Shown here piece after piece: positions 1 to 41,228 of a stretch of 41,228 nt of DNA. Position 1 is the stretch's first letter. Each line of letters opens with the position of its first letter. This stretch comes from an uncultured Schlesneria sp. GTDB lineage: Bacteria; Planctomycetota; Planctomycetia; Planctomycetales; Planctomycetaceae. The stretch covers positions 1 to 41,228 of the forward strand of contig CAIULL010000213.1 of the NCBI GenBank assembly GCA_903899985.1. The letters run 5' to 3'. The notes below the pieces were generated by a model. The model searched no databases. It was not told where the DNA came from and was given only the letters and a program-made list of their open reading frames with translations. The translations under genes and the position numbers were made by a program.

Positions 1-1
1 G

Positions 2-115
2 AAACTGACTACCAAAAAAGCCTACGGATTTCGCACTTATGAAGCGATCGAAATCGCTTTGTACCATCAACTTGGTAAGCTACCCGAGCCAATTTTTACC
101 CACAAATTCTGGTGA
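2..115 (+). pseudogene. ISL3-family transposase, C-terminal fragment (runs off window start)
   Basis: Reading from base 2 gives 37 codons and a TGA at 113-115. The peptide contains KAYGFRTYEAIEIALYHQLG followed by KLPEP and a THKFW end. This is the typical C-terminus of IS204/IS1001/IS1165-type (ISL3) DDE transposases, where an RTFE/RTYE motif is followed by a LYHxLGKLPEP tail. Only the tail lies in the window, so I cannot tell whether the element is intact upstream; it is listed as a fragment. No clear terminal inverted repeat was found in the next 150 bases. Confidence 0.7.
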
Positions 116-704
116 GCAGGCAGAATTTCAAATCGAAGCAAAAAATTCGTCGCTGTTCACGGCGATCGAGAAGTCATCGCGAACTCCTTTTTTGGATCGC
201 CTTAGCACGGGACAAAACGATTTTTAAGAACATGCCCAACTATCCAACTGCACCGTCGCCGTCAGCAACCAGACACTGGCCTTGCGAAGATTGCCATGCT
301 GCAAGTGCACTGATCGCCCGAAGCCGTGTCAGCAGCGCCACCCTTCATTTCCAGAAGCCGTATTTTTTGTATCACAGCTTCCTCAAGCCCATGTCGCTTC
401 ACGGTGCCTGGGTCGATCCGGCGTGCAACCCATTTAGGTGCTGACGATTTTCGCGATCGCTTTCAGTTAAATTCCAGCACTTGGGCTCCAAATGGAGGCA
501 CAGTCAGCCGAGCGTGCTAAGTCCTTCATTTTTGTTGGCACGAGTTGGGACCTAATGCGATCGTTCCGGAATGAATTTTTCTGAGCGAGAATGATCAGGG
601 AACTCGCAATACGGGGGTTTATCGATTTCGGAACCACGGCATCTTCGCGCGTCTCAAGGCGAGAGACTCAGTTTGATTTTTAGCCCTCCTTCGTTAAGGG
701 GTCT

Positions 705-720
705 GATGCTCCCCAGCATC
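705..720. repeat. GATGCT/AGCATC hairpin with shared flank
   Basis: GATGCT (705-710) and AGCATC (715-720) pair around a CCCC loop. Read on the minus strand with its flank (730 to 701), it aligns closely with 36734-36763, including an ACGTGG lead-in, the same palindrome and an A/G-rich exit. It is probably one copy of a small dispersed palindromic element. Confidence 0.45.
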
Positions 721-1077
721 GGCCACGTAGACGACGCTGCATTCGCTGGAACACAACGATTCCACGAAAGCCTTCCAAACGTTAAGAAACTGTTCATTGA
801 ACTCCATTGACAAGCGATATAATGCGACATCTTTTCCTAGCGTAACTTGTGTTTTTGTGCATCTGGTCAGAAAGAATCCGGGGACTGACGTCGTCCATTT
901 CGCCGGGATTTCCGGAATTTGAAAACTCAGGACAACAAGCGACCTTTTTCATCTTGGAATAATTTTAATGCGGGCCACCTTGGCGTCGACTTGAGGCGCC
1001 GGGCAACCAGTGGCGGTTCGCGGTGCGACTTGAGTGTGAGGTCGGGTCCGTATGGGGTCGGAAGACACTCACAAAGA

Positions 1078-1225
1078 AATCGAAGTCGATCGAACTTGAT
1101 CGAACTCGAACGCTATAAAAAACGGAAAATAGTCGCAAAAAGTCTACGAAATACGGGAAATGGTCGAAGTCAATCGAACTCGATCGAACTTTTACATCAA
1201 ATTTCGTGGTGGACTCGAATATGGC
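1078..1225 (+). repeat. CGAACT-module, copy 1 (dispersed repeat)
   Basis: Short CGAACT/CGATCGAACT units flank a core containing CGGAAAAT and GGAAATGGTCGAAGTC. The module ends in ACATCAAATTTCGTG. The same order and most bases recur on the minus strand at about 27330-27500 (GAATGGTCGAAGTC, then ACATCAGATTTCGTG). The two copies are diverged but clearly homologous by eye. Confidence 0.6.
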
Positions 1226-1280
1226 AGGTCACCCTGTCTTCCGGCGGGCACCTTCTATTGTGATTCAATCGGGACGCATA

Positions 1281-1382
1281 GTTGCGCAAACTTTCACGCC
1301 CAGAAAACATCTAAAAAGGCCTGTGATTCGACATAGTTGCTCAAGAATCCCATCGTTGCGCAACATTTTTTGAAAAGAGTTT
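1281..1382 (+). repeat. TTGCGCAA-module, copy 1
   Basis: A segment of about 100 bp begins GTTGCGCAAACTTTCA. It runs through AAAAAGGC, ATAGTTGCTCAAGAATCCCAT and GTTGCGCAAC, and ends GAAAAGAGTTT. It is a diverged direct repeat of 1612-1713 and is related to the core of the tandem array at 27.55-28.64 kb on the opposite strand. TTGCGCAA is itself an 8-bp palindrome and occurs five times between 1282 and 1695. Confidence 0.6.
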
Positions 1383-1481
1383 CACCACGGATCGCACTGA
1401 TGGACCCCGATAAGAGACGACGAGAATGTCGAATTTGCTTCTTACATTTAATTGCGCCTTTCCGAGTCATCCGTGGTGAAA
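1380..1481. repeat. 102-bp element with 13-bp perfect terminal inverted repeats
   Basis: TTTCACCACGGAT at 1380-1392 is the exact reverse complement of ATCCGTGGTGAAA at 1469-1481. The arm plus its inner flank (1384-1403) also occurs, reverse-complemented over 20 bases, at 28761-28780. ATCCGTGGT-type sequences are, to my recollection, common dispersed repeats in planctomycete and related genomes. It could be a MITE-like or REP-like element; no target duplication was identified. Confidence 0.5.
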
Positions 1482-1611
1482 GCCCTGGATTCAAAGGCCT
1501 TTTGCGTTGGTCTTGGTAGGACATGACGACTCGACCGCACCCCACACCAGTGTTGAGAACTCGGCCAAGTTCAGTTTTGCGCACAACCATACTCGCCCAT
1601 GTTCAGCCACA

Positions 1612-1713
1612 GTTGCGCAAACTTTCAGACCAATCAAAACCTCGCAAAAGGCTTATGTTTCGCCATTGTTGCGCAAAAATCCCATAGTTGCGCAACGGTT
1701 TTTAAACGTGTTT
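1612..1713 (+). repeat. TTGCGCAA-module, copy 2
   Basis: A direct repeat of 1281-1382 with the same order: GTTGCGCAAACTTTCA, AAAAGGC, GTTGCGCAAAAATCCCATA, GTTGCGCAAC, then a T/A-rich end. Just before it, 1520-1610 resembles a shortened internal part of the tandem unit at 27.55-28.64 kb (GACTCGACC.CACCC, then GCGCACAACCAT). Confidence 0.55.
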
Positions 1714-2117
1714 CCGCCAGAAACAATTTCGCCAAGGATGACGCCGGCGGAAACAGATCAAACATGGCTTATGCGTTTTGTCGGTCCTTTGGGACTTGTG
1801 GGATCGGTACTGAGTGATAGTTTGCCGAGGCCTAGTGCAAAAGGTGGGAACCGGCTTAGAAAACGTTCACCTTCTCGAAACGGTCGATGGTAAGGACACC
1901 CCGACAAAAAACGACGGAGTAATTTGGAATGGTTCACTGCTGACAGAGTCTGTCGAAACTGCTAAACCATTGTTCGGCATACATTAACGTACGCACCTTG
2001 GGGCGCTGTAGTGAGAACAGCCTGAGACTGATATACGGATTCAAGTTCGTGAATCCGCCGGCTTGAAGATGAAAGATATCGACGGTTCTATGGGACCGCT
2101 TAACGGAGTGATTTCGG

Positions 2118-3245
2118 ATGGGTGTTCCTGTTTCGCAGATGTGGACAGTGGCGAGTTACGTAATTGGCAAAAGACTTCGCGGCGTAAAACGCTATCCGCT
2201 GGTGCTGATGCTTGAACCACTGTTTCGCTGTAATCTGGCTTGTGCCGGTTGCGGAAAGATTCAGTATCCCGCAGACATTCTTCGTCGTCATCTGACGCCC
2301 GAACAGTGTTTTAAGGCAGTCGACGAATGCGGAGCACCGATGGTTTCCATCCCTGGCGGAGAACCGCTTCTGCATCCACAAATCGGCGAAATCGTCGAAG
2401 GTTTGGTCGCCCGCAAGAAATACGTTTATCTCTGCACGAACGCCATCCTGCTCGAAAAACATATCGATCAGTTCAAGCCGTCCAAATACCTGTCATTCTC
2501 GATCCATCTCGACGGACCGAAAGAAGAGCACGATTTTGCAGTCTGCCGCGAGGGTGTGTATGACGTCGCCATCAGTGCGATCAAAACAGCGGTCGCCAAA
2601 GGCTTTCGTGTCACGACGAATACGACCGTTTACAACAACGCCGATCCTGAATCGATGCGCGAAATGTTCGACAATATGATGGGCCTGGGCGTCGAAGGGA
2701 TGATGATCTCGCCGGGCTACCAGTACGAAAAGGCTCCGCTCCAGGAACTGTTCTTGCGACGCAACGAAACCACGAATCTCTTTAAACGGATCGTCGGGAA
2801 CGCGAAACGAAGCTGGAAGTTCAACCTTTCGCCGTTGTTTGTCGAGTTTCTTAAGGGAAACTGGGATCTGGAATGCACGCCGTGGGGCATGCCCGCCTAC
2901 AACCTGTTTGGCTGGCAGAAACCGTGCTATCTGCTGAACGAAGGCTATTGCGAAACGTTCCAGGAATTGCTCGACACGACAGACTGGTCTCAATATGGAC
3001 GATCAAGCGGCAACTCCAAGTGTGCTGACTGTATGGTCCATTGCGGATACGAAGCGACCGCAGTCGCCGATACGTTTGGGTCGCTCAAAGCCTTTTCACA
3101 GGTGGTAAAGCTGACGCTGTTTGGCGCCGGCCGTGAGACTCTTCCACCCGAGGAACCGGGCCCTTCAGACGGGAAACCGAATGTCGAATCGGTTTCTGAC
3201 GATGAACGAATCCGTAAAGTCCAACTGCCTGTGCTGAGTTCCTGA
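2118..3245 (+). CDS. hpnH: HpnH, adenosyl-hopene transferase (radical SAM)
   Basis: A 375-residue radical SAM protein. It is expected to add the adenosyl group of S-adenosylmethionine to diploptene, giving adenosylhopane, the first step of extended-hopanoid side-chain synthesis. The cluster motif is C38-x3-C42-x2-C45 in RCNLACAGCGKIQYP, which is diagnostic of HpnH. SIPGGEP (77-83) is the SAM-contacting GGE motif. The C-terminal part carries further Cys residues (SKCADCMVHCGYE) as in the SPASM-like tail of HpnH. The ATG is preceded by GGAG with a 9-base spacer. Its stop overlaps the start of trmL by one base, so the two are translationally coupled. No other hopanoid gene is in the window. The length matches the family. 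Confidence 0.93.
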   Translation: MGVPVSQMWTVASYVIGKRLRGVKRYPLVLMLEPLFRCNLACAGCGKIQYPADILRRHLTPEQCFKAVDECGAPMVSIPGGEPLLHPQIGEIVEGLVARKKYVYLCTNAILLEKHIDQFKPSKYLSFSIHLDGPKEEHDFAVCREGVYDVAISAIKTAVAKGFRVTTNTTVYNNADPESMREMFDNMMGLGVEGMMISPGYQYEKAPLQELFLRRNETTNLFKRIVGNAKRSWKFNLSPLFVEFLKGNWDLECTPWGMPAYNLFGWQKPCYLLNEGYCETFQELLDTTDWSQYGRSSGNSKCADCMVHCGYEATAVADTFGSLKAFSQVVKLTLFGAGRETLPPEEPGPSDGKPNVESVSDDERIRKVQLPVLSS

Positions 3246-3721
3246 TGTCGCGTGAGCCACTGCTGCATATTGTGCTTTTTCAGCCGGAAATCCCACCGAA
3301 TACTGGTAACATCGGTCGGACGTGCGTGGCGGTCGGAGCCAAACTGTGGTTGATTCGACCGCTTGGCTTCAGCCTGGACGAAAGCCAGCTTCGCCGGGCG
3401 GGACTCGATTACTGGCCGTTCCTCGATTACGAAGTGGTCGAAAGCTGGCACGATCTGCTCAGCCGATTACCTGGTCGGACCGTCTGGTGCATCGAAAACC
3501 CAGCGGCTCGAACCGTCTGGGAAGCGAGCTTTTCACCGGGAGATATCCTGCTGTTTGGTCGCGAGACCAACGGCCTGCCCGCCAGCATCGTCGATCAATA
3601 CCGCAGCCACACTCTGCAGTTTCCGATGTACCCGGAAGTGCGCAGCTTGAATCTGGCCAATACCGTTTGTGCCGTTGTTTACGAAGCAGTCAGGCAGTTC
3701 GGTGGGATCCCCGCAAACTGA
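3245..3721 (+). CDS. trmL: TrmL-type tRNA (cytidine/uridine-34 2'-O)-methyltransferase
   Basis: A 158-residue SPOUT methyltransferase expected to 2'-O-methylate the wobble base of leucine tRNAs using SAM. The three SPOUT signatures are present: motif 1 around N19-T-G-N-I-G-R25, motif 2 at G105-R-E-T-N-G-L-P, and motif 3 in FPMYPEVRSLNLANTV near the C-terminus, which forms the trefoil knot and SAM pocket. The length is normal for the minimal TrmL fold. The start codon shares one base with the hpnH stop, so it is probably expressed from the hpnH promoter by termination-reinitiation. The pairing with a hopanoid enzyme looks like operon convenience rather than a pathway link. Confidence 0.93.
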   Translation: MSREPLLHIVLFQPEIPPNTGNIGRTCVAVGAKLWLIRPLGFSLDESQLRRAGLDYWPFLDYEVVESWHDLLSRLPGRTVWCIENPAARTVWEASFSPGDILLFGRETNGLPASIVDQYRSHTLQFPMYPEVRSLNLANTVCAVVYEAVRQFGGIPAN

Positions 3722-3752
3722 TTACGGTCTCGACAGGTTTCGAAGTGACTTC

Positions 3753-3780
3753 TTGACCCGCCACTGGACAGCCCTAGAGT
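3753..3780 (+). promoter_or_regulatory. candidate sigma-70 promoter for the Gly/His-rich gene
   Basis: TTGACC at 3753-3758 and TAGAGT at 3775-3780 are separated by 16 bases, about 130 bases before the chosen start at 3910. The match is reasonable but unproven. Confidence 0.3.
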
Positions 3781-3909
3781 GAATACGTGGGCGAAAGAAT
3801 CCAGTGCTTGAATTGTGATGGCCCCGCTTTGATCATCAAGCGGATCGAACCGAACACGACGGCACGGTCAGCGGCGTCCTCAATGACAGGCAGCGAAAGA
3901 GGTACAACA

Positions 3910-4701
3910 ATGTTGCATTTGATGTCGACGAAGTGGGTTTTGACGTTCGCATGCATCGCTGGCGTTGTGGCGAGCGGTGTTGCAATGGCGCATGGTGGCG
4001 GCGGACATGGTGGAGGCGGCGGGCACAGCGGCGGCGGACATATGGGAGGTGGTGGCCACATCGGAGGCGGTGGACACCATGTTGGTGGAACTGGCTACCA
4101 CCACAGTGGCGGGGGAACTTATCACCACACAGGCGGCGGATACTACGGAGGTGGCATCGGTGGAATTGGCCTGTTCTACGGGGGCGGATTCGGTTATCCA
4201 GGATATGGATATGGTGGATACTACGGCGGATATCCAAGTTATGGTAATGGAACCTATGGATACGCCCAGCCCGTGTATTCAACACCTGTCTACAGTCAGC
4301 CTGTTTACTCGAATACAGTCTATTCCGGCAGTTCCTCGATTGTGACGACGCCCAGCGTGGTCACGTCGACGCCGCAAGTGACCTACGACAACGGAGAGAT
4401 TGTGCTCTTCAGTCCACCTACGAATACTCAGGATGCCCAATACACATTGAACGGCAACGTTTACTCGATGAAGCCTGGTACGGTTCAGAAATTTACCAAC
4501 GATCGCACCTGGACGATCGACGTCAATCTCGGTAACGGTCAAACCACGAAATACACGCTGTCAACGGGGCGATACAAGTTCAAGCAGTCGGACACAGGAA
4601 TGGGATTGTTTTCCACCCAGGATCAACCCGGTGCGCCGGTGGCAGCCGGAACTGCTCCAACGACTCCAGCTCCAGCTCCGGCTCCAATGCCAGTTGAATG
4701 A
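3910..4701 (+). CDS. exported Gly/His/Tyr-rich protein, unknown function
   Basis: 263 residues from the ATG at 3910, chosen because GAAAGAGG lies just upstream and a clean Sec signal follows: TFACIAGVVASGVAMA then HGGGG. An in-frame ATG at 3787 would bury this signal. Residues about 28-75 are GGGH/HGGGG repeats, followed by a Gly/Tyr-rich low-complexity stretch and a P-V-Y-S-x-P-V-Y-S repeat. The last 110 residues are a more ordered domain (NGEIVLFSPPTNTQDAQYTL, then a Thr-rich beta segment) and a Pro/Ala tail. The His-rich part could bind divalent metal, but that is inference. Similar low-complexity exported proteins are common in planctomycetes. No family assigned. Confidence 0.8.
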   Translation: MLHLMSTKWVLTFACIAGVVASGVAMAHGGGGHGGGGGHSGGGHMGGGGHIGGGGHHVGGTGYHHSGGGTYHHTGGGYYGGGIGGIGLFYGGGFGYPGYGYGGYYGGYPSYGNGTYGYAQPVYSTPVYSQPVYSNTVYSGSSSIVTTPSVVTSTPQVTYDNGEIVLFSPPTNTQDAQYTLNGNVYSMKPGTVQKFTNDRTWTIDVNLGNGQTTKYTLSTGRYKFKQSDTGMGLFSTQDQPGAPVAAGTAPTTPAPAPAPMPVE

Positions 4702-4778
4702 CTGTCTTATCGTTGACAGACAAAAATCGAAAAGAGCAATCTTACTCAATGAAATGACTTCAATCACTCTCTCCCCTT

Positions 4779-4812
4779 CGCTGCGTTCGCCGGGTAACTG
4801 ACGAACGCAGCG
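4779..4812. terminator. bidirectional hairpin between convergent genes
   Basis: CGCTGCGTTCG (4779-4789) pairs perfectly with CGAACGCAGCG (4802-4812) across a 12-base loop. It lies between the ends of the Gly/His-rich gene (4701) and the M16 peptidase (4871). No strong U tract follows on either strand, so it may be a barrier hairpin rather than a textbook intrinsic terminator. Confidence 0.5.
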
Positions 4813-4870
4813 ATTTGACGTTTTCGCAGCCAGGATTCGGCTTCAGGTAACAGAGTTCATCTCGGTTGAA

Positions 4871-7582
4871 TTACTTCTTCAAATCACCGGCGATCACATT
4901 CACCATTTCCGAGGGAACGATGTGTTTGCGAAGTGCCGCGACGACGTCTTCAGCTTTCAAGTTGCGGATTTTGGATTCGAGCTTGGCCTCATGTTCGAGT
5001 GTTCTACCCGTGAAAAGTGCAGAGGCGAGAATAGAGGCTAACTTGGCATCATCACCTCGGTCTGCTTCGTTTCCTTTGATCCACCCTTGCTGAGAATCGG
5101 ACAATTCGTCGTCAGTAACACCTAACTTGAGCAGTAGCTCAATTTCTTCTCGAGCCAGCTGAAGTACCTTTTCCGCATTTTCTGGATTGCAGATTGCCAT
5201 CAGTGTGAACGTGGAACGAGGGTCTAACGCACTGGTCCTGAATGACGACATCACCCCGTACGACAAACCTTCCTTCTCACGGATGCGGCTCATTAACCGA
5301 GACGCGAAACCACTTCCTCCTAAGACTTCATTACCAATCACAAGGGCTGGATAGTCAGGGTGATCATCCTTGAGTGGCAAAAGCAGGCCAGCAAAGTACG
5401 TCGCGTTGGCCTTGTCTGGAGTTTCGATTCTGACGGTTTCCGGTTTTGGAGGTTTTTCTGCCGACCGGGCAATCCGTTCAAAGGGCTTCTTCGACTTCCA
5501 ACCACTCAGTGCCGCTGAAAAACCCTTGATCGCGGCAGCTTCGTCGAAGTCTCCAACGATGACCAGCTCTCCCACCTGAGCGGAAAGGAATTCGTCATAA
5601 ATTGCTTTAACGCTGGCAAGATTGAGTTCTCGAACGAGTTTCAATTCGTCGACGAGGCTTGGCTGATGACGAACATCGCCCGGTGGATAGGGATTCAGCT
5701 TCTGGGAAACTAACCGAGGTGCCAGCGCTTGCGGCTCGGTCGTTTGTTCTTCCAGTGCTGACATACGGCGTTGTTTCAGGATGTCGAGTTCCTCGGCAGG
5801 CAACGCAGGCTCGCGAAGGATTTGTTTCAGTACGTCGATCACAGCAGTCAGATTTTCTCGTTTCGACTGGATTAAGAACGTGGCTTCGCCCGCTGAACCA
5901 CTGGCATTCAGCGTACTTTGCAGTTCGTCGAGTTTATCTGCGAGCTGTTCCGGGTTCAGTTGCCGGGTGGCACGCGCCATCAGTCCCGGAAGGAATTCAC
6001 ACGCTTGTGACTTTCCGAACAACGACGCGGCAGACCCATATCGCAGGCGAAGCTGCACCGAGACCGTGCCGCCTCGATTCTTCTTGGGCAACAGAGCCAC
6101 CTTGATTCCTTCGATCGAAGAACGCTTTACTCGGGATTCGATCGCCGCTGGAGAAACGTCGAACTCTTCTCCGATCGAGAATTCCGGTCTTCCCTTATAG
6201 TCTTTGACGAGCTTTGCCACATCAGGCGCTGCAGCGACGGGTGTCCGCTGTGGCTGTTGAACGGGAAGATAAACGCCAACGGTGCGGTTGTTGGTTTGCA
6301 GATATTTCCTGGCAACTCGATTTACATCGTCGACCGTCACTTTCTCTAATCGATCTCGATTGAGAAAGAACAATCGCCAGTCCCCGGCCGCCGCTGATTC
6401 TGCGAGATCGATCAATAATTTCTGAGTGTCGGCCGAAAGCTGGTCAAGATATTTACGGAACTGCCGCTTCGCTCGGACAAGTTCGACTTCGGTAATTCCC
6501 TTGTTTGAAACCTGTTCGATCGTATCGAGCATCGTTTCCACGATGCTATTTGGTTCATTTCCCTGAGCGACTTCGGCTGTGATAAAGATCGCACCGGGAT
6601 CGTGCCATGCATAGGCCATTCCTTCGACCTTCGATGCACGTCGGGTTTCAACCAGCGACTTATAAAGTCGACCGGTTTTGTCAGCAGTCAGGATCGCTTC
6701 CAGAATCGCCGTTGCAGGAAACTCTTCGTCTGACGCGGCAGGAATATGGTAGACAACGCCAGCAACAGCCACGTTTCCAACCCGCCGCAATGCCACAAGG
6801 CGCTCACCATCCTGGGCAGGTTCTTCGGTGTATGTGGCGCGAATTTTTTCCGCTGGACGAGGAATCGGTCCAAAATACTTTTCGACCATCGCCAACGTCT
6901 TGGCTTCGTCCAAACGACCGCCGATAAACAATATCGCGTTATCTGGTCGATAGAATTTCTTGTAGAAAGCTCGCAGGTTGTCCACCGGAACCCGCTCGAT
7001 ATCGGCTCGATTCCCGATGGTCGACTTGCCATAGTTATGCCACTCGTAGGCGGTGGCAAACATTCGTTGTTCGAGAACCCCCTTGGCGTTGTTTTCGCCC
7101 ATTTCAAACTCGTTGCGAACGACGGTCATCTCGCTGGCCAACTCTTCCGCTTTGATCGGACAGTTCACCAACCGGTCCGCCTCGTAGCCAATCGCCCATT
7201 CCAGATTATCGTCACCCGCTGGTAACGTCTCGTAGTAGTTCGTCCGATCAACCCAGGTTGTTCCGTTGTAATCGGCACCGCGCGATTGCAATTCCTGGTC
7301 CGGTCGAGGATGACCGGCAGTGGGCTTGAAAAGCATATGTTCAAGCAAGTGAGCCATTCCGGCTTCGCCGTAGCCCTCATGACGGGACCCGACAAGAATG
7401 GTCATATTGACCGTGATCTTGTCCTTCGAAGGCTCGGGGAAAATCACCACTTTCAACCCGTTGTCGAGCTGATATTCGGTGAGCCCTTCAATCGATCCCA
7501 GCTTTTTCGGTTCGCCAGCTGCGACCAGATTCAGGCCGTACGCCAGAATAATCAGACCGAAAATCATCCGTTGAATCGGCAT
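4871..7582 (-). CDS. M16 (insulinase/pitrilysin) family zinc peptidase, two-domain, exported
   Basis: 903 residues from the ATG at 7582. AAGGAG sits 8 bases upstream of it; the GTG nine bases earlier directly abuts that ribosome site and is less likely. An N-terminal hydrophobic segment (MIFGLIILAYGLNLVAAG) is a signal peptide. The inverted zinc motif is H78-L-L-E81-H82, with the third ligand E158 76 residues later in VVRNEFE, as the family requires. A second, inactive M16-like half follows after about residue 470, including the substrate-binding type sequence GLSYGVMSSF near the C-terminus. This matches periplasmic PqqL/YmxG-like peptidases that degrade peptides in a closed chamber. It is convergent with the Gly/His-rich gene and divergent from the histidine kinase. 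Confidence 0.92.
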   Translation of the reverse strand: MPIQRMIFGLIILAYGLNLVAAGEPKKLGSIEGLTEYQLDNGLKVVIFPEPSKDKITVNMTILVGSRHEGYGEAGMAHLLEHMLFKPTAGHPRPDQELQSRGADYNGTTWVDRTNYYETLPAGDDNLEWAIGYEADRLVNCPIKAEELASEMTVVRNEFEMGENNAKGVLEQRMFATAYEWHNYGKSTIGNRADIERVPVDNLRAFYKKFYRPDNAILFIGGRLDEAKTLAMVEKYFGPIPRPAEKIRATYTEEPAQDGERLVALRRVGNVAVAGVVYHIPAASDEEFPATAILEAILTADKTGRLYKSLVETRRASKVEGMAYAWHDPGAIFITAEVAQGNEPNSIVETMLDTIEQVSNKGITEVELVRAKRQFRKYLDQLSADTQKLLIDLAESAAAGDWRLFFLNRDRLEKVTVDDVNRVARKYLQTNNRTVGVYLPVQQPQRTPVAAAPDVAKLVKDYKGRPEFSIGEEFDVSPAAIESRVKRSSIEGIKVALLPKKNRGGTVSVQLRLRYGSAASLFGKSQACEFLPGLMARATRQLNPEQLADKLDELQSTLNASGSAGEATFLIQSKRENLTAVIDVLKQILREPALPAEELDILKQRRMSALEEQTTEPQALAPRLVSQKLNPYPPGDVRHQPSLVDELKLVRELNLASVKAIYDEFLSAQVGELVIVGDFDEAAAIKGFSAALSGWKSKKPFERIARSAEKPPKPETVRIETPDKANATYFAGLLLPLKDDHPDYPALVIGNEVLGGSGFASRLMSRIREKEGLSYGVMSSFRTSALDPRSTFTLMAICNPENAEKVLQLAREEIELLLKLGVTDDELSDSQQGWIKGNEADRGDDAKLASILASALFTGRTLEHEAKLESKIRNLKAEDVVAALRKHIVPSEMVNVIAGDLKK

Positions 7583-7749
7583 AAACGACACTCCTTTTTT
7601 GTCAGCGATATTTCTTGATTCAAACCATCCGTAAGACAGAGGCTACACGGGTGATGACAATTCCTCCAGAGTAGCGAACGGGAGATATGGTTTCCCTAAG
7701 TGTTCATTCGAATCAGGGACTGCGATTCGGATGCAAAAACCATTCGATG

Positions 7750-7778
7750 TTGAGCGATTTTTGAAATCGTTGTAATCT
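7750..7778 (+). promoter_or_regulatory. candidate promoter with palindrome in the spacer
   Basis: TTGAGC (7750-7755), a 17-base spacer and TAATCT (7773-7778) resemble a sigma-70 promoter for the histidine kinase, about 90 bases before its start. CGATTT-TTG-AAATCG (7755-7769) inside the spacer is an inverted repeat that could serve as an operator. This is by-eye evidence only. Confidence 0.35.
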
Positions 7779-7868
7779 TGGCAACCAAACGAGCGGCGGA
7801 TCTTGTCGATTTGATTGAGAATCGCATACCGCATGAAAAATCGATCACAGAAAGACAAGGAAGTCTAA

Positions 7869-9467
7869 GTGTTGCTAACGCGTTCGATTCGACGCAAGCT
7901 GGTGATCGGCCTGGCGCTCGTATTTGCCATGCTGCTCCTGTTGTCGGTTGCCGGACTGTCGGCGATTTACGCCTATTGGAACGTTGTTGATGACCTGCGT
8001 TTCAGTCGTGATAAAGAGCCGCACCGAGCCAATCTGGCAGCGGCAATTCAGGGTCTCGCTGAACCGTTAGTCTTGCGGATTCCGGAACCAGTTAGCCCAC
8101 TACAGATTCCGATGCGACCGGGGGATTACTCGGTCGAACTCACCTATATTGATGAGCAGTTGTGGATTGAGCGACAACAAAAGGCTCGTGACGAATTTAA
8201 AGAATTTCATCGAAGATGTTTAGATCTCGAGAAATCCAATGCAGGAATTCGACACTTCTTGAACGAACAACCAACCCTTTATCAAATCCAGTATCGACTC
8301 AATTCGCTCGCCAGAAACCGTCCTTCGACGGAAAATCCCGACAAACGTCTGCTCGCGTCGATGTTACTGACGATCGCTGATTTGCAGACACTTTGCCAGC
8401 AAATCCCAAATCTGGAAAGCGGGTTCGAATCAACCTTACGCGGTTCAGACGACGAAATCGAGTGGCGGTTATGGTTGATCGGCTGCCCGACAGCGATTGT
8501 TGTCGCACTGTTTTTCAGCTTGATCTACTTTGGATACCACTGGATTTTGACACCGATCCGACAGTTACACGAAGCGGCATCTCGGGTTGCAAATGGAGAT
8601 TATACGTATCGACTTAAGCTTCGAGGTAAAGATGAGATGGTGGAACTGGCCGAGATGTTCAATAAAATGACCGCTCGGTTTCAGACAGACAAGGCCAAGT
8701 TGGCGCGGGAAGTGGAAGAACGTAGTCGTCAAATTCTACGGAACGAACGACTGGCAGGGATTGGATTCTTCGCGTCGGGGATTTCGCACGAGATCAACAA
8801 TCCCTTACAAGCGATCGGGGCTGCCGCCGAATCATTGATCGAGCGGATCAGCGATGGCTCATTGGGTACGGAACTTCCCAATGACGATCGGGAGTTGTTA
8901 TCAACGTATCTAGGGATGATTGAACGGGAATCGACCCGCTGTCAGCAGATCACGTCGCGAGTCCTCGACTTTGCACGGGGTACAAACGGTCCGAAAGCCA
9001 GACAAGATCTGACGAAGATTGTCACCGAAGTGCTTGACATGGTTTCACACATGAGCAAATTCGATAACTATAAAATCGAGTTTGATCGAAGTAAGCCACA
9101 TCTGCTCGATGTCAGCGCGGCCGAAATGAAACAGGTCATCTTGAATCTCGTCGCAAACGGCCTGGAAGCGATGAATGGATCGGGGACGTTATCGATCCAG
9201 ATCGTTGAACTCGTTGACGAAGTTGTGCTCAGCGTGCAAGACAACGGATGTGGAATGACTGCCGACGTCATTGCAAATCTGTATGAGCCGTTTTTTACCG
9301 AGAAATTAAATGGAAAGGGAACGGGGCTGGGTCTGTCAATTACTCATCGCATCGTCCGCGATCACGGTGGACGTATTGAGGCAACCAGCGATGGGATCGG
9401 CCACGGAAGTACGTTTCGAGTCCATCTACCCCGTTGTGCAAATCCCTCGAATCGATCTGCTGCTTAG
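7869..9467 (+). CDS. membrane sensor histidine kinase (HAMP, HisKA, HATPase)
   Basis: 532 residues from a GTG start with AAGGA about 8 bases upstream. TM1 is near residues 11-34, then a periplasmic sensor of about 165 residues with no family recognised. TM2 lies near 197-220 and is followed by a HAMP domain (PIRQLHEAASRVANGDYTY). The H box contains the phospho-accepting His307 in GISHEINNPLQ. The N box (LNLVANGLEAM), G1 (DNGCGM), F box (YEPFFTEK) and G2 (GKGTGLGLSI) are intact, so the kinase should be active. The HEINNP/NPL H box groups it with NtrB/ZraS-type kinases, which usually partner sigma-54 activators. No response regulator is adjacent, so it is an orphan here. Confidence 0.93.
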   Translation: MLLTRSIRRKLVIGLALVFAMLLLLSVAGLSAIYAYWNVVDDLRFSRDKEPHRANLAAAIQGLAEPLVLRIPEPVSPLQIPMRPGDYSVELTYIDEQLWIERQQKARDEFKEFHRRCLDLEKSNAGIRHFLNEQPTLYQIQYRLNSLARNRPSTENPDKRLLASMLLTIADLQTLCQQIPNLESGFESTLRGSDDEIEWRLWLIGCPTAIVVALFFSLIYFGYHWILTPIRQLHEAASRVANGDYTYRLKLRGKDEMVELAEMFNKMTARFQTDKAKLAREVEERSRQILRNERLAGIGFFASGISHEINNPLQAIGAAAESLIERISDGSLGTELPNDDRELLSTYLGMIERESTRCQQITSRVLDFARGTNGPKARQDLTKIVTEVLDMVSHMSKFDNYKIEFDRSKPHLLDVSAAEMKQVILNLVANGLEAMNGSGTLSIQIVELVDEVVLSVQDNGCGMTADVIANLYEPFFTEKLNGKGTGLGLSITHRIVRDHGGRIEATSDGIGHGSTFRVHLPRCANPSNRSAA

Positions 9468-9583
9468 CCAACGTCTGGATCGTTATCACTTTCGACCCGG
9501 TCGAAGCGTGTGCCAATTTTCGGTATCTTGGCATCGGGCGTTTCAGGATCGTTCTCAACCGTTTTATTTTCCTAAGCAAAAGC

Positions 9584-10660
9584 ATGATGTCGCGCGAGGA
9601 TCTCCTCTCAACCTACGATTACGACCTACCGGAAGACCTGATCGCGAAAGAACCGCTGGCGACAAGAGATGCCGCACGGCTGATGGTTCTCGACCGACGT
9701 TCGAAAACGATCACCCATCGACAGATTCGCGACTTGCCGGAACTTTTACGAGCAGGTGACTGTCTCGTGCTGAATAATAGCAGGGTTCTCCCCGCAAGAT
9801 TACTTGGCGTTCGCACCGCAACCGGCGGAAAGTGGGAAGGACTTTATCTAGGTTCTGCACCGAATGGTCTTTGGCGGTTGATTGGACAGACCCGGGGCTA
9901 TCTGCGTCTGAATGAATCAATCACCCTAACGAACGATGCTGGCGAGGCTTTACAACTCAAACTCATCACGAAAGAAAGCCACGGCATTTCGTTATTCGAA
10001 CCGTCGTTAGCGGAAAGTGCCCTGGATCTTTTGCACCGGTTCGGGGACGTGCCGCTGCCGCCGTACATGGACCGCAAGCAGGCAAACAGCCTGGATCGTG
10101 AACGTTACCAGACAACTTTTGCTCGCCACCCGGGATCAGTCGCAGCCCCGACAGCTGGACTCCATTTCACGCCTGAACTGCTCGACGCATGTTGTCAGAG
10201 GGGAATTCAGAGAGCGGAGGTCACGCTGCATGTCGGCATCGGAACTTTCCGCCCCGTCACTGGAGAAAATCTTTCGGGCCATCGGATGCATTCCGAATGG
10301 TGCGACATCTCTCAAGTCGCCGCCGCGACACTGAATGAAACTCGCATTGACGGTGGTCGGATAGTCACAGTTGGGACAACCAGTTTGCGTACACTGGAAT
10401 CAGCCTGTCAGAACAATGATGGCCCAGGTGCAACATCCACCTTTCGCGAGTGGCAAGGTGAGACAAATATTTTCATTCGTCCCCCGTATCAGTTTCGTTC
10501 CACGGACGTACTGCTGACGAACTTTCATCTCCCGAAATCAACGTTGTTGATGCTTGTTTGTGCGTTCGGTGGACTCGACTTCATGCTAAGTGCTTATCAA
10601 TCTGCCATCACAGAACGCTACCGCTTTTTCAGCTACGGTGATGCGATGTTGATTGTCTAA
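9584..10660 (+). CDS. queA: QueA, SAM:tRNA ribosyltransferase-isomerase
   Basis: 358 residues. It transfers and isomerises the ribosyl part of SAM onto 7-aminomethyl-7-deazaguanine in tRNA, giving epoxyqueuosine. Family motifs are LVLNNSRVLPARL, AAPTAGLHFT, VGTTSLRTLES and FHLPKSTLLML. The family usually starts within about 12 residues of the YDYDLPEDLIA motif, so the ATG at 9584 (or 9587) is chosen over an in-frame ATG at 9434 that overlaps the kinase gene. The ribosome site is weak. The gap to the upstream kinase is 116 bases. No other queuosine gene is in the window. Confidence 0.95.
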   Translation: MMSREDLLSTYDYDLPEDLIAKEPLATRDAARLMVLDRRSKTITHRQIRDLPELLRAGDCLVLNNSRVLPARLLGVRTATGGKWEGLYLGSAPNGLWRLIGQTRGYLRLNESITLTNDAGEALQLKLITKESHGISLFEPSLAESALDLLHRFGDVPLPPYMDRKQANSLDRERYQTTFARHPGSVAAPTAGLHFTPELLDACCQRGIQRAEVTLHVGIGTFRPVTGENLSGHRMHSEWCDISQVAAATLNETRIDGGRIVTVGTTSLRTLESACQNNDGPGATSTFREWQGETNIFIRPPYQFRSTDVLLTNFHLPKSTLLMLVCAFGGLDFMLSAYQSAITERYRFFSYGDAMLIV

Positions 10661-10723
10661 ACGAACAAACAGAATAGCGAATAACCGTGAGGTACATTCT
10701 CGGGCTCACAAACGAACGTCAGG

Positions 10724-13700
10724 TTACGGAGCCAGGACTAAGACATTGTCGATAATAATCCCGCCGATTCCCGTTCCCTTGGGCATTGAGAATCCATCAG
10801 ACAGCGACGCAGTGTTACGAATCCAGTTCGTTGGCGATCCGGAGGGTGCATACAGCGAAATTGTTGGAGCAACCTGGCTGAATATGATCCCTCGATGGGT
10901 TAAAGTATCGCCAGCCAGCAAATTTATGGTATTTGCGTTGATCGTGAAATAGGAACTCGAGGCAGCGTAATCGAACAGCATTCCGGTCGCCCCCCCAGCA
11001 AAGTCCGTCATGTTGTTTCCAGTAATCGTCGCTGTCGTCGTTTCGTATAAGCCAAAGCGGAATCCGGTTCCACCCGTACCTTGGAACTTGAGTCCATTAC
11101 TTGTCACATTCACTGTCGAAGTACCGGTCGACGTCTGGCCTGATTGGCCATCACCGATGTAGACTGCCGTACCCGAAGTTGCCCCGGCATTTTGGAAGAA
11201 AATCGAATTGCCACTGACGGTTGCCAACAGGTTTGCTCCCGTTGTATTGGTGGTGTTAACCGTTGTTGGCAGTAACGACGAACCTTGAAGCGATATGGCG
11301 GTCATGTTGGCACTGTAAGCATAGAACGTATTTCCCGAAACGGTGGCTACAACAGGTCCATTCCAATTCACCCCTGCAAGCGTTCCCCCGTTACCGTAAC
11401 CTGAGATCAAGTTGCCAGAAATCTGCGTTGTCAGCGGTGATCCAGCAGCGCCAGCCTGGGTTGCAATTTGAATTGCGCTCCCGTTGGGATCGGTGACGGT
11501 GTTGGTTTCAACGTATGAGTCATACGTTCCAACAGTATTCGCCATCACCCTGATCGTACCACCGCCGACCGTACCATTAGCTGTCAGAATCGAATTACTT
11601 AACGAAAACGTACGATCGTTCAGAGAATCAATTGCATACCCTGCCGTACCTGTCATACGTAAATGCGACAGCGAGAGAGAGGTAGTGTTTGCCGACTGAA
11701 TGCCAACGGCATTATTTGTGTAGTCAACATAACTGAAATTCGTGTTCCCGTATCCGTTAATCAACACTCCGCCGACCGTCGTATTCTGGATTGTTCCACC
11801 TGTTGCATAATTTCCATTCCCCTGAATCACAAAATTGCCGGTACTCCCTTCAATCTGGATTCCATAGAGACCACCATTCGCGGAGACGGCACCAAGTTTC
11901 GCATTGAAACCTGATGAATGGACATCAATCGCCGGGGCATTCACCGTTGTGAGTGACCCGCCGTTAATCTGCAGTGAGCTCGCATTATTCGTGTAGAGTC
12001 CCGTCCCATCCTGAGTATTCAGATTCAGATTTCCAATCGTGATTGGATTCGTTGTATCTGCCAACGAAACAGCAGCCCGCGTGGACGTTGAAGTGACATT
12101 GAGGTTTGCAATATTGATGTTTGCGTCCGTGCCGCTTGCCACAAATCCGGCACCGTTGGGTGATGTGATTTTCGTGTTACCAGTAAAGTTATAGGTATTG
12201 AAAGTGCTCGTTGATACGCCATTTACGGTTTTGGTAATACCCGTCGTTCCAGAAATTGCAACTGCAGAACCTCCTGAATTACCTGACCCTGATTGAGTGA
12301 CATTAAGAGAGTCGATCGTCGCATTGCTTGCAACGCTGTTCATCAGCAGTCCCGTCCCACCAACGTTGATCAGCGAGAGATTTCCGATCGCAATTGAGCC
12401 CCCCGTCAGGTTCTCAAGTACAAAACCATTTCCTGCTGCAGTAATAGAATTCCCAGTACCATTGTATGTGAGATTGGGGTTACCCCCATTAAAGATGATC
12501 CCGTTTCCCGACGCAGATGTGACCTGAATGTTGTTCATGTTGACGTTACCAGACGAATTCGTCAGGTTGATTGCATCACCGCCAATGGACGAAAAGACCA
12601 GATCGTGCAATGAGACTCCCGAGACTCCGTTGCCGAGGATTCCGTTCCCACTGGCTCCCATGATATTGAATCCACCGACCTCAGAATTCGATGCCAAGGT
12701 CACGGCAGTGCCATTAACACTTTGAATTGTTGGAGTCGAACCGGCACCAGATTGCTGGGCTGCCGCCTGTAATAAATTTGGGATCTGTACGTTTCCGCCA
12801 CCGACGGTCGGCAATGTCTCCGTAAAACTTCCCTGACCAAACAAATGCTGGCCTGAGCTTAATATAATTGCCTGGTTCAACACTGATCCACTTTGGACGA
12901 GGAAGACATTACCACCAGCGGCCTGCGCTGCCGAAACAGACGGAAACGGGTTAGCGCTTGTCCCATCCGGTGTACCCGATCCACCACCTGAACCACTCGG
13001 ATTGGCAAAGATCTGGTCGATCACATACGCCTTTCCGGTTGTCGGATCGGCAGCAACCTGGTTAGTTTCGTTAGTTTGTGATTGAGCAACGATCACGTTG
13101 TAGTTGCGTTCAACAAATCGAAATGGAGACGGAGTATTTCTTGTCCAACTCGCAGTCGGATGATTGTTGGCGAAAGGAAACTGGAGCGACAATCCGACCA
13201 TGAAATTGTCGCCATACAGTTTATCATGTGTGTAAAGCACTTGTGCTGTAATGGTATTATTAATGACCCCTTCGACACGCGCTTTGAACCCGTTGACACC
13301 ACTCGTCGAACCTCCGTCAAAGTGATATCCGCCGACAAAACCACGTACGACATGGCGATCACGAACTGGCAAGCTATAGCCGATTTCCACATCGACTCCG
13401 CGCAAGGCCGAACCAGTGTCGATGGAGCGGGAGTAGAGTAGCTGGTTGCCAACGATCGTCGAGTTACTGACCGAAGACGACACCGTTTGAGACGATGAAA
13501 AGGGCAGGTAAACGTTGGAACGGACTTCAAATCGCTGGATGAGGCCTTCGAAGCTGAGTCCCACTTGTTGAAACATTTTTCCTGTCGACTGGTCAGCGTC
13601 ATACCAGACACTGGCACCTCCCCAGGCATTCCAGTCGTCAATCAAGCGGCGGTATCCGAAGCCAAAATTTCCGCCTGCCCTGGATTGATTTGTCACAAAT

Positions 13701-14092
13701 CCACGGACATCCGCAAAAACGAAATGCTCATCGGTTAATAGATACGGCATCACTTCGATCGGCGTGATCGAGACATTGCGTCCAAATGTCCTGGCGGCAA
13801 GATGGCTGGCTCGACCATAGACGCCGATACTATTTCCCATCGGCTGCGGCGACGTTTCTTTGGCTTCTGAAAAATCAATCGGTTGAGCCTCTCGCTCAGG
13901 CGTTTCAGGTTCTTCGGGGTCAGGCGATTCTACATCTGCAACCGGTTCTTTTGGCATGATACGTACCGGTGGCGATAAGTCTGCTTGAAGGATTAGTGAT
14001 CCCATGCCGATCAGCGGAAATATGAGCGCAACAATCCACGTACGCTTCAGGTATTGCCTTGAACGTGATGCGGCAGGACTTCTCGTCGACAT
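10724..14092 (-). CDS. inverse-autotransporter barrel with beta-helix passenger, surface protein
   Basis: 1122 residues from the ATG at 14092, preceded by AGAAGGA at a 9-base spacing. A longer in-frame start at 14182 lacks a ribosome site. A hydrophobic segment (WIVALIFPLIGMGSLIL) near residues 19-35 is the signal, followed by an acidic Pro/Glu linker. About residues 85-305 resemble the intimin/invasin-type barrel (IAT_beta): FADVRGFVTNQSRAGGNFGF, GYRRLIDDWNAWGGASVWYD and YGDNFMVGLSLQFPF. After a Gly/Ser-rich link (about 370-390), over 700 residues of Asn/Gly/Thr-rich short repeats form a right-handed parallel beta-helix. The barrel-first order implies type Ve-like export with the C-terminal helix outside. 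Classical inverse autotransporters carry Ig-like passengers, so the helix is notable. The ligand or substrate is unknown. Confidence 0.82.
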   Translation of the reverse strand: MSTRSPAASRSRQYLKRTWIVALIFPLIGMGSLILQADLSPPVRIMPKEPVADVESPDPEEPETPEREAQPIDFSEAKETSPQPMGNSIGVYGRASHLAARTFGRNVSITPIEVMPYLLTDEHFVFADVRGFVTNQSRAGGNFGFGYRRLIDDWNAWGGASVWYDADQSTGKMFQQVGLSFEGLIQRFEVRSNVYLPFSSSQTVSSSVSNSTIVGNQLLYSRSIDTGSALRGVDVEIGYSLPVRDRHVVRGFVGGYHFDGGSTSGVNGFKARVEGVINNTITAQVLYTHDKLYGDNFMVGLSLQFPFANNHPTASWTRNTPSPFRFVERNYNVIVAQSQTNETNQVAADPTTGKAYVIDQIFANPSGSGGGSGTPDGTSANPFPSVSAAQAAGGNVFLVQSGSVLNQAIILSSGQHLFGQGSFTETLPTVGGGNVQIPNLLQAAAQQSGAGSTPTIQSVNGTAVTLASNSEVGGFNIMGASGNGILGNGVSGVSLHDLVFSSIGGDAINLTNSSGNVNMNNIQVTSASGNGIIFNGGNPNLTYNGTGNSITAAGNGFVLENLTGGSIAIGNLSLINVGGTGLLMNSVASNATIDSLNVTQSGSGNSGGSAVAISGTTGITKTVNGVSTSTFNTYNFTGNTKITSPNGAGFVASGTDANINIANLNVTSTSTRAAVSLADTTNPITIGNLNLNTQDGTGLYTNNASSLQINGGSLTTVNAPAIDVHSSGFNAKLGAVSANGGLYGIQIEGSTGNFVIQGNGNYATGGTIQNTTVGGVLINGYGNTNFSYVDYTNNAVGIQSANTTSLSLSHLRMTGTAGYAIDSLNDRTFSLSNSILTANGTVGGGTIRVMANTVGTYDSYVETNTVTDPNGSAIQIATQAGAAGSPLTTQISGNLISGYGNGGTLAGVNWNGPVVATVSGNTFYAYSANMTAISLQGSSLLPTTVNTTNTTGANLLATVSGNSIFFQNAGATSGTAVYIGDGQSGQTSTGTSTVNVTSNGLKFQGTGGTGFRFGLYETTTATITGNNMTDFAGGATGMLFDYAASSSYFTINANTINLLAGDTLTHRGIIFSQVAPTISLYAPSGSPTNWIRNTASLSDGFSMPKGTGIGGIIIDNVLVLAP

Positions 14093-14203
14093 AGTGACAG
14101 TTCCTTCTCGCGCAATCGAATTGTTAGACCAATCGACTGGCCGGAATTCTTTCAAGCGATGGTTACCACCATCACCGTTCAATGACGGTCTAGGCCCGCA
14201 ACG

Positions 14204-14476
14204 TCACCTGGATTTGCACGGGAAACGGAGTACGCGAATAAAGAAATGAGGTTCTGGCAGGTTGATCAGATCGATTCTGGCGGTGTATACGACTTGATTC
14301 CCTTCCTGTCGAGACCAAGTTTCCACATGGACGTTCAAACTGTGTAAGAATTCAGATGTCAGATGGGCCTTACGAACTCTGTTACGTCGCTGCTGATTCA
14401 CCTTTTCAATGACCGCAAAAACATCTGCGAAAGGTCGATCCGAGCTCGGGCCATCAAAAAAACTCGCAGACGCCAA
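14204..14476 (-). CDS. small hypothetical protein downstream of fur
   Basis: A 90-residue frame (TTG start at 14476, no good ribosome site) follows the Fur gene on the same strand. Its composition is protein-like, with an alternating beta pattern near the end (VVYTARIDLINLPEPHFFIRV). The frame stays open for about 15 codons upstream of the TTG without an ATG or GTG, so the true start is unclear. It may be a small basic protein or a decayed gene. No family recognised. Confidence 0.35.
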   Translation of the reverse strand: MASASFFDGPSSDRPFADVFAVIEKVNQQRRNRVRKAHLTSEFLHSLNVHVETWSRQEGNQVVYTARIDLINLPEPHFFIRVLRFPCKSR

Positions 14477-14566
14477 TATCTTGAAGCGACGATCAGAAAA
14501 TAGGCTCGAAACACGGCGAGAATCGATCTACTTCCCCGCCGAGCTCGCAAATGCCATCCCAACTTT

Positions 14567-15064
14567 TCAGATCATATCCAGTTTGCGATGAGTCCTCTGC
14601 GGTGGTCGCGAGCAATGCGCACAGACACCTTCGACCTCTAACCGGTGTCCCGACATTCGAAACCCATGCTCGGCTGCGACCGTTTCGAGCACACTTGAAA
14701 TCATCTCGTTGGGAAACTCGATCATTTCTCCGCATTTTTTACAAATCAGATGGTCATGTTGAGGATATCCGTAGTCGTGCTCATAAACTTCACGGTCATT
14801 AGCACGGGCAACTTTTCGAATCAGTCCCGCTTCCTGCAATAAATGCAATGTACGGTAGACGGTACTTCGGCTAGCAAGCATTGATCCCTTGCGGCCTGCT
14901 AAACTGTCGATCCATTGATCCGCGTCAAAATGGTCGTGGGACGAGTAGATCGCAGTGACAACCGCTTCCCTTTCTGGAGTCAACCGCATTTTTTTCGTCA
15001 GCAGGAACTCACGAAACTTGTCAACTGGTGCAACAGTCACGTTCACCGTGGCTAGCTGCGACAC
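14567..15064 (-). CDS. Fur-family metal-dependent transcriptional regulator
   Basis: 165 residues from the GTG at 15064, which has GGGAG upstream; an ATG at 15145 gives a longer N-terminus without a ribosome site. The winged helix includes LTPEREAVVTAIYSSHDHFD and the recognition helix SRSTVYRTLHLLQEAGLI. The metal and dimerisation part has HDYGYPQHDHLICKKCGEM, with a second CxxC (CAHC) near the C-terminus, which together form the structural zinc site. Whether it senses iron (Fur), zinc (Zur) or peroxide (PerR) cannot be decided from sequence alone. It is likely to act as a repressor. It sits alone, facing away from the STAS gene. Confidence 0.9.
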   Translation of the reverse strand: MSQLATVNVTVAPVDKFREFLLTKKMRLTPEREAVVTAIYSSHDHFDADQWIDSLAGRKGSMLASRSTVYRTLHLLQEAGLIRKVARANDREVYEHDYGYPQHDHLICKKCGEMIEFPNEMISSVLETVAAEHGFRMSGHRLEVEGVCAHCSRPPQRTHRKLDMI

Positions 15065-15201
15065 AATGCACTCTCCCTCGTTCAAGAGTAGGAACCCGTA
15101 ACGATTCCAGCCGGTTTTGTAATACCAATGATGAGATTCATCCAACTACTTGTTGAGACAAATGCGGAAACACGATCAGAATTCTAACCATCGAACATCA
15201 A

Positions 15202-15501
15202 TCATTCGTCTTCAAAACGGCTTCCGATCGAGTCAATCATTTTCGATAATGCTGCTTCCAGCTTTTCGTCCGTATCATAAGCACCGCTTTCGATCGCCTC
15301 CTTGATCTGGGCCAATCGTTCTGCTCGTACCTCGGGTGTTTCGCTTAGTCGATCAAGCATTTTGCCTGCCGATGAAATTTCAAGTTGGTCTCGCGGAGAT
15401 TCGACGGACGACGCCGTGGATGGCTGCGAAACGGAAGTTGTTGGAGATACCTCACGCGCGGGTATCCCTCCAGAAACCGAACCAATGCCCGAAACGTCCA
15501 T
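15202..15501 (-). CDS. flgM: FlgM-like anti-sigma-28 factor
   Basis: 99 residues from the ATG at 15501, preceded by GAGGGG; an upstream in-frame ATG at 15630 adds an implausible Arg-rich leader. The N-terminal half is Ser/Thr-rich and probably disordered. The C-terminal half has the FlgM signature: PRDQLEISSAGKMLDRL, then VRAERLAQIKEAIESGAYD and an amphipathic last helix. FlgM binds and inhibits the flagellar sigma factor FliA until it is exported through the completed hook. No flagellar gene is nearby, which is usual for planctomycetes, where flagellar genes are scattered. Confidence 0.8.
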   Translation of the reverse strand: MDVSGIGSVSGGIPAREVSPTTSVSQPSTASSVESPRDQLEISSAGKMLDRLSETPEVRAERLAQIKEAIESGAYDTDEKLEAALSKMIDSIGSRFEDE

Positions 15502-16014
15502 GTTCGTTTGCCCCTCATTGATATGGCGGTCGAAGCGATTCCTTGAGACGGACGGCTTCGTAACCAAGCCAGCAAGATCATAGCTCACGAGTGGGTGGCG
15601 ATTCAACCGGGACTGAGTTCGACGACACATGACATTCCCCTAAATTAACGTGTTCGCACATGGAATTCCGGACGAACGGGCTGTTGGGGGGAACGTCATC
15701 TTTCCCAATGAGACGCGTCAAAATCGATTCAATCGACGCTGTCAGCGCTACAGTTTTAAACGCAGGGATCCATCATTTGGATCATCATTGTCGGCCCGAA
15801 CTTGTCCGACATTAATGTTATCGGCTGTCGATTCACAAAAATTGAATCGACGAAAAAAAGAATGATTTGGGCACGCTTTTTGTTTCACGATTCTGAAAAC
15901 ATTCTCTAGACTCAGGATACAGTGAGAAGTTCTCGCCTTATTTTGATACCATACCGGTCAGGATTTAAACCACGGCGACACGAAACAATGTCGGAGTGAC
16001 CAGAAAGACACATC
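15502..16014. other. 513-base divergent intergenic region (flgM / STAS gene)
   Basis: No gene seen. TCGATTCA occurs at 15724-15731 and again inside a 25-base hairpin at 15827-15851 (both arms), so it could be a regulator half-site. The rest is unremarkable and A/T-rich toward 15850-15900. Confidence 0.4.
15827..15851. promoter_or_regulatory. inverted repeat, possible operator
   Basis: GTCGATTCA (15827-15835) and TGAATCGAC (15843-15851) are perfect arms around a 7-base A-rich loop. It is followed by A rather than T on the plus strand, so it is not a terminator for that strand. It lies between two divergent genes, where an operator would be expected. Confidence 0.35.
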
Positions 16015-16383
16015 ATGCAAACGAGCGGGCCACTGGCTGAACTTCGAGATGGCAATGTCACCGTGATTGTTTTTGGAGAAGAATTCAAGCACCTTGATGA
16101 AACAAACGTGGCCGAAATCGGAAGAAAACTGCTTCTGCTTGCCGAGAATCTTCCACAACCGATTCTAGTTCTCGACATGCAGGCGACCGAATTCTTTGGC
16201 TCGTCGTTTATCGAATCATTGTTTCGAGTCTGGAAAAAACTGAATACAAAAGATTCGGCCAAATTTGGACTCGCTGGTTTGCAGCCCTATTGTCGAGAAG
16301 TCCTCGAAGTGACTCACCTCGACAAACTTTGGCCTCTATTTGATACGCGAGAAGCAGCATGCGCTGACTTCAATAAAGTCTGA
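16015..16383 (+). CDS. STAS-domain protein (anti-sigma factor antagonist-like)
   Basis: 122 residues, a single STAS domain of the SpoIIAA/RsbV type. The first strands are GNVTVIVFGEEFKHLDETNV. The central signature ILVLDMQATEFFGSSFIESL corresponds to the family's D-S/T-loop, where a serine (here in GSS) would be phosphorylated by a partner-switching kinase. No anti-sigma kinase, phosphatase or sigma factor gene is adjacent, so partners must be elsewhere. STAS proteins of this size are very frequent in planctomycetes. The stop is one base from the stop of the convergent acyltransferase gene, with no room for a terminator. Confidence 0.85.
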   Translation: MQTSGPLAELRDGNVTVIVFGEEFKHLDETNVAEIGRKLLLLAENLPQPILVLDMQATEFFGSSFIESLFRVWKKLNTKDSAKFGLAGLQPYCREVLEVTHLDKLWPLFDTREAACADFNKV

Positions 16384-16384
16384 A

Positions 16385-17344
16385 TTATCCAGCAAGTCGT
16401 TGTCCTTTATTCTCGGACTTTTTCTTTGACCGAGGCTCGCTCTTCCAGCGACGATGAATCCAAAAGTATTGTTCAGGTGCGCGCCGAATGGCATTCTCCA
16501 ACGCGGCAGTAAATTTCCGCGTGATCTCACCAACCGGGTCTTCACTTTGAATCTCTCGCGGATCAATTACTAACTCACAGCCGACTTCAAATCTCGACCA
16601 AGACTCGTTTCCAAATTCATCAGGTAACCGAATCGAATAACCGACCATGATTAGCGCGTTGTATTCCAGAGCCAACAGCGCAATCGATTTGAACGTTGAA
16701 GCCGGTGATCCGAAGAAGTCAACAAAGACGCCACGTGGTCCGGCATCCTGGTCGCAAAGCAATCCAAGATTCCCCCCTTTTTCAAGTAGCGCCACCATTT
16801 CATCAAAGTCGCCTGACTTCAATAACATTCGATGACCAGTGTTCTCTCGCTGCTTAAGGAACCACTGATGTAGATAGGGGTTGTCCATTTCACGGGCAAC
16901 AATCCCCATGGGAAACCCCCAAAGCCCGAATAACCCAGTACCGATTTCCCAGTTACCAAAATGACCACCTAACATCAGAACGCGCCGACCTGAACAGATC
17001 GCTTCGTTTGTCCGAGTAAACTCGGCGAAATCGACGATTTCCCGGTAGGAGTGGATATGGAGTTTACGAGACGCTTGAACCGTTTCAGCAACCGTTCGAA
17101 AGAGATGGACCCACATCTCATACACAACTTGTTCGATGTCTGCCTCGGAATACCGGCCCCCGAATGCACGAATCAGGTTCTCGCGCGCGACGGCATAACG
17201 TGTCCATTTTCTTGGCAAGCCGTAATGGATCAATGACGCCAGAGCACGTGATAACCGTGCGGTCGTTCTGATCGACAGACTATCGATGATACAGACAAAT
17301 GCCTGAAAGACTAGAAATTCCAGTCGATGCCGTAATTTGAGCAT
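16385..17344 (-). CDS. LpxL/HtrB-like lipid A (Kdo2-lipid) acyltransferase
   Basis: 319 residues of the LPLAT superfamily, inner-membrane associated. The catalytic H-x4-E is seen in LMLGGHFGNWEIG. Further conserved blocks are AREMDNPYLHQWF and CDQDAGPRGVFVDFFGSPAS, the acyl-acceptor pocket, followed by EYNALIMVGYSIR. The enzyme would transfer a fatty acyl group from acyl-ACP to a lipid A precursor or a related glycolipid anchor. It is the last gene of the glycan operon, 19 bases after a glycosyltransferase, suggesting that the glycan made upstream is lipid-linked. The start ATG has AGGAAT upstream. The basic tail (RRWKSEPRSKKKSENKGQR) is unusual but minor. Confidence 0.88.
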   Translation of the reverse strand: MLKLRHRLEFLVFQAFVCIIDSLSIRTTARLSRALASLIHYGLPRKWTRYAVARENLIRAFGGRYSEADIEQVVYEMWVHLFRTVAETVQASRKLHIHSYREIVDFAEFTRTNEAICSGRRVLMLGGHFGNWEIGTGLFGLWGFPMGIVAREMDNPYLHQWFLKQRENTGHRMLLKSGDFDEMVALLEKGGNLGLLCDQDAGPRGVFVDFFGSPASTFKSIALLALEYNALIMVGYSIRLPDEFGNESWSRFEVGCELVIDPREIQSEDPVGEITRKFTAALENAIRRAPEQYFWIHRRWKSEPRSKKKSENKGQRLAG

Positions 17345-17363
17345 GAAATGGTTTATTCCTTTC

Positions 17364-18191
17364 TTAACAAGCGATTCGATGAGGCTGATCAGATTGGGCG
17401 TCGAGAGAAGTGTCGTGGAAAAGTGACCGAATTTCTGGCTTCTGAAAGAAACGACGAATCCGCGACTGCCCTCGCCAAAGATGCAGGAACCGGCTTTGAG
17501 TCTGAAGCTCGGGTAGCAACAACTCGGTCGCGTGATTCAGGTGAACCACTCGTTTTGCGACGTCGCGCGGGTCGAGCAGCCGGCACTCATAACCAAGTTG
17601 CGTCAAGTCCTGGTGAAGTCCCTGGCCTGCGGTCAACAGGGGTTTGTCATTATAGGTCAGCGAGTGCCGATCCATAATACTCCGTCGGTACAACGCACAA
17701 TGGCTGCGAATGTAGGGCAACTTGTTTTGAACTCGGACGGGCCGAAATCTCTTCCACCACATGATGGCGTCCTCGGCAGTTCTGAGCCATTCTTGAAACG
17801 ATGAACGAAGTACGAGTTTATCCGTTCCGATCGCGGCCAGATTGGGTTCGGCCAGCATTGGGTTTAAGTGAAACTGCAACCAATCCGATCGGATCGGAAT
17901 TGTATCTGTATGCACGGTCAGGACGAACGGAGCGCGTGCCGCTTCAAATCCGATCGTGACGGCTTCTCGATGTGCGATACTTCCCGTGGCAATTTCACCC
18001 GTCCGCTCAATCAATCGAATCCACTTGACGCTACGCAAGTATTGCTTCGAAGCGATATCCTTTGATGCGTTGTCGACGACAATGACTTCGTAGTCGATAT
18101 CCGTCGTGTACTTACGAATGCTGCGAAGGCATAACTTTGCCAGTTCCGGCGTTTGAAAGTGTGGAACAATTATGGAAACGACCGGGTTCAT
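17364..18191 (-). CDS. family 2 glycosyltransferase
   Basis: 275 residues from the ATG at 18191, which places the first beta strand (VVSIIVPHFQTPEL) right after the start as in most GT2 enzymes; an ATG nine codons upstream is possible. A GT-A fold is indicated by YEVIVVDNAS for nucleotide binding and VLTVHTDTIP as the D-x-D metal site. The acceptor region contains YIRSHCALYRRSIMD. There is no transmembrane segment, so it is cytoplasmic or peripheral. Sugar and acceptor are unknown. It is third of three consecutive GT2 genes in the operon. Confidence 0.85.
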   Translation of the reverse strand: MNPVVSIIVPHFQTPELAKLCLRSIRKYTTDIDYEVIVVDNASKDIASKQYLRSVKWIRLIERTGEIATGSIAHREAVTIGFEAARAPFVLTVHTDTIPIRSDWLQFHLNPMLAEPNLAAIGTDKLVLRSSFQEWLRTAEDAIMWWKRFRPVRVQNKLPYIRSHCALYRRSIMDRHSLTYNDKPLLTAGQGLHQDLTQLGYECRLLDPRDVAKRVVHLNHATELLLPELQTQSRFLHLWRGQSRIRRFFQKPEIRSLFHDTSLDAQSDQPHRIAC

Positions 18192-18275
18192 ATTCCGTCC
18201 AATCCGTGTGCAGCACAATGAATTTGCGATAAATCTGGCATATCCGGGGCGGTTGCTTATTGAAAACGAACCAGT

Positions 18276-19262
18276 TCAGTTTTTCAGTGTCCACAACCAT
18301 TGCTGCAGTCTCGCTAGCTTGCGTCGCCACCATGAAAGACTATCCCGCATCGTGGCTTGTTCAGCGATCTGATCGGCTTCATCAAAAAGTGGAAGCCATT
18401 GAGCCAATTCCGGTTGCTGCGGAATCAATTCGCTGACCAGATGCTTCCGGAGATCGACCAGTCGTTCGCGACGTCGTTCACGTTGAATCCTTCGGGTCGC
18501 GAAATCGACACGCTTTTGTCGATACCGACCAACCGGCCGTCGAATCCCGCACGTCTGCTGTCCGTGAAGCCGGTAACGCGTGACTAATTCAGAAGTCGCA
18601 ACGCCATGCGCTCCGACTAATTCGCACATGACCGAAATCCAATGGTCGTGCAGCCAGCTCGCTGGAATTGGACTGAGCGCTTTCAGGCAGGATGATCTCA
18701 AAAGCATCGTCGCGCCCAGAACGCGATCCGAATGTAACAACAAATGTCGAGCGGCAGCGATGTGGTCTCCTTTAAGAAAGGAACCAGGCGGGCATCGATA
18801 CTGTTCCCATAATCGATGGTTCAATGATTGGCCATCTTCACCAATCATATCTGCATCGGAACAAGCGTAGCCGGCATGCGGATGCTGCTGCATCAGGGCG
18901 ACCAACCGCTGTAGCTTGTCGGGTCGCCATTCGTCATCCTGATCCGACAGTACGATGAACTCGCCGCGACAACGCTTGATTGTTTCATCGAAATTTCGAC
19001 CGACACCAAGTCGTTCGGTGTTCTGGTGAAAATAGACGGGAAACGGAGCCGACTTCGCAAACTGCTCAACCAATAATCGCGTTTCATCCGTTGATCCGTC
19101 ATCACCGACGACGAGTTCAGCCGGAGGCCGATCTTGACTTAGATAACTTGCTAACTGAGTTGGCAAATACCGAGCGCCATTAAAGGTGCAAAGCGCGATA
19201 GAAACCGAGCCGTCACCAAGGTAGGTCGGTTCCCCTGTTTTCTTTTCGAGATCAGGCGGCAT
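18276..19262 (-). CDS. family 2 glycosyltransferase (rhamnosyltransferase-like)
   Basis: 328 residues from the ATG at 19262, which has GGGAG seven or eight bases upstream; a longer in-frame start at 19346 lies deep inside the preceding gene. The GT-A signatures are SIALCTFNGARYLPTQL, ELVVGDDGSTDET and FIVLSDQDDEW (D-x-D). The CTFNGARYL/LSDQDDEW combination is typical of glycosyltransferases annotated as rhamnosyl- or deoxysugar-transferring, which fits a pathway making a 6-deoxy sugar. The start overlaps the previous gene's end by 11 bases, implying translational coupling. The C-terminal 70 residues are Arg-rich and may bind membrane. Confidence 0.88.
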   Translation of the reverse strand: MPPDLEKKTGEPTYLGDGSVSIALCTFNGARYLPTQLASYLSQDRPPAELVVGDDGSTDETRLLVEQFAKSAPFPVYFHQNTERLGVGRNFDETIKRCRGEFIVLSDQDDEWRPDKLQRLVALMQQHPHAGYACSDADMIGEDGQSLNHRLWEQYRCPPGSFLKGDHIAAARHLLLHSDRVLGATMLLRSSCLKALSPIPASWLHDHWISVMCELVGAHGVATSELVTRYRLHGQQTCGIRRPVGRYRQKRVDFATRRIQRERRRERLVDLRKHLVSELIPQQPELAQWLPLFDEADQIAEQATMRDSLSWWRRKLARLQQWLWTLKN

Positions 19263-20259
19263 TTCGCTTCTCCCGATGCAAGGCATCACTTTGAGAGCCA
19301 ACAGCAGAAACAGGTACCTCTTCAGGTTGTTCCCGTCCTTGATCAAGCAGCAGACCCTTTTTCGTCAGTCGCACGAACGCTGTTTCAATACCGATCCAAC
19401 ACCAGAGCACGGCCAGTTTGGCGATGCGAACCGTTGTGACCACGGGATTTTTTCGCTTGAGATGATGCAGGTAGACGTACCTCCACGCTTTCAAGACGCC
19501 TTTCACACGATCATTTGCAGGGAGTCGCTGCCAGCTCAGTCGGGTGATGTGAAAACACACGATTCCCCACATGACCACGGTTTGGCGATACGTAAGTTTT
19601 TTCCGAACTCTGTGGTCTGCGGTATAGAAGAACGTCGCCGCTGAAGCGCCAACGATTTGTTCCTGTAACAGGACACCCCACAACCAGATCACATCGCCTG
19701 AAAGCAGGGGATATTGCTTCCATTCCGGCGCCGCTTTCGCGACCCACTCCCGTCGATACAAGCCATAGACCCACACAACCGACATAAAGTATTCGATGTA
19801 AACAGCCAGAGTTGCATCCCGATCACCGTTCGGTGCCGAGGGGATGATTTCCTGTTCTGTGGTTCCGTTTCGACGCGTCGTCGCCACCTGAATTGACGGT
19901 GTTGCAAGTATCGCTTCGGGGGCATGATCCAGACGATCCGCCAATGCCTCGACATAATTGCTGGACCAGAAATCGTCGTGAGCGGCCCACATGAAGTACT
20001 CGCCCCTGGCCTGATGCAGAACCCAGATGAAATTGGGAACAGCTCCTTGATTGAACGACTGTCGCGTTAATCGAATACGAGAATCACGCTTTGCGTACTC
20101 TTCGGTGATCGCCTGCGTCACAGAGTCGGTCGAGGCATTGTCCGAAATGATCAGCTCGAAATTAGAATGCGTCTGTGACAGAAGACAATCCAGCGCTCTT
20201 CGCATGGATTCCCCACCGTTAAAGACCGGCATTCCGATCGAAACGAATTTGTCTGACAT
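19252..20259 (-). CDS. family 2 glycosyltransferase
   Basis: 335 residues from the ATG at 20259, with AAAAGG upstream; an ATG nine codons earlier is an alternative. GT-A motifs are FVSIGMPVFNGGESMRRAL, FELIISDNASTDSV and YFMWAAHDDFW (D-D metal site). Residues around 230-290 contain hydrophobic and basic segments (VMWGIVCFHITRL) that may anchor it to the membrane. It is first of three GT2 genes and follows the CmcI-like methyltransferase after 85 bases. The donor is plausibly the CDP-activated sugar made upstream; this is inference. Confidence 0.86.
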   Translation of the reverse strand: MSDKFVSIGMPVFNGGESMRRALDCLLSQTHSNFELIISDNASTDSVTQAITEEYAKRDSRIRLTRQSFNQGAVPNFIWVLHQARGEYFMWAAHDDFWSSNYVEALADRLDHAPEAILATPSIQVATTRRNGTTEQEIIPSAPNGDRDATLAVYIEYFMSVVWVYGLYRREWVAKAAPEWKQYPLLSGDVIWLWGVLLQEQIVGASAATFFYTADHRVRKKLTYRQTVVMWGIVCFHITRLSWQRLPANDRVKGVLKAWRYVYLHHLKRKNPVVTTVRIAKLAVLWCWIGIETAFVRLTKKGLLLDQGREQPEEVPVSAVGSQSDALHREKRNAA

Positions 20260-20344
20260 CTCGGACACCTTTTCAGAAAGTCGCAAATTGTCGAACGCCA
20301 GACGTGCGAGTCACCGTGCTCGCCGTCGTTGGCATCACCCGACG

Positions 20345-21073
20345 TCACAAATCGGCAACACACTTGAGCCAGCCACCGGGTGCGACTGTCACTTGCAACT
20401 TGTCTTCGATTTCCTGATCTACCTGAAAGCGTGTATTCGTCTTGAGAAACTCTTGTACGGCGGAATATGGATTATCGCCGATTTTCCAGGGACGATCAGG
20501 GAAAGCATCTTCCTTCATAAATTCCACCACCGTATCGAACACGACAAGATAGCTGCCCGACTGAACCAGCGATGAATAGAGCTTCAACTCGTTGCGAACA
20601 TGATCATGCGTGTGGTTTGAATCAAGAATCACAACGACGGGAGACCTTTGGCCAACCAGATCGCTGACCTGTTTAGCAACCGTTTCATCAATCGATGAAC
20701 CTTGAATCATTCGAATTCGGCGAGCAAGTGGATGAGCTTCAATGACGGCCCGATTATGAGATCGAATATCGATATCGACGCCGACCACGATTCCATCGCC
20801 ACCAATCAACTCAAGCAACGATGCCGAAAGGATCAGCGATCCGCCGTGAGCAATCCCCGTTTCCACGATGGCCTTCGGTTTCACTTTCCAGATGATTTCC
20901 TGCAGGGCCACGATGTCCTGGGAATACTGGATGATCGGAACTCCAAGCCACGTAAAATTGTAGGGGTATCGATATTCAAAGGTCTTGTCGAACCAGTCAC
21001 GGGTCAACTGGCGCATTTCAGGATCAGCGCCCATCTCCGCAATGCGTTTTGGATCTTTAGGATTTGTGGACAT
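20345..21073 (-). CDS. CmcI/cephalosporin-hydroxylase-like SAM methyltransferase
   Basis: 242 residues of the CmcI family, which despite its name includes sugar O-methyltransferases such as rhamnosyl O-methyltransferases. The SAM loop is AIVETGIAHGGSLILSA followed by VVGVDIDIR. The metal/acid cluster is in VVILDSNHTHDHV, with FDT downstream. A C-terminal hydrophobic PGGWLKC ends the fold. In this operon the natural role is O-methylation of a sugar residue or of the finished glycan. The ribosome site is weak. A gap of 113 bases from the gene before it is the largest in the operon after the rfbF-rfbG gap region. Confidence 0.8.
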   Translation of the reverse strand: MSTNPKDPKRIAEMGADPEMRQLTRDWFDKTFEYRYPYNFTWLGVPIIQYSQDIVALQEIIWKVKPKAIVETGIAHGGSLILSASLLELIGGDGIVVGVDIDIRSHNRAVIEAHPLARRIRMIQGSSIDETVAKQVSDLVGQRSPVVVILDSNHTHDHVRNELKLYSSLVQSGSYLVVFDTVVEFMKEDAFPDRPWKIGDNPYSAVQEFLKTNTRFQVDQEIEDKLQVTVAPGGWLKCVADL

Positions 21074-21186
21074 ACGATACCATTCAATTTAAGGAGTCTT
21101 TGTTTCGCTTTCGCTGCGACGTTTTCAGTTCATTGTGACTTCGATTGAGGCTGGCCGTTACGCTTTTCGTCATAAACCTCGGGGTT

Positions 21187-22377
21187 TCATGCCATCACCT
21201 CGTCGTGCATCATGTCGACGATTTCTGCAGTCACGCCGACACTTGCCAGGCGTTGAGCAATCTCGTCGTGATAGTTAGGGTTCAGTACCATCACCACCGC
21301 TGGTGCAATCTCGGGCAATGACTCCGGTGCCACAATTGGATGTCGGCTTCCGGCGAGGTACTTGCCCTGTTTGCTGGGGTTCACATCGACGATTGCCTCA
21401 ATCCACTGACAATCAGGGTCGACGAGGTTGGCAAACGTGACCGCCTTGGCTCCCGCACCCCATAACACCATTCGGCCACGCTCGGATTGACTGCGGATAA
21501 AATCCGTCCAGGTCCGATTTCGTTGTGCCTCGATCTTTGTAAACGCACGAGCGTTTTGCGGGGTGACACCCGGCGCCATTATTACACGCGGGGCCGATTT
21601 CGCGGGACGAGCATGCAGCCACAGGTATTGCCCGCCAAACACATGCTGGACCGATTGAACGGTAAATCCACATCGTTCGAACAGCGTCGTTAACGATGCT
21701 GTTGTAAACACAGAACAATGCTCGTAGAAGAAGTCCCAGGTGACTCGGTTCTGCAGGATCCAGTCGACGCAAGGTGTCTCGAAGTAGACGTGGGCTTCAG
21801 GGTTTGTCGACACCGCGCTTCCCACCGCGCGAACGATTTCCTGCGGCTGCGGAATATGCTCGATCACGTGCCGACAAACGACAATATCCGCTTTGAGGTT
21901 CGCACATGAAGCATCGTAAAAGCGTTTTTCAAAAGTCAAACGTCCGTCGCAGACGACTTCAGGACCAAGATAACTGGGGTCAAAGCCATAGCCGCGAGCC
22001 TGTTGATCATGATTCAACAGTCGTTTGATAAAATCCCCTTTTCCACAACCGACTTCCACAATTGTTCCGCCCCGAACGCCTGATTCATTCAGCGTCGTTT
22101 CGACCAGTCCATCGACGTAGGTATTAAACGCAGGGGAATGGACCTGTGTATTTTCATAATCCTGGTTGTAACTCATCAATGAGCCATCGAAGGCCGCATT
22201 GAACACGAAGCCGCACGCATTGCAGACGTGCATCGCCAGCCGACCCCGTCGGATTTTGCCTGCGTCTTCTGCGCTGCGCATCAACAGATTCTGGTGCACC
22301 GGGACGTTCTGACGATCGAGAAACAATTCGATCGAAGTCGAATTGCAGACAGGACATTCTTCCGCTTGCTGCGTCAT
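21187..22377 (-). CDS. TylC3/NovU-architecture SAM methyltransferase (second copy)
   Basis: 396 residues with the three-part layout of sugar C-methyltransferases. An N-terminal zinc-finger part has CPVCNS and CNACGF. A Rossmann SAM domain has IVEVGCGKGDFIKRLL, then VVCRHVIEHIPQP. A C-terminal Methyltransf_14-like domain includes GRMVLWGAGAKAVTFANL. The FYEHCSVFT segment corresponds to the YHEHLCYFS active-site motif of its neighbour at 23845-25110 but has lost the first His. It may methylate another position or sugar. Its start overlaps the upstream SDR stop (ATGA) and has a strong AAAGGAGG site inside the SDR gene. Confidence 0.82.
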   Translation of the reverse strand: MTQQAEECPVCNSTSIELFLDRQNVPVHQNLLMRSAEDAGKIRRGRLAMHVCNACGFVFNAAFDGSLMSYNQDYENTQVHSPAFNTYVDGLVETTLNESGVRGGTIVEVGCGKGDFIKRLLNHDQQARGYGFDPSYLGPEVVCDGRLTFEKRFYDASCANLKADIVVCRHVIEHIPQPQEIVRAVGSAVSTNPEAHVYFETPCVDWILQNRVTWDFFYEHCSVFTTASLTTLFERCGFTVQSVQHVFGGQYLWLHARPAKSAPRVIMAPGVTPQNARAFTKIEAQRNRTWTDFIRSQSERGRMVLWGAGAKAVTFANLVDPDCQWIEAIVDVNPSKQGKYLAGSRHPIVAPESLPEIAPAVVMVLNPNYHDEIAQRLASVGVTAEIVDMMHDEVMA

Positions 22378-23273
22378 GCGAGCCTCCTTTTATGCCATTC
22401 CAGCGTCGCACCCAATCCCGAGGCCAGGGAATGAACGGGTTTCCAACCGAGTTCCAAAGTCAGGCGACGTACGTCAGCAACCAGCAGCGGCGGATCGGTC
22501 GCCGCCGTCGGAATCGCTCCGAACTCGACCAGATCCTGACGACCGAAATGATCGGCAATCTGTAAAACGATTTCACGGATCGTGACTGGTTCACCCGATG
22601 CAATGTTCACTGGCCCCTGAACTTCGCTATCAATCAATGCGACGAGTGCCGATGCCACGTCAGCGATATGCAGAAAATCTCGAATCTGATTCCCGTGTGA
22701 ACAGCGGGCGGGCTCGTTACGCGAAAGTGATTCAATCACCACCCCGGGAATCCGCGAAGGATGTGCATGGGGACCATACATGAAAAACAGTCGTCCCCAC
22801 CCCCAACTCAATCCCACCTGCCGGGCATATCCTTCAAGAGCCGCCAGCAACGCGGCTTTGCATTGCCCATAAAGCGTGGCTGGTCTCAATGGGGTCAGGT
22901 CTTCTCGACACCACCCATAATTCCAATCGTACTCGGCACAGCTTCCGGTCATGACGACTCGCTGCCCGCCATGCTGATGAAACGATCGCAACAATTGCAG
23001 ACTTGAAGCCAGCCAGTCAAGGTTTTCGGGCGCCGTCGAGTACCGTCTCGGTTCCGTGATCCATGCCAGATGAAACAGATGCGTCGGCTGAACAGACTTC
23101 ATCAATGACGCCACGCTCTGCTGATCCATCAGGTCGACCGTGTGCCACTTGACGTGGTCACCCGTCTGTCGCAGTGACGAAATCACATGAACTTCATAGC
23201 CACTCTCCAGAAGTTTTGGCAAACAGTGACGTCCGACAAACCCACTGCCGCCAGTGACCAGTATCCGCTTCAT
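22374..23273 (-). CDS. NAD(P)-dependent sugar epimerase/4-ketoreductase (extended SDR)
   Basis: 299 residues. The nucleotide-binding motif is VTGGSGFVGRH at the N-terminus. The catalytic Y-x3-K appears in LYGQCKAALLAAL, with an upstream Ser/Cys in MTGSCAEYD. Late conserved elements are GNQIRDFLHIADVASALV and GPVNIASGEPVTIREI. Such SDRs after an RmlC-like epimerase usually reduce the C4 keto group of a nucleotide-4-keto-6-deoxyhexose; this is inferred from position. It overlaps both neighbours by ATGA, so three genes are translationally coupled. Confidence 0.86.
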   Translation of the reverse strand: MKRILVTGGSGFVGRHCLPKLLESGYEVHVISSLRQTGDHVKWHTVDLMDQQSVASLMKSVQPTHLFHLAWITEPRRYSTAPENLDWLASSLQLLRSFHQHGGQRVVMTGSCAEYDWNYGWCREDLTPLRPATLYGQCKAALLAALEGYARQVGLSWGWGRLFFMYGPHAHPSRIPGVVIESLSRNEPARCSHGNQIRDFLHIADVASALVALIDSEVQGPVNIASGEPVTIREIVLQIADHFGRQDLVEFGAIPTAATDPPLLVADVRRLTLELGWKPVHSLASGLGATLEWHKRRLA

Positions 23274-23836
23274 GGAGTCGTACTCCGTTGAAGTTGACGG
23301 GCACTTTCGCTTTCGAAGCTGGGATACGAATTATCACGATCGGAAATTACTTGAGGAGATTCCGGCCATTCAATCCGGAATGCCGGATCGTTCCAGCGGA
23401 ACCCGGCTGCACTGCCTGGAACATACCGATTCGACATCTGATAGAAGACTTCGGTCGAATCGACCAGAGTGATAAATCCATGAGCAAAATCTTCAGGGAT
23501 GTACAGCATCCGTCGGTTCTCGGCAGACAGCTCGACACCCACCCATCGAAGATAGGTCGGAGAATCTTGTCTCAAGTCAACGATGACATCGAAGATGGCT
23601 CCCATCGTGCAGCGAACAATTTTCGTTTCTCCATCGGGATAACGTTGAAAGTGCATTCCACGTAGCGTCCCTTTGCGGTGATTAAATGAAATGTTGCACT
23701 GCACGAGATCCGGGTTCAGGCCGTGTTCCGAAAATTCGTTTTGACACCAGCTGCGCGCAAAAAAGCCCCGTTCGTCTTCGAGTCGTTCCGGCTCGATCAC
23801 AAAGGCTCCGCACAACGATGTCTCGACAATTTTCAC
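23270..23836 (-). CDS. rfbC: RmlC/RfbC-like sugar 3,5- (or 5-) epimerase
   Basis: 188 residues, GTG start with GAGAGAGA upstream. The cupin fold of dTDP-4-dehydrorhamnose 3,5-epimerase is clear: ERLEDERGFFARSW, the base His in GTLRGMHFQ, FDVIVDLRQDSPTY, IPEDFAHGF, then EVFYQMSNRYVPG with the conserved aromatic acid/base, and WNDPAFRIEWP. Because the operon makes CDP- rather than dTDP-sugars, the substrate is probably a CDP-4-keto-6-deoxyhexose, possibly after C3 methylation, which would limit it to C5 epimerisation. It lies 8 bases after the C-methyltransferase and overlaps the next gene. Confidence 0.88.
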   Translation of the reverse strand: MKIVETSLCGAFVIEPERLEDERGFFARSWCQNEFSEHGLNPDLVQCNISFNHRKGTLRGMHFQRYPDGETKIVRCTMGAIFDVIVDLRQDSPTYLRWVGVELSAENRRMLYIPEDFAHGFITLVDSTEVFYQMSNRYVPGSAAGFRWNDPAFRIEWPESPQVISDRDNSYPSFESESARQLQRSTTP

Positions 23837-23844
23837 GATCTCTC

Positions 23845-25110
23845 TCAGGCCACGCGAACTTCGGGTATCGGGATAATGAACTTCCCACCTTGCTGGCGGT
23901 ATTGAGCCTGCTGTTTCAGGATTTCGTCAGCGAAATTCCAGGTCAAAAGCAGGCAATAATCAGGTTGGTCTGTCACGAGTCGAGACGGATCGCAAATCTT
24001 CAGCCGCGTACCAGGGGTATACAGTCCTTGTTTGACCGTACTTCGATCAACCACGAAATCGAGCTGTTTCTGGCCGATTCCAAAGTAGTTGAGCAACGTA
24101 CTTCCCTTTGCGGATGCGCCATAAACGGCGATCCGCTTCCCTTTGGCTTTGAGCGAATCTAACAGCGAAATCAACTCGCTTCGCAGTGTCTCGACCCGTT
24201 TGCCAAATGTCGCGTACGACTTCGCATCCCGAACCCATGTTGATTCTTCGTTGAGCAATCGCAGGACCGATGGTTGCACTTCCGCCGAATTCGTATGAAC
24301 CGCGAAAATCCTGAGTGAACCACCGTGAATCTTCAACCGCTCAACGTCAACAATCGTCAGTCCATGCTGCTGGAACAGTCGAGTGAGTGCGGTCAACGAG
24401 AAGTAACAAAGATGTTCGTGATAGATCGTGTCAAACTCGACGTGATCCAGCAGATCCTTCAGGTAGGGAGCCTCGACAACGACGACGCCATCCGGCTTCA
24501 GCATCGCCGCAAACCCCGCGACGACTCCGTTCAGATCGGCCACGTGTGCCAGGACGTTATTGGCATGAATAACGTCGGCCCTCTGACCTGACATGGCCAG
24601 TTTCTCGGCAATCTCGCGACCGAAGAATTCGCTGATCGTCCGCACACCTCGTTCGGACTCGGCCACGCGAGCAATGTTCTGAGCCGGTTCGATCCCCAGC
24701 ACAGGAATACCCGCCTTGTGGTACCACTGAAGCAAATACCCATCGTTACTGGCGATCTCGACCGCAAGGCTGTTCGGTCCCAGCTTTCGGGTCTCTCGCA
24801 ATCGATCGGCGATGGTCTTTGCATGAGCCACCATCGTGTCCGAAAACGAAGAAAAATAGGAGTATTCCCGAAACAGAATCTCGGGAGGAACCGTTTCCGT
24901 AATCTGGGCCAGCGAGCAATCCGGACACCAGGCCAGTTCAAGCGGCCAGGTATTTTCGCCGTCGCCAAGCTGATCTTCGCGCAGCAGCGCATTCGCCAAG
25001 GGGGTCTTCCCCAGCGACAGAATGGAATTCAGGCCGACTTGGCCGCATATCCGGCATGCCACGTCGTATTGATCGGATTCGCCGTCGGCTGAAGATAGTT
25101 CGTGTACCAT
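23845..25110 (-). CDS. sugar C-3 methyltransferase, TylC3/NovU type
   Basis: 421 residues. The N-terminal zinc domain has CRICG and CPDCSLAQI, with the family motif [17 protein letters not shown]. The SAM-binding domain has [14 protein letters not shown] and [16 protein letters not shown]. The active-site segment is [10 protein letters not shown], where the family places its His/Glu/Tyr catalytic residues. The C-terminal Methyltransf_14 domain includes [19 protein letters not shown]. Known relatives methylate C3 of nucleotide 4-keto-deoxysugars. The start at 25110 has AGGA well spaced but makes an 82-base overlap with the dehydratase gene; a GTG at 25062 would shorten it but lacks a ribosome site. 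Confidence 0.9.
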
Positions 25111-26078
25111 GCGATTGTCCTGCGGAGGCCTTCCTCCAGGGTGAACAGAGGTTGCCAGTTCAAAAGTTCGCGAGCCTTACGCGCACTCAGGTATTGATGA
25201 GGGATCTCATGACTCGCCTCGCCAAGAATCTCGGGTTCCAGCGTCGAATGCATCTCGCGCAAGACCTGTCTTACAATGTCCAGCACCGACAGTTGGATTT
25301 CGGTCGATAGGTTGAAAGCCGAACCAGCAAGCTCGGGTCGTCGTGCCAGTTGCTCGGCGAGAAACATGTAAGCCGCGGCACCGTCTTCGACATAGAAGTA
25401 GTCGCGAACGAACGATCCGTCAGAACGGATCAACGGTCGCTGGTCACGAAGCACCGATCGGATCGTCCCCGGAATGATCCGGTTCCAATTCAGATCGCCG
25501 CCTCCATAAAAGTTTCCGCAACGTGTGATCACAACCGGCAGTTTGTAAGTCACTGCGTAGGTCTGAGCGATCAGATCGCTACAGGACTTGCTGACATCGT
25601 ATGGGTGCCGCCCTTCCAGTGGAGTCTCTTCGGTATACGGCAAAACCTTCGCTTCGCCGTATGCTTTGTCCGATGAGGCCAAAATGATTTGGCCCACTTT
25701 TGGCGAACGACGACAGGCTTCCAGCAGTTTCCACGTCCCGCCTATGTTCGCTTCGAACGTCGAAACGGGATTGCGATTGGCAATCCCCACGATCGTTTGA
25801 GCGGCCAGGTGCATGACCGTGTTGATCTCAAATTCTCCCAGTGCCCGTTCCAGCACCGCCTGATCGCAAAGGTCCCCGCTGACAACGGTCACCTTGTCGA
25901 TCATGCGGCTTTGATACAGTTCGGAATTCGGAGTCCAGTCACGGACCAGGCAAACAACGTCGGCCTCCGCTTCCAGCAATCGCCGGATCAACCAGCCACC
26001 CACAAGGCCTGTCGCACCGGTCACAAAGACACGTCGATCACGCCAAAAGCTTTTATCAAAACTGCCGCGACCATTCAT
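25029..26078 (-). CDS. rfbG: CDP-glucose 4,6-dehydratase
   Basis: 349 residues, extended SDR. The NAD motif is [18 protein letters not shown]. Substrate and catalytic motifs are [27 protein letters not shown], and Y-x3-K in [13 protein letters not shown], followed by [20 protein letters not shown]. The LNWNRIIP segment and the NRNPVSTF motif fit RfbG rather than dTDP-glucose dehydratase RmlB. It converts CDP-glucose to CDP-4-keto-6-deoxyglucose. The C-terminal tail after WYTNYL is about 20 residues long and overlaps the next gene. It follows rfbF by 98 bases. Confidence 0.92.
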
Positions 26079-26176
26079 AGTTGAGCTTCTTATTCGAGCG
26101 GCCTGGAATCAAACGGTTCACTTAAGGAATCTGTGACACCGAACCTTGTCAGTTTTATGGACACAAACATCAGGCT

Positions 26177-26992
26177 CTAAGCCGCCTTGGGTCTGAGCTT
26201 GATCGTGGGAACGGTGGTCTCTTCGTCCCAGGTCCGCCACGGCGATTCGCCACTTTGCCACAGCGATTCGAGATAGTGCTTGTCGCGTAATGTATCCATG
26301 CACTGCCAGAAACCATCGTGCTCGTATGCGGCCAGCTGACCATCCGCAGCCACCCGGTTCAAAGCATCCAGTTCCAGGCTTTCCATGTCGTGAGACAGGT
26401 AATCAAAAATGCCTGGCTCGAAAACCAGGAATCCACCATTGATCCAACCTTCACCTTTGACCGACTTTTCTGTGAAGCAATTGACGATGCCGTCTTCGAT
26501 CGTCAGTCCACCAAATCGAGCGGGGGGACGAACGGCCGTCACGGTCGCGAGCTTACCTCGCTGACGATGAAAGGCGAGCAACTTGGTGATGTCGACGTTA
26601 CTGACCCCATCACCATATGTCAGCATGAAAGTTCCGTCACACAGCCAGCGGCGAAGACGCAAAAGTCGACCACCGGTCAGCGTGTTCAGCCCCGTATCGA
26701 TCAGGTTCACGTTCCAGCGATCGAGTTCGACTTCGGTCCGCTTGATGGAACCTCTGGCGAAATCAATCGACAGGTTCCCTGCCAGATTATATCGATCAAG
26801 GAAAAAGTCCTTGATAAAGTCACCCATGTAACCGAGCGCAAGATAGAAGTCATCGCACTGGTGATGTGCGAAATGCTTCATAATGTGCCACAAGATTGGC
26901 TTTCCACCAATCTCGACCATCGGTTTTGGACGGGTCGTCGTTTCTTCTTGAAGACGAGTCCCCATACCCCCGGCGAGAATAACCACTCGCAT
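26177..26992 (-). CDS. rfbF: glucose-1-phosphate cytidylyltransferase
   Basis: 271 residues, family-typical (about 257). The nucleotidyltransferase signature is ILAGGMGTRLQEETTTRPKP at residues 5-24, followed by KPMVEIGGKPILWHIMKHF. FMLTYGDGVSNVD has the metal-binding Asp, and WINGGFLVFEP and EHDGFWQCMDTLRDK complete the RfbF pattern. It makes CDP-glucose from CTP and glucose-1-phosphate and commits sugar to this operon. It is the first gene of the eleven-gene minus-strand operon, so the main promoter should lie in the 270 bases upstream, where I see no clear element. Confidence 0.94.
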   Translation of the reverse strand: MRVVILAGGMGTRLQEETTTRPKPMVEIGGKPILWHIMKHFAHHQCDDFYLALGYMGDFIKDFFLDRYNLAGNLSIDFARGSIKRTEVELDRWNVNLIDTGLNTLTGGRLLRLRRWLCDGTFMLTYGDGVSNVDITKLLAFHRQRGKLATVTAVRPPARFGGLTIEDGIVNCFTEKSVKGEGWINGGFLVFEPGIFDYLSHDMESLELDALNRVAADGQLAAYEHDGFWQCMDTLRDKHYLESLWQSGESPWRTWDEETTVPTIKLRPKAA

Positions 26993-27329
26993 TGTATGCC
27001 CCGTTCAAATCCATTTGGGAGCCGCACGGATTCATTCATGAATCCGCCACCTGTCATCTCGATTGTACTTTTAACAATTCCCCCGAGACAAAAGGCTGGC
27101 GGAATGTAGGAATGGCTTTCCAGAGTGTCAAGATCAGGAAAGACGTAACTGGATTGACTTTGAGCATCGGCCGGAAAATTCATCATCCAAAGCCGATCCC
27201 ATCAGTTGAAACAGGTCGTATCAGTCCCCCTGGGTCCTATTCACCCCGGGAAGCAACTACGATTTTCTTCACTTCGTTCCCTTTGTTAACTTCTGTTCAG
27301 ACTCTTTTTCTGTTTTTGGTGATTCGCGT

Positions 27330-27500
27330 CGCTCACGAAATCTGATGTCAAAGTTCGCGCGAGTTCGCGCGACTTCGACCATTCCCCATGTTTCATAGCG
27401 TTTCCGAAGACATTTTCCGCTTTTCCATCGCAAAAAAGTTCGCCAGACTTCGCGCGAGTTCGCGCGAGTTCGCCAGAGTTTGATCGACTTTGACGAAGTT
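27330..27500 (-). repeat. CGAACT-module, copy 2
   Basis: Read on the minus strand, repeated CGCGCGAACT units flank a core with GCGGAAAATGTCTTCGG and GGGGAATGGTCGAAGTC, ending ACATCAGATTTCGTGAGCG. It is homologous to 1078-1225. Here the CGAACT units are CGCGAACT instead of ATCGAACT, so the short unit has been homogenised within each locus. Confidence 0.6.
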
Positions 27501-27549
27501 TGACTCCGTTTTGCAACGGGACTCCTGACTTCGAACTGCAGACTCGATA

Positions 27550-28640
27550 GACAGTCGAATTTTGAAAACGTTGCGCAACGATGTTGAGCAACATTGGCCA
27601 AGTTTGAGCAACGATGGTACCTGCTTGCTAAACGATCGACGGTAACCGCCGAAACATACTGTGACCAAAACTCGTGTGGTAGGGTGTGGTCGAATCTTCG
27701 AGGACCACCAGCCCCAGGTTCCGGTTTCGGGAGGTCGAGAAAAAACTCGACCAAATTTCCTTTTTGAAAATGTTGCGCAAAAATAAAAGTCTTTGACCAA
27801 CATTGGCGGAACACAGGCGTTTTTCGATATTTCATAGTTCGAAAAGGTTGCGCAACATTGTTGGGAAACATTGGCCAAATTTGAGCAACGATGGTTACGC
27901 GACCCGCGCGGCGTTTGTGCAACCATCGAGCCTGCTTGATTCACGTTGGACGACACGCTCCGAAACAAACAGTGATTGAACCTCATATCGTAGGATTTGG
28001 TCGCGTCTTCGAGGTCCACTCGTCCTCCATTTTTCATTTCAGGAGGTCGAGTGGAGATTTGCCCCAAATTCCTTTTTGAAAACTTTGAGCAACTTTGGAA
28101 GTTTTTGGGCAACATTGCCAGAATACAGCCTTTTTTCGGCATTTCATCGTTCAAACCGTTTGAGCAACGATGTTGGGTAACATTGGCCAAGCTTGAGCAA
28201 CGATGGTTGCGCAACCCTCGCGGCGTTTGGGTAATGATCGGGCCTGCTTGGTTCACGATGAACGATGCCCGCCAAAAAAAGCAGTGACTGAACTTCGCGT
28301 CGTAGGGTGTGGTCGAGTCTTCCAGGCCCACCAATCCCCCGGTTTTGCTTTCAGGAGGTCGAGGGGATATTCGCCCCAATTTCCTATTCGTAAACTTTGA
28401 ACAACATTGGAAGTTTTTGAGCAACATTGGCAGAATACAGCCTTTTTTCGGCATTTCATCATTCAAACAGTTTGAGCAACGTCGTTGAGCAACATTGGCC
28501 GAACTTGACCAACTATGGTTGCGCAGCACGACGGCTTCTGCACAATGATGGAATCTGTTTGGATCACGATGGATGATGCCCGCCAAGATAAACGGTGACC
28601 GAACCTCCAGTCGTTGGGTACGGTCGAGTCAAAAGTTCGA
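27550..28640 (-). repeat. tandem array of about 312-bp units (about 3.5 copies)
   Basis: The landmark CATTGGCC occurs at 27592, 27869, 28181 and 28493, giving spacings of 277, 312 and 312. Each unit (minus strand) holds a cluster of TTGC(G/T)CAA motifs and an AAATGCCGAAAAAAGGCTGT-like stretch. A CTCGACCTCCTGAAA block, a GACTCGACCACACCCTACGA-like block and a CGCCGCG...GCGCAACCATCGTTG block follow. Copies are about 80-90% alike by eye. Because 312 is a multiple of three, a long minus-strand frame (28586-27393) stays open through the array, but its product is a Cys/Asn-rich repeat with no recognisable fold. I regard the array as non-coding. Confidence 0.7.
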
Positions 28641-29129
28641 TACGAAGAGATCACGACAATAATTCGGACAACCAAGATGCAGTCTGCGCCCACACGGCGC
28701 AAAACGAACCGCACGTGAAGAGACATTGTCTTCAAGCTTGCGTGTCGTATTTATCCGTGACCATCAGTGCGATCCGTGGTTAATCTCTTTCCTTTTTATT
28801 CCGACGAATTGATCGTCAAACGACGCCCTTTTCAGGATGGCAATCACATTGCCCGCCCAAGTAGATTCGTTTTTGTGTTTTACTAGTCGTTATTTTACAA
28901 CCCTTTTGCGGATTGCGTCAATTCATATTTACACATTATTTGACGTTTTGTTGAAGTTTTTAGAGGAGACAACGAGGGGTACAATCCTTCGGGAGTGTTC
29001 TGCTGCAGGGTGACGGGTATACTCAAACCACTCTTCGGACAGCCGTCTCCGACAATTGCTCAGGCGACTGTTCCGTTCGTTTTCCAATTGCTCAACATCA
29101 TCCAAACCTTCAACCAGGCGACACAGCTT
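28641..29129. other. about 490 bases without a gene; edge of repeat locus and esterase leader
   Basis: 28761-28780 matches, reverse-complemented, the arm and inner flank of the inverted-repeat element at 1380-1481. 28860-28960 is A/T-rich and probably carries the promoter of the esterase gene; TTGACG near 28938 is a weak -35 candidate. The in-frame extension of the esterase back to 28995 lacks signal-like or conserved sequence. Confidence 0.4.
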
Positions 29130-30197
29130 ATGCCATCACAGATCAAGGACATTCTGGTCAAACATTGCTTCCTCTTCTCAGCCGCTCTGCTCGGACTTCT
29201 CTCCGTTTCCTCCGCGACCGCTCAGGAAAAACCGGAACATCCCGGCACCGAAGGAAATGGTGACGTCGTCATCGGACCCGAATACAAAACGGACATCGAT
29301 CTGACCGACCGAGCGAACCTCAAAGGGAAATCGTTCGAATTCTCCATGAAGCTGGCGGACAGCAAGATTTTCAAAGGGGACGATTCGACACTCGAACCGA
29401 AGAAAAAAGTCCGCGAACAACGCAAGATTTTTGTCTACATCCCCGCCGCCTACAAAGACGGAACCAAAGCCCCGATCCTGGTCACCCTGGATGGACCGAG
29501 CCAATTAAATCTGGTCCGAAATGCACTCGACAACCTCACCGTCTCAAAAGACCCCCAGCGAAAATTGCCAGCGTTCATCGTGATCTCAGTCGAAAACGGA
29601 GGCGACGACAGTAAAGGGAGCGAACGAGGTCTCGAATACGACACCCTTTCCGACCGATTCGCTCGCTTCATCAACGACGAAGTCTTGCCAGCTGTGCTGA
29701 ACGATCCCAAGATCAAAGCCGCCTATCCCAACATTGCGTTCACACAAAATCCCTGGGGCAAAGCGGTCATGGGTTGCAGTTCGGGCGGGGCCGCAGCACT
29801 CACCATGGGCTGGTTTCGTCCCGACCTTTTTCGTCGCCTGATCACCTATTCCGGCACTTTCGTCGATCAACAGGACGATGACGCTCCCGAAGAAGCCAAA
29901 TACCCGCTCGGTGCCTGGGAATACCATTCCAGCATGAAGTTGATCGAAACCAGCGAAAAGAAGCCGCTAAGGATTTTCACTCACGTCTCCGAAAACGATA
30001 ACGGAGCGAAAAGTCCCGAATCGTCCTACCACAACTGGGTCATGGCCAACGAACGAACCGCCGCCGCCCTGAAGGCCAAAGGCTACGACTACCGCTACGT
30101 CTTCAGCAAAGCCTCAAGACATTGCGACGGAAACGTCTTCCAGCACACGCTGGCCGATACGCTCGTCTGGATGTGGCGCGGCTACGAGCCGGAATAA
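29130..30197 (+). CDS. exported esterase D / Fes-like alpha/beta hydrolase
   Basis: 355 residues from the ATG at 29130, chosen because a Sec signal (HCFLFSAALLGLLSVSSATAQ) begins within ten residues; an ATG at 28995 would precede it by 45 residues. The putative-esterase fold shows RKIFVYIPAAYKDGTKAPIL, a possible oxyanion strand, AFIVISVENGG, the nucleophile elbow VMGCSSGGAAA (G-x-S-x-G), and a catalytic His in SKASRHCDGNVFQHTL. Relatives include enterochelin esterase Fes, acetylxylan and feruloyl esterases. In planctomycetes such enzymes are usually periplasmic or secreted carbohydrate esterases. The substrate is unknown. It is alone, convergent with the large nuclease/TPR gene. Confidence 0.87.
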   Translation: MPSQIKDILVKHCFLFSAALLGLLSVSSATAQEKPEHPGTEGNGDVVIGPEYKTDIDLTDRANLKGKSFEFSMKLADSKIFKGDDSTLEPKKKVREQRKIFVYIPAAYKDGTKAPILVTLDGPSQLNLVRNALDNLTVSKDPQRKLPAFIVISVENGGDDSKGSERGLEYDTLSDRFARFINDEVLPAVLNDPKIKAAYPNIAFTQNPWGKAVMGCSSGGAAALTMGWFRPDLFRRLITYSGTFVDQQDDDAPEEAKYPLGAWEYHSSMKLIETSEKKPLRIFTHVSENDNGAKSPESSYHNWVMANERTAAALKAKGYDYRYVFSKASRHCDGNVFQHTLADTLVWMWRGYEPE

Positions 30198-30222
30198 CCG
30201 ACGATTTTCATTTGCCCAAAAC

Positions 30223-30245
30223 GGGTAATCCTATGGTGATTACCC
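30223..30245. terminator. hairpin between convergent genes
   Basis: GGGTAATC (30223-30230) pairs with GATTACCC (30238-30245) around a 7-base loop. It is located after the esterase stop (30197) and before the end of the convergent 1241-residue gene (30318). No U tract follows. Confidence 0.35.
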
Positions 30246-30317
30246 ACTACCCAAACGCGCGAGCGGGCCTTGCGATTCTCGCCCAGCCCTTCCCAGCACA
30301 GTTTCCGGTGAGCGTTT

Positions 30318-33300
30318 TTATCGAAACCGCAGCCAATAGTTCAGTTCATACTTTAAAAATGACGCAGACGGAAAATCGATTCGGAAGAACCCATCGATTT
30401 TAGACAACATCCACGTGACAGCGTCAATATTCTCGATCGCATCTAGAATTGCCTGAACTACCGACGTCTGCATGAATTCGTTGCAGCTTGATCTTCGGAG
30501 CAATTGCATGATCGCAATTCCAAATTGTTTTTTCTCATCAAGCGACAACACACTCGAACGAATCAATCTTATGAACTGATGAAGTGGCCAATCGTTAACA
30601 TCCCATTTAGCTATCTCAGCTGCAACAATAAAATCTTGCGGCTCCCAGAATGTAATATTGTAGTTCCAAGCCGCCAATTTCGCAGTTACCGCGATGACGG
30701 CTTTCGAAACATCTCCACCCGACTTTTCCAGCCGCTTGAATGCGAGTTGCGTCCAAATGCGTTGAACGCCGAAGTCGACCTCAGCAACAATTGCAACAAA
30801 AATATCGTCCGTCCACAGAATAGCATTCTCTTCCTTTGCGACACTCAAAGCATGAAGCGATTCGTTTCCGAGAACATCGCGATAACCGTCGCGTCGTTTG
30901 GGATCTAAGGCAGCGACCGCCAATGATGTCTTTATTTTGCAACGTGCTCTCAACTCCGAAATGATCCCCTGAACTTCATTTATCTCTTGCCTAAGTTGTT
31001 GCGACGTTATTTCAAACGTTAACATCTGTCCGTTTTCGCCAACTCCGAATCGTTGGACCGGTTGCCCTTCGCTTTCCAATAATTTACGCAACCAGTCTTC
31101 AATTGTGTCTAGCGCATGCCTCGAAACGAAGTACTCAGCTGTTTTATCGAGATGCTCCCAAATCTCAAGCATCGAAATAGTCACGATCGCTGAAATGTCT
31201 AGCACGAACTTCTTTGAAGGCATTTTCGCCGTACTTGCATTGTTGAATTCAACCGGCGAACAGTCGGCGCACCTTACGAACCAATGGTCATTTTGGACAA
31301 GTGACTGCATCAATTGGCGTAAATCGCAGCCAATCATCGAGGCAAAGAAATGCAACGAACAAAAGTTATTGTGGTAGTAGTCCGAGACAGATTCTAATTC
31401 CTTCCGACCTTGCTCTAATTGATTTATCAACGGCGTTGGGTCGAATTCGTCGCCGGATCCAACAAGTATCCATTGAACTGTGGACCCCCCAGGGAAACGG
31501 TATTGGAAATTCCTAATTGCGTCTTGAAAAAGACGCAAGAACTTGGATTGTATCGCTACGATGCGTTCTTCTTGTACCCGGAGAGTTTGGCCGGTAACGT
31601 TTATGAATTCGCCGATGCGCTTCCCAATAATCGCTTGAACAAGATCCGACGAAGAAGCCAATTCATACCTGCCGATGTCGGGATTGGCATCCTCTACGGT
31701 TATCCACCGTTGTTCTTTTGTGGTCGTATTCTCAATAAGTATCGCAGATTGAGTGCCAGCAGCTTCAGTAGCTTCGAACACCGTTTTCTTGCCGTATTTT
31801 AGAAAAAACCAGATATACTGGCCGTGCGCCCGTTCCGCTGAGAAGTTATTTCTGAGTTGATGATACGCAAACGTCATCGCTTCCTGAAAACGGCGAGCTT
31901 CTACAAGTGGTGTGACAACCAAATACCCATCATCCGGCGAAAATGCTTCAGGGGGCAGTCCCTCGAAATCAATGACTTCTTTTCTACCCAGGTGTGTTGC
32001 AATGAAATTCGTGGCCGCGGTAAAATAAATTTTGTCGTACCGTTTAAATTCGATCGCGAGCGACAATGCCTTCTCCGGGTCATAATGAGAAAGCATTTGC
32101 ACTTCCATTTTACGCAGCTTTTCGTCCTGCTGCCCAGTTTGGCGAAGTTCCTCACAAGTCCGAAGCAAAGTATCATGTCGCCCGAGGCGTTGAGCACATG
32201 AAACGAGCTTCATGCAAGCGTCGTCAAAAACACCTGGCGTGGCAGCCTGTTCTAATAGTGGCAATGCACGCTCCTCGTCATGCAATTTCACTAGGAGCGT
32301 GGCCAAAACGACAATCTCCTGCTGGTTTGCCAATCGTGAACTTGAATCGAGCGCTTTTTCAACGTACTCACGTGCTAATTCAACGTTTTCGGCTTCTAGT
32401 TCGATCCAGCCAAACAAGGTGTTTCCTTGAAAAGGGCAACGTTTTAAGAAAGCGGTCGACACGCAATCGCGTGCCAAATCCAAATCCCGAAGGTCGATCG
32501 CCCATTGCACGCTGTGGAATATTGCTTCCGTTGCCCGTTCGAACGCCGATTCCCCCAACCCTGCCATTTTTACGATGAGATTTCGCTTTTCATCGTTTGT
32601 TGCGAAGTGATAATTTGTAGCGACTGTCAAGAATTTGCCGTCATCGGAATTCGGCGACAGCGACGGCAAAAGTGCCCGCGCAGAATCGAAGTCTTCGATG
32701 TGTAGAAAAAACGTAATTGCAGGGTCGGCATAAAGGCCAAGATTGTCTGAACCACTGACTGCACGGCGATAATCAGCCTTCGCGGCGTCATAGTTGCGAA
32801 GTGCTCCGAAGACGCGTCCGCGATTGGTACAAATCTCGGGAATCAGCCCAGGATACTTATCCCGCTCTGCGGCCGCAAAGGCATCGGTATAGTAGCCAAT
32901 GGCGCTGTAAAGGTTTTCAGCACGGTTCTTCCAATCGCCGTTCAACCCAAGATAATGTGAGACCATTCCGCACGTAAATAACGCATGCGCTGACTTCGGA
33001 GCGTGTTCTCGCAATTTGGCGGTTACAGCAATTGCTCGATCAGGGAGTTGCCACCCTAAATATTTATCAACAAGCGTTCGCATCAACTCCTCATCGTTCG
33101 ACAAGTATTCATCAACCAGATTTTGGAAGGGAACAAGTTCTTCCGGTTCAGTCGTACCACGAACAAGGAGGGTAACTAGAAACGGAGAACGAATTCCGCT
33201 GTTAAGCAAATTAGCCGCTTCATCAACTACCTGACGTTGGTTTCCAGTTAGGCTCAACGCCAGAATGCGATTTTGCTGGGCTTGTTGTAGTTCCGGCGAA

Positions 33301-34043
33301 GCCTCGTAGGCCAGCATGAATAATCGGGCTGCCTTGTCGAATTGTGATCGTTCCATAGCGAGCTTCGCGCGGAACCTCAGGATCGCATATCGGTCGGCCG
33401 GTGTTAAAGAATCGTCGACCTCGGGGTCCGGGAATTTGCTAATTTCATATTCGACAACCTCGATTTTTCGCGACATGAACAACGCGTCTATTTCGGAATA
33501 CACGGAACGTTCGGGCGATCCAAGCGTGGGAGCGGAAGAGTATGATGGGCTTCCTGCAGGCATCAGACAAAGACCGCCTACCTCGCCCTGGGACAACTCT
33601 GGGTAAAAAATGAAATCCGCAAGTGCCTGGCCAAACTCACTCAAATGCGTGCAAATCTCCTCCCAGAAATGAATCTCGACGGTGAAACGGCGAATATTCG
33701 CTGGCCGTTGATTCAACTTTATGACTGTGTCTTGGGCATACCGACTCTTCTTCGCCGTCGTCGCGATGATGTAATGATCAACTTTATGGACCGAAGTCTC
33801 CGCCAACAAAACCTCGTGTTTGATCGATTTTGGTGTAATCGTTTTTGTGATTTCGTGATATTTACATTGAATCGCAACGTGAGGCTTGCGTGGGACTTGG
33901 TCAATTATGTCTATGCCGTCTTGTTTCTCACCCCGCTTGCCATATCGGACCAGTGTCGCTCGCTTGAGAAAATGACGGTAGAAACGGACGCAGAAATCCT
34001 CGAACTCGTCTTCATTTCCCGGCTGTTGATATCGGTAACGCAT
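30318..34043 (-). CDS. Mrr-like nuclease / TPR / GreAB-C-like / PIN-like fusion protein, probable conflict system
   Basis: 1241 residues, ATG with AAGGGA about 9 bases upstream. Residues 10-63 look like a PD-(D/E)xK Mrr-type nuclease: NEDEFEDFC, then GEKQ-D42-G-I-D45-I, then Q59-C-K61. About 190-690 is helical TPR-like solenoid (DRYAILRFRAKLAMERSQFD, FTCGMVSHYLGL, NYDAAKADYRRAVSGS). About 765-830 resembles the GreA/GreB C-terminal domain (DIGRYELASSSDLV, then QAIIGKRIGEFINV). About 940-1100 resembles a PIN ribonuclease: KFVLDISAIVTIS and, late, AILWTDDIFVAIVAE. The order TPR, GreAB-C, PIN matches, to my recollection, a domain family named PIN-TPR-GreABC; I could not verify this. Two predicted nucleases around a sensor scaffold suggest an abortive defence role. 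The gene is less GC-rich than its neighbours by eye. Confidence 0.7.
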   Translation of the reverse strand: MRYRYQQPGNEDEFEDFCVRFYRHFLKRATLVRYGKRGEKQDGIDIIDQVPRKPHVAIQCKYHEITKTITPKSIKHEVLLAETSVHKVDHYIIATTAKKSRYAQDTVIKLNQRPANIRRFTVEIHFWEEICTHLSEFGQALADFIFYPELSQGEVGGLCLMPAGSPSYSSAPTLGSPERSVYSEIDALFMSRKIEVVEYEISKFPDPEVDDSLTPADRYAILRFRAKLAMERSQFDKAARLFMLAYEASPELQQAQQNRILALSLTGNQRQVVDEAANLLNSGIRSPFLVTLLVRGTTEPEELVPFQNLVDEYLSNDEELMRTLVDKYLGWQLPDRAIAVTAKLREHAPKSAHALFTCGMVSHYLGLNGDWKNRAENLYSAIGYYTDAFAAAERDKYPGLIPEICTNRGRVFGALRNYDAAKADYRRAVSGSDNLGLYADPAITFFLHIEDFDSARALLPSLSPNSDDGKFLTVATNYHFATNDEKRNLIVKMAGLGESAFERATEAIFHSVQWAIDLRDLDLARDCVSTAFLKRCPFQGNTLFGWIELEAENVELAREYVEKALDSSSRLANQQEIVVLATLLVKLHDEERALPLLEQAATPGVFDDACMKLVSCAQRLGRHDTLLRTCEELRQTGQQDEKLRKMEVQMLSHYDPEKALSLAIEFKRYDKIYFTAATNFIATHLGRKEVIDFEGLPPEAFSPDDGYLVVTPLVEARRFQEAMTFAYHQLRNNFSAERAHGQYIWFFLKYGKKTVFEATEAAGTQSAILIENTTTKEQRWITVEDANPDIGRYELASSSDLVQAIIGKRIGEFINVTGQTLRVQEERIVAIQSKFLRLFQDAIRNFQYRFPGGSTVQWILVGSGDEFDPTPLINQLEQGRKELESVSDYYHNNFCSLHFFASMIGCDLRQLMQSLVQNDHWFVRCADCSPVEFNNASTAKMPSKKFVLDISAIVTISMLEIWEHLDKTAEYFVSRHALDTIEDWLRKLLESEGQPVQRFGVGENGQMLTFEITSQQLRQEINEVQGIISELRARCKIKTSLAVAALDPKRRDGYRDVLGNESLHALSVAKEENAILWTDDIFVAIVAEVDFGVQRIWTQLAFKRLEKSGGDVSKAVIAVTAKLAAWNYNITFWEPQDFIVAAEIAKWDVNDWPLHQFIRLIRSSVLSLDEKKQFGIAIMQLLRRSSCNEFMQTSVVQAILDAIENIDAVTWMLSKIDGFFRIDFPSASFLKYELNYWLRFR

Positions 34044-34083
34044 TCGATCGATTTCCCTTGACGGTGCAGAAATCCATCCACAC

Positions 34084-34108
34084 CCCGATTTCGGCGACCG
34101 AAATCGGG
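34084..34108. promoter_or_regulatory. 25-bp perfect palindrome upstream of the nuclease/TPR/PIN gene
   Basis: CCCGATTTCGG (34084-34094), CGA, CCGAAATCGGG (34098-34108): perfect 11-base arms. The near edge is 41 bases upstream of the start codon at 34043. With no T run on the minus strand it is more like an operator or 5'UTR hairpin than a terminator. It lies in the divergent region shared with the membrane protein gene. Confidence 0.5.
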
Positions 34109-34520
34109 ATGCGCAGATTGGTTGAAGCTAACGGGCAAATACGCCCGCAACAAGCATTGTCCTCCCGACGCGGAAATTGGTTCGCTCGCGCTTCCATTTT
34201 TGAAGTGGTCAAGCGAAGAGCTCATGCTGAGAAATTTTGATGAATATTGACCGTGATGAATTCTGCCTTTCCTTCCCATTAGTGGTTCTTAATTTTGGAA
34301 AGCGGTGTGTCCAATCGGTGCAATTTCTGAAATCGACAGTCGCATCGAGTCCGCGCTGGTCAAGTTAAACGATTCCGTTTCAAATTGGTTCAAACCTAGA
34401 AACGCCGTCTTCGGTCCGTTAAAAAGGCAGCTCTACGCACCCGTGGCTGTGGCACTGTCGACAACTCGATCGAAAACGATTTTGATAGCGGGGGCAAGAT
34501 CCAGCAACCGGCTAGTCCTC

Positions 34521-35462
34521 ATGGTGATTTCAAGAAAGCCCAAAATGACCGAGTCGCCCCCTGACAAAACCCCCGAGCTCCAGGAAAAGATCAAGTCGCT
34601 GAATACTCAAATTGATCAAATCAATAAGGCGCACACGAGTGAAATCAATTCGCTGAATTCCCGGCTCCTTGCCTCCAATTACGCCGAGGCCGTGGCTGCG
34701 AGCAAACTCCAAGAAGCGAACGACAAGTTGACGGACGACGGAAAATCAACGTTGTACGACAAGGAAAGAGACCGGTGCCTCAAGTTGGCTCAGTCTTATG
34801 AGGAATCATGGCAGCGCCTTCGAGAACACGAGTGGCGGCTTGAAATCGCGTTTTGGGGATTACTTCTCGCCTGCATCGGGCTGTTTGCCGGTGGCGTTAG
34901 CCATTTATTCGGGTCAGAAATATCGGCCCCAAGGCTCCCAGAAGAACTGCTCAACAATCTTCCGCGCAGCTTGATATGTTTTTGGGTACTTAGCGTCATG
35001 GGTAAGATTGGCTACCAATTGGCATTTGAATATTACGCAAAAAATCGCGACTACTACATTCGACAAAGTTGTGCAGCAGTGTGCCCAACGCTTTATCAAT
35101 GGAGCGAGCCAAAAATGAATTGGTGTGATCCTCGCACGTGGAAGTGGCATGTGTACAACCGAATTGCGGTCATCCTCTACAACGCGGCGGTAACCGGGAT
35201 GCTGTTATTCACCTGCAACCTACTGATAAACAAAGCTGCGGCGAAGGAATCAAAGCCGATCTTTGAAACGATTAATGGAACGGTTGAAACGATTTCAATG
35301 ATTCCCGATCACGACGGCGTGCTTTTGCTGCGAGGTGGAACAAAGATTGTTTTACCGCCAGGTCTTGGTCAGGGTGTGCCGAATGATAGCAAGATCGAGG
35401 TCATCGCGTACAAATTGAAGGAAAAGGGAGACCTTCGCGCCGTGAAGCTGTATGCCAAGTAA
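34521..35462 (+). CDS. coiled-coil membrane protein of unknown function
   Basis: 313 residues from the ATG at 34521; ATG 34545 (preceded by AAGAAAG) and a GTG at 34305 (adds 72 residues) are alternatives, so the start is uncertain. Residues about 15-105 are charged helix with heptad character (TPELQEKIKSLNTQIDQINK onward). Three hydrophobic segments follow: AFWGLLLACIGLFAGGVSHL, LICFWVLSVMGKIGYQLAF and IAVILYNAAVTGMLLFTCNL. The last 70 residues form a beta-rich cytoplasmic or periplasmic tail (GVLLLRGGTKIVLPPGLGQG) with an OB-like look. Divergent from the nuclease/TPR/PIN gene across 477 bases, it may be part of the same accessory unit, but no family is recognised. Confidence 0.65.
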   Translation: MVISRKPKMTESPPDKTPELQEKIKSLNTQIDQINKAHTSEINSLNSRLLASNYAEAVAASKLQEANDKLTDDGKSTLYDKERDRCLKLAQSYEESWQRLREHEWRLEIAFWGLLLACIGLFAGGVSHLFGSEISAPRLPEELLNNLPRSLICFWVLSVMGKIGYQLAFEYYAKNRDYYIRQSCAAVCPTLYQWSEPKMNWCDPRTWKWHVYNRIAVILYNAAVTGMLLFTCNLLINKAAAKESKPIFETINGTVETISMIPDHDGVLLLRGGTKIVLPPGLGQGVPNDSKIEVIAYKLKEKGDLRAVKLYAK

Positions 35463-35746
35463 AAGCAACCGCGTAATGCACCGTTTTTCGTGTGAGGACA
35501 TTGCAGCGAGAAAAAGTCCATATCTCGATAGGGTCATTGCACAACCGTCCGCCAACGATTACGCAATGTCTTTAAAGTCGGCATTTTCTAGACGACGACT
35601 CGGGCGCTCTCGTGTACGAAAAGAGTGCTCATTCACCCGCATTGGCCTCGAAGTGCCGTTTCCGCAGAGTCGCGTCCGTGTTTGAAATATGCTACGTTCC
35701 CGCAGTGTATCGGTGAGTTTTCACCCTGGAATAAGGATGCATCATC

Positions 35747-36625
35747 ATGCTGATCGGTATTCGCCCCATCAATGACTTTGCGTTCAAAAAGACGTTTGGA
35801 TCACCTGAAAACAAGCTGGCTTTGATTAGCCTGCTCAATGCCATTCTCGGACTGCCGAAGCCGATAATCGATGTCACCATCGAAAACCCATACAATCTTC
35901 AGGACTTCAAAGACGACAAACTTTCGATCCTCGACATCAAAGCGATCGACCAGGCAGGCGCGATCTATGACGTCGAAATGCAGTTGTCGTTTTTTAGCGG
36001 GTTAATCCAGCGGATCGTCTTTTACGGATGCGAAATTTATTCCGATCAATTGAGATCAGGCGACGACTATTCGTTGCTCAAGCCAGCGTTTTCCATTTGT
36101 CTGCTCGACGGAGTCCTCTGGAACGACTCGAAGAAAGTCCACCACGCTTTCCGTTTCACCGACCTGGAATCGGGACGGACGTTGAACGACACATTAGAAA
36201 TTCACACGATCGAGTTGGGACGGTATGATCTTCAAGAGAAAGATCTGGCCACGGCGAGTATGTTAGATTGTTGGCTCTATTGGCTGCTCCGTGCTCATGA
36301 ATACGAGCCTGACGAATTGTTGAAACTATTCCCGCAGGAAGCAATTCGTCAGGCGACGCATACCATTACTCAGATCGCACAAGTTACCGAGGATAAAGCC
36401 ATGTACGATTCAAGAGAAAAAGCGATCCGCGACCAGCAATGGGCGCTTAATGCTTCACGAAAAGAGGGTGTGATTGAAGGGGAGATCAAAGGGAAAAACG
36501 AAGGACGGATTGAAGGGGAGATCAAAATGATTCGAATGATTCAAGAGATTTTAAATCTCCCTGTCAGCACCGATGCGGATTTCGACGGGAAAAAAATTGG
36601 AGGAACTTCAGTCACTAACGGCTGA
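35747..36625 (+). CDS. Rpn-family PD-(D/E)xK nuclease, C-terminus frameshifted
   Basis: 292 residues, ATG with AAGGA 9 bases upstream. Rpn (recombination-promoting nuclease, PDDEXK_2) proteins nick or cut DNA and are often called putative transposases. The start NDFAFKKTFGSPENKLALIS is diagnostic. The active site is D63 (LSILDIKA) with E77-x-Q79 (YDVEMQ). The charged repeat EGVIEGEIKGKNEGRIEGE near the end is the usual Rpn linker. The normal ending of an LEELxxLTxxL helix is missing in this frame, but it is present one frame over after the A7 tract at 36590-36596 and runs to a TGA at 36660-36662. So there is a +1-type shift: sequencing error, mutation, or slippage. Confidence 0.88.
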   Translation: MLIGIRPINDFAFKKTFGSPENKLALISLLNAILGLPKPIIDVTIENPYNLQDFKDDKLSILDIKAIDQAGAIYDVEMQLSFFSGLIQRIVFYGCEIYSDQLRSGDDYSLLKPAFSICLLDGVLWNDSKKVHHAFRFTDLESGRTLNDTLEIHTIELGRYDLQEKDLATASMLDCWLYWLLRAHEYEPDELLKLFPQEAIRQATHTITQIAQVTEDKAMYDSREKAIRDQQWALNASRKEGVIEGEIKGKNEGRIEGEIKMIRMIQEILNLPVSTDADFDGKKIGGTSVTNG

Positions 36626-36743
36626 TCTTCAAGTTCGCCTTCGAAACCGTGGTGTATCCTGAAGTTCCGCTGATGAGCTGCGCGAACATCATGTGGACCG
36701 TTTTGCCGATTCGGTCCGACGCTAGCAGCGAAGGTCACGTGGG

Positions 36744-36760
36744 CGATGCTGCTAGCATCG
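36744..36760. repeat. CGATGCT/AGCATCG hairpin, second copy
   Basis: CGATGCT (36744-36750) and AGCATCG (36754-36760) pair around GCT. The flank (ACGTGG before, A-rich after) matches the inverted copy at 701-730. It lies between the Rpn gene and the convergent Tat-signal gene, where it may also terminate transcription. Confidence 0.45.
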
Positions 36761-36769
36761 AAACAAAGG

Positions 36770-38266
36770 TCACAGGATCGCGAGGGCCTCTCTCGCTTTC
36801 TGTAACAACGGTGAATCGGGGTCGCGGGTTCCTTTCAGGTAAAAAACGCTGGCGGCGAGCAATTTTGGTCTCACGGCAGGGCTGGCGTGCGTCAGATCTT
36901 CAAACGCGGACGCTGCGAATTTGAAATCGTGGGCGTCTGTTCCTTTGGTGAAAATCAGGTGCCTGGCGGCGTCGAAGAATTTTTCCTGGTTTCCACCTGC
37001 CTGGCTGAAGGCCAGTGTTTGAGCCGCAGCCGTGCTACGACTTTGCTGCATGCCGTCGAAAATCGACTCGATACTGACTGGGGCGACTGCCGCTGGTTGG
37101 AATTCGTCGATGTTCGGTTTGTCGGGAAAACCGCCGCGTGCCCGCGTTCCGTCGCGGAACAGCGCGAGCCAACTTGCTGCCTGTAACAACGCGAGGCGAC
37201 GAGTCGAATCTGATCCACTCTGCCGAAACGTGTAGTACAAGGCGTTTGTCGCCGTGGTGGCGTGGAGCGGGACAATCGCTTGCTGCCGCATTAGCAGCTC
37301 GCTCGCGGCGAGCAGGATTGCGTCCCATAACGAACTGGCCGAGACCCCTCGATTGAGATGTGCGACGACCGACGCGGCCGCCTCTTTTGGACTCGCTTGC
37401 CGTAATGTTTGCAGCAGCGCCGTGGTGACCGTCGGATCGGGCTGGCCTGCGAGCCAGTCGGCTCGAATCTGACCGGCCAGTTCACGGTTGTGATCGTAGG
37501 GAACGGCGGTGTCGCTCGATCCTCCGTTCAGAAGTCCATAGACGAGCGACCGAAGGACCGGTTCGGCGTGCTCCCAGCCGATCAGTTCCAGTGTCCGCCA
37601 GGCACCGGCAGCGAAAATCGCCTTGTGACCGATGTTTTGCCAGTCACGAATGGCATAGGGCCAGACCAATTCCATGACCTCGGCCGCTCCCGCTGACCGA
37701 CAGAGTCCCGCAATAGCCGCATCCGCCGCTTCCTCGTCCCAGCGATCCATGCCATCGATAAATCGTTGCCTGGCTTGCGATGCGGACGGGACCGACGATT
37801 CCCGAACTGCCGCAAGTGACCAGTCCCCTTCTTTCACATCTTGAGCCTGCGACGCTTTGAAGTTATCGAGAGCCCAGAAGAACGGAATCAATCGATCGGG
37901 TTGAGCCGCATCCAGCGAAAGCTGATGGGCCGCTCCAATCACCATCACTGCGTGAAACTTAAAACCAACGGGACGTGGCTTGATGTTGCGAATCCCCGCG
38001 AGGAACAAACCTCCGACGAGGTGCCGGTAACCGAGCCCTTTCTTCAATCGTTCGACGGCCCCTTCCAGAATGCGCTCGCGTGGAGTCGATTCGATCCATT
38101 TGACGATCTCTTCCATTTCCGGTCGGAATTGAACGAGACCGGGTGTCACCTGCAATTCCTGGGCACGGGCCGGGGTCAACGACAATAGAGCCTGCCATGC
38201 CAGACCGCCCGAAACAACGCCTGTTCCCAAGTCACCAAGAAATTCACGGCGATCGAGTTGACTCAT
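36770..38266 (-). CDS. Tat-exported protein of unknown function
   Basis: 498 residues, ATG with AAGGGA upstream. The N-terminus carries a twin-arginine signal: D-R6-R7-E-F-L-G then a hydrophobic stretch ending in LSLTPARA. The mature part is almost all alpha-helical, with Trp-rich segments (RWDEEAADAAIAGLCRSAGA, WQNIGHKAIFAAGAWRTLEL). It has conserved-looking His residues (GYRHLVGGLFLAGIRNI, KFHAVMVIGAAHQL), which could bind metal or a cofactor loaded before export. I do not recognise a family; similar Tat proteins are common in planctomycetes. The long frame and codon use support a real gene. It is convergent with Rpn. Confidence 0.85.
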   Translation of the reverse strand: MSQLDRREFLGDLGTGVVSGGLAWQALLSLTPARAQELQVTPGLVQFRPEMEEIVKWIESTPRERILEGAVERLKKGLGYRHLVGGLFLAGIRNIKPRPVGFKFHAVMVIGAAHQLSLDAAQPDRLIPFFWALDNFKASQAQDVKEGDWSLAAVRESSVPSASQARQRFIDGMDRWDEEAADAAIAGLCRSAGAAEVMELVWPYAIRDWQNIGHKAIFAAGAWRTLELIGWEHAEPVLRSLVYGLLNGGSSDTAVPYDHNRELAGQIRADWLAGQPDPTVTTALLQTLRQASPKEAAASVVAHLNRGVSASSLWDAILLAASELLMRQQAIVPLHATTATNALYYTFRQSGSDSTRRLALLQAASWLALFRDGTRARGGFPDKPNIDEFQPAAVAPVSIESIFDGMQQSRSTAAAQTLAFSQAGGNQEKFFDAARHLIFTKGTDAHDFKFAASAFEDLTHASPAVRPKLLAASVFYLKGTRDPDSPLLQKAREALAIL

Positions 38267-39085
38267 GTTTGTTTCCCTTCGAGGCTAAAGGATTTCAACG
38301 TTCACAACCGTCGATACCGCCCTCGGTTTTAACGCATCCGATGCAGATCCCCAACATCTGAAATTACACTTCTGCCATTTAATCAAAACGCGCAATTACG
38401 GTGCCACCGGATTACCTCAACCGACCTGCGTAACATCGCCCCCCGCTTAACCCTCCCCCGGGACGTATCCGGCCGACTCACGCAAGCGTCACATCACACG
38501 CTCTTAAACCTTTGCACCCTATCGCAAAAGACTTCCCCAACCGGGCAGCCGCAAACCGACCTTTACACCAGCTTTTTTCCCAATTGAGTATATGACTCGA
38601 TTCGTACCCGCAACACACATATCTACTTAATCTTCTTTACAGGAGCACACATCCGCTTCTCCTCCCGACCCTATTATACCTCTTTTGCTACCCATCCGCA
38701 ACAATGTTATTCGGCTAACGCGCATCGACCATTGCGCCATTTATAACACCTGACTTACTTATTACACAGTGATATTTATCCATACGCTTCGGCGACTTTT
38801 CTGCCAATTGGATGGCGATTTTCTGCCACCTCATCCGTAGTCACTCCGCTCGTTTCAGCCTGTTATCCTCTTCTTGCGTGCCACAACTTATTCAGCCTGA
38901 ATATCATAAGTTCTATTCACAGACAGGCGTCTCCTTACACTATCTCTTTCAGATATATATTTTTTTCCGTCGGCATACGACCTGCTTTATTCACCAGCGT
39001 AATCACTCGTCGGCAAAGGTAATGTGCCTTGCCTCGTCAGCATCGCTGACTTGATTTCGTTGTATTTAGTTTCAATGGAGAGATC
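38267..39085. other. 819-base intergenic region with strong C over G bias
   Basis: No credible gene. Between about 38390 and 38790 the plus strand is G-poor and C/T-rich; for example 38641-38700 has 25 C and 7 G, and 38521-38580 has 23 C and 9 G. The last 200 bases are A/T-richer and should contain the promoter of the first PEP-CTERM gene. GGAG (39077-39080) is its ribosome site. Confidence 0.5.
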
Positions 39086-39760
39086 ATGCATTTTGAACGA
39101 TCAACCACACGCGTCACCGCATTTCTTGCTGCATTGTCGATGTCACTTATGTGCAAGGCGCCGTTAAGCGCAAATCTGATTGAGGATCAAACTAACCCAG
39201 GACCAATTAAAGCGGCTTATATACTTCAACCAGGTGGAACAACTGCTCAGACATTTACCGTCGGCATTGCGGGCAACCTTGAGTTGGTCGACGTGTCTCT
39301 GTATGCATTTAACAATTATCCGGGAAATCTCAACTTCGAAATCGTCACAACCTCCAGCGGACTACCCTACCTTGCGGGCCAAGTACCAGGAAGCGTTCTT
39401 GCCAGTGGCACTATACAAGTTCCAAGTACCTCGGGGGCGTTTCTTGGATCGCTATCAGGTTTTTCAATTCCTGTTTCCGTTGGCGAACAACTTGCAGTGA
39501 CACTCTCTACGGAAACGCCCGTGGAATGGTATTTTGTAGGTGATCCGAATAGCTATACAGGAGGTGAGGCGTACTACACTAGCACCTCTCTTAATTCGTG
39601 GTATGATCAAAGCGCTGATACTGTGTTTAGCACGTTCGTGACTCCGTCATCTTCTTCGCCTGTTCCCGAGCCATCTAGCTTGGCGCTGTTTCTCCTTGGC
39701 GGAGTTGGTTTCGCCGTTGGTAGCTATCTTCGACGACGCCCCCGCAGCCTCGCGAAATAG
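39086..39760 (+). CDS. PEP-CTERM exported protein
   Basis: 224 residues. A short N-terminal signal (VTAFLAALSMSLMCKAPLSA) is followed by a beta-rich middle (AQTFTVGIAGNLELVDVSLY, SVGEQLAVTLSTETPVEWYF). The C-terminus is a PEP-CTERM tag: VPEPSSLALFLLGGVGFAVG then LRRRP. Such proteins are exported by Sec, then cleaved and probably anchored by an exosortase (EpsH/XrtA group) linked to exopolysaccharide. No exosortase gene is in the window. The middle domain resembles the choice-of-anchor modules common in these proteins; the exact function is unknown. It is transcribed towards the terminator at 39940. Confidence 0.85.
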   Translation: MHFERSTTRVTAFLAALSMSLMCKAPLSANLIEDQTNPGPIKAAYILQPGGTTAQTFTVGIAGNLELVDVSLYAFNNYPGNLNFEIVTTSSGLPYLAGQVPGSVLASGTIQVPSTSGAFLGSLSGFSIPVSVGEQLAVTLSTETPVEWYFVGDPNSYTGGEAYYTSTSLNSWYDQSADTVFSTFVTPSSSSPVPEPSSLALFLLGGVGFAVGSYLRRRPRSLAK

Positions 39761-39924
39761 AGCCTGGCAGTCCGGGATTCACCTGTGAGGAAGGCGCCCC
39801 ATCGTTCACGGATCAAATGTATAGCCAATTCCCAAACCCCACCGCTCCCGTGGCGGTGATTAACGGGACCTTTTCACCAGCGCGATCTGACATCTTCTGA
39901 TGTGAAGCCAAATTGATGCCGAGT

Positions 39925-39949
39925 GCAAAGGCCCGTTAACCACCCCCGC
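39925..39949 (+). repeat. 25-bp exact direct repeat, copy 1
   Basis: GCAAAGGCCCGTTAACCACC followed by CCCGC. The same 25 bases occur at 41152-41176. In both places the 3' half is the left arm of a C-run/G-run hairpin. It flanks the second PEP-CTERM gene on both sides. Confidence 0.75.
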
Positions 39950-39972
39950 AGAGGGGGTGGGGTTGTTTTTTG
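39940..39972 (+). terminator. intrinsic terminator after first PEP-CTERM gene
   Basis: CCACCCCC (39940-39947) pairs with GGGGGTGG (39953-39960) around a 5-base loop. GGTTGTTTTTT follows, giving the U tract. It is 180 bases after the stop of the PEP-CTERM gene, so the mRNA has a long 3' end. Confidence 0.7.
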
Positions 39973-40138
39973 TTCCGGTCACTTTGCTTCAAGAAGTGGC
40001 TTTGTATGGACCTGTTTTTTGAGCCTGCTCGCAATCAAATAATGGTTTTTTTCATAAGTTTTATTTATTTTTGATTGTAGATATTTGTCACTCGTCTATT
40101 GTGTATTCACTGGGATGTCGTAATATCCGTGCAGCAAC

Positions 40139-40274
40139 GCGGGTCACTTCCCGCTTGCTTACGCAAACGGAAGACTCAAAGAACGGCAGCCCGGTGACCA
40201 CCGGGAGGTTTGTTAATAAGTAAGCCGACGCGAAGGATGACCTGTTTCAGGGTCTCCATCGCGTCGGCTTTTTT
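40139..40274 (+). ncRNA. structured RNA with overlapping terminator (riboswitch/attenuator-like)
   Basis: Stem A is GCGGG/CCCGC (40139-40143, 40150-40154). Stem B is GCTTAC/GTAAGC (40157-40162, 40220-40225). It continues directly into stem C, GCAAAC/GTTTGT (40163-40168, 40208-40213). Inside is hairpin D, CCCGGT/ACCGGG (40190-40195, 40200-40205). An 11-bp terminator stem, 40223-40233 with 40259-40269, extended by GGATGACC/GGTCTCC, ends in T6 (40269-40274). The 3' arm of stem B shares 40223-40225 with the terminator's 5' arm, so the two may exclude each other. The gene downstream is a PEP-CTERM gene at 40459. I do not recognise a known riboswitch class; an independent small RNA is an alternative. 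Confidence 0.5.
40223..40274 (+). terminator. strong intrinsic terminator in the PEP-CTERM leader
   Basis: AGCCGACGCGA pairs with TCGCGTCGGCT, extended inward by a second stem around TGTTTCAG. Six T follow. It lies 185 bases upstream of the coding region, so it would either end a small RNA or attenuate the PEP-CTERM transcript. Confidence 0.75.
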
Positions 40275-40458
40275 CGTTTGAAACGGCGACAAAACTGGCA
40301 CGGGCGCTTCGAATCGCTCGGAGTCAGGCGTCGTGCTCTTCTGCGTATTGACAAGTGTGACCAGCTAACGGGTCGTGTTCGTTGAGACGTTGGTTTGACT
40401 CAACCGTTGTTCGGTCGTCAATGATGTTCTGATCCGTCTAGAAAAGGTGGTTTTGCAA

Positions 40459-41034
40459 ATGGTTAAGTTTACGAAGTTGATTTGTGCAGCGGCTCTTCTC
40501 GTTGTCAGCGGAATCACTTCCGCATCAGCCGGAACGATTGGAACCCAAGGGTTCGGAGGGGACGGCAGCCCGGTTGTTAACACCGGAAGCATCGACACCG
40601 CGACCGTTTTCACAATCGGTAACTGGGTCACTAACACCAGTCAAAGTGGTATTTTTGTAGGGGCACCTATCTACACGATCGGAACAATTACATTTGATAA
40701 AACGGTGGGGACCTCGTTTAATTTTACCAACGCGGGTTTTGGTTCGTTCGCCAGTTCGTCGATCACGGAATCAGCTTCTGGTCCCGGATTTGCAAACTTT
40801 GATATTGTCGGTCGTTTCGATCATGGAACTTTTGGTATCGCAAATGGAGCAGCAAGTCTCGCCGTGAGTTTCACTCAAACACCTTCTGGAGTCGGTGGAG
40901 CAATCTCCGATTCCGGGACGCTGGCTGTTGACGCATCAGCCGTTCCTGAACCATCGACCTTCGCCCTGCTGGGCCTTGGTGGAATCGGATTCGCCGTGCG
41001 TGCCCTTCGTCGACGACGCGCTGCCGCCGTCTGA
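40459..41034 (+). CDS. PEP-CTERM exported protein
   Basis: 191 residues from the ATG at 40459 with AAAAGG 11 bases upstream; a GTG at 40447 overlaps the ribosome site. The signal peptide is LICAAALLVVSGITSASA. The middle is a Gly/Thr/Ser-rich beta domain (TIGTITFDKTVGTSFNFTNA, GFANFDIVGRFDHGTFGIAN). The C-terminal tag is VPEPSTFALLGLGGIGFAV then RALRRRRAAA, a textbook PEP-CTERM ending for exosortase processing. Function is otherwise unknown. The leader contains the structured RNA described above and a strong terminator follows at 41068, so this is a monocistronic unit. Confidence 0.87.
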   Translation: MVKFTKLICAAALLVVSGITSASAGTIGTQGFGGDGSPVVNTGSIDTATVFTIGNWVTNTSQSGIFVGAPIYTIGTITFDKTVGTSFNFTNAGFGSFASSSITESASGPGFANFDIVGRFDHGTFGIANGAASLAVSFTQTPSGVGGAISDSGTLAVDASAVPEPSTFALLGLGGIGFAVRALRRRRAAAV

Positions 41035-41067
41035 TCGACTGGTTTGTAGAGGCATTGATCTAAACAG

Positions 41068-41095
41068 AAAAGCCGTCCGAGGCCGGACGGCTTTT
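41068..41095 (+). terminator. intrinsic terminator after second PEP-CTERM gene
   Basis: AAAAGCCGTCCG (41068-41079) pairs perfectly with CGGACGGCTTTT (41084-41095) around AGGC. The T-rich tract CTTCGTTTTT follows. The A/T ends make it usable in both directions. Confidence 0.85.
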
Positions 41096-41151
41096 CTTCG
41101 TTTTTAGGAAGTGTGTTGTCAGTACTTTTGAGACGGACATCGGTCCCTGGG

Positions 41152-41176
41152 GCAAAGGCCCGTTAACCACCCCCGC
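41152..41176 (+). repeat. 25-bp exact direct repeat, copy 2
   Basis: Identical to 39925-39949. Here the right arm is an 8-G run and the following T-rich tail is missing (GGTGGCGTTATT), so it can form the hairpin but is a poorer terminator. It is probably a copy of a dispersed element. Confidence 0.75.
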
Positions 41177-41228
41177 GGGGGGGGTGGGGTGGCGTTATTG
41201 GGAAACCTTCATTTTCAGGTGCCACTGC

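Follow-up and report, generated by a model that had tools for sequence, protein, structure and literature searches.

In Avs/STAND-type proteins, a repeat-rich sensor carries a head of the Mrr, SIR2 or PNP kind. The TPR-GreA/B-C-PIN conflict system was the subject of an eLife paper of 2021 by Kaur, Iyer, Burroughs and Aravind. In that paper (eLife 2021;10:e70394; PMC8195603), 13 exchangeable N-terminal effectors are described, of kinds that include REase, HNH, PNPase, TIR, SIR2, peptidase and EAD10, and docking on RNA polymerase, cutting of the transcript by the PIN domain and an N-terminal effector were already proposed. Pfam describes its family PF20698 as "PIN domain associated with the TPR-GreAB-C-PIN system", and in the open-licence PMC literature we found no experiment on any member.

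By its domain make-up, the 1241-residue protein encoded in the window (the whole stretch of 41,228 nucleotides that was analysed) is a member of this predicted conflict, or antiviral, system, an architecture already published. A sequence-only reading had likened the protein to a domain set from predicted immune systems, which turns out to be the one of PMC8195603, and its order of Mrr-like, TPR, GreAB-C-like and PIN-like parts was right, with both PF20698 and Mrr_cat_2 above cut-off. Its further idea that the Mrr-like head makes this version distinctive has to be dropped, as REase is already among the published effectors and the REase motif occurs in 24 of the 36 compared members having an N-terminus. 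The core, the domain order and the stand-alone gene are like those of the described system, in which the N-terminal effector may be a REase, whereas the PIN domain of this copy is without two of the four acids and its neighbours are without a defence match. Avs/STAND-type proteins have similar exchangeable head kinds on a repeat-rich sensor, but a Pfam scan found no STAND NTPase domain in the 1241-residue protein. What we add is the loss of PIN acids in this copy, an intact and well-conserved head, and the defence genes found beside plasmid relatives.

The gene and its relatives

The open reading frame was verified as the single chain proposed from the letters, and it lies on the minus strand, which the sequence-only reading had not given. 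The features are as follows:

30318..34043, minus strand: whole gene, a single intact frame of 1241 codons with an ATG start
33594..34043, minus strand: residues 1-150, Mrr/REase-type PD-(D/E)xK head, putative effector (Mrr_cat_2 above cut-off)
33909-33911, minus strand: codon of D45, head catalytic motif
33867-33869, minus strand: codon of Q59, head catalytic motif
33861-33863, minus strand: codon of K61, head catalytic motif
31974..33506, minus strand: residues ~180-690, TPR solenoid (Pfam TPR_2/TPR_8, AlphaFold2, Foldseek)
31539..31790, minus strand: residues 752-835, GreA/GreB C-terminal-like module (family profile, hhalign)
31224..31511, minus strand: residues 845-940, helical segment from GreAB-C to PIN, perhaps HTH-like (weak)
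30783..31205, minus strand: residues 947-1087, PIN domain PF20698 (Pfam)
31197-31199, minus strand: PIN acid site 1, D949, kept (alignments)
31104-31106, minus strand: PIN acid site 2, T980, non-acidic (alignments)
30852-30854, minus strand: PIN acid site 3, H1064, non-acidic (alignments)
30804-30806, minus strand: PIN acid site 4, D1080, kept (alignments)
30321..30728, minus strand: residues 1106-1241, unnamed C-terminal tail, also in relatives (alignments)
34084..34108, no strand assigned: perfect 11-bp inverted repeat with a 3-base loop, 41-65 bases upstream of the start codon

The gene stands alone, as most genes of the described system do, between a divergent frame starting at 34305 and a convergent one ending at 30197. 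The inverted repeat, which may be an operator or a hairpin, occurs once in the genome, and the regions ahead of the relatives' genes hold no palindrome like it. Promoter and terminator scans gave no signal above shuffles, Rfam and tRNA scans of the whole window were empty, and neither phmmer with the whole protein against PDB nor tblastn against phage records found a match. None of the PADLOC models represents this protein, the sole match being DUF4297 (E 0.009) at residues 42-67.

Two full-length relatives share both head and core with it: the protein of Rhodopirellula sallentina SM41 (L004:7998-11672), whose head is 58% identical and whose core domains are only 22-34% identical, and that of genome G698 (L076:5535-9314), with a head 63% identical; in both, the core domains stay at 22-45%. 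At the four PIN acid sites they read E,E,D,D and D,T,E,D respectively, compared with D,T,H,D in this copy. The proteins of G291 (L021) and G374 (L022) also have TPR repeats and a PIN domain related to PF20698, but they match PF20698 weakly (29.3 and 32.2 bits; cut-off 27.8) and show no GreAB-C match, and were excluded as members; L022 carries HTH_upst_double_PIN.

The set of 42 members also leaves out L064, L002, whose frame of 1006 codons ends inside the PIN domain (query residue ~985), and near-identical plasmid records (two of the Qipengyuania group, Methylobacterium oryzae and four further B. cepacia), and L028 and L029, with a similar head alone in common, are not members. Profiles were built for PIN (A6) from 38 of 42 members, without L003, L046, L080 and L081; for GreAB-C (A7) from 39 of 40, without L081; for the head (A8) from 23 of 24, without L081; and a further one (A9) from 39 of 41, without L003 and L081. 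L080 and L081 are weak members on long branches.

The N-terminal head and its exchange

Residues 38-111 match Pfam Mrr_cat_2 (E 1.5e-6, 28.5 bits against a cut-off of 22), and the two stretches singled out by the sequence-only reading, D42-G-I-D45 and Q59-C-K61, are present where it placed them, so that D45, Q59 and K61 form the D...(Q/E)xK motif of Mrr-like, or PD-(D/E)xK, endonucleases. Among 23 aligned heads, with a mean column identity of 35%, D45 and Q59 are invariant and K61 is kept in at least 90%. AlphaFold2 of residues 1-699 modelled the head poorly (block means of pLDDT 30-82, residues 1-60 below 50). Searched against PDB, the profile built from 23 REase-type heads gave no restriction enzyme; its single match, a ribosomal protein at E 0.31, was put down to chance. 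The head is best read as the effector of the protein.

When the heads of relatives were scanned with Pfam, one alone (L081) exceeded an Mrr cut-off; those of L004, L020, L031, L036, L037 and L040 matched Mrr models below it, and those of L025, L026, L030, L032, L033, L035 and L043 gave no Mrr match at all. REase-labelled heads outside these scans are those of L042, L065, L069, L070, L073-L076 and L079. The label was assigned by a text test (QCK, QCR, QVK or QSK within the first 170 residues), and for heads without a Pfam match above cut-off it is therefore based on alignment and motif.

Other heads found on the same core are SIR2, PNP, SMEK and GT4-conflict, besides those read by eye from the letters as "transmembrane" (L078, L080) or "QMKS nuclease-like" (L044, L045). 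On the core tree the REase label changes 5 times, at least 4 of them forced by well-supported branches, with four truncated rows excluded; counting these as "not REase" gives 7 changes, at least 5 forced, and the former figure is used here. Moreover, in 16 of 17 hand-chosen, overlapping pairs the head is more identical than any of the core domains. The head is usually the best-conserved part, set on a core that is constant in make-up but fast-evolving.

Predicted mode of action

Our main reading, with a probability of roughly 0.55, is that of a stand-alone, predicted antiviral protein in which an exchangeable Mrr/REase-type effector head would be controlled by the TPR-GreAB-C-PIN core. The GreAB-C module, lacking the Gre coiled coil, would dock on the rim of the secondary channel of RNA polymerase, and the core would act as a sensor for a polymerase in an infected state, for example one bound by a phage protein or one with an aberrant transcript end. 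Such a detection would release the REase head, which could then cut DNA, either of the phage or of the cell, and stop the infection.

The proposed scaffold of this sensor, the TPR solenoid, precedes the GreAB-C module, as in the described system. Pfam TPR_2 and TPR_8 are barely above cut-off at residues ~402-430; AlphaFold2 gives an all-helical solenoid for residues ~180-690 (pLDDT mostly 75-96), and Foldseek relates this model to proteins built of helical repeats, among them the OGT TPR domain and Ctr9.

The PIN domain

Active PIN ribonucleases have four, or at least three, acidic active-site residues. Residues 947-1087 match PF20698 (E 3.2e-17, 63.5 bits against a cut-off of 27.8), and this copy, with two of the four canonical acids, falls below that rule. 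AlphaFold2 of the C-terminal half, made from 4 sequences, is weak (mean pLDDT 44.5); Foldseek with this model placed PIN proteins on top (1v8p, probability 0.99) at E 0.04, with no match at E <= 0.001, and the PIN profile gave only weak PDB matches, including the PIN protein 3ix7 and RNA-free RNase P (best E 0.08).

These results bear on the published model (section 7 of PMC8195603), where GreA/B-C docks on RNA polymerase, PIN first cuts the transcript that is pushed into the secondary channel, and the effector kills the cell only on failure of this response. Acids 1, 3 and 4 are all kept in 35 of 41 members, from which it can be argued that cutting by PIN is important to most of the family, and all four are present in 21; in two other defence systems with PIN domains, DS-3 (one gene) and DS-5 (two genes), PIN catalytic mutants are reported to abolish defence (PMC13092281). 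However, this copy is without acids 2 and 3, one of acids 1, 3 and 4 is missing in 6 of the 41, and the state with all these three present changes 5 times, whether or not the PIN columns are included in the tree. Moreover, in a Burkholderia pair without two PIN acids, dN/dS is 0.15 for PIN and 0.145 for the head (one pair), a purifying selection as expected of a binding fold. We consider PIN cutting first, with the head in reserve, possible but rather doubtful as a description of this protein. The two nucleases of the sequence-only reading fare accordingly: the head keeps its D45/Q59/K61 motif, while the second is doubtful because T980 and H1064 replace acids and such losses recur in the family. 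Judging from these residues, the PIN domain of this copy probably serves as a fold for binding or sensing and not as an RNase.

The GreA/GreB-like module

For this protein alone, the Pfam GreA/B C-terminal domain stays below its cut-off of 26.9 bits, scoring 12.2 bits (E 0.18) at residues 765-831. In contrast, a 39-member profile of the segment, run against 177,635 PDB sequences, finds GreB (2p4v, E 1.1e-6), GreA (1grj, E 1.8e-5) and Gfh1 (2etn, E 1e-4), the next match after these Gre-type proteins being Rnk (E 0.036), and hhalign of the segment against GreA reaches 95.6%, this GreA coming from a genome of the same class. Because of these profile matches and the hhalign value, the likeness exceeds chance at family level; the module named by the sequence-only reading is supported by the family profile but not by the single sequence. 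GreB, GreA and Gfh1 bind RNA polymerase, and the fold suggests a similar contact here. Where the GreB loop (IDSPMARALL) has serine-proline, this copy has serine-aspartate and thus lacks the proline, and Pfam found no GreA_GreB_N, the Gre N-terminal coiled coil, in the 1241-residue protein, so the module would at most dock and not act as a cleavage factor. In the following segment, residues 845-940, hhalign with HTH is weak (65%), and PF24407 (HTH_upst_double_PIN) reaches E <= 0.1 in 5 of 39 members, this protein not among them.

The fold could instead serve a TPR defence sensor that binds a phage protein, a peptide or nucleic acid rather than RNA polymerase, as would suit a divergent module occurring without the Gre coiled-coil domain and akin in fold to FKBP-like peptidyl prolyl isomerases (PMC8195603). 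Among solved structures the module profile is nonetheless closest to GreB, GreA and Gfh1, which makes such a target unlikely.

Distribution and defence neighbourhood

The sequence-only reading had named homologs found only in housekeeping contexts as the case against it; the spread is instead sporadic, with plasmid copies among defence genes. The protein is present in none of the 14 listed congeners, and is therefore not a housekeeping one; of 170 genomes from the bacterial family, 8 (this one among them) have it above cut-off. Of the 19 annotated plasmid loci of relatives, 6 contain defence genes of Gabija, Shedu, CBASS or Pycsar, and there PADLOC models for GajA, GajB, SduA, CBASS cyclase, phospholipase, Pycsar cyclase and E1-E2 were matched; all 12 submitted proteins, taken from those 6 loci and not from the other 13, gave a match. 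A small control, 300 kb in all at arbitrary hand-picked positions on six of these plasmids and read by annotation only with incomplete gene tables, has no annotated Gabija pair, Shedu, CBASS or Pycsar. Annotated there are single genes of the SIR2 and AbiEii families, a gene for a large DNA methyltransferase, and toxin-antitoxin genes of the VapC and RES kinds. Around this copy, PADLOC matched none of the 8 neighbours (8 of 8 submitted) at E <= 0.001.

A decayed or housekeeping TPR protein with no defence role, as the two lost PIN acids, the neighbours in the window and relatives shortened next to insertion-sequence genes (L038, L046) or interrupted by an unidentified frame (L003) could suggest, is very improbable against an intact frame of 1241 codons, a conserved REase motif, the absence from congeners and the defence genes adjoining plasmid relatives.

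Implications for the family

Tentatively, and with less confidence than in the main reading, the family as a whole may consist of polymerase-docked infection sensors in which PIN is basically an RNA-recognition fold whose catalysis is dispensable and was lost several times, the head being the sole weapon in copies like this one. If PIN were such a fold, the published order, with PIN first and the head in reserve, would be reversed, and if the core watches RNA polymerase, the family would provide immunity by detecting infection right at the transcription machinery. In this regard, natural copies that lack PIN acids, of which this is one, provide a direct means to tell sensor from effector.

Domain architecture of the protein

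The sequence-only reading described a protein joining an Mrr-like head, a TPR solenoid, a GreAB-C-like module and a PIN nuclease, with a TPR/GreAB-C/PIN order resembling that of predicted prokaryotic immune systems. That observation is sound: the protein belongs to a kind of defence system already known from prediction, and since a published account already describes the TPR-GreA/B-C-PIN system (PMC8195603), the idea comes close to what is in print. In the open-licence PMC literature we found no experiment on any member of this system. The Pfam domains are as follows:

Residues 38-111, Mrr_cat_2, over cut-off
Residues ~402-430, TPR repeats
Residues 947-1087, PF20698 (PIN-TPR-GreABC), over cut-off

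Pfam thus supports an Mrr-type N-terminus. The solenoid is also seen in an AlphaFold2 model, which is helical over residues ~180-690 (pLDDT mostly 75-96) and matches Ctr9, the OGT TPR domain and similar helical-repeat proteins. PF20698 is defined in Pfam as the 'PIN domain associated with the TPR-GreAB-C-PIN system'. The GreAB-C-like module falls below the Pfam cut-off in this protein alone (GreA_GreB, residues 765-831, E 0.18), but it is real at the family level, because a 39-member profile matched GreB (1.1e-6), GreA (1.8e-5) and Gfh1 (1e-4) in the PDB, across most of the Gre C-terminal domain, and hhalign matched it to GreA of a same-class genome (95.6%). Pfam gave no match to the N-terminal Gre coiled coil in the studied protein. 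Residues 845-940 are helical and may be HTH-like, with PF24407 matched by only 5 of 39 members.

Genomic setting and distribution

The gene, one uninterrupted frame of 1241 codons that begins with ATG, stands alone, since its upstream neighbour diverges from it and its downstream neighbour converges with it:

28995-30197, plus strand, next downstream frame, convergent
30318-34043, minus strand, studied gene
34305-35462, plus strand, next upstream frame, divergent

Its GC content is 47.8% versus 51.1% for the window, and no second match to the protein was found in its own 8.0-Mb genome at E <= 0.001. A perfect palindrome, CCCGATTTCGG-TCG-CCGAAATCGGG, lies at 34084-34108, 41-65 bases upstream of the start codon. 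It has a single genomic site, allowing <= 2 mismatches; an 11-bp stem never arose when the 220 upstream bases were shuffled 1000 times by mononucleotide, and no palindrome of at least 9 bp was found upstream of the gene in 41 relatives. An Rpn-family nuclease/putative transposase gene (35747-36625, plus strand; TIGR01784, E 5.7e-37) occurs 1.7 kb upstream, and antiphage action has been reported for some Rpn proteins. Elsewhere in the window, about four direct repeats (27583-28630; 311-312 bases each, 68-77% alike) span a 397-codon frame (27393-28586, minus strand) whose translation looks like a unit of ~104 residues containing cysteines, and a 1152-codon frame (10724-14182, minus strand) has the look of a repeat-containing surface protein of the beta-barrel or autotransporter type.

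PF20698 exceeded its cut-off in 3 of 392 genomes in the phylum search, 8 of 170 in the family and 15 of 397 in the class, these sets overlapping and each count including the Schlesneria source genome; the protein was absent from all 14 congeners listed. Plasmid searches gave 20 distinct members (15 from Alphaproteobacteria, 4 from Betaproteobacteria and 1 from a cyanobacterium), no member was found in the phage records searched, and three loci of relatives came from a search of genome contigs. The comparison set comprised 42 members, including the studied protein. Among the relatives' loci (L-numbers), the gene of Planctomycetes bacterium TBK1r (L003, 4560-10829) is split into a 285-codon head piece, an opposite-strand 802-codon frame and the remaining core, and shortened members in L038 and L046 adjoin IS21 and IS66 transposase genes. 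TPR proteins in L021 (6609-9962) and L022 (5723-9031), the latter additionally with HTH_upst_double_PIN, have a PF20698-like PIN and no GreAB-C match, perhaps representing a sister system with the PIN core in common.

The tabulation of neighbouring genes proposed in the sequence-only reading gave a divided answer: PADLOC found no match at E <= 0.001 among the eight window neighbours submitted, but its models matched Gabija, Shedu, CBASS or Pycsar genes at 6 of the 19 annotated plasmid loci; the submission covered 12 proteins, picked by annotation, all from these 6 loci. The matches were GajA with GajB in L026, L034 and L037, and GajA in L035 (the sole protein submitted from it); L026 also had Shedu, L041 had a CBASS cyclase with phospholipase, and L042 had a Pycsar cyclase with E1-E2. 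Annotation alone added SIR2 genes in L034, L043 and L045, AbiE in L041, an abortive-infection gene in L044 and a Shedu-domain gene in L035. Six 50-kb stretches from six of these member plasmids held one SIR2, one AbiEii and one large DNA methyltransferase gene, and no Gabija, Shedu, CBASS or Pycsar by annotation. This comparison, small and annotation-based, favours a defence role.

An exchangeable, conserved head

The Mrr-like head had been called distinctive, a claim that did not hold: 24 of the 36 members scored (the piece used lacked the N-terminus in 6 of 42) carry a D...QxK-type head by motif. The others include SIR2 (n=1), PNP (n=1), SMEK (n=2) and GT4-conflict (n=1) heads, and seven heads without a Pfam name. 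The relatives' REase label comes from alignment and motif, most being too divergent for Pfam Mrr models alone. The motif is intact in the studied protein. In an alignment of 23 heads with a mean identity of 35%, D45 and Q59 never vary and K61 is at least 90% kept, which suggests that the head is under selection as an enzyme. On a core tree (residues 700-1225, 41 rows, four truncated rows not counted) the REase label changes five times, at least four of them forced by starred branches, and heads have therefore been exchanged on the core, with fewer changes than under shuffled labels. The core is the fast part of the protein: head identity exceeded that of every core domain in 16 of 17 chosen pairs, which have sequences in common and are not independent tests, the exception being Ancylobacter versus R. 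johnstonii. In L078 (5529-9464) and L080 (4650-8492) the N-terminus, read from the letters, resembles several transmembrane helices rather than an enzyme, a type not among the effector examples in the PMC8195603 section on this system.

Repeated loss of PIN acids

Four PIN acid sites were set by alignment, and a very weak profile match to the PIN protein 3ix7 (whole-sequence E 0.08) aligns 949, 980 and 1080 with its residues. Asp or Glu occupies 949 in 40/41 members, 980 in 22/42, 1064 in 37/42 and 1080 in 42/42; 35 of 41 members have acids at 949, 1064 and 1080 together, and 21 of 41 have them at all four sites. The studied protein reads D, T, H, D (1064 is a CAT codon) and its nearest relative, from genome G698, D, T, E, D, which makes the non-acid at 1064 particular to the studied lineage among the members compared. 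A PIN domain is present, as had been proposed, but in this copy it is probably damaged or non-catalytic, and a second nuclease is doubtful. Histidine can bind metal, so a weakly active PIN is conceivable. The acid pattern changes five times on the core tree, and likewise on a tree without PIN columns. Two Burkholderia plasmid copies without two acids have a PIN under constraint (dN/dS 0.15 over 161 codons; head 0.145), which we take to mean that, in those copies at least, the fold is retained for binding.

Proposed mechanism

We favour, at a probability of roughly 0.55, a model in which the core is the sensor and the head the effector. The TPR-GreAB-C-PIN core would dock on RNA polymerase and sense infection; once triggered, it would release the head, which would cut DNA and so block the phage or kill the cell. 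The published model (PMC8195603) also has GreA/B-C docking on RNA polymerase, with the PIN cutting first and the N-terminal effector in reserve. PMC13092281, where catalytic residues were needed in other PIN defence proteins tested, favours active PINs in defence generally; with the acids lost in the studied copy, we consider a PIN-first order rather unlikely. What most deserves to be followed up is that PIN acids have been lost repeatedly.
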